A stretch of 64,000 nt of DNA, from contig NZ_JAKRVY010000001.1 in NCBI RefSeq assembly GCF_023638055.1, forward strand, positions 317,815-381,814, read 5' to 3'. The stretch's first letter is position 1, and every line of letters begins with the position of its first letter. Shown here piece by piece: positions 1 through 64,000 of the stretch. The notes beneath the pieces are model-generated. The model did no database searches. It was not told the origin of the DNA and saw nothing but the letters and a program-made list of their open reading frames with translations. Made by a program: the position numbers and the translations under genes. Source of the stretch: Natranaeroarchaeum aerophilus. GTDB lineage: Archaea > Halobacteriota > Halobacteria > Halobacteriales > Natronoarchaeaceae.

Positions 1-315
1 GACGCCGAAGCACGAGATGCTTCGAGCCCTGCTTCGCAAGCTCAGCAGGACGCCGCTCAACACGACTCGACCGATACTGACCAGGTCCGGGTCACTGTCG
101 GTGCTCTCGACGATGGTTTTTACGTTGCGGACAACGGTCCCGGTATCCCCGACGATAAAAAAGAGGACGTATTCGACCGCGGCTACACGACCCACGAAGA
201 CGGCACCGGATTCGGGCTCCGGATCGTCGAAGTAGTGGCGAACGCCCACGGATGGGCGGTCAATCTCACCGACAGCGAGTCCGGCGGCGCGCGGTTCGAG
301 ATCAGAACGGAGTGA
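1..315 (+). CDS. Sensor histidine kinase, C-terminal ATP-binding end (partial)
   Basis: Only the last 104 codons are in the window; the gene starts to the left. The visible part is the HATPase_c domain of a histidine kinase. The G1 box DNGPGIP is at visible residues 44-50, an F-box-like stretch VFDRGYTT at 57-64, and the G2 box GTGFGLRIV at 68-76. These bind ATP, which donates phosphate to a conserved His located upstream, outside the window. The sensory input and the cognate regulator cannot be seen. The reading frame is open from base 1, and the TGA stop is at 313-315, 42 bp before the convergent threonine synthase gene ends. Confidence 0.9.
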   Translation, partial: DAEARDASSPASQAQQDAAQHDSTDTDQVRVTVGALDDGFYVADNGPGIPDDKKEDVFDRGYTTHEDGTGFGLRIVEVVANAHGWAVNLTDSESGGARFEIRTE

Positions 316-357
316 AGTTCCAACTACTCCAGATGGTCGAGAACCCAGTTCGAACCC

Positions 358-1617
358 TCAGCCATCGAGATGGTTGAGAACCCCTTCTGTATCGCCCGGA
401 ACCGGCTCCGGATCGCCACCGGCTGCGGCGGCCTCGTCCGGATCTTTCAGCAGATGGCCAGTCGTGAGACAGACCACGTTCTCATCGCGGCCGATCACGT
501 CCTGCTCGCGGAGCTTTCGGAGTCCAGCGACGGAGGCCGCGCTCGCGGGTTCGACACCGACGCCTTCTTCGGCGAGCGAGCGCTGGGCGTCGGTGATCTG
601 GTCGTCCGAGACGGCAACTGCAGTCCCACCGGTTTCTCGAATTCCCGGCAATGCCTTCGGCGCGTTGACGGGGTTGCCGATCCGGATCGCAGTGGCCCGG
701 GTCTCGACCGACTCCCAGCGGTTGATCTCGTCGTTGCCCTCCTCGACGGCTTCGACCATCGGCGCGGCTCCCTCAGCCTGTACACCGGTGAGTTTGGGCA
801 CCTCGTCTTCGTCGAGTGCGCCCGACTGGACGAGTTCGCGGAAGGCTTTGTACAGTGCGCTGGTGTTACCCGCGTTGCCCACGGGAAGGACGATCCGGTC
901 GGGGAACTCGCCGGTCCGCTCTTGACACTGTTCGAGAATTTCGAGGCCAATCGTCTTCTGACCCTCCAGCCGGAAGGGGTTTAGCGAGTTCAGCAGGTAG
1001 ACGTGCCCGCTGGTCGCGAGGTCCTGCACGATGTCGAGACAGGTGTCGAAGTTGCCGTCGACTTCGAGGATGCGTGCGCCGTGGAGGCTGGCCTGTGCAA
1101 CCTTCCCTGCGGCGACTTTTCCTGCAGGGAGGAGGACGAGTGTCTCCAGTTCCGAGCGTGCGCCGTAGGCCGACAGCGCGGCGCTGGTGTTACCGGTCGA
1201 CGCACAGGCGAGCCGGTCGACGCCGAGGCGGCTGGCGACCTGAACGCCGACGGTCATCCCGCGGTCCTTGAAACTGCCCGTCGGGTTCATCCCCTCGTGT
1301 TTCACGTGGAGATGATCGACGCCGGTCTCGGATTCCAGTTCGGGCACCTCGTACAGCGGCGTGTTACCCTCCTGGATCGTCACGCCCATCTCGACCGGTA
1401 GGGCGTCGTCATAGCGCCAGACGCCGGTGCCCTCGAAGTCCTCGAACGTGGGGAGGTCGGCGTACCGGACCTCGAGGAGCCCGCCACATTCGGGACAGGT
1501 GAAAACGACGTCGTCGAAGGGTGCCAGGGTGTGATCGCAGTCGATGCAGGACAGCCAGACGCCGTCCTCGGCTTCCGGCGGTGCGTTCGCGGCCGGAGCG
1601 TCGAGTTTCATGCTCAT
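358..1617 (-). CDS. thrC: Threonine synthase
   Basis: PLP enzyme converting O-phosphohomoserine to threonine, the last step of threonine synthesis, in the cytoplasm. The 419-residue product starts with a zinc ribbon (C24, C27, C41, C44), a common N-terminal addition in archaeal threonine synthases. The fold-type II PLP core follows, with the Schiff-base lysine K117 in NPTGSFKDRG and a glycine-rich phosphate loop GNAGNTS around residue 250. The start can be M1 or M3 (MKLDAP), and only a few residues change. It is divergent from leuS with 98 bp between, so the two promoters share that gap. The C-terminus ends near a short repeated sequence described in the findings. Confidence 0.95.
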   Translation of the reverse strand: MSMKLDAPAANAPPEAEDGVWLSCIDCDHTLAPFDDVVFTCPECGGLLEVRYADLPTFEDFEGTGVWRYDDALPVEMGVTIQEGNTPLYEVPELESETGVDHLHVKHEGMNPTGSFKDRGMTVGVQVASRLGVDRLACASTGNTSAALSAYGARSELETLVLLPAGKVAAGKVAQASLHGARILEVDGNFDTCLDIVQDLATSGHVYLLNSLNPFRLEGQKTIGLEILEQCQERTGEFPDRIVLPVGNAGNTSALYKAFRELVQSGALDEDEVPKLTGVQAEGAAPMVEAVEEGNDEINRWESVETRATAIRIGNPVNAPKALPGIRETGGTAVAVSDDQITDAQRSLAEEGVGVEPASAASVAGLRKLREQDVIGRDENVVCLTTGHLLKDPDEAAAAGGDPEPVPGDTEGVLNHLDG

Positions 1618-1715
1618 TACCCGTGTGATAGCACCGCAATGGGAAAAACGGCGCGGGTTCGGCGCTCGCGGGCAAGTTGGCAGTGTTTTTACGCAGCCCC
1701 CGAAAACGATACTGT

Positions 1716-4571
1716 ATGACCTACGACCCGCAATCAGTCGAAGCGCGGTGGCGGGAGCGCTGGGCCCAGCAGGGCCAGTACGAGTCCGATCCCGACCCGG
1801 ACGAGGAGGCGACGTTCATCACCGTTCCGTACCCCTATCCGAGCGGCGGAATGCACGTCGGCCACGTCCGAACCTACACCGTCCCGGACGTCTACGCGCG
1901 CTATCGCCGACAGCAGGGCGACAACGTGCTCTTTCCGATCGCGTGGCACGTCACCGGAACGCCCATCGTCGGTGCGGTCGAGCGCCTGAAAAAGGGCGAG
2001 GAGGACCAGCTCGACGTCCTGACGAACACGTACAACGTTCCTGAAGACGAACTGCAGGATCTGGAGACCCCGATGGGCTTTGCCCGGTACTTCATCGACA
2101 ACTTCTACAAGTCCAATATGAAGGACCTCGGGCTCTCGATCGACTGGCGGCGGGAGTTCACGACCAACGACGAGCGCTACTCGAAGTTTATCACCTGGCA
2201 GTACGAGACGCTCAAAGAGCGTGGTCTGCTGGAGAAGGGACTCCACCCGGTCAAGTACTGTACCGAACAGGAGAACCCGGTGACGACTCACGACCTGCTC
2301 GAGGGCGAGGACGTCGAGTATCAGGAGTACACCCTCGTCAAGTTCACCGCGACCGACGACGGAACGACGATTCCGATGGCGACGCTCCGCCCCGAGACCG
2401 TCCGGGGCGTGACCAACGCCTTCGTCAATCCCGGGGAAACGTACGCCGCCGCATCCGTCGACGGCGAGGAGTGGATCGTTTCCGTCGAGGCGACCGAGAA
2501 GCTCTCCCTGCAGGATCGCGAGGTCGAGATCCGCGAGAAGTTCACCGGCGAGGAACTGGTCGGGCGGACGGTCGAGAACCCAGTCACTGGCGACGAACTG
2601 CTGATCTTGCCGGCCGACTTCGTAGACCCCGATAGCGCGAGCGGTGTCGTGATGTCCGTCCCGGCCCACAGCCCCGACGACTACATCGCTCTGCAGGAAG
2701 CCAAAGCGCAGGCCGACGAGCTCACCGAGTACGGAATCGATCCCGACGCGGTCCGGGCGATCGAACCGATCCCGATTCTCGATGTCGAGGACTACGGCGA
2801 GATTCCTGCGAAAGACGCCGTCGAATCTGCTGGAATCGAGCACAGCGACGATCCCGACCTGCCCGAGGTCACCAAGGAGCTGTACAACAGGGAGTTCCAC
2901 ACCGGCGAACTCCACGAGGAGTACGGCGAGTTCGCGGGCCGCGTCATCGAGGAGGTCCGCGAGGAGCTGGCGGCAGCGTTCCGCGAGCGCGGCGCGTTCG
3001 GACAGCTCTATGACTTCCCCGAGCCAGTCATCTCTCGGGCTGGCGGGAAAGTCGTCGTCGCCTATCAGGACACCTGGTTCCTTCGGTACAACGACGCCGA
3101 CTGGAAAGCCAAAGCCCACGCCGCTATCGACGGGCTGGATGCCATCCCCGAGAACACCCGTGAGCAGTACGACCACACGGTCGACTGGCTGAACGAGTGG
3201 CCCTGCATCAGAAACTACGGGCTGGGGACGAAACTGCCGTGGGACGACGACTTCGTTATCGAGCCGCTCTCGGACTCGACGATCTACATGGCCTACTACA
3301 CTATCGCTCACCGGCTGGAGTCGGTCCCGCCGGAGCAGATGGACCGGGAGTTCTTCGATACGCTGTTTTACGGTGCCGACGCGGTTGACAGCCCCAACGA
3401 CACCGCACTCGACCTGCGCGAGGAGTGGGACTACTGGTATCCGGTCGATTACCGCTGCTCGGGCAACGATCTGATCTCGAACCACCTGAGCTTCTACCTG
3501 TTCCACCACGCAGAACTGTTCGACGAAGCCCAGTGGCCCCAGGGGATCACCTCGATGGGGATGGGACTGCTGGAAGGCAAAAAGATGTCATCGTCCAGCG
3601 GCCACGTCGTCCTGCCCTCGAACGCAATCGAGAAGTACGGCGCGGACACTGTCCGCTTTTTCCTGCTCAACTCCGCCGAGCCGTGGCAGGACTACGACTG
3701 GCGGGCAGAACAGGTCGAAAGCACTCGCGACCAGCTCGATCGATTCTGGGAGCGCGCCCAGGAGCTAATCGACGCGGATGCACCCGACACGGAGCCCGAA
3801 CTCGAACATATCGACCGCTGGCTGCTGGCGCGACTACAGGAAACTGTCGAGACCGCCACCGAGGCGATGGAGCGCTTCGAGACCAGAACCGCGAGCCAGA
3901 CCGCCTTCTACGGCTTTGAGGAGCATCTCAAGTGGTACCGTCGCCGGACCGACCTCGACCGTCCGGGGGCACGGTGGACGCTCCGAAACGTCCTCGAAAC
4001 GCGGCTACGCCTGCTCGCGCCGTTTACACCCTTCCTGGCGAATGAACTCCACGAGCAGCTCACCGGGACGCCCGCCGAGGAGGCCCCGTGGCCGCAGGTC
4101 GACGAGGACCGCCGGAGCGAGCGCACGCTTGCCGAGGAGCGACTGATCGAGACGCTGTACGACGACGTCGCCGACATCGTCGACGTCACCGGCACCGATC
4201 CCGATCGGATCCGTGTGTACGCGCCCGCTGCCTGGAAACGAGACGTCCTCGATCAGGTTATCGAGACCGGCCCGGACGTCGGCGCAGTGATGGGCGAGGT
4301 CATGCAGGATCCCGCCCTGCGCGAGAAAGGTAACGATGTCAACGACCTCGTTGGCGATCTGGTCGAGTTCGTCCGCGAGCGCGACGAGGACACGCTGGAC
4401 GCGCTGCGAGCGATCGACGAACGGTCGGTGTACGAGGAAGCCGCCCCGTTCCTCGCCGACGAGTTCGACGCCGAGGTGACGGTCTACGCGGAGGCGGGCG
4501 AGGATATCGAGGATCCCGACGACAAAGCCTCTGCGGCGGTGCCGTTCCGACCGGCGATCCACCTCGAATAG
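1716..4571 (+). CDS. leuS: Leucyl-tRNA synthetase (archaeal type)
   Basis: Class Ia synthetase charging tRNA-Leu; 951 residues, the usual archaeal/eukaryotic size. The HIGH-type signature PYPSGGMHVGH is at residues 40-50 and the KMSKS-type signature KKMSSSSG at about 622-629. The large segment between about 200 and 480 is the CP1 editing insertion, containing TLRPETVRG. The anticodon-binding region and an archaeal C-terminal extension follow. An in-frame ATG exists 39 bp upstream at 1716-39, but MTYDPQSVEARW is the conserved beginning. A T-rich TATA-like element at 1684-1691 lies 25-32 bp before this ATG, which fits leaderless transcription. Confidence 0.97.
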   Translation: MTYDPQSVEARWRERWAQQGQYESDPDPDEEATFITVPYPYPSGGMHVGHVRTYTVPDVYARYRRQQGDNVLFPIAWHVTGTPIVGAVERLKKGEEDQLDVLTNTYNVPEDELQDLETPMGFARYFIDNFYKSNMKDLGLSIDWRREFTTNDERYSKFITWQYETLKERGLLEKGLHPVKYCTEQENPVTTHDLLEGEDVEYQEYTLVKFTATDDGTTIPMATLRPETVRGVTNAFVNPGETYAAASVDGEEWIVSVEATEKLSLQDREVEIREKFTGEELVGRTVENPVTGDELLILPADFVDPDSASGVVMSVPAHSPDDYIALQEAKAQADELTEYGIDPDAVRAIEPIPILDVEDYGEIPAKDAVESAGIEHSDDPDLPEVTKELYNREFHTGELHEEYGEFAGRVIEEVREELAAAFRERGAFGQLYDFPEPVISRAGGKVVVAYQDTWFLRYNDADWKAKAHAAIDGLDAIPENTREQYDHTVDWLNEWPCIRNYGLGTKLPWDDDFVIEPLSDSTIYMAYYTIAHRLESVPPEQMDREFFDTLFYGADAVDSPNDTALDLREEWDYWYPVDYRCSGNDLISNHLSFYLFHHAELFDEAQWPQGITSMGMGLLEGKKMSSSSGHVVLPSNAIEKYGADTVRFFLLNSAEPWQDYDWRAEQVESTRDQLDRFWERAQELIDADAPDTEPELEHIDRWLLARLQETVETATEAMERFETRTASQTAFYGFEEHLKWYRRRTDLDRPGARWTLRNVLETRLRLLAPFTPFLANELHEQLTGTPAEEAPWPQVDEDRRSERTLAEERLIETLYDDVADIVDVTGTDPDRIRVYAPAAWKRDVLDQVIETGPDVGAVMGEVMQDPALREKGNDVNDLVGDLVEFVRERDEDTLDALRAIDERSVYEEAAPFLADEFDAEVTVYAEAGEDIEDPDDKASAAVPFRPAIHLE

Positions 4572-4601
4572 CGCGCCAGCGATCCGATCCTCCCGTCCTG
4601 C

Positions 4602-4607
4602 TTATAA
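4602..4607 (+). promoter_or_regulatory. TATA box for the small membrane protein gene
   Basis: TTATAA within CTTATAAGCG, 23-28 bp upstream of the ATG at 4630, the spacing expected for a leaderless haloarchaeal transcript. Assigned by position and sequence only. Confidence 0.5.
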
Positions 4608-4629
4608 GCGCTCGAACGGATACTATCCT

Positions 4630-4851
4630 ATGAGTACCGACGATACCGACGACGAGCTTTCGCTTCCAAAAGAAGTACTCCGAACCGTCACGCCCGGCGT
4701 GAAGGGCAAACGTGACCCCGATATGGACGTCATCGGCTGGGGGATCCTGCTCGGAATGCTCGTCTTGCTGGTCCCGCTGTTGCCCTTTATTATCATCGTC
4801 GTGGTATTCACCAAGCTACTCGACTTGCTCTCCCGGCTCCGTGGCGAGTGA
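4630..4851 (+). CDS. Small membrane protein (probably DUF7535-like)
   Basis: A 73-residue protein with an acidic N-terminus, a conserved-looking LRTVTPGVKGKRDPDMDVIGW region and one long hydrophobic segment or hairpin at about residues 36-64, followed by basic RLRGE. I recognise it as a conserved haloarchaeal small membrane protein without known function. Its own TATA-like box (4602-4607) lies 23-28 bp upstream of the ATG, so it is probably expressed independently of leuS, which ends 58 bp upstream. Its last 36 bp overlap the 3' end of the convergent alanine dehydrogenase-like gene. Confidence 0.8.
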   Translation: MSTDDTDDELSLPKEVLRTVTPGVKGKRDPDMDVIGWGILLGMLVLLVPLLPFIIIVVVFTKLLDLLSRLRGE

Positions 4852-5832
4852 GCTGACGAGCTCGAAGCCGTAACCGTCCCCGCTCTCACGGGCACGCTCG
4901 TAGACGACGTGAGCCGCTGCAACGTCCTGGATCGCCAGTCCTGTCGAATCGAACACGGTCACACCATCCGCTTCGGTGCGCGCTTCTTGATCGCCGGTCA
5001 CGATGTCGCCGAGTTCGCCGTACAGGTCGTCGTCGTCCAGTACGCCCTCGCTCCAGGGAACGTTGATCTCGCCCGAGTGGGTACACTGCTCGTAGTCGTC
5101 GATCACCAGTTTCGCGGCCCGGAGTACCTGATCGCCAATCTCGTGTTTTCCCGCGGCATCCGCACCGATGGCGTTGATATGGGTCTGCTCGCCCAGATCG
5201 GCGAGGCCGACGATCGGCTCTTCGAGTGGGGTAACCGTCGAGAGCACGTCGCAGTGGCCCGCCTCGCGTATGGTGCCAGATCGCACGTCGAAGCGCCCCT
5301 CGAACGCGGTGACGAACCGTTCGGCGCGTTCCTCGTCGATGTCACTGACGACAACTTCCTCGATGGGCCGGACCCGTGCAATCGCCTCCAGCTGGGTGTA
5401 CGACTGGACGCCAGCGCCGACCAGCCCCAGACTCGTCGCGTCTTCGACCGCGAGATAATCGGTCGCCACGGCCGCAGCCGCTCCGGTTCGCTTCTCGGTG
5501 ATCACGGTCCCGTCCATGATCGAGAGCGGGTATGCCGTCTCCAGATCGGAGTAGATGACAGTGCCGAGAACGGTTGGCAGGCCGTGTTCAGTGGGGTTGT
5601 CGGGATGTACGTTGACCCACTTGACCGCGGCGGCATCCCACTCGCCAGCGTCCATGTAGGCCGGCATCGACCGAAAATCGCCGTTGTACTGTGGGAGGTC
5701 GATGTAGGATTTGGCTGGCATCTGCACGTCACCGCGAGCGTAGGCGGCAAAGGCCTCTTCGACCGCGTCGATCATCTCGTCAAGCTGCGCGTTCGCCTCG
5801 ACGTCGTCCCCGTTCAGCAGTACCGTCTCCAT
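4816..5832 (-). CDS. Alanine dehydrogenase / ornithine cyclodeaminase family protein
   Basis: A 338-residue NAD-dependent enzyme of the ornithine cyclodeaminase/mu-crystallin family. Family members either deaminate ornithine to proline or interconvert alanine and pyruvate. Visible residues are K71 in AVKWVNVHP, R115 in EKRTGA, and the Rossmann loop GLVGAGVQ at about 136-143. A conserved INAIGADAAGKHE segment sits near 230, where the family keeps its catalytic Asp. Archaeal homologues of this type have been shown to be alanine dehydrogenases, but the sequence alone does not decide the substrate. The 3' end overlaps the convergent small membrane protein gene by 36 bp, and the gene is divergent from glycerate kinase. 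Confidence 0.85.
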   Translation of the reverse strand: METVLLNGDDVEANAQLDEMIDAVEEAFAAYARGDVQMPAKSYIDLPQYNGDFRSMPAYMDAGEWDAAAVKWVNVHPDNPTEHGLPTVLGTVIYSDLETAYPLSIMDGTVITEKRTGAAAAVATDYLAVEDATSLGLVGAGVQSYTQLEAIARVRPIEEVVVSDIDEERAERFVTAFEGRFDVRSGTIREAGHCDVLSTVTPLEEPIVGLADLGEQTHINAIGADAAGKHEIGDQVLRAAKLVIDDYEQCTHSGEINVPWSEGVLDDDDLYGELGDIVTGDQEARTEADGVTVFDSTGLAIQDVAAAHVVYERARESGDGYGFELVSSLATEPGEQVE

Positions 5833-5908
5833 ACTGAGAGTTTCGGGTGACGGGCCTTAGTTGCTGTTCCCGCGGGGATCTATATCGGGAGCGCCCATTG
5901 GTTCGGAT

Positions 5909-7264
5909 ATGTCGTTTACGTTCGCCGACGAGGACAGGCTCGCCCGGACGCAGGCACACGAACTCGCGCTTTCGTGTCTCATTGCCGGTATCGAGGCGGC
6001 AAACCCCCGCCGGGCGGTCGACCGAATCGTCGACCTCGACGGAAGCGACCTGCTCGTTCGACCGGACGACGATTCGACGTATCGCTATGATCTGGACGTG
6101 TACGACCGTATACTCGTCGTCGGTGGCGGCAACGCGGCCGCTCACCTCGCGAGCGGCCTCGAAGGGATCCTCGACACTCGGATCGACGATGGCGTCGTCG
6201 TTACTGACGACCCGGTGGCGATCGAGCACGTCGATATCGAACCGGGAGACCATCCCGTTCCCAGCGAGCGCGGCGTCGAGAGTACGCGATCCCTCCTCGA
6301 CGCTGCCGATCGGGCTGGCGAGGGCGACCTCGTTCTCGCCGCGTTCACCGGCGGCGGCAGCGCCCTGCTGCCCGCCCCTGCTGGCGACCTCGCGCTCGAC
6401 GATCTACGGGCCACGGCGGAAGCCCTGCTGGCAAGCGGTGCGACGATCGACGAGATCAACGCCGTCCGCAAGCACTGCTCGGCGATCAAGGGCGGTCGGC
6501 TCGCCCGTCGTGCCGCCCCGGCGACCGTCGTCGGCCTCGTCGTGAGCGACGTGATCGGCGACGACCGCTCGGTCATCGCGAGTGGCCCGCTCGCCCCCGA
6601 TCCGACGACCTACGCCGATGCGCTCGCCGTCCTCGACCGATACGACGTCGACGTCCCGGCGGCGGTTCGCGAGCACCTCCAGTGCGGCGACGACGGCGAC
6701 TTCGCGGAGACACCGACCGACGGTGACCCGGTGTTCGAGCGTGTTGAGACTCACATCATCGCGAGTGCGACCGACGCGCTGGATGCGGCCCGGGGTGTCG
6801 CGGCGGATCGTGGCTACGATACGGCGATCCTCTCCTCGCGCGTCCGCGGCGAGGCCCGCGAAGCCGCCAGGACACACGTCGCGATCGCCGAGGAGTGTCG
6901 AGCGACCGGAAATCCGCTCACGCCGCCCGCGGTCGTCCTCTCGGGCGGTGAGACCACCGTCACGCTGACAGACGATCACGGTTCGGGCGGGCCGAATCAG
7001 GAGTTCGCGCTGAGCGCCGCCTGCGAACTCGACGCGGCGGATATCGTCGTCGCCAGCGTCGATACCGACGGCATCGATGGGAATACCGATGCGGCGGGTG
7101 CGCTCGTCGATGCCGAAACGATCGATCCGGCGGCAGGCCGGGCGGCACTCGATCGCAACGACGCCTATTCAGTGCTCGACGAGGCGGGCGCGCTGCTCCG
7201 TTCGGGTCCGAGCGGGACGAACGTCAACGATCTGCGCGTGATCGTCGTCGAGGAGCGCTCGTAG
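5909..7264 (+). CDS. Glycerate 2-kinase (MOFRL/GckA family)
   Basis: Phosphorylates D-glycerate to 2-phosphoglycerate, feeding glycerate into lower glycolysis; 451 residues. The N-terminal DUF4147 half contains VVGGGNAAAHLA and FTGGGSALL. The C-terminal MOFRL half contains SGGETTVT, GSGGPNQEFAL and VDTDGIDGNTDAAGA. The start at 5909 (MSFTFADEDR) is preferred over the in-frame ATG at 5861, because the upstream 16 codons run into the divergent promoter region. Glycerate 2-kinases of this family are common in haloarchaea. No other sugar-acid genes are next to it, so its supply pathway is not evident here. Confidence 0.88.
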   Translation: MSFTFADEDRLARTQAHELALSCLIAGIEAANPRRAVDRIVDLDGSDLLVRPDDDSTYRYDLDVYDRILVVGGGNAAAHLASGLEGILDTRIDDGVVVTDDPVAIEHVDIEPGDHPVPSERGVESTRSLLDAADRAGEGDLVLAAFTGGGSALLPAPAGDLALDDLRATAEALLASGATIDEINAVRKHCSAIKGGRLARRAAPATVVGLVVSDVIGDDRSVIASGPLAPDPTTYADALAVLDRYDVDVPAAVREHLQCGDDGDFAETPTDGDPVFERVETHIIASATDALDAARGVAADRGYDTAILSSRVRGEAREAARTHVAIAEECRATGNPLTPPAVVLSGGETTVTLTDDHGSGGPNQEFALSAACELDAADIVVASVDTDGIDGNTDAAGALVDAETIDPAAGRAALDRNDAYSVLDEAGALLRSGPSGTNVNDLRVIVVEERS

Positions 7265-7425
7265 CCGATCAGCTCAGCCTGTACGGTAGCCGCTCCGCTG
7301 GCGAGTAGCGTGTCCGAAAGAAAGCGTAGTTGTGTTCTGGAAGACGAGTCGACTGAACGGCGTCAGGGGCGTGAAAGCGGTTGTGACCTATTTCACAGCG
7401 CCTTCGCCGAGCGAAGCTCAGCGGC

Positions 7426-7460
7426 CAATGTGAAATCAGAAACAGCCTGATTTCACATTG
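7426..7460 (-). terminator. Perfect 14-bp hairpin overlapping the thermosome stop codon
   Basis: Arms 7426-7439 and 7447-7460 are exact inverted complements with a 7-nt loop. The right arm contains the TGA stop codon and the last Met codon of the thermosome gene. The hairpin is ideally placed to end the transcript or protect its 3' end, and it could also block readthrough from the convergent glycerate kinase gene. Haloarchaeal terminators are usually T-tracts without a strong stem, so the role is inferred. Confidence 0.5.
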
Positions 7461-9135
7461 CGCCGCCCATGCCGCCCATACCGCCCATGCCACCCATGCC
7501 GCCGGGTGCGCCGCCGGGACCGCCTGCTGGCTCGTCGTCGTCATCGTCCGTGCCGCCGCCCTTGAGGTCGCCTGCGGCGATCACGTCGTCGATACGCAGG
7601 ATCATCACGGCCGCCTCGGTGGCGGACTCGATGGCCTGGGTCTTGACGCGGAGCGGCTCGACGACGCCCTCGGCTTCCATGTCGATGACGTCACCGGTGT
7701 AGGCGTCCAGCCCAGCCGTGCTGTTGCCGCTGTCGTGCTCACTACGGAGCTCGACGAGCGAGTCGATGGGGTCGAGACCGGCGTTCTCGGCCAGCGTCCG
7801 TGGACCGACTTCCAGCGCGTCGGCGAAGGCTTCGACGGCGAGCTGCTCACGGCCGCCGACGGAGTCGGCGAACTGGCGCAGTTCGAGGGCGAGTTCGGTC
7901 TCGGGTGCGCCGCCGCCGGGCAGGACTTTGCCGTCCTCCAGGGTGACGCTCACGACGCCGAGACTGTCCTCGATGGCGCGCTCGACCTCGTCGACGACGT
8001 GCTCGGTGCCGCCGCGCAGCAGCAGCGTGACGGACTTTGCGTCCTCGACGTCCTCGACGAGAATCTGCTGGCTGCCGGCGACCTCCTGCTGGGAGACGCT
8101 CCCGGCGAAGCCAAGGTCGTCGGCCTCGATGTCGGAGACGTTCGAGATGACGCGTGCACCCGTCGAGCGGGCGAGCTTCTCGGCGTCGGAGGACTTGACG
8201 CGGCGAACCGCGAGGATGCCCTCCTGAGCGAGGTAGTGCTGGGCCATGTCGTCGATACCGTCCTCGACGAAGGCGACGTCGACACCGGCGTCGGCGAGGT
8301 CGTCGACCATCTCGCGGAGCTGGGCTTCCTCCTGGTCGAGGAACTCCTGGAGCTGGTCGGGGTCGGTGACGTTGACCTCGGCGTCGATCTCGGTCTCTTT
8401 GACTTCCAGCGCGTCGTCGATGACGGCGACGTTGGCGTCCTCGACGAAGTAGGGCATGTTCTCGTGGACGCGATCCTTGTCGATGAGGACGCCCTCGATG
8501 AGCTCGGACTCGTCGACTGCGCTGCCGACGACTTTCTCGACTTTGATGTTGTCCGTGTCGACCTCGTCGCCGTCTGCGACGGCGCTGACTGCACGGACGA
8601 CGAGTTCGGCGAGGTGGTCTTTGGCGTTTTCGGCGCCTTTACCGGTCATCGCCGTCGCGGCGATGGATTCGAGCGTCTCTGTGTCGTCGGCGCTGACGTC
8701 GATCGCGATGTCCTCGACGATCTCTTTTGCTTTTTCGGCGGCCTGACGGTACCCCTGTGCGAGCGTGGTTGCGTGGATGTCCTGATCGAGAAGATCCTCG
8801 GCTTCCTTGAGGAGTTCACCGGAGACAACGACCGCGGAGGTCGTCCCGTCGCCGACCTCGTCCTCCTGGGTCTCGGCGACTTCGACGATCATGTTCGCGG
8901 CGGGGTGCTCGATGTCCATCTCCTTGAGGATCGTGACGCCGTCGTTCGTGACGACGACGTTCCCCGTGGAGTCGACGAGCATCTTGTCCATGCCTTTCGG
9001 GCCGAGCGTGGTCCGAACGGATTCGGCGACGGCCTTGCCGGCTGTGATGTTCATCGACTGTGCGTCCTTTCCGGAGGTACGCTGGCTCTCCTCGGAAAGT
9101 ACAATCATCGGCTGGTTGCCCATCTGCTGTGACAT
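7453..9135 (-). CDS. Thermosome subunit (group II chaperonin)
   Basis: ATP-driven protein-folding chaperonin subunit of 560 residues that assembles into a double ring in the cytoplasm. Group II signatures are present: [13 protein letters not shown] near residue 45, [26 protein letters not shown] near 95, and [10 protein letters not shown] near 400. The C-terminal tail is a GGM-repeat, as in chaperonins whose tails fill the central cavity. The start at [10 protein letters not shown] is chosen because the TATA box at 9161-9170 lies about 26-35 bp upstream; the longer ORF would start inside the promoter. Haloarchaea usually have two or three thermosome genes, and this sequence does not say which one this is. 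Confidence 0.96.
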
Positions 9136-9154
9136 AATCAACAATGAGTTGATT
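9136..9154. repeat. Palindrome between thermosome start codon and TATA box
   Basis: AATCAAC at 9136-9142 and GTTGATT at 9148-9154 are perfect inverted repeats with a 5-bp spacer. They sit exactly between the start codon (9135) and the TATA box, over the expected transcription start. The position fits an operator, or a short 5'-end RNA structure. Confidence 0.5.
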
Positions 9155-9160
9155 GCCATT

Positions 9161-9170
9161 CTATATAAAT
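9161..9170 (-). promoter_or_regulatory. TATA box of the thermosome gene
   Basis: Read on the minus strand this is ATTTATATAG, a strong archaeal TATA box 26-35 bp upstream of the thermosome ATG. Just upstream, TGCTCC (9175-9180) and GGAGCA (9183-9188) form a second small palindrome where BRE and upstream control elements lie. Confidence 0.65.
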
Positions 9171-9287
9171 GTTTTGCTCCACGGAGCACAACACACGGAC
9201 AGTGCTGGTGCTATTTGTGTTAGTTGTTGACAATGACAGGGGTTTATATACGATACTGAGCGGCGCAGCCGTCAGTCCTTCGGGTAG

Positions 9288-9803
9288 CTACTCGCCTTCT
9301 GGCTCCGGTTCTTCGGGTGCCTGCAGATCGCTCGCCGAGACGAGTTGCTGGACGGTGTCTAGCTCCAGTGCTGCGATCAGCTCCTCGGGCTCACCGTCGG
9401 CACGAACCGCTCCAGTTCGCGGGAACTCCTCGACGATCTCGATCGAGTACTCGTCACCGATTTCGGTCCGCATCGCATCTATTTCCTCCTCGATGAACTC
9501 GATGATCTCGCCTTCACGTTCCTGGAACCGAGCCTGGATCTCCGCCTGTGCATCCTCCTCGTCGAGTTCGCCGTCCTCGACTTCCTGCTGGACCTCCTCT
9601 TGGACCTCCTGCTGGATGGTCGCCTGAATCTCCTGGAGTTGCTGCTGGTCGATACTGGCGACGATTCCGATGCCGCTCTCACTGGCCGCCTCGTCGTCGT
9701 CTCCCAGTCCTAACTGTTCAGTACAGCCTGCAAGCAGTGCTGTGCCACCGATACCCGCACCCTGAAGGAACCGTCGACGCCCCGCCTCAAAGTTGTCTAC
9801 CAT
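9288..9803 (-). CDS. Tat-type lipoprotein, Gln/Glu-rich coiled coil
   Basis: A 171-residue exported protein. The N-terminus has a twin-arginine signal (RRRFLQG, residues 9-15) followed by a hydrophobic stretch and the lipobox LLAGC, with the lipidated Cys at about residue 27, so it is probably exported folded and anchored in the membrane. Residues of about 50-115 are extremely rich in Gln and Glu and predict a long coiled coil. A short globular-looking C-terminal part ends in an acidic Pro/Glu tail. I do not recognise a functional family. It lies upstream of the thermosome gene on the same strand, but 150 bp and a strong promoter separate them. Confidence 0.7.
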   Translation of the reverse strand: MVDNFEAGRRRFLQGAGIGGTALLAGCTEQLGLGDDDEAASESGIGIVASIDQQQLQEIQATIQQEVQEEVQQEVEDGELDEEDAQAEIQARFQEREGEIIEFIEEEIDAMRTEIGDEYSIEIVEEFPRTGAVRADGEPEELIAALELDTVQQLVSASDLQAPEEPEPEGE

Positions 9804-9890
9804 TCACCGACAGTAGCCGCTGGAGAAGATTAACCCCTGTGAAAGCGATTCCCTGTCCTCCCAAACCGTTCCGGACACTCGGGACAACTG

Positions 9891-10439
9891 TCAACCGCTG
9901 TACTGGTGGTAGTCCATCCCCTGGCGCTTGAGTTCGTTGTGTTTGCGCTCCAGGAAGGAGTAGACCGAGCCGTGTGGCGCGCCGTCGATGATCATCTCTG
10001 CGGCGTCCCGAACTGTCTCGACTTCCTGTGGCGTGCCGATCGTCGCCAGCGTCGACCCGTAGATGACGACTGCCGCACCGGTGAGCTCTTCCATCAGCTC
10101 GCGTGTCCGGCCGTTCTCGCCGATCAGTCGGCCCTTCTGGCGCTTGAGGTCGTTCTTGTTGCGCGTGGCCGCGCCGATATCGATGATATCGAGCATCATC
10201 ATCTCGTCGTCGAGCAGGGCCATCGCGTCCTCGGGTGCGAACCCGCGGCCGATCGCGCGGACGATCTCCGGCCCCTTGAGCGCGGTCACCGGATCGCCGG
10301 TCTTTTCGATCCCCACCGAGCCGTTTTCGGAGTCGACATCGAGTCGCACCTCCGCTCGCCGTTCGATCTCGCGGAGCGTCTCACCCCCTTCGCCGATCAG
10401 CGCACCGATCCGGTCCTGCGGAATCTTCACGTGTTGCAT
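9891..10439 (-). CDS. KH-domain RNA-binding protein (archaeal Pno1/Dim2-like)
   Basis: A 182-residue protein with two KH domains. The GxxG loops are IGEGGETL near residues 14-21 and IGENGRTR near 113-120, and the protein ends in KRQGMDYHQYSG. Eukaryotic Pno1/Dim2 guides 18S rRNA 3'-end processing, and the archaeal relative is thought to act in 30S maturation; this role is inferred from the family. The ATG at 10439 (MQHVKIPQDRIG) is the conserved start, while the longer reading frame runs through the divergent gene's promoter. In many archaea this gene neighbours rio1 and eIF1A, which are not seen here. Confidence 0.9.
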   Translation of the reverse strand: MQHVKIPQDRIGALIGEGGETLREIERRAEVRLDVDSENGSVGIEKTGDPVTALKGPEIVRAIGRGFAPEDAMALLDDEMMMLDIIDIGAATRNKNDLKRQKGRLIGENGRTRELMEELTGAAVVIYGSTLATIGTPQEVETVRDAAEMIIDGAPHGSVYSFLERKHNELKRQGMDYHQYSG

Positions 10440-10536
10440 GGGTAGCGGTAGTAGGTCGATCTGTAAAAGCTTTCTCCGGGACGCCGTACCGTGCGTAGTC
10501 GAAACGTCCAATTCGGTGCGCTTCGAAGGGTCCACT

Positions 10537-10917
10537 GTGGAGTTCGATCTCCGATCCGCCCGCTCTGACGACAGCCTCGGGGTCCGGTCCTTGCTCGATG
10601 CCGCCGTCCTTGCAGTCGATGACATCGACGACCGGATCGCGGCAGGTGATGTCCTCGTTGCAACCGCAGACGGTCGAATCGTCGGCGTCGTCGTTCTCGA
10701 CTCGCGGCCCGATGTGACTCATATCGTGGGAATCGCCGTTCAGCGTCGTCGCCGCGCGAAGGGCATCGGCACCGCGCTCGTCGAAGCGGCGAGTCGCCGT
10801 GGCCCGCTTACCGCAGAGTTCGACGAGCGCGTCAGGCCGTTCTACGAGTCACTCGGATTCGAGATCGAACCGGCTGACGACCCCGGCCGGTGTCGGGGTG
10901 TTCTCGACCGGGCCTGA
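10537..10917 (+). CDS. GNAT-family N-acetyltransferase
   Basis: A small acetyltransferase that would move acetyl from acetyl-CoA to an unknown acceptor. The core is visible as IVGVVVLDSRPDVTHIVGIAVQRRRRAKGIGTAL read in pieces: the acetyl-CoA loop is RRRRAKGIGTAL, followed by the typical late VRPFYESLGFEI strand. From a GTG at 10537 it would have 126 residues; another GTG at 10516 adds seven. No ATG fits, because the only in-frame ATG (10438) overlaps the start of the divergent KH gene. The short length and non-ATG start make the exact 5' end uncertain. Confidence 0.75.
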   Translation: MEFDLRSARSDDSLGVRSLLDAAVLAVDDIDDRIAAGDVLVATADGRIVGVVVLDSRPDVTHIVGIAVQRRRRAKGIGTALVEAASRRGPLTAEFDERVRPFYESLGFEIEPADDPGRCRGVLDRA

Positions 10918-10994
10918 TCGACTGGCGCCGCGGAACCCACAGCGCCGGATCGAAACGGCTGGTCTTTTACCCCAGACTTCCTCAGATACGAGTA

Positions 10995-11576
10995 ATGACA
11001 CGGATCGTTGCGGTCCCCGGCAGTCTCCGCTCGGAGAGCTACACGCGGACTGCCCTCCTGTATGCCCTCGACAGCGCCGAACGGGCCGGTGCAGAGACGG
11101 AACTCCTCGACCTCCGGGAATACGATCTCCCGCTTTACAACCCGGACCTCGATTCACCGGGAGATAGTGAACTGGTCAAGCGCCGGATCCGCGAGGCTGA
11201 TGGCGTCCTGATCGGCTCGCCCAACTACCATGGGAGCTACTCCGCCGCCTTCCGCAATTTTCACGATTACTGCAGCTACGACGACTTCGAGGACACGGTT
11301 GTCGGTCTGCTCGCTGTCGCGGGCGGGGACGCGTACGCGAGTACGCTCGATCACCTCCGGGTTACGATGCGTGGCGTCCACGCCTGGGTACTGCCAGAAC
11401 AGGTTGGTATCCCGAACGTCTACGACCAGTTCGAGTCGGACGCCGAGGCTATCGACGGACGGGCGTTCGTCGATTCCGAGATACACCAGCGCGTCGACGA
11501 ACTCGGGCGGTTGATTGTCGAGCACGCCGAGCGGCTGGGACGGCCCACCGATCTCCGGATCGACACCAACAATTAA
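10995..11576 (+). CDS. NADPH-dependent FMN reductase family protein
   Basis: A 193-residue flavodoxin-fold enzyme. It begins MTRIVAVPGSLRSESYT, the FMN phosphate-binding loop GSLRxxSYT being typical of NAD(P)H-dependent FMN reductases/quinone or azo reductases. Residues near 75-85 read IGSPNYHGSYSAAFRNFHDY, the second flavin-contact loop. It probably supplies reduced flavin or reduces quinones in the cytoplasm; the acceptor is unknown. The ATG at 10995 is selected because the family starts right before this loop. It follows the GNAT gene on the same strand by 77 bp. Confidence 0.87.
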   Translation: MTRIVAVPGSLRSESYTRTALLYALDSAERAGAETELLDLREYDLPLYNPDLDSPGDSELVKRRIREADGVLIGSPNYHGSYSAAFRNFHDYCSYDDFEDTVVGLLAVAGGDAYASTLDHLRVTMRGVHAWVLPEQVGIPNVYDQFESDAEAIDGRAFVDSEIHQRVDELGRLIVEHAERLGRPTDLRIDTNN

Positions 11577-11583
11577 CCCTTGG

Positions 11584-11853
11584 TCAACTCCTCTCCTCGA
11601 TCAACTGCTCTTTTTGTGCTCGCGTCAGCTGTTTGATCTCATACTCCCGAGCCATCGCCGCGGACCTGGTGTCGTGGGGTTCTGAATGGACCAGCTCGAC
11701 CGGCGTCCTGCCACGAGTGTACTTCGCGCCCGCACCGCTATCGTGCTCGTCAACGCGACGCTCGATGTCGGTGGTGTAGCCGGTGTAGAGCGTCCCGTCG
11801 GCACACTCCAGCACGTATACGTAGTGTGTACCCATCGGTGGTGAATCGGACAC
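11584..11853 (-). CDS. GIY-YIG nuclease family protein
   Basis: An 89-residue single-domain protein with the signature HYVYVLECADGTLYTGYTTD, in which YVY and YTGYT correspond to GIY...YIG. It is followed by R33, H37 and a KYTRGRTPVELVHSE region, and a late EYEIKQLTRAQKEQLIE helix holding the metal-binding Glu. These UvrC-like small nucleases are widespread and their cellular substrates are unclear. The start may be the first Met or MGTHYVYVLE six codons later (11835). It is convergent with the FMN reductase gene, 7 bp apart. Confidence 0.88.
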   Translation of the reverse strand: MSDSPPMGTHYVYVLECADGTLYTGYTTDIERRVDEHDSGAGAKYTRGRTPVELVHSEPHDTRSAAMAREYEIKQLTRAQKEQLIEERS

Positions 11854-11908
11854 GGTACAGGTAAAGGCTCCGCGTGGTGATCACCGCGCTGGACTTCCCG
11901 GAACGGAC

Positions 11909-12058
11909 TTACGCTTGCTGTGCACGAAGGCGTGCTGCCTCCGCGATACCGGCGTTAGCCGAACAGCTCGGACACGCAAAGATCCGCCCGTATTCGTCAG
12001 CGAAGACGCGCTCGAAACGCTCTGAGACGTGCGCGTTACAGTGGTCACACGTGGGCAT
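11909..12058 (-). CDS. Short zinc-ribbon protein (probably DUF7563-like)
   Basis: A 49-residue protein starting MPTCDHCNAHVSERFERVFA and ending in ARLRAQQA. C4/C7 and C29/C32 (CPSC) make a compact zinc ribbon, and the ANAGIAEAARLRA tail is helical. I recognise this as a conserved very small haloarchaeal zinc-finger protein; its function is unknown. A longer open frame covers the region in another phase but lacks any recognisable feature. The gene sits upstream of the GIY-YIG gene on the same strand with a 55-bp gap. Confidence 0.8.
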   Translation of the reverse strand: MPTCDHCNAHVSERFERVFADEYGRIFACPSCSANAGIAEAARLRAQQA

Positions 12059-12427
12059 TGGGCACAACCGGCACAGATAGTACCGGCATCCAATGGTACG
12101 TTCTGTCGCACCATATACTTTTCTAAACCACCATCGTTATCTCTCACAACGAAAAGTTTGTTTTCAGAGTTGTAAAGTCCAGTGTAGTGTTGACCTGACC
12201 ACGAATAACTGATAATCCGGTGAACTCGGCGGGTTGTGGATGTGTCCGTACTGTCGCGCGGGCTGGTCACCAACCGAAGATCAGCGGTGGATTTCTACTG
12301 TCTGGACTTTATATCCTGTTACTATGGGGGAATATATGGGCATGACCAGTGCTGGACAACCGTGAGAGGCCCGCTCGCCGGTCGATTTGGGAACGCTTAT
12401 AAAGTGCGATTTTCAATCTGAGCCCGT
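12059..12427. other. 369-bp AT-richer intergenic region between divergent small genes
   Basis: Holds the promoters of the divergent zinc-ribbon and histone-fold genes. On the plus strand there are two TATA-like boxes, CTTTATATCC at about 12308-12317 and CTTATAAAG at 12396-12404. On the minus strand AAGTATATGG lies around 12110-12120, about 55 bp before the zinc-ribbon ATG, implying a short leader. Open frames here have no recognisable protein features, and no tRNA-like folding is seen. Confidence 0.5.
12396..12404 (+). promoter_or_regulatory. TATA box of the histone-fold gene
   Basis: CTTATAAAG lies 24-32 bp upstream of the ATG at 12428, a textbook leaderless haloarchaeal promoter spacing. 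Confidence 0.65.
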
Positions 12428-12595
12428 ATGGCAGATCTAATTGTCAAAGCCGCCGTGAAGGAAGCGCTCGACGACAAGAACGTTGCATCGGACTTCTACG
12501 AAGCACTCGACGAGGAAGTCGACGAGCTCCTCGAAGACGCCGCCGCACGCGCCGAGGCCAACGACCGGAAGACGGTCCAGCCTCGCGACCTGTAA
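12428..12595 (+). CDS. Short histone-fold protein (DUF1931-like)
   Basis: A 55-residue acidic protein starting MADLIVKAAVKEALDD and ending RKTVQPRDL. The pattern of a short helix, the long central helix NVASDFYEALDEEVDELLED and the closing K-T-V-x-P-R-D-L matches the histone-fold motif in which the final loop contacts DNA or a partner. Members of the DUF1931/CBF-NF-Y-like group are usually longer; short versions like this are common in haloarchaea. The role in chromatin or transcription is inferred. Its own promoter lies upstream and a 7-T tract lies 20 bp after the stop codon, so it is a monocistronic gene. Confidence 0.85.
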   Translation: MADLIVKAAVKEALDDKNVASDFYEALDEEVDELLEDAAARAEANDRKTVQPRDL

Positions 12596-12615
12596 TTCGG
12601 TTCGATCCAACTCCG

Positions 12616-12622
12616 TTTTTTT
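12616..12622 (+). terminator. T-tract terminator after the histone-fold gene
   Basis: Seven consecutive T about 20 bp after the stop codon, preceded by GC-rich sequence, typical of archaeal intrinsic termination. Confidence 0.55.
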
Positions 12623-12648
12623 GAGCGAACCACAACGGGTAGGCTCGC

Positions 12649-13335
12649 CTACAGCCGTTCTACGGTTACGTCATCGGCAGTACCAACATGAATCTCGTCG
12701 GCGAGATCGACGAATAGGCCGTGCTCGACGACCCCCGGCAGCGTCGATAGTTGCTCCGCCAGCGTGTCCGGCGTCTCGATCGGTCCGAACTCACAGTCGA
12801 GGACGACGTTGCCGTTGTCGGTGACAACCGGTCCGTCCTTTCGCTCCGCGCTCCGGAGCGAGGGCTCCCCGCCCAGCTCCCGTATCTCGCGTTCCACGAC
12901 GGGTCGCGCTGCTGGCAGCGTCTCGACCGGAACGGGGCTGTCGAGCGTTTCGGCGCGCTTGCTCGGGTCGGCGACCACGAGGAAACGGTCGGCTGTGGCG
13001 TCTACGACCTTCTCGCGAGCGTGGGCCCCCCCACCGCCTTTGATCAACTGGCCGTCCGCAATCTGGTCAGCCCCGTCAATCGCGAGGTCGACGCCCGGAA
13101 CCTCGTCGAGGTCGACGACTGGGATCTCCTCCTCGATCGCTAGCTGGCGGGACTGAAACGATGTCGGCACTCCCTCGACATCGAGACCATCTCGTATTTT
13201 GTCTCCGATCGCTCTGATGGCGTGGGCTGCGGTGCTTCCGGTCCCGAGGCCCACAACCATCCCGTCCTCGACCGCGGTTGCCGCGTGCTCCCCGGCGCGA
13301 CGTTTCGCCTTTCTCGATCCGCCTGTGTTTTTCAT
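12649..13335 (-). CDS. rpiA: Ribose-5-phosphate isomerase A
   Basis: Interconverts ribose 5-phosphate and ribulose 5-phosphate; 228 residues, the normal RpiA length. Characteristic segments are VGLGTGSTAAHAI (phosphate loop, about residues 28-40), DLAIDGADQI (catalytic Asp region) and LIKGGGGAHAREK, plus KRAETL near 130. The start is MKNTGGSRKAKRRAGEHAA at 13335; an upstream in-frame ATG would add 41 residues with no resemblance to the family. It is convergent with the histone-fold gene and provides pentose for nucleotides. Confidence 0.96.
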   Translation of the reverse strand: MKNTGGSRKAKRRAGEHAATAVEDGMVVGLGTGSTAAHAIRAIGDKIRDGLDVEGVPTSFQSRQLAIEEEIPVVDLDEVPGVDLAIDGADQIADGQLIKGGGGAHAREKVVDATADRFLVVADPSKRAETLDSPVPVETLPAARPVVEREIRELGGEPSLRSAERKDGPVVTDNGNVVLDCEFGPIETPDTLAEQLSTLPGVVEHGLFVDLADEIHVGTADDVTVERL

Positions 13336-13514
13336 ACCCATCACTGCACAGGCAGACGGCAAAAACGTTTGAGATCCTGTCGGTCCGATTGGCGAACTGG
13401 CGACACCGACTACGTCCGGCGGGATGTGTCGCACGACGGCTATCCCCGCCGGAGCCACGTTCAGCGCATGGTCGGATGTCGCCGCCCTCTCGGGTATAAA
13501 CTCTCGGCCAGTGA

Positions 13515-13802
13515 TCAGCCATCGTCCAGCGCTTCGTGGATCTCCCCAACTAGCCGCTTTGCCTCGTCGACGTGTTCGTCCGCCGCCGGGTCGCCGGTAG
13601 TGTCAATCTCCGAGAGCAGCCTGTCGACGTGGCCGATCCGTTCTCCGATCACATCGGGGGACACGTCGGCTCCAGCGATATCTCCGGCGATAGCTTCGGC
13701 TTCGCCGATCCAGCGGCTGGCGTCTCGGTCAACCGGCCGTTCGGCAGTGGCTTTGAGGTGTGAATACAGCTCCGCAGTGAGCGCCTGTCGGTCGTCAGTC
13801 AT
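13515..13802 (-). CDS. Small helical protein in operon with orc1/cdc6
   Basis: A 95-residue acidic protein beginning MTDDRQALTAELYSHLKAT and predicted to be all helical (RWIGEAEAIAGDIAGAD, RIGHVDRLLSEIDTTGD, VDEAKRLVGEIHEAL). I recognise no functional family; it looks like a conserved haloarchaeal protein. Its ATG overlaps the end of the Orc1/Cdc6 gene by 8 bp, so the two are almost certainly co-transcribed. That makes a helper role in replication licensing a reasonable but unproven guess. Confidence 0.75.
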   Translation of the reverse strand: MTDDRQALTAELYSHLKATAERPVDRDASRWIGEAEAIAGDIAGADVSPDVIGERIGHVDRLLSEIDTTGDPAADEHVDEAKRLVGEIHEALDDG

Positions 13803-14934
13803 TGAGCCGCTCCAGCACCTCCTCCGACTCGTAGGCGAGCGAGAGCGCCCGCGAGCGTCCACGCCCCTCGATCTCGGCGTACTCGGTCTCGACGATACCG
13901 AGCTTTTCGAGTTTATTGACGATCTCCGAGTACCGGGTGTATCCCAGGTCGGTGCGGTCGTTGAAAACATCGTAGACCTCGCCTGCCTGCTCACCGTCGT
14001 GCTCGGCGATGACCTCGACGAGCGTTTGCTCGTTGTCGGTGAGATTGTTGAGGTTCCGCGAGAGGTGGATGTATTTGGATTTCTCGTAGGCGTCTTCGGC
14101 ATCCTGGACGCTGATGGTCCGACTGGCGCGCATCTCTGCGTTCAGGCCAGCCCGCCGGAGCAGGTCGATCCCCACCCGGAGATCGCCGCTGTTGGCGGTG
14201 AGTTCGGCGACGCGTTCGAGCACATCCGTGGTGACGACGCCCTCGTGAAAGCCCCGTTTCGCGCGCTCGCGGAGGATATCGACGATCTCTCCCTCACCAT
14301 AGCGGTTGAAGTACACCTCCTCGGGCCGGAAGACACTCTGAACGCGGCTATCGAGCTCGTCGATAACCTCCAGATCGGGGTCCGAGGAGATGACGATCAC
14401 GCCGATCTTCGCACCGGTGTGTTCCTCGTGGGCACGGAGCAGCGAGTAGAGGGTATCCGACGCCTCGTTCTCGTAGAACAGGTAGTTCACGTCGTCGAGC
14501 GCGACGACGAGTACCTCCTCGTCCTCGACGAGCCTGTCGGTGATCTGGGTAAACAGTTTCTTGAACGAGATCCCGCTGGTCGGCGGTTCGTAGTCGAAGA
14601 CGCCCTCGAACAGCCGGGAGAATACGGAGTATCGCGTCCCGTTGACCTGACAGTTTACCCTGACCGTCTTGATATCCGTCTGTGCACGGAGTTCGCTGAA
14701 CAGTTTCTGGACTGCGGTCGTCTTCCCAGTCCCCGGTGGACCACGCACCATCGCGTTGAGCGGGCGCGAGCCACGCACTGCGGGCCGCAACGCGTACTTG
14801 AGACTCTCCATCTGGCTCCCGCGGTGTTTGAACGTTTCCGGTACGTAATCGATCTCGAAGACGTGCTCGTCCCGAAAGACAGTCTCGTCCCAGCCGAGCA
14901 TATCGTCTTCGGGATCGTCACTCATCACTTTCAC
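13795..14934 (-). CDS. Orc1/Cdc6-family replication initiation protein
   Basis: AAA+ origin-binding and helicase-loading protein of 379 residues. Walker A is GPPGTGKTT (about 64-72), Walker B is VVALDDVNYLF (about 142-152) and sensor 1 is IGVIVISSDPDL; the arginine-rich ERAKRGFHEGV and GDLRVGIDLLRRAG sensor 2 region follow. The C-terminal winged helix (about 300-375) contains YTRYSEIVNKLEKLGIVE. The start may be M1 or M4 (MSDDPEDD). Haloarchaea have many Orc paralogues, and only some sit beside active origins. I saw no obvious origin-recognition-box repeats next to this gene. Confidence 0.94.
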   Translation of the reverse strand: MKVMSDDPEDDMLGWDETVFRDEHVFEIDYVPETFKHRGSQMESLKYALRPAVRGSRPLNAMVRGPPGTGKTTAVQKLFSELRAQTDIKTVRVNCQVNGTRYSVFSRLFEGVFDYEPPTSGISFKKLFTQITDRLVEDEEVLVVALDDVNYLFYENEASDTLYSLLRAHEEHTGAKIGVIVISSDPDLEVIDELDSRVQSVFRPEEVYFNRYGEGEIVDILRERAKRGFHEGVVTTDVLERVAELTANSGDLRVGIDLLRRAGLNAEMRASRTISVQDAEDAYEKSKYIHLSRNLNNLTDNEQTLVEVIAEHDGEQAGEVYDVFNDRTDLGYTRYSEIVNKLEKLGIVETEYAEIEGRGRSRALSLAYESEEVLERLND

Positions 14935-15010
14935 CGTGCTTGCGAATCCACTTAACCCTTCGGCAGTCGCACGTCAGACGCCGAGAATCGGCCCTCTGCG
15001 TCCGTTTCGA

Positions 15011-15877
15011 TCAGTCGAAAACCTCGACGGTCACGTCGCCGGTGCTCGACCTGACTCGCACCCGATGGGTCCCATCGCCAAGCGTCCCCTCGAACCGTCC
15101 GGACCGCTGTGCGACGGCCTCGAACTGTCCCGCGCCAGTCACGTCGCCCGTACTGCTCTCGGCGTCGGCGGTGACGTCGAGTTCGGGCGCGACCCGCAGG
15201 GCTACGTCGCCTGTGTCCGTATCGATCGACACGTCACCGTCCAGCGCCGGAAACCCGACCTCGACGTCGCCCGTGTCGGTGTCTACCTGTCGGAGCATCC
15301 GACCGTCCTCGACGGACAGGTCACCCGTGTTCGTCCTGACCCCGGTCGGCGTCGCCGCGTCGCCGGTCTCGACGTCGCCAGTATTCGTCCGAACCTCGGC
15401 CACGCCATCAGTCACCTGGATGTCGCCTGTATTTGTCTCCACGTCGGTTTCGGTGTCCCCGGTGGCAGCGGTCAGATCACCCGTATTCGTCTCCAACCGG
15501 GCCACAGCTACCGAGGACGGTACGGTGACGTTCAGATCGATCCGTGGTGTCGAACCGAACAGCAGGCCGCTCGCATCGGTATTGCCCTGGACGCGCAGGG
15601 CCAGCGAGTCCCCGTTTCGCTCCGCTTCGAGTGTGAGTTCGTCCAGCTGGTCCTCGTCGTTCGCCTGCCTTTCGCCCTCCACGAGCACGTCGTCGCGGTC
15701 AGCGGTATCGACTGTCAGGTCGCCGACGCGGGTTTCGACCGTCAGTTGCTCCGTCTCATACGTCCGGCTTATCTCCTCCGTCACGCCGTCGCCGACCGAT
15801 ACACAGCCCGCGAGGGCACCGATTGCCGCCGTTCCGAGCCCACCGAGGAGCGTTCGGCGCGATTCCTCTCGTGTCAT
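15011..15877 (-). CDS. Lipoprotein with TGD-repeat beta-solenoid (DUF4097-like)
   Basis: A 288-residue exported protein. The N-terminus MTREESRRTLLGGLG plus the lipobox ALAGC (Cys near residue 25) indicates a Tat-exported lipoprotein. The mature part contains eight copies of [N/D/S]TGD[V/L/I] at roughly 12-20 residue spacing, alternating with short beta strands, the pattern of DUF4097 proteins thought to form a parallel beta helix. A putative cell-surface scaffold; no ligand can be inferred. It lies upstream of the orc gene on the same strand with a 76-bp gap. Confidence 0.85.
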   Translation of the reverse strand: MTREESRRTLLGGLGTAAIGALAGCVSVGDGVTEEISRTYETEQLTVETRVGDLTVDTADRDDVLVEGERQANDEDQLDELTLEAERNGDSLALRVQGNTDASGLLFGSTPRIDLNVTVPSSVAVARLETNTGDLTAATGDTETDVETNTGDIQVTDGVAEVRTNTGDVETGDAATPTGVRTNTGDLSVEDGRMLRQVDTDTGDVEVGFPALDGDVSIDTDTGDVALRVAPELDVTADAESSTGDVTGAGQFEAVAQRSGRFEGTLGDGTHRVRVRSSTGDVTVEVFD

Positions 15878-15964
15878 ATCTTCGTGTTTACCCTCCAGGG
15901 GTTTTAATCCGGACCGTCAGTTACCGACGTAGCAACCCTGAGAAAGATTTTTGTACCGGCATTC

Positions 15965-17944
15965 TCACTCGAATTTCTCCAGTAGTTCGGCGTAGAACTC
16001 GGTATCGTGCTCCCCCGCCAGTTTCTCGACGATCAACTCCGGCGTCGAGCGAGCGAGGTGATCTTTGACCGGCGAGCGGTTGACCTGCAACTCGCCGTCG
16101 ACCAGCCCCTCGGCCTCGATGCCATCGACTGCCACGTCGAAGGTGGCTGTCTCGCGGATCTCGCCCGCGAGGTGGGAGACGAACACGGCGGTCGCACCGT
16201 TCTCGTCGAGTGCTTCGAGGATACCCGCGATGATCTTCGCGCTCGCGCCCGGTTCGGTGATGCTTTCGAGTTCGTCGACGAGGACGAGACTGCCAGCGCC
16301 GCCGGTCGCCAGCCCCGCGAACTCCCGGACTGTGCTCTCGAACGCCCCGGCGTCGAGGGTTCCCTGTGTTTTGGCGTGGTAGTGCAGATCCTCGAACCGG
16401 TCGATTCGGGCCGTGTCGGCGGGCACGGGCAGGCCCATGTGGGCGAGGATCGTCACCGCGGCGACCAGATCGAGCGTCGACGTCTTGCCACCGGAGTTCA
16501 CGCCCGACAGGAGGGCAACGCCGCCGATCTCGTAGTCGACCGGATCGACGTCCTCGATCGGGACATCTAGCAGGGGCGAGCGCCCGCCCTCGATACCGAC
16601 ATGTCCCTCGTCGCCGCCGAACTCGGGCATCGTGCAGTCGAAGTCGTCGGCGAAACGCGCAACTGCGAGTTCGACGTCGAGTTCGAGCGCCGCCCGGACC
16701 AGTGCCTCGGCATCCGCGCGCTCGTCGGCAAGATCGCTTGCGAGGTCTCGCTTGAGCCGGGTGGCACGCCGATCGCGGGCGGTTTTGAGCTCCTCGCGAA
16801 GCCGGGAGATCGCTTCTTCGTTTCGCTCGACCGGGAAATGAGGATCCTCGCCGAACGCCCGGCGGGCGATATCGGCCTCGCCACTGTCGAGGGCGAGCGA
16901 GCCGATCAGCTCCTCGCGGGCGGCGTCGACCGCCTCCGCGTACTCGTCGGCCAGTTCGCGGGAGAGCAACGAATCGACGCCCGCGCCCTGTTCGACCAGC
17001 GAGAGCAGGTCGGCTCCTTCGACTGTGACGTCCTGCTCGCGGATCGACTGGCGGAGGTGATCGTTGGCCACGCTCTCGGCGGTCGAGACGGCGGCGTCCA
17101 GATCATCGACGGCGGTCGAGAGCCGGTCGAGTTCGTCGTCACCTGCAACAGTTCCGTCCGTATCGAGGCGGTCGAGCGCGGCTTCCAGCATGTCGAGATC
17201 GCAGGGCGGGTCCAGGTCGGTCAGTCGGTGGACGCGGATCGCCGCGCGCAGTCGATCGCGGTTGGCCGCGAAGAAGGCCAGCGGACGCTCGGGGACGATC
17301 TCGCTCGGCTCGTCGAGCGCCTTGGGCTGTACCCTGACATCCCCCTCGACGTCGACCCCGGCGAAGGCCTCGTCGATGGCGATAACAGTTGAATAGCCCC
17401 GCGCGAGTTCGGCCAGCCCGCGGGCGTCCTCGACGACCTCGACGCTCAATTCGGGGATGGCCTCCGTGGCCTCCCGGTACCGCTCGGCGTCGGTCGTCGC
17501 CAGACACCGATCCCGGACCCGCACGTCGCTTGGCTCGTCGAGCGGTTCGACGGCTTCGAGCGCGTCGAGCGCCTCGGGGTCGGCCTCCCGATCCATCGCC
17601 GCCTCGACGAAAGACCGTACCTCCTCGACGCGACTCTCCGCGCTCGTGGGGAAGAACGTCTCCAGCCGTCGCTCGGCGTAGGTCGTCACCGTTCGCTCCT
17701 GTAGCAGGGAAAGCACCTCGCGGTAGATCTCTCTGGCCCGGTTCGTCGCCAGGAACTCCCCGTCGTCGCCGTGTTCCTGCCGGATCGCGCCGCGAGCGAT
17801 CCGGGCCGCGCGTCCCTGTGTGATACCCGGTGCGTGCGAGAGCGCCGCGACGTCGCCGGTCTCCAGCGCCCGCTCGGGGTCGTCTAGCTCGGCCAGCGCC
17901 GTCGCCGTCTTCTCGCCGACGCCCGGGATCGCCTCGAACTCCAT
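15965..17944 (-). CDS. MutS-family ATPase with N-terminal HhH domain
   Basis: A 659-residue DNA-structure-binding ATPase related to MutS/MutS2-5. Residues 1-60 (MEFEAIPGVGEKTATALAE and SHAPGITQGRAARIARGA) are two helix-hairpin-helix units. The middle is helical core/lever, and the C-terminal ATPase has Walker A LLSGVNSGGKTST (about 475-487) and Walker B SLVLVDELESIT (about 552-563), followed by the signature-like EPGASAKIIAG. There is no mismatch-recognition domain I and no Smr nuclease domain, so classical mismatch repair is unlikely. Roles in recombination or damage processing are more plausible. The ATG at 17944 starts the first HhH. The gene is divergent from the DUF2237 gene across a region with a striking inverted repeat. 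Confidence 0.88.
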   Translation of the reverse strand: MEFEAIPGVGEKTATALAELDDPERALETGDVAALSHAPGITQGRAARIARGAIRQEHGDDGEFLATNRAREIYREVLSLLQERTVTTYAERRLETFFPTSAESRVEEVRSFVEAAMDREADPEALDALEAVEPLDEPSDVRVRDRCLATTDAERYREATEAIPELSVEVVEDARGLAELARGYSTVIAIDEAFAGVDVEGDVRVQPKALDEPSEIVPERPLAFFAANRDRLRAAIRVHRLTDLDPPCDLDMLEAALDRLDTDGTVAGDDELDRLSTAVDDLDAAVSTAESVANDHLRQSIREQDVTVEGADLLSLVEQGAGVDSLLSRELADEYAEAVDAAREELIGSLALDSGEADIARRAFGEDPHFPVERNEEAISRLREELKTARDRRATRLKRDLASDLADERADAEALVRAALELDVELAVARFADDFDCTMPEFGGDEGHVGIEGGRSPLLDVPIEDVDPVDYEIGGVALLSGVNSGGKTSTLDLVAAVTILAHMGLPVPADTARIDRFEDLHYHAKTQGTLDAGAFESTVREFAGLATGGAGSLVLVDELESITEPGASAKIIAGILEALDENGATAVFVSHLAGEIRETATFDVAVDGIEAEGLVDGELQVNRSPVKDHLARSTPELIVEKLAGEHDTEFYAELLEKFE

Positions 17945-18018
17945 CACTCGCCACATTCGATGCGACCGAGAAAAAGGTCCCGGCGTGGGCGGGTCGAACA
18001 TCAGGCTGTTTCGATTTG

Positions 18019-18077
18019 CTTCGAAAGTTGTAGTAATTCACTTCGAAAACTATACTAAGTAACTACAACTTTCGAAG
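18019..18077. repeat. 16-bp perfect inverted repeat with an internal third half-site
   Basis: Arms 18019-18034 and 18062-18077 are exact inverted complements (CTTCGAAAGTTGTAGT and its reverse). Inside, at 18040-18049, CACTTCGAAA repeats the outer part and is itself complementary to 18070-18079. The element sits in the roughly 200-bp divergent promoter region between the MutS-like and DUF2237 genes, suggesting a regulator-binding site. Confidence 0.7.
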
Positions 18078-18145
18078 TGTTGACTCTCGACGGGATCTGT
18101 CCAACGACACGGGGTTTTTGTCGTTCGCTCCCCGACATACCGGTC

Positions 18146-18514
18146 GTGCCCCCCGAACAGAACGCGCTCGGCGGCGATCTGGAGCCATGTAGCGAGGACC
18201 CAACGACCGGCTATCTGCGAGACGGCTGCTGTCGGGATGTCGACGGTGACCCCGGCCGTCACGAGCTGTGTGCGGTGATGACCGAGGAGTTCCTCCAGTA
18301 CAGCAAGGCGCAGGGGAACGATCTGATCACGCCCCGGCCCGAGTTCGAGTTTCCCGGACTGGAACCGGGCGACCACTGGTGTCTCTGTATCGATCGATGG
18401 GTCGAGGCGAAGGAGGCCGACGTCGCGCCGCCGGTCGTCCTCGAAGCGACAAACGAGTCCGTACTCGATACGGTACTGTTCTCGACGCTACTCGAACACG
18501 AGTACGAAGAGTAG
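18146..18514 (+). CDS. DUF2237 family protein
   Basis: A 122-residue protein of a conserved family without known function. Family features seen are the start PPEQNALGGDLEPC, the Cys-rich segment TTGYLRDGCCRDVDGDPG, CAVMTEEFLQYSKAQGNDL, and the end FPGLEPGDHWCLCIDRW. The GTG at 18146 gives the usual family length; the upstream ATG at 18077 would fall inside the inverted repeat and add 23 atypical residues. A T6 tract at 18588-18593 lies downstream. Conserved Cys residues suggest metal binding or redox activity, but this is not established. Confidence 0.85.
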   Translation: MPPEQNALGGDLEPCSEDPTTGYLRDGCCRDVDGDPGRHELCAVMTEEFLQYSKAQGNDLITPRPEFEFPGLEPGDHWCLCIDRWVEAKEADVAPPVVLEATNESVLDTVLFSTLLEHEYEE

Positions 18515-18587
18515 GCTCGGAGGCCAGCCATGATATCGCGGCCGCTGTATCGATGGTGCGTTCCCCATACACGACAGCCACGGTCTC

Positions 18588-18593
18588 TTTTTT
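18588..18593 (+). terminator. T-tract terminator after the DUF2237 gene
   Basis: Six T following CGGTCTC, about 74 bp downstream of the stop codon in a convergent intergenic region. Confidence 0.4.
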
Positions 18594-18623
18594 GCGTGTC
18601 CCGAACCACCGACGCATGACCGC

Positions 18624-18764
18624 TCACCTGCGGACGCGCTCGACCGTGTACGTCAGTCCGACCTCGTTCGTGTTCTGTTCGTCCGCGTAGCGTTTTGCCT
18701 TCGCCCGCGTCTCGAACGGTCCCGCGACCTGATCGCCGTCGAGGGTGACGTAGTACTCGCTCAT
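18624..18764 (-). CDS. Very small beta protein (46 residues), unknown function
   Basis: Reads MSEYYVTLDGDQVAGPFETR followed by AKAKRYADEQNTNEVGLTYTVERVRR-type sequence: a strand pair, a helix and a final strand. The ATG at 18764 gives a compact complete domain, while the longer frame to 18905 runs into the ABC transporter promoter. The YVTLDGDQVAGPF pattern resembles small GYF-like or SPOR-like folds, but I cannot assign it. Convergent to the DUF2237 gene, divergent from the ABC exporter. Confidence 0.65.
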   Translation of the reverse strand: MSEYYVTLDGDQVAGPFETRAKAKRYADEQNTNEVGLTYTVERVRR

Positions 18765-18910
18765 CCGATCGACTGGGGGCGCGCCGATGACAAAACCGTT
18801 GTGGCCCGCCACAGATCTCTGTCCCTCCCGGTCAGTCCGTCTGGCGGGGACTGCCGGAGAGCGCACGTTTTTCCGTATCGCTGGACGATGGGGAGTATCC
18901 CGCAATTCCG

Positions 18911-20839
18911 ATGAGCACGGACGATATCCGCGATGATACGATTTTAGAGGAGTACCGTGAGAGCGTCGATCACCCTATTTACCGGCTTTTCAGCGAGTAC
19001 GGACGCGATCACGCCCACTGGTTCGCCATCGGTGTCGTCACGAGTACGCTCGCTCGATTTCTCAGCCTCGTTCCGCCGGTGATCCTGGGCATCGCCATCG
19101 ACGCCGTCTTCTCCGATGATCAGGTCTACTCCCTGCCGCTGGTGCCCCAGGCGTGGATCCCCGGCAGTACAGAGGGGCAGTTCTGGCTCTCGGTCGCCCT
19201 GATGGGGGTCGCAATGGCGCTCGCGGCGGTGATGAACTTCGGCCGGACGTCGACGCTGAACTGGTTCTCTCACCGGGTCAAACACGAGGTACGCACCGAC
19301 ACCTACCAGCAGATGCAGCGCCTCGACATGTCGTTTTTCAACGACATGCAGACTGGCGAGTTGATGAGCATCCTCAACAACGATACGAACCGCCTCGAAC
19401 TGTTCCTCGACAACATGATGGACAGCGCCATCCAGCTGGCGGTCCTCCTCCTTGGAATCGGTGCGATTCTCTTCTGGATCAACCCACAACTGGCCCTGGT
19501 CACCCTCGTTATCCTCCCGGTTGCTGGACTGTTCACTCTCTGGTTCATGCGCCGCGTCGAGGTGATGTACGCCCAGATCCGCTCGCAGGTTGGTGATCTG
19601 AACACGCGACTGGAGAACAACCTCAGCGGCATCGAGGTCATCAAGAGCGCGACGACCGAGGAGTACGAGGGCGACCGCGTCGAGGAGACCTCCTACGAGT
19701 ACTTCCGGCGGGACTGGCGGGCGCTGCGCATGAACCTGATCTACCGGCCGGGGCTTCAGCTCCTGACCTCGTTTGCGTTCATCGCGACGTTCATCGTCGG
19801 CGGTATCTGGGTACTTTCGGGGCCTCCCCTTGCGTTCACCGGGACGCTTTCGGTCGGTGAACTGGTCACTTTCCTCCTCCTGACCCAGCGACTGGTCGAT
19901 CCGCTCGCACAGATGAGCGAGATCGTCGACCGGTACGAGGACGCCAAGGCGTCGACCAGCCGGATCTACGCGCTGATGGCGATCCCCGTCTCGATCACGG
20001 ACGCCGACGATGCGGTCGAACTAGAAGACGCGAACGGTCGCGTCGAGTACGACAACGTCGGCTTTTCCTACGACGGCGAGACGACAGTTCTCAGAAACGT
20101 CGACTTCGCGGTCGAACCCGGTGAGACTGTCGGGCTCGTCGGGCCGACCGGTGCGGGGAAAACGACGATCCTCAAACTCCTGCTCCGGCTCTACGATGTC
20201 GACTCCGGCGCGGTGCGCGTCGACGGCTACGATGTCCGGGACGTGACCCTGGCGAGTCTCCGGGGATCGATCGGCTACGTCAGCCAGGACCCATTCCTCT
20301 TTGACGGGACCATCCGCGAGAACCTCACCTACGGCGCGTTCGATGCCACGGACGAGGAGATGATCGAAGCGGCGAAGATGGCCGAAGCCCACGAGTTCGT
20401 CCGGAACCTCAGCAAGGGCTATGACACGCAGGTCGGCGAGCGCGGCGTCAAGCTCTCCGGTGGCCAGCGCCAGCGCCTCTGTATCGCCCGGACGATCCTC
20501 GCGGACCCACCGATCCTGATCCTCGACGAGGCGACCAGCGACGTCGACACCGAGACGGAGATGCTGATCCAGCGCAGCCTGGATCGAGTAACCGAGAACC
20601 GGACGACGTTCGTGATTGCCCATCGACTCTCGACGATCCGTGAGGCAGACGAGATCCTCGTCGTCGAAGACGGTCGGATCGTCGAGGACGGCACGCACGA
20701 GGAACTCATCGACGAAGACGGGCTGTACGCCAACCTCTGGAGCGTTCAGGCCGGGGAGATCGACGACCTCGATGCGGAGTTCGTCGAGCGGGCCTCACGC
20801 CGGGCCGCGATGCGCTCGCGCGACACCGAAGACGAGTAG
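18911..20839 (+). CDS. ABC exporter (fused permease and ATPase)
   Basis: A 642-residue half-transporter that would act as a dimer in the cytoplasmic membrane. The six-helix transmembrane domain occupies about residues 30-345. The ATPase follows: Walker A GPTGAGKTT near 412, Q-loop YVSQDPFLF, signature LSGGQRQR near 515, Walker B ILILDEATSD near 535, and H-loop IAHRLST. This is the MsbA/lipid-drug exporter type; the substrate is unknown. It stands alone, with no adjoining substrate-binding protein. The acidic C-terminal tail beyond the ATPase is typical of halophilic proteins. Confidence 0.93.
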   Translation: MSTDDIRDDTILEEYRESVDHPIYRLFSEYGRDHAHWFAIGVVTSTLARFLSLVPPVILGIAIDAVFSDDQVYSLPLVPQAWIPGSTEGQFWLSVALMGVAMALAAVMNFGRTSTLNWFSHRVKHEVRTDTYQQMQRLDMSFFNDMQTGELMSILNNDTNRLELFLDNMMDSAIQLAVLLLGIGAILFWINPQLALVTLVILPVAGLFTLWFMRRVEVMYAQIRSQVGDLNTRLENNLSGIEVIKSATTEEYEGDRVEETSYEYFRRDWRALRMNLIYRPGLQLLTSFAFIATFIVGGIWVLSGPPLAFTGTLSVGELVTFLLLTQRLVDPLAQMSEIVDRYEDAKASTSRIYALMAIPVSITDADDAVELEDANGRVEYDNVGFSYDGETTVLRNVDFAVEPGETVGLVGPTGAGKTTILKLLLRLYDVDSGAVRVDGYDVRDVTLASLRGSIGYVSQDPFLFDGTIRENLTYGAFDATDEEMIEAAKMAEAHEFVRNLSKGYDTQVGERGVKLSGGQRQRLCIARTILADPPILILDEATSDVDTETEMLIQRSLDRVTENRTTFVIAHRLSTIREADEILVVEDGRIVEDGTHEELIDEDGLYANLWSVQAGEIDDLDAEFVERASRRAAMRSRDTEDE

Positions 20840-20865
20840 CTCCGATCGTACTGTTGGAGGGAATA

Positions 20866-21486
20866 CTACTGGCCGAGAAAGTCGGTGTCACACTCCCGTC
20901 TAATGGTCGTGCTGTCGTCATCGATGTGGATCTCCGTCACTGCACAGTTCCCAATCTCGATATCCCTGATCGTTTCGACGATGTCCAGCTCGTGTAGGTC
21001 GCCGAGAACAACGTGGATTGGGCCGCCGTGGGTGACGACGACAACGGTCTCGTCGTCCACGCTCTCGCGGAGTTCGCCCCAGGCATCGCGCACGCGACCA
21101 TCGAAGTCCAGCCAGCTCTCGCCGCGCTCGGGAGTTGCGCTGGCTCCCTCATACCCCGATTCGAGCACCGAGAACTCGGGGTATCCCTGGAAGAGTTCGC
21201 CGTACCCGAGCCCCTGCAGGACGCCGAAGTCCCGCTCGCGCCACGCCCGGTCGGTCGTCACGTCATCCGTATCGACTGCACGGCGGATCTCTCGGAGGGT
21301 TTCGACGGTGCGCCGGAGATCGGAGGCGACGATCCGATCGATATCGTACGTTGCTGCGAGATGTTGGCCGAGCGCGGCCCCCTGTTCCCGGCCACGGTCG
21401 TTCAGCCCGACCGGTGCCCAGCCCTGTACCCGATGCTCGTCGTTCCACGCCGTCTCGCCGTGGCGTACCAGCACGACAGTTCCCAT
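20866..21486 (-). CDS. Histidine phosphatase family protein
   Basis: A 206-residue phosphoglycerate mutase-like phosphatase. The RHG motif LVRHGETAWN (His8) starts the protein and the second catalytic His is in VVVTHGGPIHVV near residue 150. R57 in SDLRRTVET and the Glu in WRERDFGVLQG complete the phosphate pocket. The start at MGTVVLVRHGET is fixed by the family; the longer ORF has 59 unrelated residues. Cofactor-dependent mutase, sugar phosphatase or alpha-ribazole phosphatase activity cannot be separated from sequence. It converges with the ABC exporter, 26 bp apart. Confidence 0.9.
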   Translation of the reverse strand: MGTVVLVRHGETAWNDEHRVQGWAPVGLNDRGREQGAALGQHLAATYDIDRIVASDLRRTVETLREIRRAVDTDDVTTDRAWRERDFGVLQGLGYGELFQGYPEFSVLESGYEGASATPERGESWLDFDGRVRDAWGELRESVDDETVVVVTHGGPIHVVLGDLHELDIVETIRDIEIGNCAVTEIHIDDDSTTIRRECDTDFLGQ

Positions 21487-21693
21487 CGCCGCTTCGTTCG
21501 GACGCCGCCGAAAAGTACCTTCGCGTCGCGGTGAACTGGTGGCCCAACGCTCTGGGCCAGCTCTGGTGAACGATCGGCCACTTCTTACCGAATATAGCGA
21601 CTGAATCAGATGTCTGTACGGAACCGCTGGATGTGCGGGCGAATATTGGGCGATTCTATACACTCCTTATCCCGGCTGTGTTTCACTCTATCA

Positions 21694-22092
21694 ATGGAAG
21701 ACGCGGAGCTACCGGCCGAGTGGCATCGAGACGAGCGATATGACCGGCTTGCCCGTCGGTCCGGTAACGATCCGAAGTACGTGGGCTACGTGCACGACTC
21801 GGGCGACGCACGAGTCCACATCGCCTTCCCCGAAGCCGAAAGCGGTGACGACGGTGCGTACACCGTTTTTGTGACGCTGTTTCCGTACACCGAACTCTCG
21901 GAGTCGGCAACGGTGCGTGCCGTGACGACCAGTGACCGGTCCGAGGAAATCGCCCGGCAGTTCATGAAGCTCTTCGACGGCGTCTACGACGGCCCTAGCA
22001 CAATAGAAGACGCCATCGAGTACGCGCTCGAACGAACGCGCCCGCCGGATGTCGCCGACACGTCGCTGGTCAACGACGAAGGACAGCGGTAG
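21694..22092 (+). CDS. Conserved haloarchaeal protein of unknown function
   Basis: A 132-residue acidic protein starting MEDAELPAEWHRDERYDRL. It alternates strands (YVGYVHDSGDARVHIAFPEA, YTVFVTLFPYTEL) and a helix (RSEEIARQFMKLFDGVYDG), with a short C-terminal helix. There are no Cys residues, signal or membrane segments, so it is probably cytoplasmic. I cannot name a family. It ends 2 bp before the 3' end of the convergent tatC gene. A TATA-like TTATCC is near 21667 but weak. Confidence 0.7.
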   Translation: MEDAELPAEWHRDERYDRLARRSGNDPKYVGYVHDSGDARVHIAFPEAESGDDGAYTVFVTLFPYTELSESATVRAVTTSDRSEEIARQFMKLFDGVYDGPSTIEDAIEYALERTRPPDVADTSLVNDEGQR

Positions 22093-22093
22093 C

Positions 22094-23341
22094 CTACCGC
22101 CCGGTCCACTTGACCAGCAGGAGCGTTCCCTCGAACAGGCCGACCATCGTGATCGCGACGATCAGCGGGGCCATTCCGGTCGGATCGGGGCTGAAGAGGA
22201 AGGCGAGGCCGAGGAACGCCCCCCAGAAGTAGAGGCGGTGCTCGGCAAGCCATTCCCGGGAAGTGATCCCCATCATGATCGCCAGCATGACACAGAGCGG
22301 GATCTGGAAGACGACGGCCATCAGCCCGAGCATCGTGATGATGAGACCGAAGGTATCCTGCAGCCCGAAGGCGACGTGCATCTCCTCGGCCCCATCCGAG
22401 TAGTACAGGAAGTACTCGAAGAGGCCGGGGAGGATCAGGTAGTACGCGAAGGCCATCCCGACGACCGCGAGCACGAGACTCGTGGGTACTGCGGCAAGGT
22501 AGTACCGGCGCTCGTGCGGGTAGAGCCCGGGTCGCATGAACAGGTAGGTCTGGTAGACGGCGATCGGGAGTGCGATCGCTAGCCCGGCGATACTCGCGAG
22601 TTTCAGCTCCGTGAGCTTGTGTTCGAGCGGCCCGTAGACGTGAGGGGCCGCGATATCGGTCTGTGGCAGGATGTCGTACCACATGTGGATGATGACGTCC
22701 GATGCAAAGGGGAATACGAGGAGTGTCACTATCGCGGCAGCAAAGAGGACGACGGCGAGCCGCTGGACCATCTCCTCGATATGCTCTGTCAGCGGCATCT
22801 CCTCGTCGTCCGGTGGGGTTGCGGGCTCGTAGTCGCCCGACTCCGAGGAGTCCGGGACGTTCATTTCCGACGTCGCGTGACTGCCGTCGGTCCGGGCCTG
22901 ATCTGACATGTCGGCGTCCGGATCGTGGGCAGTTGCCGGACTCGTCTCCTCGTCGCTCTCTGGATCGTCGGAGACACTGCTGTCGTCTTCCTCGTCGGCG
23001 TTGGCATCGTCCGACTCGTCGTCACTTTCGCCGTCGATATCGTCCGCCTCGTCAGCATCCGCTGTCTCTTCCGACGTGCCGATTGTCGATTTCGTCTCGG
23101 ACTGTGCCACTCTGGCACGATCCCGGGCGGGCTTCGATCGATTACCCCAGTTCGTCGCTGCGGTGTTTTCGTCGTCGGGATCGGAATCCACACGCTCCTC
23201 TGTCGATCCTTCGTCGATATCAGGGCCGTTGCCGCCCCAGTCGTCGGCATCCGCGTCGCTGTCCGACGACTCGTCGGGTTCGTCCCGCTGCTCGTCGTCG
23301 GGGAGGTCCTCGCCGCCCTCCTCGGTCGGATCCTCACCCAT
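22094..23341 (-). CDS. tatC: Twin-arginine translocase subunit TatC (single-domain, with long acidic N-terminus)
   Basis: A 415-residue membrane protein of the Tat export machinery, which moves folded proteins with RR signals. The C-terminal ~245 residues are a normal six-helix TatC, with the N-terminal MPLTEHIEEMVQRLAVVLFA amphipathic start, the conserved Pro/Glu-rich LPGLFEYFLYY and late FSPDPTGMAPL. The first ~170 residues are almost only Asp, Glu, Ser and Thr and should be a disordered cytoplasmic extension; it matches the TatCo type of haloarchaea. The ATG at 23341 starts the acidic region. It is divergent from the double TatC gene, 96 bp apart. Confidence 0.93.
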   Translation of the reverse strand: MGEDPTEEGGEDLPDDEQRDEPDESSDSDADADDWGGNGPDIDEGSTEERVDSDPDDENTAATNWGNRSKPARDRARVAQSETKSTIGTSEETADADEADDIDGESDDESDDANADEEDDSSVSDDPESDEETSPATAHDPDADMSDQARTDGSHATSEMNVPDSSESGDYEPATPPDDEEMPLTEHIEEMVQRLAVVLFAAAIVTLLVFPFASDVIIHMWYDILPQTDIAAPHVYGPLEHKLTELKLASIAGLAIALPIAVYQTYLFMRPGLYPHERRYYLAAVPTSLVLAVVGMAFAYYLILPGLFEYFLYYSDGAEEMHVAFGLQDTFGLIITMLGLMAVVFQIPLCVMLAIMMGITSREWLAEHRLYFWGAFLGLAFLFSPDPTGMAPLIVAITMVGLFEGTLLLVKWTGR

Positions 23342-23437
23342 CTGATCGAATGTAGGGCCACGGTCCGTTATAGGCCTTTTTACTGCACTCCCGAGGAAGA
23401 AGATTGATAACGGCCAGCGGTTAAGTCCCGGTAGTCT

Positions 23438-25735
23438 ATGAGTTCGGCCGTCGACGAAGACACGGCCCAGACGATCGCCGAAGGGCGCGAGACGATCGGT
23501 GGGATCCTCACTGGCGCACAGAAGCATCTCCAGAAGGCGTTTATGGCCTTCGTCATCGGGATGATGGGGACGATCTGGGCCATGCGGATCTACGTCTGGG
23601 ACTTCCTCGAAGCAAACACGACCTCCCGGATGAGCGAAGCCGTCGCGTCCAACACGGACATCGTCGTCAGGACGCCCTTTGACGTTATTCTCCTGCAGAT
23701 CAAGATCGGGCTGGTCGTCGGTGCGCTCTGTACGATTCCGGTGCTCGTCTACTACGGTCGAGAGGCGATCCTCGAACGCGCAGAGGAGTCGATTCCGATC
23801 AACCAGCGACGCATCGCCGGGTTCGTGATCGCCATCCTCGGGCTGTTCGTCGGCGGGATCGTCTACGCCTACTCTTTCTTTTTCCCCTTCATGTTCGATT
23901 TCCTCGCGACCAACGCGACGAACGCGGGGATCAAACCCAGCTACGGGATCGTCAGGTACACCGAATTCATCATCCTGCTAACGCTTTCTTTTGGTCTCGC
24001 CGCACAGCTCCCGCTCGCGATGGCCGTGTTATCCTACACTGAAATCGTCTCCTACGAGACGTTCCGCGACAAGTGGAAGTACGCCGTGCTCGGCATCTTC
24101 GTCTTCGGGATGATCTTCTCGCCGCCGGATCCGTTCACCCAGATCATGTGGGGTGTCCCGCTGGTGACGCTGTACGCCGCCAGTCTCGGCCTCGCCAAGG
24201 TGATCACCAACGTCAAGCGCGCCGGGCAGGCTCCTGACCCGGTCGAATCCGGGAAGTTCCGCCGCAAGGCAGGTGTAGTCGGTATCGCCGCAGCCGGCGT
24301 CTTTGCCGGGACGTTCGCGTTCCTCGCGCTGGGTGGTGTCGAACTCCTCAATGCCCAGTTGCTCCCGCGGCTTCCCGACCTGCTCCATCCCGGCGGTGAC
24401 ATCGCTGTCGGCGGGACGCTCGACTGGACGATCACAGCCCTGCAGGCGGGGCTTCTCACGGGGCTGCTCGGGGTTGCCTACTACACCCTCGGAATCCTCA
24501 AAGCGCCCGTCCAGCCGAAGTACTCCGAGCGTGGGGTCGGGGGCCCTGCTCCGGCGAGTGCGGGCGATCCGGCCGAGATCGACCTGGACGGGCTCGATGC
24601 CGCGGGTATCCAGTCGGCCCCGCCGGAGGCTTTCGCCGACCTAACCGAAGACGAGGCGCTGGGGCATGCACAGACGGCGATGGAGGCCGACCAGCCTGAG
24701 AAGGCGCAGGCGATCCTTGACCGGTTCGACGAGGCGGAGGAAGCCGAGGAAGCCGACGCAACGGCAGCAGATACTGAGGAAACGTCTGCTGAGGAAGACG
24801 GCTCGGATATCGTCACTGACACTGCTTCCGGGATGCTCAATCCCTTCTTCTCCGAGGAGAAAGACGAGGACGACATCGGCGGCTACTTCTATGATATCCG
24901 TTTCATCGTCGAGAGTCTCACCTCGAAGATGTTCCGGATCTTCGGCGTCTTCACCGTCGTCTTCGTCGGTCTGTTCATGTGGCTGTACTCCGGCGGAATC
25001 GGACTTATTCGTGAACAGTTCCTGGCCCGGGTCCCGCCGGAGCTCCGGACCGAGGTACAGGAAGCGACTGGCGAAGGCATCGCTCGGCCAACCTATCTCC
25101 CGGGCGTCGAGATCAACGAGACGTTCGCGGCGACCGATGAGGTCATCGCGCTCCACCCTGTCGAGGTGCTGATATTCGAGGTGCAGGTCAGCGGTATCAT
25201 CGCCCTCGTGGCGGTGCTCCCGATGATCCTCTACTACGCCTGGCCCGCCCTCGAAGAGCGAGGACTCGTCAGCGACGACGCCGGATCACGCAGCGTCTTC
25301 TACACCTGGGGGGCGTACCTCTTTGCAAGCCTGATCGGCGGGAGCCTGCTTGGCTTCTTCATCATCGCTCCGGCGATCATTTCCTGGTTAGTCGCCGACG
25401 CGGTCGACGCCGGGATGATCGTCGCCTTCCGGCTCAGGAACTTCTTCTGGATGGTCTTTTTCCTGACCGCCGGGATCGGCCTGCTCGCGAACATCCCGAT
25501 GACGATGTGGCTCTTTGCCCGGAACAACATCATCTCTTTCGAGGCGATGTACTCTCGCTGGCGGATCGTCACGATCACGATCTTCGCGCTCTCGGCGGCG
25601 TTCTCGCCCGGCGGCCTCTTCACAATGCTGTTGCTCGCCATCCCGATCGCGCTCGCGTACCTGATCGGGCTGGCGATCCTGTGGGTGCTCACGCTGCCGC
25701 GACGAAAACTCCGGCGGGGCGGAACGCCATCGTAG
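23438..25735 (+). CDS. tatC2: Twin TatC fusion (TatCt)
   Basis: A 765-residue protein containing two TatC domains in tandem, about residues 10-265 and 500-755, joined by two extra membrane helices and an acidic Asp/Glu/Ala linker at about 400-485. Each half shows TatC marks such as FSPPDPFTQIMWGVPL in the first and FSPGGLFTMLLLAIPI in the second. This fused, 14-helix TatCt is a known haloarchaeal speciality; in Haloferax both TatC types are required. The gene fits the many RR-signal lipoproteins seen in this window. Confidence 0.95.
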   Translation: MSSAVDEDTAQTIAEGRETIGGILTGAQKHLQKAFMAFVIGMMGTIWAMRIYVWDFLEANTTSRMSEAVASNTDIVVRTPFDVILLQIKIGLVVGALCTIPVLVYYGREAILERAEESIPINQRRIAGFVIAILGLFVGGIVYAYSFFFPFMFDFLATNATNAGIKPSYGIVRYTEFIILLTLSFGLAAQLPLAMAVLSYTEIVSYETFRDKWKYAVLGIFVFGMIFSPPDPFTQIMWGVPLVTLYAASLGLAKVITNVKRAGQAPDPVESGKFRRKAGVVGIAAAGVFAGTFAFLALGGVELLNAQLLPRLPDLLHPGGDIAVGGTLDWTITALQAGLLTGLLGVAYYTLGILKAPVQPKYSERGVGGPAPASAGDPAEIDLDGLDAAGIQSAPPEAFADLTEDEALGHAQTAMEADQPEKAQAILDRFDEAEEAEEADATAADTEETSAEEDGSDIVTDTASGMLNPFFSEEKDEDDIGGYFYDIRFIVESLTSKMFRIFGVFTVVFVGLFMWLYSGGIGLIREQFLARVPPELRTEVQEATGEGIARPTYLPGVEINETFAATDEVIALHPVEVLIFEVQVSGIIALVAVLPMILYYAWPALEERGLVSDDAGSRSVFYTWGAYLFASLIGGSLLGFFIIAPAIISWLVADAVDAGMIVAFRLRNFFWMVFFLTAGIGLLANIPMTMWLFARNNIISFEAMYSRWRIVTITIFALSAAFSPGGLFTMLLLAIPIALAYLIGLAILWVLTLPRRKLRRGGTPS

Positions 25736-25808
25736 CCGAGCAGTGTCTGGATTCCTGGAGCGCTCCGGCAGTCGCCATTCTTAGTAGCCCCGGGTCGTAT
25801 TCTCGGGT

Positions 25809-25985
25809 ATGCCAAAGATCAGCGTCGAGATACCACAGGAACTGCTCGAAGATCTCGACGACCACGTCGGTGATGAGGGCAAGTACGTCAACCGCAGCGA
25901 CGCGATCCGGGCGTCGATCAGAAAGAACCTCGATATTTTAGACGAGATCGACGCCCGTCACGGCCGTCTCGACTCGGAGAACTGA
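25809..25985 (+). CDS. Ribbon-helix-helix (CopG-like) DNA-binding protein
   Basis: A 58-residue protein starting MPKISVEIPQELLEDLDDHV. The strand KISVEIP is the DNA-contacting ribbon, and the helices ELLEDLDDHVG and NRSDAIRASIRKNL complete the RHH fold; it dimerises to bind DNA. Conserved haloarchaeal RHH regulators of this length are common. The target is unknown. It lies 73 bp after tatC2 on the same strand and converges with rlmE 18 bp further on. Confidence 0.88.
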   Translation: MPKISVEIPQELLEDLDDHVGDEGKYVNRSDAIRASIRKNLDILDEIDARHGRLDSEN

Positions 25986-26003
25986 TCGACCCGCTCGGAA
26001 GAA

Positions 26004-26783
26004 CTAGTCGATCCGCTCGGCGAAGCCGAACTGCGGCTTGACGTCCTCGATCCGCACGTCGACGGTCTCGCCGATCTCGGTGTCGGGGACGAACAGCCGA
26101 AAGCCCTCGACGCTGGCGATGCCGTCGCCCTCGCCCCCGACGTCCTCGATAGTTACCGTCACCTCGTCACCCACACGGACCGGCGCAGTCAGGCGGTCCT
26201 TGGCGACGAGATAGATCTCGGAGGACTCATCGCGGGAGGCATCCGGCGTCATCGTCCGGACGTACTTGAACTCCGCTTTCATGTCCTCGCGGAGCGGGTC
26301 GACGTCCTGTCCCTGAAAGATCTTCACGGCGAAGTCGCCGCCGCTGTCGAGGACCTCCAGTGCAGTCTCGAAGGCCATCCGTGCGAGGTGTGCCGACCGC
26401 GCCGCGTCGAGGTTGTACTCACCGGTCATGTTCGGGGCCATATCCGAGATGACGACATCGACATCGCCTGCGACTTCACGGACCTGTTCGCGAGCGTCCT
26501 CGTCGGTCATGTCACCGCGGATCGTTTCGACTGTCGCGTCGGTCTCGATATCGTCGATCCGCTGGCGGTCGACACCGATGACGGTGCCGTCAGCACCTAC
26601 TTCTTCGGCTGCGACTTCCATCCATCCGCCGGGAGCGGCCCCGAGGTCGACGACCACATCGCCCTGCCCGAGGAGGTTCTCTTCGCGGTCTAGCTGCTTG
26701 AGCTTGAACGCCGATCGCGACCGGTAGCCCTGCTGTTTCGCTCGATTGTAGTATTTGTCTTTCCGTGGCATCTGATTGGGCAT
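26004..26783 (-). CDS. rlmE: 23S rRNA 2'-O-uridine methyltransferase RlmE with C-terminal TRAM domain
   Basis: SAM-dependent methyltransferase of the FtsJ/RrmJ type, 259 residues. The SAM loop is DLGAAPGGWMEVA (about 46-58), with K-D-K-E catalytic residues expected at KYYNRAKQQGYRSRSAFKL (K near 37), ISDMAPNMTG (D near 111), VKIFQG (K near 154) and SSEIYLV (E near 187). The last ~60 residues form a TRAM beta-barrel (VRVGDEVTVTIEDVGGEGDGIA), an RNA-binding addition typical of haloarchaeal RlmE. The start could be M1 or M5. Divergent from pcn. Confidence 0.94.
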   Translation of the reverse strand: MPNQMPRKDKYYNRAKQQGYRSRSAFKLKQLDREENLLGQGDVVVDLGAAPGGWMEVAAEEVGADGTVIGVDRQRIDDIETDATVETIRGDMTDEDAREQVREVAGDVDVVISDMAPNMTGEYNLDAARSAHLARMAFETALEVLDSGGDFAVKIFQGQDVDPLREDMKAEFKYVRTMTPDASRDESSEIYLVAKDRLTAPVRVGDEVTVTIEDVGGEGDGIASVEGFRLFVPDTEIGETVDVRIEDVKPQFGFAERID

Positions 26784-26871
26784 AGTTGACCGTCCGAGCG
26801 TTTACGCGCTTCGCTTGGCGGCTCCCCGGCATGTCACACTGTAGGCCTCACGCGCGAGCGCGAACGCGTGG

Positions 26872-26880
26872 GTTTTTATG
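26872..26880 (+). promoter_or_regulatory. TATA-like box of pcn
   Basis: GTTTTTATG, 26-34 bp upstream of the PCNA start codon, preceded by a CG-only palindrome-like stretch around 26850-26870. Confidence 0.5.
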
Positions 26881-26905
26881 GTGCGGGGGCACAAACTGAT
26901 GATAT

Positions 26906-27649
26906 ATGTTCAAGGCGATCGTTAGCGCGGAGACGCTCAAAACGGCTCTGGACTCCGTGAGCGTGCTGGTCGACGAGTGCAAGATTCATCTCAACGAGGA
27001 CGGCATCTCGATTCGAGCGGTCGATCCGGCCAACGTCGGTATGGTCGATCTCTCGCTGGACGCAACGGCATTCGAGTCCTACGAGGCTGATGGCGGTCTG
27101 ATCGGCGTCAATCTCACCCGGCTCGAAGACATCGCCGGGATGGCCGATTCGGGACAGCTCATCGAACTCGAGCTCGACGAGGAGACGCGCAAGCTTCACA
27201 TCCAGATCGACGGGCTGGAGTACACCCTCGCACTGATCGACCCGGACTCGATCCGACAGGAACCCGACATTCCGGATCTCGACCTCCCCGCGGAAGTCGT
27301 CATCGAGGGCAAGGATATCGATCGCGCAGTGAAAGCCGCCGATATGGTCTCCGATCACATCGCACTGGGCGTCGACGCCACCGACGATCAGTTCTACGTG
27401 CAGGCGGCGGGCGACACCGACGACGTCCACCTCGAACTCGATGAGGGCGACCTGATCGATCTCCAGTCCGGCGATGCCGAGTCGCTCTTTAGCCTCGACT
27501 ATCTCAAGGACATGAACAAGGCAATCGCCAACGACGGCGAAGTAACAATGGAACTCGGCGAGGAGTTCCCGGTCAAACTTCACTTCGAGATCGCCGAAGG
27601 CAACGGGAACGTGACCTTCATGCTCGCACCGCGGATTCAGTCCGACTGA
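26906..27649 (+). CDS. pcn: DNA polymerase sliding clamp PCNA
   Basis: Trimeric replication clamp of 247 residues, normal for PCNA. Begins [19 protein letters not shown] and shows the interdomain connector and the PIP-box docking region. The second-domain strands include [22 protein letters not shown], and the C-terminus ends in MLAPRIQ, the clamp's conserved tail. It tethers DNA polymerase, ligase, Fen1 and RNase HII. As in many haloarchaea it is a single-copy gene, here monocistronic with its own promoter; priL lies 1.8 kb downstream. Confidence 0.97.
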
Positions 27650-27780
27650 TACGTTCGACCGTTCTCAGCTGTTGAGTCGGAAGGTGCCTTTTATTAGTCT
27701 TCATCCCTCACATCTGAATACGTCAAACGGCACAGACGCCGTTCTCACGACGTAAAAACACCATCTTCCGTTAACAATCT

Positions 27781-28740
27781 ATGACCAAAACTATCGCCGT
27801 CAGCAACACGCCGTTTATCAAAGAAGACGTAGTCAGCGAACAGCTCTCCGCCATCGATCACGAACTTGTACCGATCGAAACCGGTGACACCGACGGGATC
27901 GTTGAGGCCGACCCCAACGCGGTGATCCTCGACGTGAACACCGGGGTTACGGCAGAGCTCGTCGCCCAGCTCGACAACCTCGAGATCGTCGCCCGCGCCG
28001 GGACGGGCTTTGATAACGTCGACGTTGAAGCCTGTCAGGATGCAGGAATTCCGGTGGTCAACGTCCCTGGCTACTCGACGAACGAGGTATCGACACATGC
28101 CTTCTCCCTGCTGCTCGCGTGCCGACGGACGCTCGTCGAGTACGATCGAGACGTCAAGGCAGAAGAGTGGAACTGGATGCCAAACCGGACGTTCCCCCGG
28201 TTTTACGGCTCGACACTCGGGATCGTCTCCTTTGGGACGATCGCCCGGCGGATCGCCGAACTCACTGCAGGGTTCGATCTCGATCTGGTCGTCTACGATC
28301 CGTACGTCGATCAGGAGGTCGCCGACGAGTACGACGCCGAGATCGTCGAGTTCGACGAACTGCTCGAACGCTCGGACGCCGTGACGATCCACGCACCACT
28401 CACCGACGAGACCCATCACATGTTCGACGCCGAGGCGTTCGAGACGATGGCCGACCACGCGATCGTGGTCAACGTCGGCCGGGGCGGGATCATCGACGAG
28501 GACGCGCTCTACGACGCGCTGGTCGAGCGGGAGATCTTCGGTGCCGGTCTCGACGTGATGGAGGAGGAACCGCCGTTTGGATCGAAGCTTCTGGAGCGTG
28601 ACGATGTCGTGCTCACGCCCCACGCGGCGTGGTACTCGGCGGACTCACATCAGGATCTGAACGAGACGGTCTCGAACGACGTCCTGCGCGCGCTGCAGGG
28701 CGAGGACCCCGAGAACACGGTCGAGCCGAAAGGCTGGTAG
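27781..28740 (+). CDS. CtBP-like D-2-hydroxyacid dehydrogenase
   Basis: A 319-residue protein of the D-isomer-specific 2-hydroxyacid dehydrogenase family, annotated as C-terminal binding protein type. Catalytic Arg is in NVGRGGIIDEDAL, Glu in MEEEPPFGS and His in LTPHAAWYS. The substrate-binding loop GTGFDNVDVEACQDAGIPVVN is typical. The nucleotide loop reads LGIVSFGTIARR rather than the standard GFGxIG, so NAD binding may be altered. The reaction is unknown. It is preceded by a 131-bp gap and is not in an obvious operon. Confidence 0.85.
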   Translation: MTKTIAVSNTPFIKEDVVSEQLSAIDHELVPIETGDTDGIVEADPNAVILDVNTGVTAELVAQLDNLEIVARAGTGFDNVDVEACQDAGIPVVNVPGYSTNEVSTHAFSLLLACRRTLVEYDRDVKAEEWNWMPNRTFPRFYGSTLGIVSFGTIARRIAELTAGFDLDLVVYDPYVDQEVADEYDAEIVEFDELLERSDAVTIHAPLTDETHHMFDAEAFETMADHAIVVNVGRGGIIDEDALYDALVEREIFGAGLDVMEEEPPFGSKLLERDDVVLTPHAAWYSADSHQDLNETVSNDVLRALQGEDPENTVEPKGW

Positions 28741-28772
28741 GCGACTTTCGACCGGGTTCGTGAGGGCACCGC

Positions 28773-29360
28773 TCAGTGGCCGTCGATCACGCGTTTTGCA
28801 GCGACTGCTTTCTCTTTCCAGCCGTAGCCCTCCTCGTGGACGTGTCGTTTCGAGTCGACCAGTTCCTCGGGTGAGGACTCCTCGAACCCGCCCCGGGCCC
28901 AGGTGCCGCTCTCGTGGAGCCACTCGATGACGTTCTCGCGGGTCTCGGGCCAGTCCAGTCCGACCATCTCGAACCAGGCGATCAGCGCGAAGACGCTGTT
29001 GTCGTGACAGCCCGGCACCGAACCCTCCTCGTAGATGGTTTTGACGGGATCGTGGGTCGGCGTGCTGACGCGCTCTTTGCGCTCTTCGGGCGTCAGCAAC
29101 TCTAGCACGCCCTCGGCTTCGCGAACGCGGTGCTCCCGCTGGAGCTGTTCGAGCGCCGCGGCGTGCAGCCCGCTCCAGCGCCCGTCGACGGCCTCCCGGA
29201 GGGTCGACTCGGCACACGGCTCCGCCGATAGCACCGACAGAATCGCCGTATACGCGCGTTCGATCTCGTGCCACTCCGTCCCCGAGAACCGGCACTCCGG
29301 CTCGTGGAGGTTATTCGTCGTCCGGCAGCCGGGACACGGGTACGCGAAGTACGACGTCAC
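28773..29360 (-). CDS. Conserved protein with N-terminal CxxC, divergent from priL
   Basis: A 195-residue soluble protein. It opens MTSYFAYPCPGCRTTNNLHE with Cys pairs at 9/12 and further Cys in PECRF and near PGCHDN, suggesting a zinc knuckle. The middle is helical. The C-terminal ~85 residues (PGCHDNSVFALIAWFEMVG, then WARGGFEESSPEEL) faintly resemble a PriCT-type primase C-terminal helix bundle; this is a low-certainty resemblance. It is divergent from the primase large subunit gene by 84 bp, which is why a replication link is worth testing. Otherwise unrecognised. Confidence 0.6.
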   Translation of the reverse strand: MTSYFAYPCPGCRTTNNLHEPECRFSGTEWHEIERAYTAILSVLSAEPCAESTLREAVDGRWSGLHAAALEQLQREHRVREAEGVLELLTPEERKERVSTPTHDPVKTIYEEGSVPGCHDNSVFALIAWFEMVGLDWPETRENVIEWLHESGTWARGGFEESSPEELVDSKRHVHEEGYGWKEKAVAAKRVIDGH

Positions 29361-29444
29361 ATCCGCTCATACGTGGTCGATCCCAAAAACGCCCCGGTTG
29401 TGGGATCGGTCGTTTTATCCTGCCGCGAACGCAATCCCGGAGCG

Positions 29445-30467
29445 ATGAAGCGCCTCTACGCCCGGTACCCGTTCCTCGACGACGCCCGCAAAGCCGTCGA
29501 AGCGGCGGAGGTCGATCTCGTCGAACTCGTGAACCGCGACGGTGCGGCCGCCGTCGACCGGGCCGTAGAGCGCGTCGACGCCGCGTTGCGAGAGGGAACC
29601 ATCGGCCAGCCCCATCGTCGCACTCGCGTCGAGTTGCTCTCCTACCCGATCGCTCGCGTCCTCGTCTCACTCGTCGACGAGCACGTACTGATCCGCAAGT
29701 ACGCCCACGCCGAGGCGGCCGCCGCTCGCGAGCGGTTCGAGGCGGATCTCTCTTCGGACGACCAGCTCAAAAGCACCAGCGACGAGCGCCTCACCGTCGA
29801 CCGCTTGCTCGCCGAGTTCAACCTCGCTGGCGACGTTCGCCCGGCTTCCGAGGGCTACCGCGTCGCCGTCGGGTCGTATCTCCGGCTCTCTGCGGACCTC
29901 GACGGGGAGGACTGGCGACTGGTCAATCGCGCGCTCTCGAACGGATCGGTCCCCGTCGAGGCGGCGGAGCTCCACGACCTGCTCCAGCAGGCGATCCGGG
30001 ACCGGATCACGGAGGGGCTTCCGCTCTCGGTCCCCGATCCGATCGCAGCGGGGCTCGACGATGCGGTCGATAGTCTCGACGAGTCGCTCGCGGACCGCCA
30101 GCTCAGCACCGACTTCGACGCCGTCCGGCCCGATCTGTTTCCGCCATGCGTCCAGGCGCTCCTCGACCGTGTCGAGACGGGCGACGACCTCGACCACACC
30201 GGCCGGTTCGCGCTGACGGCCTTCCTTACGAGCGTGGGGATGTCCCCCGATGAGGTCGCCGAGATTTCGGCTGGCGACGACGTCAACGACGAGACAATCC
30301 AGTATCAGGCTGCGCATCTGGGAGCAAACGGGACGGGGGAGTATCCACCACCGAGCTGTGCGACGATGGACGCGTTTGGACTCTGCGTCGACAAGGATGA
30401 GCTCTGTTCGGAGATTGACCATCCGCTTACCTATTACGACGAACGGCTGGATGCGTCCGCCGAGTAG
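29445..30467 (+). CDS. priL: DNA primase large subunit
   Basis: Regulatory, iron-sulfur subunit of the archaeo-eukaryotic primase, 340 residues. The helical N-terminal part begins MKRLYARYPFLDDARKAVEA. Four Cys are in the C-terminal half, C227 in LFPPCVQALL and those in PPSCATMDAFGLCVDKDELC, which should hold the 4Fe-4S cluster. The ATG at 29445 is selected because upstream in-frame sequence overlaps the divergent gene. The small subunit priS is not in the window. Confidence 0.94.
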   Translation: MKRLYARYPFLDDARKAVEAAEVDLVELVNRDGAAAVDRAVERVDAALREGTIGQPHRRTRVELLSYPIARVLVSLVDEHVLIRKYAHAEAAAARERFEADLSSDDQLKSTSDERLTVDRLLAEFNLAGDVRPASEGYRVAVGSYLRLSADLDGEDWRLVNRALSNGSVPVEAAELHDLLQQAIRDRITEGLPLSVPDPIAAGLDDAVDSLDESLADRQLSTDFDAVRPDLFPPCVQALLDRVETGDDLDHTGRFALTAFLTSVGMSPDEVAEISAGDDVNDETIQYQAAHLGANGTGEYPPPSCATMDAFGLCVDKDELCSEIDHPLTYYDERLDASAE

Positions 30468-30476
30468 CCGTCGAAA

Positions 30477-30728
30477 TCAGTCAAACCCGTGGTCTTCGTC
30501 CGCTTCGTCGTTGTCTTCCGCACTGACAGTGTACGCCAGCACAACGCCGACCGCAGCCATCAGCAGAATAAAGAAGATCACGCTCCCGACGAGCAACATT
30601 CCGCCATCATCCGTCAGCGCTCCGTCGGTCGCGTAGGTCGATCCGACCCACATCATCGTGGCGATCATGACCGCGACAGCACCGACGGCTGCGACGATTT
30701 CGATCACTCGTTCCCGCTCGAGGTCCAT
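30477..30728 (-). CDS. Small two-helix membrane protein (probably DUF7472-like)
   Basis: An 83-residue protein with two membrane segments, at about residues 9-30 (IVAAVGAVAVMIATMMWV) and 44-66 (MLLVGSVIFFILLMAAVGVV), and an acidic cytoplasmic tail ending in DEDHGFD. The start MDLERERVIEIV is at 30728; the longer frame is not supported. Conserved next to the primase gene in haloarchaea as far as I recall. Function unknown. Confidence 0.7.
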   Translation of the reverse strand: MDLERERVIEIVAAVGAVAVMIATMMWVGSTYATDGALTDDGGMLLVGSVIFFILLMAAVGVVLAYTVSAEDNDEADEDHGFD

Positions 30729-30921
30729 ACCCCATCGAACCCACGGGCCGATCAAAAGCGCTTCGATGAGTGTGTCTCGGCCGGTATGGTACGAGAAGAC
30801 CGACTCCTCGGACCTGCGGCCCCTGTGACTATGCCACAAACCACTTCTACTGGTCCCGGGCCCTCATGGATGACACAGGATCTGGGGAAGCCTTAGGCCG
30901 CTCCAGAACCTACCAGCTAGT

Positions 30922-31563
30922 ATGACGCACTCCGCACACACACCCGCGTCAGCCGCTCTCCCCGACAGTTCGCTGGAGGAGCTCGACGACCGCTCACGCC
31001 GGGCACTGACCGAACGAATAGCAGTCACCGCGCTCGGTCGCGGGACCTACGAGGTTGTCGGCCAATCCGAGGACGCCTATCTCGTCGACCTCCCGGCCGG
31101 TCGCTGTACCTGTCCGGACTACCGATTCCGCGACGAGCGATGCAAACACGTTCGACGCGTGGCCATCGAGATTACGGCCGGTCGTGTGCCCGCACCGGAT
31201 CAGATCGCCGTCGGCTGCGAACGCTGTGGCGAGACTCTGTTCGCCGATCGCACAGCTCCCGAACCATACCTCTGTCCCTCTCACGATCTCTCTGTGGGGG
31301 ACGCCGTCTACGACCGCGAGACAGGCCAGCGACTCCTTGTTGTCGGGCTGTCGGACCGCCGTGCTGACGAGGTGTCAATCTCCACGATTCGGGGCACCGT
31401 CGCCGACCACTACTCGAACCGCGAGTACGACGCCGACGACCCCGTGGTCTCCGTTGTCTATCCGGACTCGTTTGAGCTAACCAATCACGGTCCCGTCCCC
31501 GGCTCGCTGACCGTCTACTCCTTCCCGCGTTCGCGGCTCTCAACCGAGCCGCTTTCGGACTGA
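30922..31563 (+). CDS. SWIM zinc-finger protein
   Basis: A 213-residue protein with a SWIM-type zinc finger, CTCPDYRFRDERCKH (C-x-C-x10-C-x-H), at about residues 56-72. SWIM domains bind DNA or proteins, for example in recombination mediators. A second Cys set, CERCGETL and CPSH, follows at about 99-120, probably a zinc ribbon. The C-terminal half is beta-rich and resembles no family I can name. The protein is probably a nucleic-acid-associated factor; its target is unknown. Promoter context is a GC-rich 82-bp gap. Confidence 0.8.
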   Translation: MTHSAHTPASAALPDSSLEELDDRSRRALTERIAVTALGRGTYEVVGQSEDAYLVDLPAGRCTCPDYRFRDERCKHVRRVAIEITAGRVPAPDQIAVGCERCGETLFADRTAPEPYLCPSHDLSVGDAVYDRETGQRLLVVGLSDRRADEVSISTIRGTVADHYSNREYDADDPVVSVVYPDSFELTNHGPVPGSLTVYSFPRSRLSTEPLSD

Positions 31564-31570
31564 AGGGCTC

Positions 31571-32884
31571 TCATCGCCGCTCGATCTGCATTTCCATCCC
31601 CTCGGCGGGGTGCATCGTGAGCGAGCCTCGCAGATCGAGTGGGCCGTCGTCAACCCTGTCCAGCGTCCACTCGCTCGCGACCGTCGCCAGCACCATCGTC
31701 GCCTCTACGAGCGAGAACCGCTTGCCGATACAGCTTCGAGGCCCCGCGCCGAACGGAAAGTATGAAAACTGCGGGTTCGATGGGGACTCCCAGCGTTCCG
31801 GCCTGAACGCCTCCGGCTCTTCGAAATTCGCCGGGTCACGGTGGATCGCCCACTGTGGTAACATCACCAGCGCACCCTCCGGAACCGTGTAGCCGCCGAG
31901 TTCGACGTCCTCCGTCGTCTGCCGGAACATCGTGTACACCGGCGGATACAATCGCATCGCCTCGTCCAGCACCCAGCGGGTGTACTCCAGTCGTGGGATG
32001 TCCGCCATGCCCGGTTTCCCATCGAGAACCTCGTCGATCTCCTCGTGCAGTCGGGCCTCTGCCCTGGGATTCTCTGAGAGAAGGTAGAAGGCGTACGTGA
32101 GCGTCAGTGCCGTCGTGTCGTGGCCCGCCAGCAGCATCGTCATTGCCTCGTCACGGACCTGTTTGTCCCCAATCTGCCCCTCATCACGAGCGCGTAACAG
32201 GATCGAGAGCAGATCGTCGCCGTCCAGCCCCTCGGCCGACCGCTCTGCCACAACGTCGTCGATGACGCCTTCGAGGGTCTCGATCGCCGCCCGGTACTGG
32301 CGGTTCTCCGCAGTCGGTAGCCAGTCGGGAACGATCGCCCGCCGCGGGTCCGGCTCGAACCGGCGACCCAGCGGCTCCAGATTCTCCTGAACGATACGAG
32401 TTCGCTCCGGGCCGAGCTCGGTGCCAAACATCGCGTCGACGATGATCTCGACGGTCACCGTCGCCATTTCGACCTCGATATCGCGCACATCGCCGTCCGC
32501 CCAGCCGCCGGTGAGTCTCGCGGCGCGGGTCGCCATCATCTCCGTGAGTTCGTCGATCCGATCCGGCGCGAACGCTGGCTTGGCTATCTGGCGCATCTCC
32601 CGCCAGAACTCACCTTCGCTCAACAGTAGCCCGTTGCCGAGTAGCTCCTCCATCGCGTCGCTCTGGAACTTCGGCTTGCGAAAGCGATCCGGCTCTACCA
32701 CGAGCACCTGCTCCACGAGGTGAGGAGAGGAGACCATATACGTCTCGTTCGGCCCCAGGTCGAACGTCGCGACGTCGCCGTAGGCGTCCCGGACTGCCTC
32801 CATGAACCGGAAGGGGTCACGGGAGTAGTACGGAGTGGTCCCGACGATCGGGAAGTTGTTCGGACCGGGGGGCTTGGGATGCAT
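31571..32884 (-). CDS. Cytochrome P450
   Basis: A 437-residue soluble-type P450 monooxygenase. The oxygen-activation I-helix AGHDTTAL is near residue 240, the ExxR core helix DEAMRLYPP near 310, and the heme loop FPFGAGPRSCIGKRFS near 380-395, with the Cys that binds the heme iron. Haloarchaeal P450s of this CYP174-like type are known as single genes. The substrate is unknown; isoprenoid or carotenoid oxidation is speculation. A redox partner is not visible nearby. It follows hjc on the same strand with a 58-bp gap. Confidence 0.93.
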   Translation of the reverse strand: MHPKPPGPNNFPIVGTTPYYSRDPFRFMEAVRDAYGDVATFDLGPNETYMVSSPHLVEQVLVVEPDRFRKPKFQSDAMEELLGNGLLLSEGEFWREMRQIAKPAFAPDRIDELTEMMATRAARLTGGWADGDVRDIEVEMATVTVEIIVDAMFGTELGPERTRIVQENLEPLGRRFEPDPRRAIVPDWLPTAENRQYRAAIETLEGVIDDVVAERSAEGLDGDDLLSILLRARDEGQIGDKQVRDEAMTMLLAGHDTTALTLTYAFYLLSENPRAEARLHEEIDEVLDGKPGMADIPRLEYTRWVLDEAMRLYPPVYTMFRQTTEDVELGGYTVPEGALVMLPQWAIHRDPANFEEPEAFRPERWESPSNPQFSYFPFGAGPRSCIGKRFSLVEATMVLATVASEWTLDRVDDGPLDLRGSLTMHPAEGMEMQIERR

Positions 32885-32942
32885 TTGTCCGGATCTTGGC
32901 CCACACAGGTATGAACCGCACGCAGGTAAGATATCTGACAGT

Positions 32943-33368
32943 TCAACTATCCACGTCGTCGAGGCGCGCCTGACTGGAGTGGCCGGTCAGTTCGTCGAAA
33001 TCCGTCCCGTCGGCGAGTGCGGTCTCCTTTTTGACCCGGTAGTTGCCGCCGTCAGTCGTGTACAGATCGGCAGGGTGGAAAAAGTACCAGTCCTCCCGAT
33101 CGAAGCGGACGCCGATCCGGGGCTTCGCGCCGAAGTTCTGGGAGAAGTACACCAGCGCCTCGACCTCCTCGCCGGTCAGGTAGATCGGATCTCCGGCGCT
33201 GGATTTTGCCTCGACCGCGTAGAAGGAGTCGCCGTCCCCCGCGAGTACGTCCGGTAGCTCCCGATCGGTGGCGCTCCCGCTCGCCGGAGCACGCATCACG
33301 GCGAATCCGGCCGCGTCGAGTTCGTTTACGAGTTCTCGCTCTCGCCTGTCGCCCTTCGCGTTCGACAT
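32943..33368 (-). CDS. hjc: Holliday junction resolvase Hjc
   Basis: A 141-residue archaeal structure-specific nuclease that cuts four-way junctions. The metal-binding core is visible as [15 protein letters not shown] (Glu), [10 protein letters not shown] (Asp) and [16 protein letters not shown] (E-x-K). The ATG at 33368 (MSNAKGDRR) is the conserved start. It ends in a short acidic tail. The HTH regulator gene lies upstream on the same strand, 26 bp away, and P450 downstream; the trio may be co-transcribed, although their functions are not related. Confidence 0.93.
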
Positions 33369-33394
33369 CGGATTAATGCTGGGTCGGCGCTCTC

Positions 33395-33781
33395 TTAACC
33401 CCCGCGCTCCTCCTCGAACTCTTCGATGACACCGTGGACCTGCTCGGCCCACGCGTCGAGCCCCTCCTTCAACATCTCCTTGGCCTCCGGTAGTGGGACG
33501 GCCTTGTACTGGTAGACGTACCCACCGGAGTCTAGCAATCGGCGCTCACGGGTCGCCAGCCCCAGATCGAGCAGCGTCGTCAGCGCCCGGTTGACGTTGC
33601 TCCGGTCCCGATCCAGCGCGTCGGCGAGCTCCTCGACGGTGCTTCCGGGCTGGTCGAGGAGCCGGATGTACGTCCGCGTCACATGCTCGTTGACGCCGAA
33701 GACACAGGACATCACGACGGTAAAGTCAGGCTCCGCGGCTTCCATCAGTTGCCGCATATCCGGGTCGCGGGTATCGCTCAT
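33395..33781 (-). CDS. TrmB/MarR-like winged-helix transcriptional regulator
   Basis: A 128-residue DNA-binding protein. The winged helix is at about residues 29-98, with the recognition part [24 protein letters not shown] and the wing [21 protein letters not shown]-terminal helix ([21 protein letters not shown]) serves for dimerisation. The start MSDTRDPDM is supported by the TATA box GATAAATCC (33805-33813, read on the minus strand) 24-32 bp upstream. Such short TrmB-type proteins are abundant in haloarchaea. The target is unknown; the gene is followed by hjc. Confidence 0.85.
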
Positions 33782-33985
33782 ATCTTGCCATTGGCCGACG
33801 CAAAGATAAATCCGAGCACTCCTGACAGATTGTGCCAACCCGGACTAGGGTTTATAAAGTATACCGGGGCCATACCGGACTATTCCGGATAGGACTGCCA
33901 CGGCGCAGGACGAGACAGGTGTGCGACACGCCGCGTCGTGGTCCGTAGTGTCGCCTGCTTGCCCCTCAGTGGGCCGCAGCGCCGA
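33782..33985. promoter_or_regulatory. 204-bp intergenic region with repeated CCGGACTA and an orphan TATA
   Basis: Besides the regulator's own TATA (33805-33813 on the minus strand), this stretch holds CCGGACTA at 33840-33847 and again at 33875-33882. Between them is a strong plus-strand TATA, GTTTATAAAG at about 33850-33859. CCGGA-CTAT-TCCGG (33875-33888) is a hairpin. No plus-strand gene follows for over 5 kb, so a short non-coding transcript is possible. Confidence 0.45.
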
Positions 33986-34222
33986 TCAGTCGCTGCTGTA
34001 CCCGAACTGTCGGATACACTCGCGCATCTCGGCTTCGTCATCGTGTTTGTGCAGCGTCGTCGGCGTATCGCAGTAGTAGGTACCGCCGTCGAAGCGTAAC
34101 GTCACGTTGTGGGTCGAGCCGAGCATCTCCGTCTCGACGATCACTCGTTGTCCGTCGTTGAGCGCCGCAACTAGCTCGTCAACACCGAGTTCACCGGACA
34201 CGACACGGAGCGGTTCTGTCAT
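33986..34222 (-). CDS. Small protein co-transcribed with argF
   Basis: A 78-residue protein starting MTEPLRVVSGELGVDELVAAL, with a GQRVIVETEMLGSTHNVTLRFDGGTYYC beta-hairpin region and a C-terminal helix MRECIRQFGYSS. I do not recognise a family. The ATG shares a base with the TGA stop of argF (TGATG on the minus strand), so it must be translated from the same message. It is the last gene of the arginine block. A role in arginine metabolism is suggested only by location. Confidence 0.7.
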   Translation of the reverse strand: MTEPLRVVSGELGVDELVAALNDGQRVIVETEMLGSTHNVTLRFDGGTYYCDTPTTLHKHDDEAEMRECIRQFGYSSD

Positions 34223-35139
34223 CACTTGGCCTGTTCGTCCAGCCACACCATCAATCCTTTCTGGGCGTGCAGGCGGTTCTCCGCCTGATCCCACACCACC
34301 GAGGCATCGCTCTCGATGACGTCGCCGGTAATCTCCTCGCCGCGGTGGGCGGGCAGACAGTGCATGACAATCGGATCATCGGCCGCGTCTAGCAGGTCCT
34401 CGTTCACCTGGAATCCCTCGAAGTCGCTCATCCGGACATCGCGTTCGTCTTCCTGACCCATGCTGATCCAGACGTCGGTGTAGACCACATCCGCATCCTC
34501 GACCGCCGCGGCGGGATCGGTCGTGATCGTCGGCTCTCCGCCCAGGTCGGCGGCCCGCTCGACGACATCGTCGTCGATACCGTACCCCTCTGGTGTGGCG
34601 ACGGTGAGGTCGACACCGGTGAGCGCACAGCCGAGCGCGAACGACTGGGCGACGTTGTTGCCGTCGCCGACCCACGCCGCAGTGACGTCGTCCAGATCGC
34701 CGCAGTGTTCCCGGATCGTCAGCAGATCCGCGAGCGTCTGACAGGGATGTGCGTCGTCAGTCAGTCCGTTTATAACTGGGACATCTGCGTAGCGGGCCAG
34801 CTCCTCGATGTTGGCGTGTTTGAACACACGGGCCATCAGGACGTCGACGTATCGCGAGAGCGCCCGCGAGGTGTCCTTGAGCGGCTCGCCCCGACCCAGC
34901 TGGATATCGCTCTCACCGAGGAAGACGGCGTGGCCGCCGAGCTGGGTCATGCCGGTCTCGAAGGAAACCCGGGTGCGTGTGCTTGGCTTCTGGAACAGCA
35001 TACCGAGCGTCTGCTGGTCGAAGTCGTCGTGGTCGAAACCGTCTTCGTACTCGCCTTTGTACTCGCTGGCGACGTCAAGGACGGTCTCCAGTTCAGTGCG
35101 TGTCAGGTCGTCTACGTCGAGGAAATGTCGTGGACTCAT
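34222..35139 (-). CDS. argF: Ornithine carbamoyltransferase
   Basis: Transfers the carbamoyl group from carbamoyl phosphate to ornithine, giving citrulline; 305 residues, normal size. The carbamoyl-phosphate motif STRTRVSFE is near residues 53-61 and HPCQTLAD near 130; the ornithine-site loop is MHCLPAHRGEEI near 265. It overlaps argE by 4 bp (ATGA), so translation is probably coupled. Together with argG and argH it completes arginine from the ornithine produced by the LysW route in the same block. Confidence 0.96.
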   Translation of the reverse strand: MSPRHFLDVDDLTRTELETVLDVASEYKGEYEDGFDHDDFDQQTLGMLFQKPSTRTRVSFETGMTQLGGHAVFLGESDIQLGRGEPLKDTSRALSRYVDVLMARVFKHANIEELARYADVPVINGLTDDAHPCQTLADLLTIREHCGDLDDVTAAWVGDGNNVAQSFALGCALTGVDLTVATPEGYGIDDDVVERAADLGGEPTITTDPAAAVEDADVVYTDVWISMGQEDERDVRMSDFEGFQVNEDLLDAADDPIVMHCLPAHRGEEITGDVIESDASVVWDQAENRLHAQKGLMVWLDEQAK

Positions 35140-36206
35140 TCGTGCTCACCCATGAGGCGTTCAGTGACCGATTCGAGCACGTCGATCGAGCGGTCGTACT
35201 CCGCAAGCGACAGGTGCTCGTTCGGCGCATGATCGAGATCGGAGTCGCCGGGACCGTATGAGACGATCTGACAGTCCCAGTGGTCCGCAAAAACGTTCAT
35301 ATCGCTCGTGCCGGTCTTTCTGAGCAGGCGTGGATCGCCACCAGCGTTCCGGATAGAAACGCGGAACGCACGTGCGATCCCGGTCCGTGGGCTCTCCATC
35401 ACCGGTTCGACCTTGTCCTTCCAGTGGACCGAGCCCATGCCATCGAGATAGCCGTCGGCGATCTCGCGGACCTCTTCGACGGAGAGCTCCGGCGGGATCC
35501 GAAGCTGTACGTCCATCGTCGCCTCGACTGAGAGCCCGTCATCGGTCAGTCCCCCGTCCATCTCGGTCGGCTTCGGCGTCACCCGCTCGAACACTGGCTC
35601 CCACTCGTCGGCCTCGAACTCGTCTTCGATGTTCGACCACCAGGCAATCGCGTCCTGAATGGCGTTGTTCTCGGGACGGGAACTGTGCCCTGACTCGCTG
35701 GTTGCGACGTAGGTTCCGGCGAGCAGCCCACGGTACCCGAGCGTGACGCCGTCCCAGCCGCTTGGCTCGCCGTTGATCACGGTTTCCGGGACGGCGTCCC
35801 GGTCATCGATCGCGAAACGCGAGCCGCGGGAGTCGACCTCCTCGCCGACGACGCCCAGAAAGCTGACGCCAGTTTCGACGGCGGCGACTGCCATCGCGGC
35901 GAGCGCACCGGTTGCGTCGACACTCCCGCGGCCCCACAGCACTTCGCCGTCCTCACCTTCCTCGACCCGTACCGGGATGTCGCCCGGAACGGTGTCGATG
36001 TGGGAGGTCAGCAGTACGGAGTCGTCGGCGGGTGCACGGACGTTGCCGACCTCGTCGATCCAGACTTCGCGGTCGTGGGCCTCGAAGAAGGCGGCGAGTC
36101 GCTCTGCGGCCTCTCGCTCCTCGCCAGTCGGCGATGGGATGCTCACCAGATCGACGAGCAGTTCGCGGGCCGCCTCGCTCGCGCTGGATTCGACAGCTGC
36201 AGTCAT
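35136..36206 (-). CDS. argE: [LysW]-ornithine/lysine hydrolase (ArgE/LysK-type deacylase)
   Basis: An M20-family metallopeptidase that releases the amino acid from the carrier protein LysW; 356 residues. Metal-binding residues are in LLTSHIDTVPG (H near 69) and GRGSVDATGALAAM (D near 95); the catalytic Glu is in VVGEEVDSRGS (about 123-125). It overlaps argD and argF by 4 bp at each end. In this context its job is probably to release ornithine from LysW; bacterial-like N-acetylornithine deacetylase activity is less likely, since LysW and its ligase are in the operon. Confidence 0.92.
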   Translation of the reverse strand: MTAAVESSASEAARELLVDLVSIPSPTGEEREAAERLAAFFEAHDREVWIDEVGNVRAPADDSVLLTSHIDTVPGDIPVRVEEGEDGEVLWGRGSVDATGALAAMAVAAVETGVSFLGVVGEEVDSRGSRFAIDDRDAVPETVINGEPSGWDGVTLGYRGLLAGTYVATSESGHSSRPENNAIQDAIAWWSNIEDEFEADEWEPVFERVTPKPTEMDGGLTDDGLSVEATMDVQLRIPPELSVEEVREIADGYLDGMGSVHWKDKVEPVMESPRTGIARAFRVSIRNAGGDPRLLRKTGTSDMNVFADHWDCQIVSYGPGDSDLDHAPNEHLSLAEYDRSIDVLESVTERLMGEHE

Positions 36207-37339
36207 CCGTCCTCACCCAGGATATCGACCAGCGCGTCGACGACTTCGTCGGCGTGCTCGCGCTTGATGGTCAGCGGCGGGAGCAATCGTAGCACCGACC
36301 GTCCGGCGGGCAGCGCGAGGATACCGTGGTTCAGCGCAAGCTGTTTCAGAAGTCGGTTAGACCCGCGCTTTACCTCGATGCCGATCATCAGCCCCTCGCC
36401 GCGGACGTCGCGGACCGTGTCACCGAGTTCGGCCTCGATCTCTTCGCGGAGATAGTTCCCGACCTCGTCGGCGTGGGCCGGTACCTCCTCGTCGACGATG
36501 GTCGAGACGGTCGCCTCGCCGGCGGCACTGATGACGGGGCCGCCGCTGAACGTTGAGGCGTGGGAACCGTAGTTCTCGGCGATCCAGTCCCGACACAGCG
36601 TTGCGCCGATGGGGAGGCCGTTGCCCAGTCCCTTCGCGCTGGTGATCATGTCGGGGACGACGCCGCTGTCGTCAGCGGCCCACAGGCTCCCCGTCCGACC
36701 CATTCCCGTCTGGACCTCGTCGAAGATCAGCGCGGCATCTGCCTCAGTTGTCGCCTCGCGTGCCGTTTCGAGGAACGACGCCTCAGCAGGGTTGATGCCC
36801 CCTTCGCCCTGAATCGGTTCGACGATCACTGCCGCGGTCTCCTCGTCGACAGCCTCCGCGAGCGCCTCGTTGTCGTTGTACGGCACGAACTCCACGTCGC
36901 CGATTAGCGGCTCGTATGGCTTTTTGTACTTGTTTTTCCAGGTCGTCGCCAGCGATCCCATCGTCCGGCCGTGAAAGCCCTGCATCGTCGCGATAATCTT
37001 CGAGCTCTCGGTTGCCGAGCGGGCGAACTTCAGCGCCGCCTCGTTGGCCTCGGTGCCGGAGTTACAGAGCCAGACTTTGTCGATCCCCTCGGGTGCGGTC
37101 TCGGCCAGCTGTTCGTACAGGTCAGTCCGGCTCTGAACCGGATAGGATGCCTGTACGTAGGTCAGGTCGTCGAGCTGCTCGCGGACGGCGGCGTCGACGG
37201 CCTCGTGGTTGTGGCCCAGCGGGACGCAGGCGTAGCTCGCGCCCATGTCCAGATACTCGTTCCCGCTGTCGTCGTAGAGATAGGCCCCCTCCCCACGCTC
37301 GATCTGGATTGGCTTTTCGTTGAAGACGAACCCGCTCAT
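36203..37339 (-). CDS. argD: Aminotransferase class III (ArgD/LysJ type, LysW-bound semialdehyde)
   Basis: PLP aminotransferase of 378 residues that would convert LysW-glutamate-semialdehyde to LysW-ornithine. Features are VCNSGTEANEAALKFAR-type PLP phosphate contacts (NSGTEANEAALKFAR near 94-108), FDEVQTGMGRTG (Asp near 209) and TSAKGLGNGLPIGA with the PLP lysine near 240. It overlaps argB and argE by 4 bp each, giving tight coupling in the order argC-argB-argD-argE-argF. Dual lysine and arginine use has been described for some archaeal LysJ enzymes; this cannot be excluded. Confidence 0.94.
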   Translation of the reverse strand: MSGFVFNEKPIQIERGEGAYLYDDSGNEYLDMGASYACVPLGHNHEAVDAAVREQLDDLTYVQASYPVQSRTDLYEQLAETAPEGIDKVWLCNSGTEANEAALKFARSATESSKIIATMQGFHGRTMGSLATTWKNKYKKPYEPLIGDVEFVPYNDNEALAEAVDEETAAVIVEPIQGEGGINPAEASFLETAREATTEADAALIFDEVQTGMGRTGSLWAADDSGVVPDMITSAKGLGNGLPIGATLCRDWIAENYGSHASTFSGGPVISAAGEATVSTIVDEEVPAHADEVGNYLREEIEAELGDTVRDVRGEGLMIGIEVKRGSNRLLKQLALNHGILALPAGRSVLRLLPPLTIKREHADEVVDALVDILGEDG

Positions 37340-38190
37340 ACCTCTCCCTCCGTGGTCTCGGCCAGTGTGTCGGCAGTGATGTGGGTGCCCCCCCCGTCGA
37401 CAGCGTCGGTGATCGGCATCTCGGCGTTGGCATCGGCGACGACGACCTCCGGAGAACCGCCCGAGAGCGCCTCCTTTGCGGCCATGACCTTCTTTGTCAT
37501 GAACCCTTCCGCGGCGTCCTCGATCCGTTCGAGCCCCGCGGGGTCGTCGGCGCGCTCGATCAGGGTCGTCTCGTCGTCGGGGTCGGCGAGGATGCCGGGG
37601 ACGTCAGTGAGAACGACCAGCGTCGCGTCGAGCGCTCCTGCGACTGCGGCCGCAGCGCGGTCGGCGTCGGCATTGACGGGCGTCACGCCGCCTTCCTTTT
37701 CCTCGCCGAGCATCGGAACGGTCACGACCGGGGTGTAGTCGTCGCCGAGCAGCGTCTCCAGCAGATCGGCGTTGACGTCGGTGATCTTGCCGGAGTGATC
37801 GCCGCGTTTGATCTTCTTTTTTCCGTCCTCGACGACGCGGACGGCGGACTTCCGGCGGCCAGTGATGAGCCCGCCATCGACACCCGAGAGACCGATTGCG
37901 TCGACGCCCTGATTCTGGAGGCCCGCGGTGAGATCGGTGTTGAGCTTGCCCGGCAGGACCATCTCGAACACCTCCATCGTTCGTTCGTCGGTAAAGCGCC
38001 CGACGACGCCGCCCGGCGTCTCGACGTACGTCGGCTCCTCGCCGAGTGCTTCGAGCGTGTCGTCGACGGCGGTCGAGCCGCCGTGGACGACGACTACCTG
38101 TTCACCCTGTTCGACCAGTCTTGCTACGTCGGCGAGTGCACCTGCCGGGTCGACGGCACGCGCTCCCCCGATCTTGACGACCGTTGTCAT
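37336..38190 (-). CDS. argB: [LysW]-glutamate/aminoadipate kinase (ArgB/LysZ type)
   Basis: Amino-acid kinase of 284 residues that phosphorylates the side-chain carboxylate of LysW-bound glutamate. It begins MTTVVKIGGARAVDPAG (K6, phosphate) and has VVHGGSTAVDDTLEALG near 47-63, GRRKSAVRVVEDGKKKIKRGDHSGK-type insertion near 130 and NADADRAAAAVAG near 187. The start is the ATG at 38190 that opens the conserved VVKIGG strand; the longer frame adds 13 non-family residues. It lies 59 bp after argC and overlaps argD by 4 bp. Confidence 0.93.
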   Translation of the reverse strand: MTTVVKIGGARAVDPAGALADVARLVEQGEQVVVVHGGSTAVDDTLEALGEEPTYVETPGGVVGRFTDERTMEVFEMVLPGKLNTDLTAGLQNQGVDAIGLSGVDGGLITGRRKSAVRVVEDGKKKIKRGDHSGKITDVNADLLETLLGDDYTPVVTVPMLGEEKEGGVTPVNADADRAAAAVAGALDATLVVLTDVPGILADPDDETTLIERADDPAGLERIEDAAEGFMTKKVMAAKEALSGGSPEVVVADANAEMPITDAVDGGGTHITADTLAETTEGEV

Positions 38191-38249
38191 GAGAAGTTCT
38201 TGAATGTATGCAGCATCTGTCGGTATCAAAAGTTGACGGTTCGCGGCCG

Positions 38250-39296
38250 CTACGGCGATCCCACGGGGTGGAGCCCCTGAAATTCGAGCCCGGCGGTCTC
38301 GTTGAGGCCGAGCGCGACGTTGGCCGCGTGGACGGCCTGCCCCGCCGAGCCTTTCATCATGTTGTCGATCGCCGAGAACACGACCACCCGTTTGTTCGAG
38401 GGGTCGAGCTCGAAGCCGACCTCGCCGTAGTTCGTCCCGGCGACGGCCTTCGGTTCGGGATAGCGGTAGACGCCGCTCCCGCCCGCGGCCATTCGCATGA
38501 ACGGTTCGTCCTCGTACGCGCCGCGATACGCTTTCCAGAGGTCGCCCTTCGAGACGGGACCATTCGGAAAGACGTGCGCAGTCGCCGATGCCCCGCGGAT
38601 CATATCGACTGCGTGGCAGGTAAAGGAGAGGTCCAGCCCGAGGAACGACTCGATTTCGGCCTCGTGGCGATGCCCCGTGGGCGCGTAGGGGCGAACGACG
38701 CCCGAGCGCTCGGGGTGTGAGGAGGCGTCGCCGCCGCCCGCACCGCCCTCCGAGGAGCCGACCTTCACGTCGACGACGACCTGCTCGGAGCCGTCGAGGA
38801 CGCCCGCCTCGATCAGCGGGTGCAGACCGAGGATCGTCGCGGTGGCGTTACAGCCACCCGAAGCGATCAGGTCCGCGCCCGGCAGTGCCTCGCGGTTGAT
38901 CTCCGGGAGCGCGTAGACCGATTCCTCGAGCAACTCGGGGCGGCTGTGCCCGTCGTACCATTCCTCGTACTCCGCTTCGGTATCGAGGCGAAAGTCCGCC
39001 GAGAGGTCGACGACGGTCTCGGCCGCGTCCTGAAACCGATCGATCTGCTCCATCGAGACGCCGTGTGGCGTCGCCGTAAAGAGCACGTCGACGCTTGCCA
39101 GCTCCTCGGGATCGGAAAAGCGCAGGTTGGGATGGGTCCCGCGAAGGTTCGGGTGGACCGAGCCCACGGATTTCCCGTCGTAGCTTCGGCTCGTCGCCTG
39201 TTCGATCTCGAACTCGGGGTGGGCCGCCAGCAAGCGAAGCAGTTCGCCACCAGTAAAGCCGCTCGCGCCGACGACGCCCGCGGTCAGATCGGCCAT
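38250..39296 (-). CDS. argC: [LysW]-glutamyl/aminoadipyl-phosphate reductase (ArgC/LysY type)
   Basis: NADPH-dependent reductase of 348 residues that makes the semialdehyde. The Rossmann start is GVVGASGFTGGELLRLLAAHP (about 8-28), and the catalytic Cys is in ASGGCNATATILGLHPL (about residue 148). HRHEAE near 217 supplies the His, and CHAVDMIRG is typical of the LysY branch. Its ATG shares a base with the argX stop codon (TGATG overlap), so translation is probably coupled. Confidence 0.95.
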   Translation of the reverse strand: MADLTAGVVGASGFTGGELLRLLAAHPEFEIEQATSRSYDGKSVGSVHPNLRGTHPNLRFSDPEELASVDVLFTATPHGVSMEQIDRFQDAAETVVDLSADFRLDTEAEYEEWYDGHSRPELLEESVYALPEINREALPGADLIASGGCNATATILGLHPLIEAGVLDGSEQVVVDVKVGSSEGGAGGGDASSHPERSGVVRPYAPTGHRHEAEIESFLGLDLSFTCHAVDMIRGASATAHVFPNGPVSKGDLWKAYRGAYEDEPFMRMAAGGSGVYRYPEPKAVAGTNYGEVGFELDPSNKRVVVFSAIDNMMKGSAGQAVHAANVALGLNETAGLEFQGLHPVGSP

Positions 39297-40177
39297 CAGG
39301 CCGTCACCTCCGCTTCGACCTGTGCTTCGAGCCAGTCGACGACCCCGCCGGTCACGTCGATGTCCGTGGCGTCGTTCAGCGCCTTGAACTCGACGGTGTG
39401 GTTGACCTCGTGGACGGTGTAGCCCTCGGGATCGCCGTTCTCGTCGACGCCGGTCTCCATCAGATCGACGCCCAGCAATCCGCCGCCCACGGCGTCGCTG
39501 GCCTGCTCGACGAGGGATTTCGCTTCCTCGTCCAGCTCGAACGAGTCGGTTTCTGCACCCTTCGCGGCGTTGGTCAGCCAGTGGTCCGAGGAACGGACCA
39601 TCGCGCCGACCGGCTCGCCGTCGACCGCGAGCACGCGGATATCACGGCCCGGCTTCTCGACGAACTCCTGGACGTAGAACACCTTGTGCTCGTAGTGGCC
39701 GAGCGTCGCCTTGTGTTCGAGGATCGCTTCCGCGGCGCTTTTCGAGTCGATCTTGGCCATCAGGCGTCCCCACGAGCCGATCACCGGCTTGAGGACGCAG
39801 GGGTAGCCAAAGGATTCGATGATCTCCATGGCCGAGTCCTTGGTGAAGGCGACCTCGGTGTTGGGAGTGGGGATGCCCGCCTTCTCCAGTGCGAGGCTGT
39901 TCTTTACCTTGTCCGCACAGACCTCCGCGGTCTCGGCGCTGTTGACGATCGGGATTCCGTAGGCCTCACAGAACTGCGTGGCGTACTTGCTCCGGCTGGT
40001 CGCCAGACAGCGATCGAGTACGACGTCAAGGTCGGTGAACGTCTCCGGCGGCTCCCGGATCGAAAAGCGCTGTTTGCGCACGTCGATCTTGACGACGTCG
40101 TGATCGCGCTCGCGAAGCTCCTCGAGCAACAGTTTCTCGTCTTTCCTGATCCGGGAGTAGAGTAGTCCGACTTTCAT
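39296..40177 (-). CDS. argX: Glutamate/aminoadipate--LysW ligase (RimK-like ATP-grasp)
   Basis: A 293-residue ATP-grasp enzyme that ligates glutamate (or 2-aminoadipate) to the C-terminal Glu of LysW. Visible are DRCLATSRSKYATQFCEAYGIP, the ATP-binding FGYPCVLKPVIGSWGRLMAK (about 124-143), and VHEVNHTVEFK near the metal site. Substrate choice depends on a short motif: GF/D/N- versus G/T-containing loops separate ArgX from LysX. I did not decide it from sequence alone; the arginine genes around it favour the glutamate form. It lies 28 bp after lysW. Confidence 0.9.
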   Translation of the reverse strand: MKVGLLYSRIRKDEKLLLEELRERDHDVVKIDVRKQRFSIREPPETFTDLDVVLDRCLATSRSKYATQFCEAYGIPIVNSAETAEVCADKVKNSLALEKAGIPTPNTEVAFTKDSAMEIIESFGYPCVLKPVIGSWGRLMAKIDSKSAAEAILEHKATLGHYEHKVFYVQEFVEKPGRDIRVLAVDGEPVGAMVRSSDHWLTNAAKGAETDSFELDEEAKSLVEQASDAVGGGLLGVDLMETGVDENGDPEGYTVHEVNHTVEFKALNDATDIDVTGGVVDWLEAQVEAEVTA

Positions 40178-40205
40178 TGTGTCCTCGCGACCGCTCCGAT
40201 CGTCA

Positions 40206-40370
40206 TTACTCGCCCCAGTCCTCTTCGAGCTCGGGGGCCTTGTCGAGCTCCGGCGGCTCGACGTCGATCACTTCGAGCTCCGCGCCACAGGTGGTACAGT
40301 CGATGATCTCTCCGACTTCGAGGTTGTCGTGCAGCGAGACCTCCGCGCCGCATTCGACACATTCTGCCAT
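40206..40370 (-). CDS. lysW: LysW-type amino-group carrier protein
   Basis: A 54-residue acidic zinc-ribbon carrier. C4/C7 (MAECVECG) and C25/C28 (IIDCTTCGAE) form the zinc site. The tail is strongly acidic and ends in EEDWGE, the hallmark C-terminal Glu whose gamma-carboxylate is linked to the substrate. It is read in a frame that overlaps unrelated open frames and is easily missed. It leads the lysW-argX-argC-argB-argD-argE-argF run and has its own TATA box (40395-40405). This identifies the arginine pathway as carrier-protected rather than acetyl-protected. Confidence 0.95.
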   Translation of the reverse strand: MAECVECGAEVSLHDNLEVGEIIDCTTCGAELEVIDVEPPELDKAPELEEDWGE

Positions 40371-40394
40371 TGTACTCCCCTCTCGTCGCTATAT

Positions 40395-40405
40395 CTACTT
40401 AAATC
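40395..40405 (-). promoter_or_regulatory. TATA box of the lysW-arg operon
   Basis: Read on the minus strand GATTTAAGTAG, 25-35 bp upstream of the lysW ATG. It implies an internal promoter separating lysW onward from argGH, which end 188 bp upstream. Confidence 0.55.
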
Positions 40406-40558
40406 CTGCGAACTTATCAGAGAAAAGAAACTCGCATACTGGACGCTAACAGAGTAAAACGAACTGTTTCGGAACTTTCACTGGATCAGTATCAATTTCT
40501 ATATGTGTTGTCCCCGGGCGGGGATCGCCGTCTCCGGGGTGGCTGTCGCTGCGGTAGC

Positions 40559-42016
40559 TCACGCATATGTGCTCACCTCGTCTTCGAGCAGCTCCGCCGC
40601 AGTGGCGAGCGCGTTGCGACGCCCGGCGAGGCCGACCTGATGGGCGGCAAGCTGATCCTCGGCGTCTCCAAGGTACGCCTCGACTGCCGCCGGTGCGGGG
40701 CCGCCGACCGAGTCACGCGAGGCGACGCTCTCGGTCGGGTCGAGTGCGGCCTCGACGGCGTCCGGGTCGACGTACTCCGCGAGGGGGCTGTCGAGCACCT
40801 CACGGGCCGCGGCGTCGACCGCATCACGGTCAGCCCCTCGCTCGGACGCAACCGCCACCACCTCGTGGGCGGTCCGGAAGGGGAGCCCGTTCGCAGCGAG
40901 CAGGTCGGCGACGCCGGTCGCCGTCGAAAAGCCCTCGCCAGCGGCCTCGGCAAGGAACTCCTCGGGCCACTCAGCAGTAGCAACTGCCCCGCCGACCACG
41001 TCGGTCGCGTCGAGCACGGCATCGACCGTCTCCCAGGCGTACGGCGTCGCGGACTGCAGGTCGCGGTTGTACGCGCGTGGCAGGCCCTTGAGCGTCGTCA
41101 ACAACCCGTTGACCCCGGCGGCCGCCTCACCCGCGGTCGCACGAACGAGTTCCAGGGTGTCGGGGTTCTTCTTCTGGGGCATGATCGAGGAGGTCGAGGC
41201 GTACTCGTCGGACAGCTCCACGAACCCGCGGTTGGCGAAGACGATCACGTCCTCGGCCAGGCCCGACAGGGTCGTGGCGTGGGCCGCCAACGCCGTCACG
41301 CTTTCGAGCAGGAAATCACGGGTCGAAGAGGCGTCCATCGAGTTTTCGACGATTCCCTCGAAGCCCAGCAGCTCGGCGGTGCGCTCGCGATCGATATCGA
41401 ACGTCGTCCCGGCGAAGGCCGCCGCACCGAGCGGCGAGCGGTTCACGCGCTCGTAGGCGTCGAGCAGGCGTTCGGTATCGCGTGCGATCGCCTGCTCGTA
41501 CGAACAGAGCCAGTGAGCGACCGTTGTCGGCTGTGCGGGCTGCAGATGGGTGTAGCCGGGCATCACGGTCCTGGTGTGCTCGCTTGCGGTGGAAAGCAGC
41601 TGTTCGCGCAGGGCGACCGTCGCCGCGACGGCGTCGAGCAGGTCCTCGCGCAGCCGGTAGCGAATGCAGGTCGCCACCTCATCGTTGCGCGAGCGCGCAG
41701 TGTGCATTTTCCCACCCTCGGGGCCGACGCGCTCGATCACGGCCGTCTCGATCGCCGCGTGGACGTCCTCGCCCTCGGGCAGCGCCTCGTGGCCCGCCGC
41801 CTCGATCTCGTCGAGCGCGGCGAGGATCTCGCCGGCGACCTCGTCCTCGATAACGTCCTGCTCAGCGAGCATGACGACGTGGGCGCGATCGACCGCGATG
41901 TCGGCGGCGAAAATGCGCCGGTCGGCGTCCATCGAGGAGAGAAACTCCCGGGCGGGGCCGCCGCTAAAGCGATCCCGGCGCACTACGTCGGAACTGGGGG
42001 TTTCCTCCTCGGTCAT
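40559..42016 (-). CDS. argH: Argininosuccinate lyase
   Basis: Splits argininosuccinate into arginine and fumarate; 485 residues, typical of the fumarase/aspartase superfamily. The signature loop SSIMPQKKNPDTLEL is near residues 278-292, MHTARSRNDEVAT near 106-118 and TVMPGYTHLQPAQP near 153-166. An HxxPxG-like start (SSMDADRRIFAADIAVDRAHVVML) is present. It begins 1 bp after the argG stop, so it is co-transcribed with argG. A 188-bp gap with a second promoter separates it from lysW. Confidence 0.96.
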   Translation of the reverse strand: MTEEETPSSDVVRRDRFSGGPAREFLSSMDADRRIFAADIAVDRAHVVMLAEQDVIEDEVAGEILAALDEIEAAGHEALPEGEDVHAAIETAVIERVGPEGGKMHTARSRNDEVATCIRYRLREDLLDAVAATVALREQLLSTASEHTRTVMPGYTHLQPAQPTTVAHWLCSYEQAIARDTERLLDAYERVNRSPLGAAAFAGTTFDIDRERTAELLGFEGIVENSMDASSTRDFLLESVTALAAHATTLSGLAEDVIVFANRGFVELSDEYASTSSIMPQKKNPDTLELVRATAGEAAAGVNGLLTTLKGLPRAYNRDLQSATPYAWETVDAVLDATDVVGGAVATAEWPEEFLAEAAGEGFSTATGVADLLAANGLPFRTAHEVVAVASERGADRDAVDAAAREVLDSPLAEYVDPDAVEAALDPTESVASRDSVGGPAPAAVEAYLGDAEDQLAAHQVGLAGRRNALATAAELLEDEVSTYA

Positions 42017-42017
42017 C

Positions 42018-43223
42018 TTACTCGTCCCCGTCGACGCGTTTCGTCACGGCGTTTGCCAGACGGCCCTGATAGCCGTGGTACTTGGCGACGCCGGTGGCGT
42101 CTTTCTGGGTGATGCCCTGTCCCTCGATCGTCTCGGTGTTGAACGACGCGGCGGCCTCGGAGTAGGCGGCGTACTCGCTCTCGCGGCCGACCGGGCGGGC
42201 GCTCCCGCCGTCGAGCTTGATCGTCGCCGTTCCGGTGACGCGTTTCTGGGTCTGTTCGATGAACCCTTCGAGCGCGCCAACGAGCGGCGCGTCGATCAGC
42301 CCCTGATACGCTTTTTTCGACCACTGCTGGTCGACCTGGGCCTTGAATTCGCGTTCCTCCTGCGTGAGGACGAGCCCTTCCAGCGCCTCGTGGGCGTTGA
42401 GCAGCACCGTCGCGGCGGGATGCTCGTAGTTCTCGCGCACTTTCAGGCCGAGCATCCGATCTTCCATCATATCCGTGCGGCCGACGCCGTACGCGCCCGC
42501 CCGCTCGTTGAGATGTTCGATCAGTTCGACGGGTCCGTACTCCTCGCCGTCGACGGCGACCGGTTCTCCCTGCTCGAACTCGATCTCGACGAGGTCGGTA
42601 TCCTCAACGGTGCCCGGTGCATCCGTCCAGTCGTAGATCTCCTCGGGCGGGACGTAGTTGGGCTGTTCGAGATTTGCGCCCTCGACCGAGCGACTCCAGA
42701 GGTTGGTGTCGATCGACCAGTCGCCCTCGTTGCCGCTCTCGACCGGCAGGCCGCGTTCCTCTGCGTACTCGATCTCCCACTCGCGAGTAAGTTCGAGTTC
42801 GCGCACGGGTGCGATCACGTCGAGATCGGAATCTCGCCAGACGGCCTCGAACCGGAGCTGGTCGTTCCCTTTCCCGGTACAGCCGTGGGCGACCGCATCA
42901 CACCCCTCCTCGATTGCAGTTTCGAGGATCGCGTTGGCGATGACAGGGCGTGCCAGTGCGGTCCCGAGCGGGTAGCCCTGATAGGTCGCGTTCGCCTTCA
43001 GCGAATCCAGACAGAGCTGTGCGAACTCCTCTCGGGCGTCGACGACGTGCGTTTCGACGCCGAGGGCCTCCGCCGTTTCCTCGGCCTCCTCGAACTCTTC
43101 GGCTGGTTGTCCGACGTCTACCGTGACGCCGATCACTTCGTCGTATCCGTACTCCTCTTCGAGCAGCCCGACACAGACCGTCGTATCGAGTCCGCCCGAA
43201 AACGCGAGAGCCACACGGTCCAT
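42018..43223 (-). CDS. argG: Argininosuccinate synthase
   Basis: Condenses citrulline and aspartate using ATP; 401 residues. The PP-loop FSGGLDTTVCVGLLEEEYG is at residues 8-26. Other family segments are GCTGKGNDQLRFE near 115-127 and EYGPVELIEHLNERAGAYGVGRTDMMEDR around 235-263. It is the first gene of the block; the TATA-like element at 43251-43259 on the minus strand lies about 28-36 bp upstream of the ATG. It supplies argH one base downstream. Confidence 0.97.
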   Translation of the reverse strand: MDRVALAFSGGLDTTVCVGLLEEEYGYDEVIGVTVDVGQPAEEFEEAEETAEALGVETHVVDAREEFAQLCLDSLKANATYQGYPLGTALARPVIANAILETAIEEGCDAVAHGCTGKGNDQLRFEAVWRDSDLDVIAPVRELELTREWEIEYAEERGLPVESGNEGDWSIDTNLWSRSVEGANLEQPNYVPPEEIYDWTDAPGTVEDTDLVEIEFEQGEPVAVDGEEYGPVELIEHLNERAGAYGVGRTDMMEDRMLGLKVRENYEHPAATVLLNAHEALEGLVLTQEEREFKAQVDQQWSKKAYQGLIDAPLVGALEGFIEQTQKRVTGTATIKLDGGSARPVGRESEYAAYSEAAASFNTETIEGQGITQKDATGVAKYHGYQGRLANAVTKRVDGDE

Positions 43224-43529
43224 TTGTACTCGAATCCAGCTTTCGGACGGTATTAAATCCTTTTCTTTCAGTTTTTGAATAAAATGCGTAGAGATGCCTA
43301 TAGCAGGTCTAAACGGTTTTCAGAGGGTTTTGAAATTCGTAGCGTCGGGGATATGATAATAGTGGGCCTAGAGACGGCCCCGCCGCCGTCGTCGACCGAA
43401 GGAAGGGTGCGGAGACTCGCCGCTCGTGGGCGCATCGGACGCCGTCGCCACGCGAGCGGTCTCCATGATAGCTATAGCTACATTATTCGCCGTATTAAAC
43501 ACTTGCGTGTTGGGCCCGGACACTGGCTT
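43224..43529. other. 306-bp intergenic region upstream of argG
   Basis: Contains the argG promoter, a minus-strand TATA (GATTTAATA at 43251-43259). From 43300 to 43400 the sequence is AT-richer with TATGATAATAG around 43352. GGGCC-tagagac-GGCCC at about 43362-43378 is a small hairpin. Open frames through here are not convincing, and no T-loop or anticodon arm of a tRNA could be found. Confidence 0.4.
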
Positions 43530-44234
43530 TCAGTGCCGTCGAGCGATCAGCGCGATTCCGAGTAGGGCTGTAAGTGCTGTGCCGATCCCGAAGCCGGGCA
43601 GGTCGTCGTCAGCGTCGCCCGTGTCGTCTGCGCCGGTCGCCGCGTCACCGTCGGCACTCAGCACGACCTCGAAGCCGTCCAGATCGGTCCCGGCATCCCA
43701 GGTCGCCGTGCCATCGCTTTCGCTATCCGGTGCCGGCGTTGCGTCGCTTACCTGGTAGCCGTCCGGTGCGACGATGGTCAGCGGGCGATCCGTCTCGTAC
43801 CCGCTGGCGAACGGTTCGGTGACAACGAGGTCGTCGCCGTCCGTTGCGGCGAAGTTCGTCCACTCGACTGTCATCGACAGGACGCCGACGTCATCCTGCC
43901 GTTCCGCACTGACGCTCTGGCCCGTCACTGCCATCGTCCGATCGGTTCGGTCGCTGGCCGTGTCGGCGACCGACTGCATGTTGCCCTCGAACCGGTCGAG
44001 CGCGGTCGCTTGCGCCTCCTCGTCACCCACTAGCGACTCGAAGGCGTCGGCTTCCTCGTCGGTGTCGAGGTCGTAGGTCATCGTCAGCGTGACCTGCGCG
44101 TCTCCCGAGTCGTCGAGCTCGACGAGCAGGGACGGCTCGGTGTCGCTCTGCTGGGCTCCTGCGACCGGCGTCACGGCGAGGCTACACACCACGAGTCCTG
44201 CGAGTACCGTCGCTATCGTGCGATTTGAAATCAT
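43530..44234 (-). CDS. PGF-CTERM-anchored surface protein
   Basis: A 234-residue exported protein. The Sec signal (about residues 7-27, ending AGAQQ) is followed by a beta-rich ectodomain (about 33-190). A disordered acidic linker and the tail LPGFGIGTALTALLGIALIARRH follow. LPGFG plus a hydrophobic helix plus RR is the PGF-CTERM sorting signal processed by archaeosortase and lipid-anchored. The ectodomain resembles residues of about 55-225 in the membrane regulator encoded 1 kb upstream (45253-46455), with shared features such as S-L-T-V-E-W-x-x-F and a late PDGYQVSDATP segment. Function unknown. Confidence 0.85.
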   Translation of the reverse strand: MISNRTIATVLAGLVVCSLAVTPVAGAQQSDTEPSLLVELDDSGDAQVTLTMTYDLDTDEEADAFESLVGDEEAQATALDRFEGNMQSVADTASDRTDRTMAVTGQSVSAERQDDVGVLSMTVEWTNFAATDGDDLVVTEPFASGYETDRPLTIVAPDGYQVSDATPAPDSESDGTATWDAGTDLDGFEVVLSADGDAATGADDTGDADDDLPGFGIGTALTALLGIALIARRH

Positions 44235-44255
44235 CGGTGATGAAGTGTAGTTCCG

Positions 44256-45107
44256 TCAGTAGTCCGCTCCGACGTCGGTCTCGGTATCGCCCTCGACGGT
44301 CGTTCCGTCGTCGTCGCTGTCCGCCTCGACGTCGGTCTCGGAGTCAGCTTCGGCCCCGCCGTCGTCGGTGCCCGCGTCAGCATCGGCGTCCGCCCCGGCC
44401 TCGGCGTCCGAGTCGCTATCTTCCTCGTCGCTCTCGCCGTTCATTCCGGGAATGTCGACGCCGACCTCGCCGTCAGCACCGACGCCGATCTCGATGCTCG
44501 GCCCGGCGTCGTCAGCCGCTGCGGCACTGCCGCCAGCGATCTTCTGTGCAGCCTCTGCGACTGCGGGTCCACCGAGCTCGCTCGCGCGGTCCTGGAGCGT
44601 CTGGATGGCCTGCATGTCGATACCGTTTGCGGCGAGGATCTCCTCGTCGAGGCCCTCAGTGCTCGCCTCGCTCTGTGCTGCGAGGTTCGCTGCAGTCTGG
44701 CGTTCGGAGGCCACTACGGCCATCTCGGCCTGGAACTGCCCTTCGGTGATCTCGCCGTTGTCGCGTTTCTCTTCGAGTTCGTCGACGCGGTCTTCTAGCT
44801 CGTCGACGCGTTGCTCGACGTCGTCGAGCTGTTCGCCGACGACCTCACCCTGTGCTTCGGCGCTCGCTGACTGTGCGACTTTGATGCCGAAGGTCCGTTC
44901 GTTCATCTCACCCTCGAACTCCGATTCGTGTACGGCCACGACGCCGGCGAACTGCTCGCCCGGCTCGACGTCGCTGTCATCGTCCGATTCGTCGTCATCC
45001 TCTAGCGCGTGTGCCTGCCCTGCGACGGCCATGGGCGCTGCGGCGACCATGGACACCACGACGGCAAGCGCCACGAGTGCGGTCAGGGTGCGTCTCATTG
45101 CAATCAT
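44256..45107 (-). CDS. Secreted coiled-coil protein with acidic repeat tail
   Basis: About 280 residues: a signal sequence (MRRTLTALVALAVVVSMVAAAPMAVAG region), a short beta part, a Glu-rich coiled coil (QLDDVEQRVDELEDRVDELEEK, about 94-115) and helices to about 175. A low-complexity Asp/Ala/Glu/Ser tail with repeated AEADSE/ADAD motifs ends the protein. The start at 45098 (MRRTLT) fits the TATA box at 45126-45134 better than 45107. The helical part recalls DUF5667-like envelope proteins; this is only a resemblance. It lies between two related surface proteins and is probably functionally tied to them. Confidence 0.7.
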   Translation of the reverse strand: MIAMRRTLTALVALAVVVSMVAAAPMAVAGQAHALEDDDESDDDSDVEPGEQFAGVVAVHESEFEGEMNERTFGIKVAQSASAEAQGEVVGEQLDDVEQRVDELEDRVDELEEKRDNGEITEGQFQAEMAVVASERQTAANLAAQSEASTEGLDEEILAANGIDMQAIQTLQDRASELGGPAVAEAAQKIAGGSAAAADDAGPSIEIGVGADGEVGVDIPGMNGESDEEDSDSDAEAGADADADAGTDDGGAEADSETDVEADSDDDGTTVEGDTETDVGADY

Positions 45108-45125
45108 CCGTTGGAGCGGGAGGAG

Positions 45126-45134
45126 TATATAAAA
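45126..45134 (-). promoter_or_regulatory. TATA box of the secreted coiled-coil gene
   Basis: Minus-strand TTTTATATA, 28-36 bp before the ATG at 45098 and only 19-27 bp before the one at 45107. This spacing supports the downstream start. Confidence 0.55.
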
Positions 45135-45252
45135 TACAGTCTGTGAGCCCGAATCACCGACGATTAAGCCGGATTAAATCGGATTTCAAACTGCTGCTGT
45201 CCGGTGGTTCTGTCTATACTGTTAGAAGATATACACTAAAGCGACGAATGAT

Positions 45253-46455
45253 TTATATCATATCGTTCTCGTCGACCTCGGGGAGCCTCACGACGTTCTC
45301 GCGGCCGATCCGGAACGTCTCGACCGTTCCCTCCTCGCGCAGCTCGCCGATCACCTGGCTTGTCTTCGCGTCGGTCCAGTCCAGCTCCTGGACGACCTGC
45401 TGCTGTTTCAGTCGCCCGTCGTGTTGCTCTAACAGCTGGATGACCCGCTCTTCGTTGCTGAGGAGCTCCGACGGTGGGCCGTCGTCCGACTCAGCAGTGG
45501 CGTCACCATCGTCGTTCGCACTCGAGCCGTCGTCGCTGGCGTCCGGTGTCTCTGTCGCTGCTGCTGGCTCCGTGCCTGCGTCACTCTGAGCCGTAGCAGC
45601 GCCGTCGTCGTCCGGCTCGTCGGCGAGTCCGCGGCTGTAGAGCCACCAGAGCATAAACAGCAGTGCGACGCCGGTAACGCCGCCACCGACCGGTATCAGT
45701 GGAACTCCGTCGCTCTCCTCCCCATCGACCGGCCCGTTATCGAGCCCGTCACTGTCGTCCGGTTCGGTGCTCACAACGACTCGCGGCTCGTCGCCGACGA
45801 AGCTGGTCTCCGAGCCGCGCCAGAGCACCGAGTCCGACCGTGTCTCGCCGGGCTCGGGCCGGACGTCGACGAGGCTGTACTCGCTGGGCCAGCCGACGAC
45901 GAGCCGGCTCTGGTCGTCGAGGAAGAACCCGGAGATGGCGTCCCCGATCTCCATGCGGTCGCCGTCGACGGCGGCGAACCCGCTCCACTCGAACTGGTAT
46001 GTGAGGACACCGTACTCCTGTGGGATCGACTCCGTTCGCGTGGCCACCGTGTAACCGCTCGCGGACATTTCTCTATCCGTCTCCTCCGCTGCCGACGCCA
46101 CCGTGTCGTCCATCGACTCGGCGAACCCGTCGACGTACTCCTCGGGGTTCTCTTCGACGTCCGACTCGATCGAGGCGAACGCCTCCTCACTCTCGTCGTC
46201 GTCGAGTTGCTTCCAGTACTCGACTGTCCAGGCCGCCGTCCCGTCGCTGTCGACGGTCACGGTTAGCCGTACGTCGTCGGCGTCGAACGCCTCCTGGGCG
46301 GTCGGTGTCTCCGGCCCCGACTCCTGCAGCGAGTGGCTTCGATCGTCGACTGCCCCTGCGACGCCGCCGACGGCGAGCACCGCCACGACGCCCACGGCGA
46401 GACAGAGGACGAGTCCCCAGTGGTCCCTCGAATCCATCGTTGCCATCGTTCTCAT
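45253..46455 (-). CDS. Membrane-bound winged-helix regulator with extracellular domain (probably DUF7345/DUF7343)
   Basis: A 400-residue one-component sensor. An N-terminal signal/anchor is at about 14-36, then an extracytoplasmic beta domain at about 55-230 similar to that of the PGF-CTERM protein 43530-44234. One transmembrane helix follows at about 250-270 (GGGVTGVALLFMLWWLYS) and a long acidic cytoplasmic linker. The C-terminal winged helix at about 335-395 contains EERVIQLLEQHDGRLKQQQVV and TDAKTSQVIGELREEGTVE. It would sense outside conditions and bind DNA directly at the membrane. Possible starts are M1, M4 or M7. Confidence 0.82.
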   Translation of the reverse strand: MRTMATMDSRDHWGLVLCLAVGVVAVLAVGGVAGAVDDRSHSLQESGPETPTAQEAFDADDVRLTVTVDSDGTAAWTVEYWKQLDDDESEEAFASIESDVEENPEEYVDGFAESMDDTVASAAEETDREMSASGYTVATRTESIPQEYGVLTYQFEWSGFAAVDGDRMEIGDAISGFFLDDQSRLVVGWPSEYSLVDVRPEPGETRSDSVLWRGSETSFVGDEPRVVVSTEPDDSDGLDNGPVDGEESDGVPLIPVGGGVTGVALLFMLWWLYSRGLADEPDDDGAATAQSDAGTEPAAATETPDASDDGSSANDDGDATAESDDGPPSELLSNEERVIQLLEQHDGRLKQQQVVQELDWTDAKTSQVIGELREEGTVETFRIGRENVVRLPEVDENDMI

Positions 46456-46529
46456 CCTTGCCGGTAAAGCCTTGTTGCTCTCCCCCGACGGCCGATGTCC
46501 TTTTGGGACCCCCGTGACAAGCGGGTGGT

Positions 46530-46724
46530 ATGATGGATTCCCGCGCAGACGTCGAGGTCGAGACCCTCCTCCGTATCGCGCTCGTGCTGGTCATCGTCGT
46601 GCTCGTGCTCGAACTGCTCTCGATGCTGATCAGCGGGCTGGCGTCACTGCTCGGCTTCCTCCAGCCGTTGATCCTGCTGGCCGTTGCCGTCCTGATCGTG
46701 CTCTGGTTGCTCGACCGACTGTAG
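46530..46724 (+). CDS. Small two-helix membrane protein (probably DUF7554-like)
   Basis: A 64-residue protein, nearly all hydrophobic, with two membrane segments at about 15-37 and 42-62. A conserved ADVEVETLLRIALVLV start is visible. It is divergent from the membrane regulator gene across 74 bp. Function unknown; small transmembrane proteins of this type are common in haloarchaea. Confidence 0.7.
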   Translation: MMDSRADVEVETLLRIALVLVIVVLVLELLSMLISGLASLLGFLQPLILLAVAVLIVLWLLDRL

Positions 46725-46765
46725 GGTCGACAGGCTCATTTCGCTGGCCCGGATAGCCATCGCCA

Positions 46766-47266
46766 GTGTACAGTCTCAACGCTCCCGTTCCCGGTCGTGT
46801 TGCCGCGCTCGCAGGCGAGCTGTTCCCCGAACTCGTCGGTTTCGAGTCGATCCGCGAGGAGCATTCGGTGCTGCTCAAACGGCTCGGCGACGACGACTTT
46901 GCCCACCTCGCAGAGCGGGTTCGCCGGGAACTTCGGGGGGCTCCTGCCGTCGAGGCGAAAATCACGGGGATCGACTACTTCGCGGAGCCGCCACGGGGCT
47001 CCCAGCCCGTCGTCTACCTCAGTGTCGAGTCGCCGGGACTACGACGCCTCCACGAGCAACTTGTCGACGCGTTCGGCGCGATCGACGGTCTCGAAGGCGA
47101 CGATTACGTGATGCACGTCACCCTCGCCCGTGGTGGCGGAGACATCGAGACCGCCCGAGCGCTCGACGAGCGGGAGGTAGAGCCGATCACGTGGACGATC
47201 ACGGAGCTTCGGCTCTGGGATGCAAAACACGGCGAAGCGGCGCGAACGATCCCGCTCCCGGCCTGA
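46766..47266 (+). CDS. thpR: RNA 2',3'-cyclic phosphodiesterase / 2'-5' RNA ligase family
   Basis: A 166-residue protein of the 2H phosphoesterase superfamily that opens 2',3'-cyclic phosphates of RNA. The second catalytic motif HVTL (H117) is intact; the first reads HSVL (H33) where the family shows H-x-T/S-x, so it is slightly degenerate. It starts at GTG 46766. It is convergent to the S2P gene, whose stop is at the next base. Confidence 0.82.
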   Translation: MYSLNAPVPGRVAALAGELFPELVGFESIREEHSVLLKRLGDDDFAHLAERVRRELRGAPAVEAKITGIDYFAEPPRGSQPVVYLSVESPGLRRLHEQLVDAFGAIDGLEGDDYVMHVTLARGGGDIETARALDEREVEPITWTITELRLWDAKHGEAARTIPLPA

Positions 47267-49060
47267 TCACGCGAGCAGCCGGGGGCCGAAGATGACCAGC
47301 AGCAAGCACAGCAACATTGTCAGTCCGACCGTTGTCGTAACCGTCTTTGTCAGCTGATACGACCCCTCGATCGGCAGCCGCGAGACGATCGCTTCGGTAC
47401 TCGTCCGCAAGATGTGCCCGCCATCGAGCGGGAACGCGGGAATGCAGTTGAAAAAGCCAAGCTGGATGTTGATCCAGCCGACCCAGAACAGGATATTCGC
47501 CAGCACGAAAGTCCCGGCTCCGAGCGCCGCCAGCGGGCCATCGACGACGTAGAAGTTCATGATCTCGCTCGTGAACCCGGCGAAGCTCTCGGGGAAGGTT
47601 GCGCCCCCGATAATCCCGGCAAGCGGGAGGAACAACACGAGTAGCGTCTTGCCGATGAACGAATCGGTGACGCCGGGGTCGATTGCGGCTTCCTCGTCGT
47701 TCTCGCCGCCGAGGATTTCGAGGTATGTGCCTGCGGGGTAGTACTGTAGCCCCCACTCGCTGGTCGTGATGCCGTTCACGCCGGGTGCAACCGACGCCGC
47801 GCCGACGAGTGCACCACCGTCGTCTGCTTCGGCGAACGTCACCTCGTGGGTGGTGCGATCGATCCCCTCATACACCACGATTTCGGCGGTCTCATCGGGG
47901 GATTGCTCGTCCATCACGTCGCTGAGATCGTCGCCGGTGAGGACGCGTTCCCCGGCGATCCCCGTAATAACGACGCTCGATCCCGGTTCGAGACCGGCAT
48001 CGTCAGCAAGTGGTCCGTCCTCGGCCACGACGACAAGCGCCCCGGTTGCGAACGTCTCGTCCACCGCCTCGCCGTTCCGGTCGATGTCCACAGTCACGAC
48101 CTCCTCCGCGCCAAGTGCAGTCTGCAGTTCGTCCCGTGTATCGACCGTCTCGCCGTCGACGGCGGTGATGCGGTCGCCTATCTCGACGTTGTCGGGACCG
48201 CCCTGTGTGACAGCGTCGACGACGAGCCGTTGTTCGATCGTCCTCTCTTCGTCCTCGTTGAGTTCGACGGTCACCGCTTCCCGGTCAGTGTCCGCGAGCG
48301 CTCCTTCGAGGTCGCTGTTCGTCTCGATCGGCTCGCCATCCAGTGCAGTGATCCGGTCGCCCCGGTCGATTCCTGCCGTCTCCGCCCCCGAGTTGGGGAC
48401 TGGACCGGCAATCGACGCGCCCGGTGCGACGGCGATCGCGCCGGCAACCGGGCCAAAGAGCAGCGCAAACACGAGCACCGAGAGCACGAAGTTGTTCGTC
48501 ACGCCCGCCGCGAACATCCGGCTACTCCCACCACGGCTCGCATTGCGCTGGCTCTCCTGTTCGGGTTCGACGAACGCGCCGATCGGGATGATCGCCAGCA
48601 TCGCGACGCCCATCGAGTTGATGTCGATGTCCTCGACGCGACAGAGCAGGCCATGCCCGCCCTCGTGAACGACGAGGCCGACGAGCAGGGCCAGCACGAT
48701 TTCGGGAGCCATCGACAGCGGCAGGAAATCGTTGACGCCGGGGATCGCCAGCACGTTTCGCGGCTGTGTGACCTGTGTGGGCTGTGGCGAGGAGAGCGCC
48801 AGCGCCGCCGAGAGCACGAGCATCAGGAAGGCACCGACCATCACGACCAGCGCGATGCCGAGCCCCATGTTCGCCCACGCCCGCCAGAACCGATCCCACT
48901 GGGAGAGCCAGTCGAGGAACTCCCGACCGCGTTTCGTGTGGATCGTCGTGATCGGCCCCTGCGTGTTGACGTACTCGGGGAGCCAGCCGCGCTGGTTCGC
49001 CGTCCGTACGAGGACCCAGTAGGCGAGGATCCCGCCTACGACCCAGACCAGCGTACTCAT
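47267..49060 (-). CDS. Site-2 protease with PDZ domains
   Basis: A 597-residue intramembrane zinc metalloprotease. The active-site VVHEGGHGLLC (HExxH, H132-H136) is in a transmembrane helix, and the second metal motif FPLDGGHI (LDG, residues 545-547) is near the C-terminus. Two or three PDZ-like repeats lie at about 215-450 (AGIDRGDRITALDGEPIE, VEIGDRITAVDGETV, GLEPGSSVVITGIAGERV). Such proteases cut membrane-bound transcription regulators. A membrane-anchored regulator is encoded 1 kb away, but no direct link is shown. Confidence 0.92.
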   Translation of the reverse strand: MSTLVWVVGGILAYWVLVRTANQRGWLPEYVNTQGPITTIHTKRGREFLDWLSQWDRFWRAWANMGLGIALVVMVGAFLMLVLSAALALSSPQPTQVTQPRNVLAIPGVNDFLPLSMAPEIVLALLVGLVVHEGGHGLLCRVEDIDINSMGVAMLAIIPIGAFVEPEQESQRNASRGGSSRMFAAGVTNNFVLSVLVFALLFGPVAGAIAVAPGASIAGPVPNSGAETAGIDRGDRITALDGEPIETNSDLEGALADTDREAVTVELNEDEERTIEQRLVVDAVTQGGPDNVEIGDRITAVDGETVDTRDELQTALGAEEVVTVDIDRNGEAVDETFATGALVVVAEDGPLADDAGLEPGSSVVITGIAGERVLTGDDLSDVMDEQSPDETAEIVVYEGIDRTTHEVTFAEADDGGALVGAASVAPGVNGITTSEWGLQYYPAGTYLEILGGENDEEAAIDPGVTDSFIGKTLLVLFLPLAGIIGGATFPESFAGFTSEIMNFYVVDGPLAALGAGTFVLANILFWVGWINIQLGFFNCIPAFPLDGGHILRTSTEAIVSRLPIEGSYQLTKTVTTTVGLTMLLCLLLVIFGPRLLA

Positions 49061-49114
49061 TGGACTACCCTCGGGGAGGCGGTTTGATATGGGTTTGGTT
49101 TGGAAGGACTTCGG

Positions 49115-50851
49115 CTAGCGCTCGCGCCGGAGCCGGGCAAGCACGAACGCCTCGTCGAGTTTCGCGAGGAATGTACCGAGCTTCGGCCCCTGCTCCTGAT
49201 CGAACAAGAGCCGGTAGCCAGCCGAGAAGAAGTCACCGACTTCGACGTCGTGGCGTCGAGCGATCTCGTAGATCTCGCTCTGGATCGCCTCGGGGTCGTC
49301 GTGGGCCTCGATGAAGTCGGCGAGTTCGTCGAGCGCGGCTTCCGTGTTCGCGTCGAAGTCGACGTCCGGCATCGACTCGCGCTTGAGCTCGTAGTTGTAG
49401 GCGTTGTCCGTCCTGCTCGCCCAGCGACGTGCCTGTTCGACCCGCGCCAGGGCGTTTTCGACGACTTCGTCGCTCGCGTCCTCGGGAATGTGGCCCTCCC
49501 GCTTTGCGATCTCCTCGCGGAGGGTGGGATCCTCGGTCATACCAAGCACTGCGGCAAAGCGGAACGGAATCCGGACCGGTCGATCGCTGTCGGCGGGATC
49601 GGCACCCGGTTCTAGGTCGTCGACGAGGAACGGGTAGACGCGTTCGGCGAAGGCGGCCTCGGACTCGTCGGTCGGTTCGACGTCCCCGTAATAGATGGCT
49701 TCGAGACGGTCGAACTCGTCGACGAGCTGGTCGAGTCTCGGGATCGAGAAATCCCGCGAGCGGGTGGGGTCCTTCGCGAAGAAGTACCGGAGGACTGCGG
49801 GTTCGATCAGCTCCAGCACCTCCGACACCATCACGACGTTGCCCGCCGACGACGAGAACGGCTCGCCGTCGAGGGTGAACCACTCGTAGACCATCGGCAC
49901 CGGAGGCTCGATGTCGAAGACGTTCTGCGCGATATCGACGCCGCTGGGCCAGGAGCCCTCGGCGTGGTCCTTGCCGAAGGGCTCGAAGTCGACGCCGAGC
50001 TCGCGCCACTGGGTTACCCACTCGAAGCGCCAGGGGAGCTTGCCGTCCCGGAGCGTCGCGGTTCCCTCGTGGCCACAGCCCTCGATCGTCTGGTCGCCCG
50101 CCTCCATGTCGGTGCAGCGATAGTCGACGGTGCCAGCGTCGGCGTCAACGTCGGTCACGGTCTCTGTTACCTTCCCGCACTCCCCACAGATCGGGTTGAA
50201 CGGGACGTACTCCTCGTCGACCTTGTCCTGATATGCCGCGAGAACCGCCCGGGCTGTCTCCCGGTTCTCCAGCAGGTACTCGGTCGCTCCTTCGAACCGG
50301 CCGTCCTCGTAGCAGGCGGTGTTCGAGACGAGTTCGATCGGGATATCCAGATCGTCGGCGATTCCGCCGATCAGCGTCGAGAAGTGGTCGCCATAGGAGT
50401 CACAGCACCCGAAGGGGTCGGGTATCGCGGTGTAGGGCTTGCCCAGATTTCGGCCGAGGGCACTGGCGTCGACCTCACCGAGCCCGACGATCTCGCCGTC
50501 CAGATCCGCGAGCTTTCGGGGGAGGCCACGCAGCGGGTCGCGGTCGTCAGTCGTGAAGATCTGGTTGACCGCGTACCCGCACTCGCGGAGAACTTCGGCG
50601 ACGAAGTAGCCAAGCACAATTTCGTTTGCGTTGCCCAGATGCGGGATGCCGGAGGGCGAGATACCGCCCTTGATCACGATCGGTTCGTCTGGGTCCCGTG
50701 TCTCGACCTGATCGGCGACGCGATCGGCCCAGAAGGCGTGGTGGTCGCCCTCGTCGTCTTCGCGCAACAGGTACGGGTCGTGCTCCGGCGGGACGCCGTG
50801 GTCGGGGCGCTCCGATTCGGACTCTCTGTCGGTGGTTGAGTTCTCGCTCAT
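49115..50851 (-). CDS. lysS: Lysyl-tRNA synthetase, class I
   Basis: Archaeal class I LysRS of 578 residues. The HIGH-type motif ISPSGIPHLGN is at about residues 64-75, and the KMSKS-type motif is FSSSAGN near 329-335. A zinc-type insertion with CGECGKVTE (about 221-229) and a C-terminal helical anticodon-binding bundle are present. The ATG overlaps the pyrH stop by 4 bp, so these genes are translationally coupled. No class II LysRS is visible in the window. Confidence 0.96.
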   Translation of the reverse strand: MSENSTTDRESESERPDHGVPPEHDPYLLREDDEGDHHAFWADRVADQVETRDPDEPIVIKGGISPSGIPHLGNANEIVLGYFVAEVLRECGYAVNQIFTTDDRDPLRGLPRKLADLDGEIVGLGEVDASALGRNLGKPYTAIPDPFGCCDSYGDHFSTLIGGIADDLDIPIELVSNTACYEDGRFEGATEYLLENRETARAVLAAYQDKVDEEYVPFNPICGECGKVTETVTDVDADAGTVDYRCTDMEAGDQTIEGCGHEGTATLRDGKLPWRFEWVTQWRELGVDFEPFGKDHAEGSWPSGVDIAQNVFDIEPPVPMVYEWFTLDGEPFSSSAGNVVMVSEVLELIEPAVLRYFFAKDPTRSRDFSIPRLDQLVDEFDRLEAIYYGDVEPTDESEAAFAERVYPFLVDDLEPGADPADSDRPVRIPFRFAAVLGMTEDPTLREEIAKREGHIPEDASDEVVENALARVEQARRWASRTDNAYNYELKRESMPDVDFDANTEAALDELADFIEAHDDPEAIQSEIYEIARRHDVEVGDFFSAGYRLLFDQEQGPKLGTFLAKLDEAFVLARLRRER

Positions 50852-51573
50852 CGCTCTCCGTCAGCCCAGTAGGTCGGTTCGTCGCCCGCGCCCTCGGGGA
50901 TCACGTCGGTCCCGTCATGGTCGCCGTAGCGGACCGCTTCCGAGATACGTTCGGGTTTCGTGCCGTCGAGGACGATGGTTCGCATCCCCGAGCGCTGGAT
51001 CACTTTCGCGGCGAGCAGATCGACCGGTGCCGAACTACCCGCGTTCATCTCGATGCCGGCGATCACGTCGACGAGTTCCGCCGCGGAGAGCCGCTCGTGT
51101 TTCGTCGCGTCGTCGGTTTCGTTCGGGTCGGCACTGTAGACGCCGGGGACGCTGGTGGCGTAGACCAGCAGGTCGGCGTCGACGTACTCCGCGAGAGCCG
51201 CGCTGACGGCATCGGTCGTCTGTGCCGGCGCAACGCCACCCATCACACAGACGTCGCCGCGCCGGATCGCTTCGCCCGCCTCTTCGTACGTTTCGGCGGG
51301 CGAGGGAACGGCTTCCTGTCCGAGCGCGGAGATCAGGAGTCGCGCGTTCAGGCGCGTGACGTCGATCCCGATCTCGTCGAGTTTCATCTCGTTGGCGCCC
51401 AGATCCCGCGCCGTACCGATATACTCGCGCGCGACGGTGCCGCCGCCGACGACCGCGCCCACGGTACAGCCGTCCTCGACCAGTCCCTCGATGACGGCGG
51501 CGTGCTCGCGGATCCGTTCGGCCCCCAGATCCGGAGCGAGTACGCTCCCGCCGATAGAAACGACCACTTTCAT
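50848..51573 (-). CDS. pyrH: UMP kinase
   Basis: Makes UDP from UMP; 241 residues, amino-acid-kinase fold. The start MKVVVSIGGSVLAPDLG is the conserved phosphate-binding strand. GAVVGGGTVAREYIGTARDLG follows (about 39-60), then GGVAPAQTTDAVSAALAEYVDADLLVYATSVPGVYSADP-type segments for UMP and ATP. The archaeal subclass is slightly shorter than bacterial PyrH. The first ATG of the longer frame (51648) is rejected, since it adds 25 unrelated residues. Confidence 0.95.
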   Translation of the reverse strand: MKVVVSIGGSVLAPDLGAERIREHAAVIEGLVEDGCTVGAVVGGGTVAREYIGTARDLGANEMKLDEIGIDVTRLNARLLISALGQEAVPSPAETYEEAGEAIRRGDVCVMGGVAPAQTTDAVSAALAEYVDADLLVYATSVPGVYSADPNETDDATKHERLSAAELVDVIAGIEMNAGSSAPVDLLAAKVIQRSGMRTIVLDGTKPERISEAVRYGDHDGTDVIPEGAGDEPTYWADGER

Positions 51574-51634
51574 GCTACTCCACGATACCCCTGTTGCAGT
51601 CTTAAGGGTTGCCAAGTCCGGCGTTCCGTGGGTG

Positions 51635-53014
51635 TTACCGTTCGTCACCCTCGTCCGGGACTTGCTCCTCCGGAAGCTCGATCCGGACCTCCAGAATCCG
51701 GTTGTTCTCCGCGGTCTGGACGACCAGCTTCACCCCGTCGTGTGTAACCGTCTCGCCCTCCTCGACAAGGCGTCCGGCCCGGTCGAACACGAAGCCAGCG
51801 ATCGACTCGAACTCGCCGCCCTCCGGTAGCTCGATATCGAGCGCCTCGTTGACTTCGTGGACGTTCACTTCCCCCCGGACCAGCACGCTATCCTCGGCAA
51901 GCCACCGTATCGGGACCTGTTCGGTCTTGCCGAGCACCTCACCGATGATCTCCTCGACGATATCCTCCATAGTGACGATTCCGGCGGTCGTCCCGAACTC
52001 GTCGACGACGATCGCCAGTCTGCGTCGGTCCTCCCGGAGTTCGGTCAGGATCTCGTCGACGTCTTTCGATTCGGGGACGATGTACGGCTCGATTGCGACG
52101 TCACGCGCGGTCAGGTTCTCGCCGTTGCCGCTCGCGTCAACGAGATCGTTCACTTCCACGACGCCGACCACGTCGTCGAGGGTCCCCTCGTACACCGGGA
52201 GCCGGGAGTAGCCGCTCTCGATGGCGACATCGACTGCCTCCTCGACGCTCGCTTCGGCGGGGACGCCGACGACATCGAGACGTGGTACCATCACTTCTTT
52301 GGCGATCCGGTTGCGAAAGCGGAGGATCCGCTGGAGCATCTCGTGTTCGTCGGCCTCCAGTACGCCCTCGCGCTCGCCCGTCTCGATCATATCCAGGATC
52401 TCCGATCGCGTGACGTAGGCGTTCTCGAAGTTCCCCTCGCTGCCCATGAGCCGGTTGATGATCCGCGTCAGCCTGTCGAAGATCACGATCAGCGGAAAGA
52501 GCAGATATTCGGACAGTTTCAGCGGCTTCGATATTCGCAGGGCCCACGACTCGCTGTTCTCGACGGCGTAGGATTTGGGCGCGCTCTCGCCGAACAGCAG
52601 GACGATCGATGTGACACCGAACGTAGCGATGAGGACGGCCTGTCCGCCGTCGAAATACATGCCGAGCAGACCAGTCGCGATCGAGGACATCGCGATGTTG
52701 GCGATGTTGTTCCCGACCAGAATCGTCACCAGCAGACGCCGTGGCTTCGATTTCAGGGCTTCGAGCGTCTTCGCTCCGCGGGCACCCTCCTCGACGAGCG
52801 CGCTGACGCGGTGGTTCCCAAGCGAAAAGATAGCGATCTCCGAGGAGGCAAAGAAGGCCGAAAGGCCGATCAGTACGACGATGGCGAGGATTCCACCCGC
52901 TGTGACCGTCTCACGTGACAACACGTCGACTGCACCGTCGACCGGTGGTGCTCCTCCGGCGAGAACCGTCGACAGCAGATCGAGTACGACCGGATCGGAT
53001 ACGAACGGGATCAT
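51635..53014 (-). CDS. CNNM/CorC-type membrane protein with CBS domains
   Basis: A 459-residue hemolysin-C/CNNM-family protein. The DUF21 membrane domain is at about residues 30-200 (four helices). Two CBS domains follow at about 220-345 (VMVPRLDVVGVPAEASVEEAV and YIVPESKDVDEILTELREDRR) and a CorC-HlyC domain is at about 360-450. Members are Mg2+ or Co2+ efflux/sensing proteins. The start MIPFVSDPVV at 53014 is chosen because the longer frame overlaps the divergent moaE promoter. Substrate is not determined. Confidence 0.9.
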   Translation of the reverse strand: MIPFVSDPVVLDLLSTVLAGGAPPVDGAVDVLSRETVTAGGILAIVVLIGLSAFFASSEIAIFSLGNHRVSALVEEGARGAKTLEALKSKPRRLLVTILVGNNIANIAMSSIATGLLGMYFDGGQAVLIATFGVTSIVLLFGESAPKSYAVENSESWALRISKPLKLSEYLLFPLIVIFDRLTRIINRLMGSEGNFENAYVTRSEILDMIETGEREGVLEADEHEMLQRILRFRNRIAKEVMVPRLDVVGVPAEASVEEAVDVAIESGYSRLPVYEGTLDDVVGVVEVNDLVDASGNGENLTARDVAIEPYIVPESKDVDEILTELREDRRRLAIVVDEFGTTAGIVTMEDIVEEIIGEVLGKTEQVPIRWLAEDSVLVRGEVNVHEVNEALDIELPEGGEFESIAGFVFDRAGRLVEEGETVTHDGVKLVVQTAENNRILEVRIELPEEQVPDEGDER

Positions 53015-53107
53015 TGCGGGAACGTTTCGGTCCCAGCCGTATAGTTTCACTCGATGGTCGTCGCGTGCTCCAGAACGTACAAACCCCGGGCACCCATGCG
53101 TTGAACT

Positions 53108-53938
53108 ATGCAACTACTTGGCGTCGTCGGGCCCTCGGACTCGGGGAAGACAACGCTCGTCGAACGGATCGTCAACCGGCTGAGCGAGCGTGGTCGGGTC
53201 GCGACAATCAAACGCATGACACACGCGCCCGAGATCGATACCGACGGCAAGGACACGCACCGCCACCGGAGCGCCGGTGCCGAGACGACCTACGGAATGA
53301 CCGACGACGATGGCTGGTTCGCTACCGGAGAGGAACGCACACTCGACGAGACGCTTGCCGAACTCGCAACGACGCACGACTACACCGTCGTTGAAGGCTA
53401 CAGTGAGGCGGACCTCCCGCAGGTGGTACTCGCAGGTCGGGAGCACGCGGGGACTGCCATTGCAGAGGGGGAGGACGCCGACGCGGTCGATGTTCCAGCC
53501 GTGATCGAGTCGCTGGATGGACTCGAACCGTTCGAGTCGCTCGAATCGCTCGTAGCGAGCGCAAAACGCGCGCCGGAAGCCGAACGCGCCGGTGCAATCG
53601 CTACGTTCACCGGGCGCGTTAGAGCGAAAGACGGCGACGAGGACGCCCCGACGGAGTACCTGCAGTTCGAGAAGTACGACGGCGTTGCCGACGACCGGAT
53701 GGCGACGATTAGCGAGGAACTGGAGTCCCGTGACGGCCTCCAGCGCGTATTGATGCATCACCGGACCGGCGTCATCGAGTACGGCGAGGACATCGTCTTC
53801 GTCGTCGTCCTCGCTGGACATCGCGAGGAGGCGTTCCGCACCGTCGAAGATGGCATCAACCGCCTCAAAGACGAGGTGCCGTTGTTCAAAAAAGAGGTTA
53901 CGGTCGACGAGGAGTTCTGGGTCCATCAGCGGGAGTAG
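53108..53938 (+). CDS. moaE: MobB-MoaE fusion (molybdopterin synthase catalytic subunit)
   Basis: A 276-residue protein joining two molybdenum-cofactor functions. The N-terminal part is MobB-like, with the P-loop GPSDSGKTTLVERI (8-21) for GTP. The C-terminal half from about residue 158 is MoaE, seen as GAIATFTGRVRAKDGDED and HRTGVIEYGEDIVFVVVLAGHREEAF, with the KKEVTVDEEFWVH lysine loop at the end. MoaE with MoaD converts precursor Z to molybdopterin. Fusions of this sort occur in haloarchaea; the small subunit MoaD is not in the window. Confidence 0.93.
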   Translation: MQLLGVVGPSDSGKTTLVERIVNRLSERGRVATIKRMTHAPEIDTDGKDTHRHRSAGAETTYGMTDDDGWFATGEERTLDETLAELATTHDYTVVEGYSEADLPQVVLAGREHAGTAIAEGEDADAVDVPAVIESLDGLEPFESLESLVASAKRAPEAERAGAIATFTGRVRAKDGDEDAPTEYLQFEKYDGVADDRMATISEELESRDGLQRVLMHHRTGVIEYGEDIVFVVVLAGHREEAFRTVEDGINRLKDEVPLFKKEVTVDEEFWVHQRE

Positions 53939-54226
53939 GAGTTCGCGGGCGCGGTAACAGCATGGATCGAAGCCGAACATCGCCCGTCGAACCTGTTATT
54001 ATCTCATTGTGTCAGGTAGTACCATACTACTATGCAGAAGCACAAAGTTACTGCTTTAGAAGCTATTTTAAAATATCTAGGTGTATCTGAGAGAGTTATA
54101 AAACATCAACCGAGTCCGTAAAACGTCTACTATTTCTGGTGAAATCAGCAAATCGGGCCGAAACAGGTCGAAGTAACCTCCCTTTATAACATATCTCGGA
54201 TGGGTAGATGGAATCAGGTGGTATCA
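53939..54226. other. AT-rich intergenic island with a possible 29-codon gene
   Basis: 288 bp whose centre (about 54000-54130) is far more AT-rich than the surrounding DNA. The frame at 54032-54121 would encode MQKHKVTALEAILKYLGVSE followed by RVIKHQPSP. A TATA-like TTATTATC is 28-35 bp upstream of it, and TATTTTAAAATA at 54064-54075 is a perfect palindrome. The DUF7123-type gene's TATA (CTTTATAAC) is at 54182-54190. Whether the 29-residue product exists is unknown. Confidence 0.4.
54032..54121 (+). CDS. Putative 29-residue peptide, AT-rich (uncertain)
   Basis: Begins MQKHKVTALEAILKYLGVSE and ends RVIKHQPSP. It is amphipathic and helical, with strong A/T preference in the third codon position, unlike all neighbours. 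It has a reasonable leaderless promoter position. I found no family. It could be a real small gene, a decayed piece of acquired DNA, or chance. Confidence 0.3.
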   Translation: MQKHKVTALEAILKYLGVSERVIKHQPSP

Positions 54227-54487
54227 ATGAGCGCAACTCCACAGCCCTCCACGAACGACGATCCGCAAAATAACCGCACCAAAGAAGAGCGCCTTCGCGA
54301 GTACCTGGCGGAGAAAGCCAACGATGGCGAGCTCTACTTCAAGGGCAAGTTCATCGCGGAGGACGTCGATCTCTCGCCCAAAGAGATCGGTGCACTGATG
54401 GTCAAGCTCAGGGATTCCTGTCCGGATCTGGAAGTCGAAAAGTGGTCGTACACGAGCGCGACGACGTGGCGTGTCGAACCTGCGTGA
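54227..54487 (+). CDS. Small winged-helix-like protein (DUF7123-like)
   Basis: An 86-residue protein beginning MSATPQPSTNDDPQNN. After an unstructured start, residues 20-80 (ERLREYLAEKANDGELYFKGKFIAEDVDLSPKEIGALMVKL) look like a winged helix, ending in SYTSATTWRV. It matches a conserved haloarchaeal family without known function; DNA binding is plausible. The ATG at 54227 is the conserved one, 37-45 bp after the TATA box at 54182-54190. Confidence 0.8.
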   Translation: MSATPQPSTNDDPQNNRTKEERLREYLAEKANDGELYFKGKFIAEDVDLSPKEIGALMVKLRDSCPDLEVEKWSYTSATTWRVEPA

Positions 54488-54548
54488 GCCTGTCGCCCGT
54501 CCCCGCGCCGTGGACTCTTTAACCGTGGCGAGCATTATGATCGAATAG

Positions 54549-55670
54549 ATGCACGCGACGGAGTCGCCCGATGTCGGCCCGCCACTGTCGGAACTTACTG
54601 GTCGCTTTCACGTCCACGAAGTACGCACCGAGGACGACCGTATCGAGTACTACGGAGTACCGCTTGTATCCCACGAGCATCTGCTTCGCGAACTGTGGCC
54701 TGTGTTCAACGACGCCGGATACAGGATTAGCTTCAGTAGACGGGGGCGGACCGACGTCATCGTCGCGGAACCGATCGATACCGGGATGGATGGAATCCCA
54801 TGGACGAATATCGTACTCCTGCTGGCGACGATCGTCTCGACGCTGATCGCGGGCGCACTCTGGTTTCACATCGATCTGTCCGACGGCGTATTTGCCGTAC
54901 TGGAAGCCTGGCCGTTTACTGTCGCCTTGCTCACCGTGCTCGGCATCCACGAACTGGGTCACTACGTGATGAGTCGATACCACGGCGTCAACGCGACCCT
55001 GCCCTACTTTATTCCGGTTCCCTCGATCATTGGGACCGCAGGAGCAGTCATCAAAATGAGCGGACCGATCCCGGATCGCCGTGCCCAGTTCGATATCGGT
55101 GTTGCCGGGCCGCTTGCGGGCCTCGTTGCGACCGTGATCGTCACCGCGATCGGATTGATGCTCGACCCGATGACGGTCCCCGCAGAGTTCGCCAACAGCG
55201 ACGACGGCATTACAGTTATGCTCGGACACCCGCCACTGCTGGAACTCCTCGCCAGCGCACTCGGCGAGTCATTATACGCCGACGATCCGATGCGGAGCGT
55301 TCATCCGGTCGTCATCGGCGGCTGGGTCGGCATGTTCATCACCTTCCTGAATATGATTCCGGTTGGCCAGCTCGACGGTGGCCACATCTCCCGGGCGATG
55401 TTCGGTCGGCAGATGGAAGCGGCGGCCGCCCTGGTCCCGTGGGCGCTGTTCGGGCTTGCCGGATACCTCTACTACGGCGCAGGCGTAAGCTTCGCTGGTT
55501 CTTTCATATGGCTATTCTGGGGTCTGATAGCGCTGTTTTTCGTCGCTGTCGGACCGGCACAGCCCCTTTCGGAATCGTCGCTCGGTCCGAAACGCATGGC
55601 TGTCGGTATGCTCACGTTCCTGCTTGCAGCACTCTGTTTCACGCCGGTCCCGTTCGAGGTCATCGGCTGA
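54549..55670 (+). CDS. Site-2 protease family membrane protein
   Basis: A 373-residue intramembrane metalloprotease. The N-terminal 85 residues are soluble (RFHVHEVRTEDDRIEYYGV). The active site is GIHELGHYVMSRYHGV (HELGH, H134-H138) and the second metal motif is QLDGGHISRAM near 275. About six membrane helices follow the site. It lacks PDZ domains, unlike the other S2P here. Homologues in archaea are common, with unknown substrates. Confidence 0.92.
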   Translation: MHATESPDVGPPLSELTGRFHVHEVRTEDDRIEYYGVPLVSHEHLLRELWPVFNDAGYRISFSRRGRTDVIVAEPIDTGMDGIPWTNIVLLLATIVSTLIAGALWFHIDLSDGVFAVLEAWPFTVALLTVLGIHELGHYVMSRYHGVNATLPYFIPVPSIIGTAGAVIKMSGPIPDRRAQFDIGVAGPLAGLVATVIVTAIGLMLDPMTVPAEFANSDDGITVMLGHPPLLELLASALGESLYADDPMRSVHPVVIGGWVGMFITFLNMIPVGQLDGGHISRAMFGRQMEAAAALVPWALFGLAGYLYYGAGVSFAGSFIWLFWGLIALFFVAVGPAQPLSESSLGPKRMAVGMLTFLLAALCFTPVPFEVIG

Positions 55671-55679
55671 GTAACCGAT

Positions 55680-56552
55680 TCACCCGTGCGTGTAGCCCCG
55701 ATCCGGCAGTGTCTCCCCGTCGATCAACAGGTCCTGTTCAGTAACTCGACCGATCCGGGTGATCGGTACCGGTGAACGCTCGGCAACCGTTTCGACGGCG
55801 TCCTCGGGCACTGTAAAAACAAGCTCGAAGTCCTCGCCGAAAAAGAGGGCTGCTTCTCGGCGCTCGTCGTCACTGTCCGCTACTTCCTCGACGGCGTCTG
55901 CAACCGGGACGGCGTCGAACTCGATCTCGAATCCGCAGTCGCTTGCCTCGGCCAGCTGATGGAGCGATCGCGCCAGCCCATCGCTCGAATCCATCATCGC
56001 CGTAGCGTCCGGTGCAAGCGCCGTTCCTGCGGCTATCCTGGGGGTGAACTGGAAGAGTTCGTTCCCTCGCTCCCGATCTCCGGCCCGAAACAGCTCTAGC
56101 CCGGCGGCGCTCCGGCCAAATTCTCCCGTCACACAGACGACGTCACCCGGCTCTGCACCGCTTCGCAGCACCGGGTCGTCGGTTCGGCCGATCGCGGTCG
56201 TCGCGACAGTGAACTCGACGTGGTTGTCGAGGTCGCCCCCGACGTAGGCCCCGCCGACCAGCTCGCAGACGTCCCGGGCCCCCTCGACGAACTCGGTGAG
56301 CTCAGTCCGATCGAACTCGGGTGCAGCGTAGACGGCGACTGCAGCCGTGGCCGCTGCCCCCATCGCGGCGACGTCCGACAGCGACGCGCCGACGGCGCGC
56401 CAGCCTGCCGTGTATCGGCTCGTGCCATCGGGAAAGTCGGACCGCTCGTGAAGCATGTCGGTCGTGATGACCTGCTCGCCGACGACCGCTGCGTCGTCCC
56501 CGGCGGCTTCCAGTTCGGTTTCGAGCATCGACAGCGCGGCGCGCTCGTCCAT
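55680..56552 (-). CDS. thiL: Thiamine-monophosphate kinase
   Basis: Makes thiamine diphosphate; 290 residues, ATP-dependent, in the AIR synthase/PurM superfamily. The start MDERAALSMLETELEAAGDDAAVV is acidic and carries the metal-binding Asp. TTDMLHERSDFP (about 32-43) and GRTDDPVLRSGAEPGDVVCVTGEFG follow, and MMDSSDGLARSL near 190 is the family's third signature. The start at 56552 is taken because the upstream codons are not conserved. Converges with the S2P gene. Confidence 0.93.
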   Translation of the reverse strand: MDERAALSMLETELEAAGDDAAVVGEQVITTDMLHERSDFPDGTSRYTAGWRAVGASLSDVAAMGAAATAAVAVYAAPEFDRTELTEFVEGARDVCELVGGAYVGGDLDNHVEFTVATTAIGRTDDPVLRSGAEPGDVVCVTGEFGRSAAGLELFRAGDRERGNELFQFTPRIAAGTALAPDATAMMDSSDGLARSLHQLAEASDCGFEIEFDAVPVADAVEEVADSDDERREAALFFGEDFELVFTVPEDAVETVAERSPVPITRIGRVTEQDLLIDGETLPDRGYTHG

Positions 56553-56764
56553 GTCGGCTCCTTTGGTGAGCGATACAAAAAGCGACCCGGTCCGCACGAG
56601 GTCCCGTATCAACGATCCAAACGTACCGGTCACCGGTACGTTCGGGCCAGCTCGACAGACCTGACCGGCGTGTCGACGAGTTCGATTCCCACACAACGAG
56701 CCCCTGAACGCCAGCACGGCAACGATACGATGGTCTTAAATGGCGCGGCAGGGAAGAAATCCCT

Positions 56765-57214
56765 ATGACAACGCTGTACGACGTACCTGCGGACGCGCTC
56801 ATCGAGGCGCTCGCCGAGGAGATCGAGATCGAAGAACCCGACTGGGCCGAGTTCGCCACGACCGGCGTCGACGCCGAACTACCACCCGAACAGGAGGACT
56901 TCTGGGCCACCCGCGCCGCCAGCCTTCTCCGGAAGGTCGCGATCAATGGCCCCGTCGGCGTCGAGCGGCTCTCCACCGAGTACGGCGGCTCGAAGAACGG
57001 CTCGAACCGCTACCGCGTTGCCCCCGACAAGCGCGTCGACGGGAGCCAGAACGTCATCCGCACCATCCTCCAGCAGCTCGAAGACGAGGACCTCGTCACC
57101 ACGGCCGACGGCGAAGGCCGCCGCGTCACGCCCGAGGGCGAGAGCCTTCTTACCGAGACTGCCGACGCCGTGATCGAGGATCTCGATCGCCCCGAACTCG
57201 AAAAGTACGCCTGA
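56765..57214 (+). CDS. rps19e: 30S ribosomal protein S19e
   Basis: Archaeal/eukaryotic ribosomal protein of 149 residues, with no bacterial counterpart. MTTLYDVPADALIEALAEEI, then PPEQEDFWATRAASLLRKVAINGPVGVERL and the basic YGGSKNGSNRYRVAPDKRVDGSQNVIRTIL section. The last 35 residues form a helix-rich end. Normal length and spacing; its TATA region is around 56735. It is followed by the PDCD5 gene on the same strand, 129 bp downstream, a frequent archaeal neighbour. Confidence 0.97.
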   Translation: MTTLYDVPADALIEALAEEIEIEEPDWAEFATTGVDAELPPEQEDFWATRAASLLRKVAINGPVGVERLSTEYGGSKNGSNRYRVAPDKRVDGSQNVIRTILQQLEDEDLVTTADGEGRRVTPEGESLLTETADAVIEDLDRPELEKYA

Positions 57215-57343
57215 GCGTCCCGTAGTTTCGTTCTGTCCCCCTCTGCTTTCGCGTAGTCGCTACACTGTTGAGTGGTTCGGCTCTCAATTCCACCACCGCG
57301 TCCGTAATGATTTTGCCGCCAGCGAAGCATCGTCTAGATAGAC

Positions 57344-57697
57344 ATGAGTGGCAACCCCGACGAGGACCGGCTCGATGAGATCCGCCAGAAGAAGATGGAA
57401 CAGCTCAAAGAACAACAGCAGGGCGAGGGCGACGCTGCGGAGGCCCAGCAGGCGCGACAGGAACAGGCCGACGCCCAGAAACAGGCGATGCTTCGCCAGC
57501 ATCTCACCGATGGCGCGCGCAAGCGGCTCAACACCGTCAAGATGTCCAAGCCCGATTTCGGCGAGAAGGTAGAACGGCAGGTCGTCGCGCTCGCCCAGAG
57601 CGGTCGCGTGCAGGGACAGATCGACGAGGACCAGATGAAAGACCTGCTCGAAGAGCTCAAACCCGACTCCCAGAGCTTCAACATCCGGCGGCGGTAG
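57344..57697 (+). CDS. DNA-binding protein of the PDCD5 family
   Basis: A 117-residue helical protein related to eukaryotic PDCD5. It opens [20 protein letters not shown], has a Gln/Ala-rich helix, then [20 protein letters not shown] and [20 protein letters not shown], the signature of the archaeal family. Homologues bind DNA weakly; the cellular role is uncertain. It follows rps19e and ends 1 bp before the PP-loop gene, so these may be one operon. Confidence 0.95.
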
Positions 57698-57698
57698 G

Positions 57699-58304
57699 AT
57701 GCGACTCGGCCTCCTCTTTAGCGGCGGGAAAGATTCCACGCTCGCCGCACTGTTGCTCGACGAGTTCTACGATCTGACGCTGGTCACCGCCCATTTCGGC
57801 GTCACCGACGACTGGCAACACGCCCGAGACACCGCGGAAACACTTGCGTATTCTTTCGAGCGCGTCGAACTCGACGAGTCAGTCGCCCACGAGGCTGTCG
57901 AGCAGATGCGCGCGGATGGCTATCCGCGAAACGCCATTCAGGACGTCCACGTTCACGCCCTCGAAACCGTCGCCGAGATGGACTTCGATGCGGTCGCCGA
58001 CGGGACCCGCCGTGACGACCGCGTCCCCTCGGTGTCGCGTGCACAGGCCCAGAGCCTCGAAGACCGTCACGGGATCGACTACATCGCGCCGCTGTCGGGC
58101 TTCGGACGGGGCGCGGTCGACCGACTCGTCGACGCGACGTTCGACGTCACAGTCGGGCCGAGTGAGGAAATCCCTCGCTCGGACTACGAGGCGGAACTCC
58201 GTGCGCTACTGGCAGACGAGTATGGCTCCGAAGCGATCGGCGACGTCTTCCCCGATCACGAGCAGACCTACGTGACTGACGTGCGGTCGGGGCGTCCGGA
58301 CTGA
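57699..58304 (+). CDS. PP-loop ATPase (asparagine synthase/alpha-hydrolase type)
   Basis: A 201-residue adenylating enzyme with the PP-loop LLFSGGKDSTLAALLL (about residues 4-19). Conserved segments AHFGVTDDWQHARDTAE, FDAVADGTRRDDRVPS and IDYIAPLSGFGRGAVDRLVD follow. The family modifies nucleobases or wobble uridines in other cases; the substrate here is unknown. It begins 1 bp after the PDCD5 stop, which implies co-transcription with the S19e-PDCD5 genes and suggests a translation-related role. Confidence 0.88.
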   Translation: MRLGLLFSGGKDSTLAALLLDEFYDLTLVTAHFGVTDDWQHARDTAETLAYSFERVELDESVAHEAVEQMRADGYPRNAIQDVHVHALETVAEMDFDAVADGTRRDDRVPSVSRAQAQSLEDRHGIDYIAPLSGFGRGAVDRLVDATFDVTVGPSEEIPRSDYEAELRALLADEYGSEAIGDVFPDHEQTYVTDVRSGRPD

Positions 58305-58316
58305 CCTCCGCCGGGA

Positions 58317-58529
58317 TCAGTCGCCGCCTGTCGGTACGATATCGTAGTACACCGTCACTCCGTCCGAGGTTTTGAACTCGTCGACGATCCGATAGCGGTC
58401 ACCAAACGCCATCTCAGCCTCACCGGCGTTGTCGACGTTCACGATCACCGGCCATCCGCCTCCTGGCGACGGGTGCGCATCGAGTCCCTTTTCGCTCAGC
58501 TCGCTGACTGCCGCCTCCGGCGTACTCAT
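58317..58529 (-). CDS. Small protein of unknown function (70 residues)
   Basis: Starts MSTPEAAVSELSEKGLDAHP, a helix followed by strands ending VYYDIVPTGG. No family recognised. The minus-strand TATA-like GCATAAATAC (58551-58560) lies 22-31 bp upstream of the ATG. Convergent to the PP-loop gene 12 bp away. Confidence 0.65.
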   Translation of the reverse strand: MSTPEAAVSELSEKGLDAHPSPGGGWPVIVNVDNAGEAEMAFGDRYRIVDEFKTSDGVTVYYDIVPTGGD

Positions 58530-58761
58530 GGATTCTCGTTCCCCTCGGGAGTATTTATGCTGTTCTTATGCGGCGATCTTTCGCCGTGGCCGTCTAGCAT
58601 AAACGTATCGAGCACAATCCACTGGGTTCGGGATGGCTTCGCTTCGCTCGGCCACCGCTCATCGCAAACATCTGTCTTGCTGAGCGGAGCAGCAAGGCTC
58701 GGAAGTCGAGTGAAGCGAGTCTTCCGGTGGGCCAAAAAGGCTGCTCGCTCCGCTCGCAGTG
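58530..58761. repeat. Intergenic region with three hairpins
   Basis: CGGCGA-tctt-TCGCCG (58571-58586), CTTGCTG-agcggag-CAGCAAG (58676-58696) and GGAAG...CTTCC (58701-58725) are inverted repeats. GCTTCGCTTCGCTC and TCGCTCCGCTCGCA add low-complexity. The region follows the radical SAM gene's 3' end and could hold terminators or a structured RNA. A simple repeat origin is also possible. Confidence 0.4.
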
Positions 58762-59757
58762 TCACGCCAGCGGCGTCCGTTCGACCACTGTTCCGTTCAC
58801 CGTCGGGTACTGCTCGACAATCTCGCCTTTGTTTAGGTCGCCGTCCTCGACCATCTCTTCGAGGAGCCACCACGCGATCTCGACGTGATCGGATTTGACC
58901 GTGTAGAACTCTTCTGGGACCCCCAGATCGTCAAGTCGCTGCTCGGTGGCCCACGTTTTCCCGTAGACGATCGTGCCGTCGTCGGTGATCTCGTCGAACT
59001 CCCGGCGGATGTTCTTTGCCATGCGCTTGAGCCGTCGGCGGTGCTGGGCGGCGTCCTTGAAGACGCTGGTACAGAAGTAGACCTTCTCGTGATCGCCCAT
59101 GATATCGAGGATCTCCTCGCGGTCGCCGTCGACGGCGCTCATGTGGCCGTCTTTGAGTTCGTAGCCCTGCTCTTGCATCCGGCGGTAGTTGCCATCGCTC
59201 ATCTCGAACTCGTTGACGTTACAGAAGTCGGCTGCGCCCTCGTCCAGGAAGTCCAGGAACTCGGTCTCGGCGCGGATCCCGGGAATCTCGAAGGCGGGCG
59301 TCATCCCCTCCTCGCGGGCGATGTAGAGGATTTCCTCCCACTCGGTGCCGTGGAGGTCGCCCCACTGCTCGTATGGGGGGTGGAACCGAATCTCGTCGAG
59401 ACCTGCCTCCGAGAGGCGGCGCATGTTCTCCCGCCCGCCCGTGATGCCGGTGTAGAGGTGGGTGTGGTGGTCCTCGCCGAACTCCTCTTTCAGGAGTTCG
59501 AGATAGTGGCAGGTCCGGTCCATCGCCTCCTGGGGCTCCCCGCCGGTGATCGAGGTGCCAAGCGCGTCCATCCGGTGGGCCTCTTCCAGGACGTCCTCGT
59601 CGGATTCGACTTTCCGCTCGTTGGCGTAGACGTCCGTGACGTTCTTGCGATTCTCCCCGAGCGGGCAGTAAAAGCAGTCGCGCTGGTCACAGTAGCCGTA
59701 GACGAACATGACCATCTTCCCCCCTTTTGCGCACTGCTCGCAGCCCTTCGAGATCAT
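58762..59757 (-). CDS. Radical SAM protein (COG2108-like)
   Basis: A 331-residue iron-sulfur SAM enzyme. The cluster loop is CDQRDCFYC (residues 23-31), with four residues between the first two Cys (C-x4-C-x2-C) rather than the usual three. Before it, CEQCAKGGK (about 6-14) may bind a metal. The SAM-binding ITGGEP is near 72 and a TxLYTGITGG region near 101-110. It resembles the archaeal family distantly related to pyruvate formate-lyase activase, whose reaction is not known. Divergent from a lipoprotein gene. Confidence 0.85.
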   Translation of the reverse strand: MISKGCEQCAKGGKMVMFVYGYCDQRDCFYCPLGENRKNVTDVYANERKVESDEDVLEEAHRMDALGTSITGGEPQEAMDRTCHYLELLKEEFGEDHHTHLYTGITGGRENMRRLSEAGLDEIRFHPPYEQWGDLHGTEWEEILYIAREEGMTPAFEIPGIRAETEFLDFLDEGAADFCNVNEFEMSDGNYRRMQEQGYELKDGHMSAVDGDREEILDIMGDHEKVYFCTSVFKDAAQHRRRLKRMAKNIRREFDEITDDGTIVYGKTWATEQRLDDLGVPEEFYTVKSDHVEIAWWLLEEMVEDGDLNKGEIVEQYPTVNGTVVERTPLA

Positions 59758-59893
59758 TCGTTAGTCCCTGTATGTGGCGGGTCCTGAAAAAGCGTCCGGA
59801 TCGGAATCCGGCCCGAACGCGGCGTTTGCGGCCGGTTACCACGGTGCTGTCGGGCCACAGAGTATTCATACGTCGGGGACCTCCATCCTGCCG

Positions 59894-60553
59894 ATGAACT
59901 CGCAACGACGGCGTCTACTTGCTGCCTCCGGTGTTGCGCTCACCGGTGGTCTCGCCGGCTGTCTGGGATTCGTGACCGGCGATGAGGATCTCGAATTCTC
60001 GTCGTCGCCCGGCAGTGTCTCACAGAGCGCGCTCGATAGCACCGGCTACGGCGAACACGAGATCGAGGAGGCCCCGATCGAAGAGACCTTCGAGATCGGC
60101 GGACAGAGCCGGACGGTCCGACTCACCAACTGGCACAGCCAGTACGACCGTGCCGTCGATCTCGAACCCATCCAGCGGTTCCAGGGTGCGGTCTTCAGCG
60201 TCTTCTCGACGCCCAAGTTCGAGATAGCGGGCCGATCAGTCAACCCGATCGATCGCTGGGACACCGACCGGATCGTCGGGATGGTCCAGGACCGCTACGA
60301 GGGCCTCGAAAACCTGCAACGGACCGGCGAGTACACGACGCCGATGCTCGGCGCGGAGCCGACGATCACCGAGTACGAGGGTCGTGCGGACATCACTGGT
60401 AGCGGCGTGATGATCGATCTCAACCTCCACGTCTCCGGGGCTGTCGATCACGGCGGCGACTTCCTGCTCGGCCTGGCGGTCCACCCCGACGAGATCCCGG
60501 GCGAGGGCAACGCTGTTCGGACGCTGTACGACGGCGTCGAGCATGACGGATAG
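59894..60553 (+). CDS. Lipoprotein of the DUF6517 family
   Basis: A 219-residue exported protein. The N-terminus MNSQRRRLLAASGVALTGGL has an RRR Tat-like motif and the lipobox GLAGC (Cys near 23). The body is beta-rich with DSTGYGEHEIEEAPIEETFE and GDFLLGLAVHPDEIPGEG; the family is a haloarchaeal secreted group without known function. The upstream in-frame ATG at 59774 is not used, because the signal peptide begins at 59894. It ends 59 bp before a T10 tract. Confidence 0.85.
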   Translation: MNSQRRRLLAASGVALTGGLAGCLGFVTGDEDLEFSSSPGSVSQSALDSTGYGEHEIEEAPIEETFEIGGQSRTVRLTNWHSQYDRAVDLEPIQRFQGAVFSVFSTPKFEIAGRSVNPIDRWDTDRIVGMVQDRYEGLENLQRTGEYTTPMLGAEPTITEYEGRADITGSGVMIDLNLHVSGAVDHGGDFLLGLAVHPDEIPGEGNAVRTLYDGVEHDG

Positions 60554-60611
60554 GGGCATATTCGGATACGGTCCGCAAAGGGTGGTCAATGATATCCGTT
60601 CCGCCGGGGTA

Positions 60612-60621
60612 TTTTTTTTTT
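60612..60621 (+). terminator. T10 terminator after the DUF6517 lipoprotein gene
   Basis: Ten consecutive T, 59 bp downstream of the stop codon, in the convergent gap before the HEPN gene. It may stop both transcripts. Confidence 0.6.
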
Positions 60622-60648
60622 GTATATAGCGTGCAGTATCGAGTGTAG

Positions 60649-61158
60649 TCAGTCACACAGGCAGACGCCGCCTTCTCGGATCTGGTTCGCTGTGAACCGA
60701 TGGACGGCGGTAGCGAGGTCAGTCATTGCTTCCGCCTGTTTCTGGGTTGGACGCCCGCCGCCGTAATAACTCTCTGTCCGGTTCTCGCTGTAGAGGTCCT
60801 TCATTGCCGCTGCAGTCTCCCCTTCTAACAGCCCGATCTGGTGAGCACGCTCGTAGCTGAACTGGTGGTCCCGAAAGTCCTGAAGCGTATTGTTCGTCAT
60901 CGCGAGGGCGTACGCCTCGATCGACCGTTCAATCGCGCCGAAACAGACCTCGATGACGGCCGTGTAGTACCCATCCTCTGACTGAAGCGTGTCTACGACC
61001 TCGAGGAGACGGCATGCTTTCGTCAGCTGTGTCTTCCAGTCTTCGTCGGCACTGATTCCGTCCTCGAACGCTGTCCGACCGCGTCCGACCATCTCGAAGG
61101 CATCCTGTGCGCGGTCGAGTGCTGTGAGCACAGCAGCCGGGTCCGAACCGTTACTCAT
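60649..61158 (-). CDS. HEPN-domain protein, partner of the nucleotidyltransferase
   Basis: A 169-residue all-helical protein starting MSNGSDPAAVLTALDRAQDA. Its four-helix pattern, with conserved aromatic-rich TAVIEVCFGAIERSIEAYAL and the ESYYGGGRPTQKQAE segment, fits a HEPN domain. The ribonuclease motif R-x4-6-H of toxic HEPN proteins is not clear here, so this may be a non-nuclease or adenylylation-target member. Its ATG overlaps the nucleotidyltransferase gene by 8 bp: a two-gene operon of the MNT-HEPN toxin-antitoxin type. Family assignment is from memory. Confidence 0.65.
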   Translation of the reverse strand: MSNGSDPAAVLTALDRAQDAFEMVGRGRTAFEDGISADEDWKTQLTKACRLLEVVDTLQSEDGYYTAVIEVCFGAIERSIEAYALAMTNNTLQDFRDHQFSYERAHQIGLLEGETAAAMKDLYSENRTESYYGGGRPTQKQAEAMTDLATAVHRFTANQIREGGVCLCD

Positions 61159-61846
61159 CAGTGACCCCTTCCTCCAGGAGGAGCTTCTCGACGGTTTCGA
61201 AATCACTCGTCTTGTAGACCGGAATCCCCGAAACGACGATCTCCCGGATGTCTTCAGTGTACGCCGGGATCGCCTGGACGGCCTCAACATCGATATCGTA
61301 GGCATATCGGTCACCATCGAACTCCCTGTCTTCGAGGTCACGGGCAATGGCATTCGCTTCTCGTTGGCTTTCTGCTCGCCCAGACCGGGTTAGTACCCAG
61401 AGATCGATATCGCTCCGTCGGTCAGCCTCACCCCGAGCCACACTCCCATACAGAACGATGCCTACGACGTCATTGATGTTCTCACGGAGCTTCGTGGCCG
61501 CAGCTTTGACCGGTTGGTGATACTCCGATTGGGGAATCCGAAGAATCGGATCGTCTGGAATTGACAGACGCTGTCTGTTGATCTGGACGAGACGCTGATT
61601 GCTTTCAGGCGATTCGACGACCAGGTCGTTCGCGCTGAGAAGGTTTACTGCCCGTCGGACTGACTGGTGTGAATGACCGATCTGTGTCGCGAGTTCTCGG
61701 AGTGAGAAGTCACTGAACCGGTGATTTGTTAAAAAGAGTAGGACATCGCTCGTCGCCTTGTGTTTGAATAAAGCCGGATCTGAAGGGGGTATTGAAAGAG
61801 AAATAGCTGCCCCGGGCGAATTCGAACCATTCGTCTCACGGTTCAT
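61151..61846 (-). CDS. HTH-fused minimal nucleotidyltransferase (MNT-type antitoxin)
   Basis: A 231-residue protein from ATG 61846. Residues 30-95 form a winged helix (SDFSLRELATQIGHSHQSVRRAVNLL). The C-terminal part is a nucleotidyltransferase with the motif GSVARGEADRRSDID (G134, S135, D146, D148) and a third acidic site in YDIDVEAV near 184. In known MNT-HEPN systems the MNT modifies the HEPN toxin with AMP and so neutralises it. Here the HTH adds DNA binding and probable autoregulation. The TATA box (61868-61877) sits 22-31 bp upstream, favouring the ATG at 61846 over the GTG at 61858. Confidence 0.82.
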   Translation of the reverse strand: MNRETNGSNSPGAAISLSIPPSDPALFKHKATSDVLLFLTNHRFSDFSLRELATQIGHSHQSVRRAVNLLSANDLVVESPESNQRLVQINRQRLSIPDDPILRIPQSEYHQPVKAAATKLRENINDVVGIVLYGSVARGEADRRSDIDLWVLTRSGRAESQREANAIARDLEDREFDGDRYAYDIDVEAVQAIPAYTEDIREIVVSGIPVYKTSDFETVEKLLLEEGVTDE

Positions 61847-61867
61847 GTGCCGTATCACGGACCACTA

Positions 61868-61877
61868 CTATATAAAT
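61868..61877 (-). promoter_or_regulatory. TATA box of the MNT-HEPN operon
   Basis: Minus-strand ATTTATATAG, 22-31 bp upstream of ATG 61846. It lies in a symmetric A/T-only stretch (about 61869-61888), where an operator for the encoded HTH could lie. Confidence 0.6.
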
Positions 61878-61954
61878 ATTATATATGAGTCGGGACAGGC
61901 CTAAGTATTCCTCTACCAGGAACGGACTACGGAGACCGAGGTCCGTGACGTCCT

Positions 61955-61974
61955 CCCACGAGTAAACTCGTGGG
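61955..61974. repeat. Terminal hairpin of the tnpB element (putative)
   Basis: CCCACGAG-TAAA-CTCGTGGG, 8-bp stem with a 4-nt loop, followed on the plus strand by CTTCC. It lies 24-43 bp downstream of the tnpB stop codon. Hairpins like this mark ends of IS200/IS605-type elements and, in TnpB systems, the 3' part of the guide-carrying RNA. The same structure recurs at 63868-63887. Confidence 0.6.
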
Positions 61975-61997
61975 CTTCCCCTCCGCCGACGCGTGAT

Positions 61998-63473
61998 TCA
62001 GTCGTCTGAAACACCGGGGGCAACGTTCCCAGTCTCGCTACTGGTACTCTGGTTCGCGGGTGCCTCTTTGGTCGATAGACCAGAGTGTTTCACCGTCCAC
62101 TCAGAGTCGTCCCACTCAAGGCATGGTACCTGACTGTAGTGTCCATCCGCCGTCGTGTTCTCTCGGGCGGCCACGGGCCGAGCCATCGACCCACTTGTTT
62201 GAATCGCTATACGCTCACTAGCGTGTTTTCGCAGGAAATTCGCCGATCCTGCAACATCCGAATGACCCTCACAACCACACGAGTGGCATTGAAGTAAATC
62301 ACCACACCGATGCACATCTACACTCTCACACGCTGGGCACGTAGACGACGTACCAGCCTCCGACTTCTCAGTGACGGGTATACCGTACTCGAAATCCAGA
62401 ACCTCGTCGAGTCGTCGTCGGAAGCGTCCATGGGCCCAGAACAGGTGCGTCTTCTCGTTGACAGTGGTGGACCAGTGTTTCTCCCTCACACCGCTCAACG
62501 CGCCGACGATGAGTTCTGTAACACCTAGCTCGGCGAGCCACTCGCCGAGGTCTCGAATCAAGGCGTCCATGGCATGGTTGCGTTGTTCACCGCGCTTGTG
62601 GTAGACGCGCCGAATCTGTTTGCTTGACCAGTCGTCGTCTCCAAGTTTTGATTGTAACTCGGCGATTCGTTTGGTGTGAGTGTGGAACGTGTGGAATGCG
62701 GGCCTCCCGTGGTACAGACGGTGGTCGCCTTGACTGGTCGTGACGGCGGCGAGGTTGTTCGCACCGATGTCCACCGCTGCCACTACCTCTTCGCCGCTGC
62801 CAGTAGTGGCCAGTGATGATTCAATAGAGTCTCGTCGGCGTGGAGAGTTGTCCCCGTCGCCGACGGTTCGATATGCAGTGAACGTTTCGGTGTCTCTGTC
62901 GTACACGATCTCTAGGCGACCCTGCTTGCCCGTCCACCGGGGGTGTCCTGCAACCTCCAAGCGCAACCGTTCGTGGTATCCAAGCCCGTACTTCTCTTTG
63001 AGCTCCATCCCAACGGGAATTTCGAGTCGGCTGCGGTCGCCGAGTTCAGGGGTGTACTGGTCGTTGCGGATGACGGTTCGCGGCATGCGGTTGCCGTTTT
63101 CTTTCCAGTAGCCGGGTGGAGAAGGTTGACCTGTGACGTTCTGGTTGTCAGGGTCTCGGTATTTTGAGAGGACAGCGAAATACGCTTTCCACGGCTCCCA
63201 GTTCTTCTGGACGAGTTGCTGGGGCGTACTGGAACTGAGCCGCTGGATATACTGTTGACGGTATTGCTCTTGGGTGACCGCGTGTTTCACTGTGGATTTC
63301 AATTCGCTGACTGGGACACGGTAATCCGCGTCGTGTTGCGTTTTGAAGAGTGTTTGTCGGCGGTCGTAGTTGACCTGGTTGTTGCAGGCTGCTGACGCGT
63401 CGAGGAGTTCGAGGAGGAGCAACTCGTCACGGTCCGAGAGCGGTCTCACCTCGAACGTATCACAACGCGTCAT
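61998..63473 (-). CDS. tnpB: TnpB-family RNA-guided protein with an altered RuvC-II site
   Basis: A 491-residue TnpB homologue. The RuvC-I motif VAAVDIGANNLAAV has D235. The RuvC-II region ELIVGALSGVREKH has Ala at 325, in the position where TnpB proteins carry E-D or G-D (for example VGDLSG). RuvC-III D406 in GHSDVAGSANF is intact. A zinc finger is formed by CPAC (379/382) and CHSC (396/399). The gene is not interrupted. It is divergent from a small winged-HTH gene. TnpB uses an RNA from its own 3' end as guide; with A325 it may bind without cutting. Confidence 0.85.
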   Translation of the reverse strand: MTRCDTFEVRPLSDRDELLLLELLDASAACNNQVNYDRRQTLFKTQHDADYRVPVSELKSTVKHAVTQEQYRQQYIQRLSSSTPQQLVQKNWEPWKAYFAVLSKYRDPDNQNVTGQPSPPGYWKENGNRMPRTVIRNDQYTPELGDRSRLEIPVGMELKEKYGLGYHERLRLEVAGHPRWTGKQGRLEIVYDRDTETFTAYRTVGDGDNSPRRRDSIESSLATTGSGEEVVAAVDIGANNLAAVTTSQGDHRLYHGRPAFHTFHTHTKRIAELQSKLGDDDWSSKQIRRVYHKRGEQRNHAMDALIRDLGEWLAELGVTELIVGALSGVREKHWSTTVNEKTHLFWAHGRFRRRLDEVLDFEYGIPVTEKSEAGTSSTCPACESVDVHRCGDLLQCHSCGCEGHSDVAGSANFLRKHASERIAIQTSGSMARPVAARENTTADGHYSQVPCLEWDDSEWTVKHSGLSTKEAPANQSTSSETGNVAPGVSDD

Positions 63474-63477
63474 CTAT

Positions 63478-63497
63478 CGTTTACTATGAGGTAAACG
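63478..63497. promoter_or_regulatory. Putative operator palindrome between tnpB and the winged-HTH gene
   Basis: CGTTTAC (63478-63484) and GTAAACG (63491-63497) are perfect inverted repeats with a 6-bp spacer. They lie between the tnpB start codon (63473) and a TATA-like minus-strand box CATATCC near 63500-63507, i.e. over the expected tnpB transcription start. A repressor here would control tnpB. Confidence 0.5.
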
Positions 63498-63562
63498 GAT
63501 ATGAAGGTTCCGGTTATCTACGAGGAAAACGAATAACACGGCTTGCACCGTACGTATCCGCA

Positions 63563-63808
63563 ATGACTGACCAAGGACGGAAGAGTAGCGGTGAGTTTGA
63601 ATCCAAAGTCACGGATGAGGACGTACTTGCGGTGTTAGAAGATGCTGAGACACCCGTGTTAACGGCGGGTCTTGTGGCTGAGGAGTTGCCTGTGACATCG
63701 AAAGCTGTGTATTATCGGTTGCGGAACTTGCATGACGAGGGGCGTGTTGGTCAGTTGGAGGTTGGCGCTCGGGCTGTTGTGTGGTGGAGTACCGACGAGT
63801 CGGAGTAA
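63563..63808 (+). CDS. Small winged-helix regulator divergent from tnpB
   Basis: An 81-residue winged helix: VTDEDVLAVLEDAETPVLTA, then GLVAEELPVTSKAVYYRLRNL (recognition helix) and the wing VGQLEVGARAVVWW. I recall similar small HTH proteins next to haloarchaeal IS1341-type tnpB genes. It is separated from tnpB by 89 bp that includes the palindrome. It is followed by a long stem (63808-63838). Control of tnpB is the simplest inference. Confidence 0.8.
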   Translation: MTDQGRKSSGEFESKVTDEDVLAVLEDAETPVLTAGLVAEELPVTSKAVYYRLRNLHDEGRVGQLEVGARAVVWWSTDESE

Positions 63809-63838
63809 CGTGGGAATCACGGCCTGAGTGATTCACGT
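63808..63838 (+). terminator. Stem-loop after the winged-HTH gene
   Basis: ACGTG and AATCAC, separated by a 2-nt bulge, pair with GTGATT and CACGT around a 7-nt loop. The stem begins at the last base of the stop codon, consistent with a terminator or a mobile-element end structure. Confidence 0.45.
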
Positions 63839-63867
63839 GGTTTGAATAACTTTGCCTATCGCTTGGA

Positions 63868-63887
63868 CCCACGACTAAAGTCGTGGG
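63868..63887. repeat. Second terminal hairpin, same form as at 61955
   Basis: CCCACGAC-TAAA-GTCGTGGG followed by CTTCC. It has the same orientation and loop as the first hairpin, with compensating changes in the stem (one G-C pair flipped). It lies 18 bp downstream of the stop codon of the open frame at the window edge. Confidence 0.6.
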
Positions 63888-63904
63888 CTTCCACTGATAC
63901 TGTG

Positions 63905-64000
63905 TCACCTCCGGACCCCACCACATTCAGTTGCTGGGGCTAGATAGTTCCACTCTCGGATGGCAAACCTCACAATTTCGATTCGCCGTTGGAGCTGTTC
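63905..64000 (-). CDS. C-terminal end of an ORF running off the window (possible second TnpB-like protein)
   Basis: An open frame enters from the right edge and ends at TGA 63907-63905, giving 31 visible residues that include REWNYLAPATECGGVRR. Its family cannot be read from this piece. The hairpin right after its stop codon matches the tnpB element end, so it may be the tail of another tnpB-type gene. Confidence 0.3.
   Translation of the reverse strand, partial: EQLQRRIEIVRFAIREWNYLAPATECGGVRR

Follow-up and report, generated by a model that had tools for sequence, protein, structure and literature searches.

A 64,000-nucleotide stretch of the Natranaeroarchaeum aerophilus genome (assembly GCF_023638055.1, contig NZ_JAKRVY010000001.1, positions 317,815 to 381,814), referred to here as the window, contains a gene for a membrane-tethered transcriptional regulator (REG), followed on the same strand by genes for an acidic coiled-coil protein (CC) and for a shorter protein resembling the outside part of the regulator (SHORT). 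The features of the locus are listed in Table 1.

Table 1. Features of the REG locus, in window coordinates.
Feature	Position	Strand	Description
REG	45253-46455	-	Membrane-tethered regulator, 400 aa; signal-like segment, DUF7345 ectodomain, one TM helix, acidic linker, DUF7343 winged helix; an ATG at 46446 is an alternative start
Repeat array (putative operator)	45146-45187	-	Four direct repeats of a TTAATCCGGC-like unit at ~10-bp spacing
TATA box	45126-45134	-	TTTTATATA, read directly from the sequence; box of the CC-SHORT unit, about 13 bp downstream of the array
CC	44256-45107	-	Secreted acidic coiled-coil protein, putative remote member of the DUF7096 superfamily; putative partner of REG
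SHORT	43530-44234	-	DUF7345 ectodomain with a PGF-CTERM anchor signal and no DNA-binding domain, 234 aa; 21 nt behind CC
DUF7554 protein	46530-46724	+	Two-helix membrane protein, 64 aa; syntenic neighbour, judged not part of the module
M50 protease	47267-49060	-	Site-2 protease with PDZ domains, RseP-like
Arginine biosynthesis genes	34222-43223	-	Include a LysW-like carrier (40206-40370), with argG and argH

Pfam searches showed that REG contains DUF7345 (PF24036, E 9e-29, residues 65-193) and the winged-helix domain DUF7343 (PF24034, E 3e-29, residues 331-392), with a single hydrophobic helix after the signal-like segment, at about residues 261-275 in the AF2 model. The presence of a DNA-binding domain and a TM segment in one polypeptide places REG among the one-component transmembrane transcription regulators. 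SHORT contains the same ectodomain family (E 7e-27), and the scores in the two proteins, 100.7 and 94.6 bits, are above the curated cut-off of 27.5. The C-terminus of SHORT has a PGF motif, a hydrophobic stretch and basic residues, and matched the PGF-CTERM model of NCBIfam (TIGR04126, E 8e-9), which was detected in 14 of 18 SHORT proteins scanned. Profile-to-profile comparison of the SHORT and REG families gave a match of 99.9% (E 1e-34), extending through the membrane segment. In the AF2 models of both proteins, the ectodomain has pLDDT mostly above 90, with the same order of elements (two strands, two helices, then strands).

No solved homologs of the ectodomain were found by sequence, apart from weak matches only, including one of the SHORT profile to the Fenna-Matthews-Olson (FMO) protein (E 0.34). 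Foldseek searches with both ectodomain models returned FMO proteins first (E about 1e-6, but TM-score about 0.2), and FMO proteins and LppM were matched by both models. Because the TM-scores were about 0.2-0.4, we do not use these matches beyond noting that the two models give much the same list.

CC has a signal peptide, a coiled coil and an acidic tail (30% D+E), and lacks a second hydrophobic segment. The window CC scored 15.8 bits against DUF7096 (PF23379), below the cut-off of 27, while several of its relatives exceeded the cut-off, and profile comparison of CC with DUF7096-DUF7094 proteins gave a match of 98% (E 2.7e-13). In the genome containing the window, the only DUF7096 match over cut-off lies beside REG_A, a paralogous regulator, and the next best match is CC beside REG.

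To investigate whether these genes are conserved together, we examined 80 named loci found with REG. CC is present within three genes of REG in 62 of the 80, usually next to it, while SHORT is near REG in only 13. Conversely, of 36 SHORT loci examined, 33 have CC directly upstream on the same strand, with gaps often between -4 and +2, suggestive of translational coupling, and REG lies next to CC in 23 of the 36. The order and strand of the genes vary (co-directional REG-CC-SHORT, convergent, divergent, and the reversed order CC-SHORT-REG) while the genes stay together, indicating more than inherited synteny. Several CC-SHORT pairs have no REG beside them, although REG may lie elsewhere in those genomes.

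SHORT was found in about 30 of 194 genomes of the class. All but two of the short forms, namely a short fragment (locus L046) and one long branch (locus L042), fall in one clade of 42 (SH-aLRT 99). This rules out a recent truncation of REG as the source of SHORT, which is instead an old accessory family.

The pairing extends to the paralog REG_A, which has a divergent DUF7096-type gene in 30 of 30 loci, suggesting that a regulator plus a DUF7096-type protein is the general unit. In 40 related genomes, 46 of 52 DUF7096 genes over cut-off lie within 3 kb of a DUF7345 gene, compared with about 0.5% by chance. DUF7345 was found in nearly every haloarchaeal genome tested, and in a minority of other genomes of the phylum.

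Two neighbors of REG were considered as further members of the module and rejected. The DUF7554 gene, together with a 2'-5' ligase gene, follows the argG-linked REG even where CC is gone, and is absent from REG-CC loci elsewhere, and thus reflects conserved synteny of the argG locus. The M50 protease gene, rejected as a conserved member outside the genus, is beside REG only in the window genome and in the one other genome of its genus examined, and is not in the mapped flanks elsewhere. REG is linked to the arginine biosynthesis locus in many genomes, and some argG-linked REG genes have lost CC. Control of argG by REG was also considered, but no repeat array was found there outside CC upstreams. 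In three argG loci (L172, L191 and L192), a DUF7345 protein without a detected winged helix stands at or near the place of REG. In locus L179 (genome G083), REG ends in a long GE-repeat tail, encoded by a GGCGAG repeat running toward CC.

Inspection of the region upstream of CC revealed the array of direct repeats just before the TATA box, which is the only array of three or more units in the 64-kb window. A phased pair of units is present in 63 of 74 CC upstreams, compared with 27 of 1443 control upstreams (1.9%) and 2 of 90 REG upstreams, with spacing peaks at 10, 20 and 30 bp. Since the matrix was trained on these sequences, a held-out test was carried out, in which the pair was present in 16 of 16 cases compared with 5 of 248 controls. 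In most clear cases the array ends 11-13 bp upstream of the TATA-like box, the usual place of an archaeal activator site. The promoter of REG_A does not carry the array, and many of its loci (among L002 and L006-L035) instead have a different conserved motif, approximately CTGACGTTTTAT followed by GATAGAAAGCATTTT.

Three classes of REG, distinguished by their recognition helices (TSQ, TSK and TSR), are associated with different repeat units, TTAATTCGGG, AAAACGGCGT and CGCAACNGGC, respectively. The Q-type core occurs in 40 of 45, 2 of 29 and 2 of 14 upstreams. These classes correspond to about three lineages, and the match between helix and repeat type is therefore suggestive rather than independent proof.

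We next searched for the array beyond CC. The genome containing the window has one other site of the strict core, on another contig, upstream of a small secreted protein that we refer to as X. Members of family X (L231:3717-4082 on contig C3 of the same genome, and in loci L091, L094, L124, L129, L177 and others) share the core PxDLPxPVPxFVSxIxxxI and have no Pfam match over cut-off. X homologs lie within 4 kb of REG in 23 of 80 loci, and 16 of 36 have the array upstream. A scan of 116 genomes of the class with a strict 15-base core gave 26 sites, all intergenic, and none for the reversed pattern. Of these, 12 are upstream of CC, nearly all with REG alongside, and 9 are beside X. Among the remaining five (loci L248, L250, L253, L260 and L261), one precedes a predicted lipoprotein of 474 aa.

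The original prediction described a regulator with an outside beta domain, one membrane helix and an inside winged helix, a look-alike of its ectodomain ending in a PGF-CTERM signal, a secreted acidic coiled-coil protein between them, and a divergent two-helix membrane protein. This description is correct, with all four ORFs present at the stated coordinates. The accompanying proposal, an envelope-sensing unit in which a lipid-anchored decoy or co-receptor tunes a one-component regulator, is supported only in part. Neither outcome named in advance as refuting it was observed, since the ectodomains belong to the same family and the genes are co-conserved in many genomes and arrangements. The regulatory unit is further supported by the putative operator, which the prediction had missed together with the close spacing of CC and SHORT, which look like one transcription unit. 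However, the core partner of the regulator is CC rather than the look-alike, which tracks CC rather than REG, and the DUF7554 gene does not belong to the module. A decoy or co-receptor role for SHORT remains possible, but is hypothetical.

We propose, with moderate confidence, that REG is a membrane-tethered one-component transcription factor with an outside DUF7345 domain that reads a surface state, and an inside DUF7343 winged helix that binds the phased repeats upstream of the CC-SHORT promoter, and of genes for small secreted proteins elsewhere in the genome, and activates them. In this view, CC is the cognate partner of the DUF7345 ectodomain. SHORT, an old paralog of the sensor that probably shares the transcript of CC, would most likely bind the same partner at the cell surface and so feed back on REG as co-receptor or decoy, although its absence beside 67 of 80 REG genes indicates that it cannot be essential to the switch. 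The domains, the shared fold family, the co-conservation, the operon-like linkage, the array with its specificity, and the match of repeat type to recognition helix are established computationally. That REG itself binds the array, that it activates (suggested by the position of the array upstream of the TATA box), that CC or any other ligand binds DUF7345, that SHORT is cleaved by ArtA and attached to lipid, and the direction of any SHORT feedback are inferred from sequence alone.

Alternatively, CC and SHORT may be only the output of REG, forming a surface structure in which SHORT anchors CC outside, with the shared ectodomain being a relic of duplication and neither protein acting back on REG. 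The array places CC-SHORT downstream of REG, CC-SHORT occurs without a neighboring REG in several genomes, and the other apparent target, X, is also a secreted protein. We consider this possible but less likely, because CC stays beside REG even without SHORT and across rearrangements, and REG_A keeps a DUF7096 partner without any SHORT, suggesting that partner and sensor are tied to each other. It is much less likely that a different regulator binds the array, with REG linked to CC-SHORT for another reason. The absence of the array from REG's own upstream region would allow this, but the repeat type changes with the recognition helix of REG, and the sites found across the class lie largely upstream of CC with REG alongside, or beside X, whose homologs sit near REG in 23 of 80 loci. 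Regulated intramembrane proteolysis, in which a surface signal would lead the M50 protease to cut REG free while SHORT and CC guard the first cleavage, is similarly improbable. The single TM helix and long disordered linker of REG and the nearby protease are compatible with it, but the M50 gene is not in the mapped flanks of REG beyond the genus.

A more speculative and, on present evidence, doubtful extension is that the regulator switches on, from a helically phased array, its own secreted ligand together with a surface-anchored decoy of its own receptor domain. This would constitute a class-wide haloarchaeal feedback loop of co-expressed ligand and decoy receptor around a membrane-tethered transcription factor, with operator types that co-evolved with the recognition helix. 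Archaea have few described ways to pass surface information to DNA, and no paper in the literature searched mentions DUF7345, DUF7343 or DUF7096. The array gives a defined candidate regulon, the REG-CC and REG_A-DUF7096 pairs are candidate receptor-ligand pairs, and the three helix-operator classes offer a natural specificity-swap experiment in a genetically tractable group, making a new kind of archaeal surface signalling directly testable.

Comparison with known systems shows partial similarities. Known clients of PGF-CTERM/archaeosortase A anchoring are S-layer and other surface proteins (PMC8875312 and references in it), and a look-alike of the receptor domain of a transcription factor was not found described among them. 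A census of transmembrane transcription regulators (PMC10269533) reports TM segment and DNA-binding domain in one protein, with single-pass as the commonest form, but these Pfam families, their partners, operator and look-alike were not found described in the papers searched. The Haloferax volcanii proteins HVO_0306 and HVO_1944, described as 'probable transmembrane glycoprotein/HTH domain protein' and with glycopeptides in PMC8241124, may carry DUF7345. ArnR and ArnR1 of Sulfolobus acidocaldarius (PMC6396743) are archaeal membrane-bound one-component activators of surface-structure genes that act on paired promoter boxes. However, they have an N-terminal HTH, a HAMP-like and sensor domain and two C-terminal TM helices, and their boxes are inverted repeats (TCGAC-N5-GTCGA), whereas REG has a C-terminal HTH and one TM helix, and its putative operator consists of direct repeats phased at 10 bp; no secreted partner of ArnR is mentioned in the parts of that work consulted. 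The closest parallel in proposed operation is with the co-component systems VtrA/VtrC and ToxR/ToxS of enteric bacteria (PMC9214523, PMC7496328), in which a membrane-tethered transcription factor is encoded next to a partner that meets its outside domain, with partner genes that overlap or abut. In those systems the partner is itself membrane-tethered and mostly lipocalin-like, whereas here the DNA-binding domain is C-terminal and of the IclR/MarR-like DUF7343 type, the putative partner is a secreted coiled-coil DUF7096-type protein without a second TM segment, and a copy of the sensor domain with a predicted surface anchor is added.
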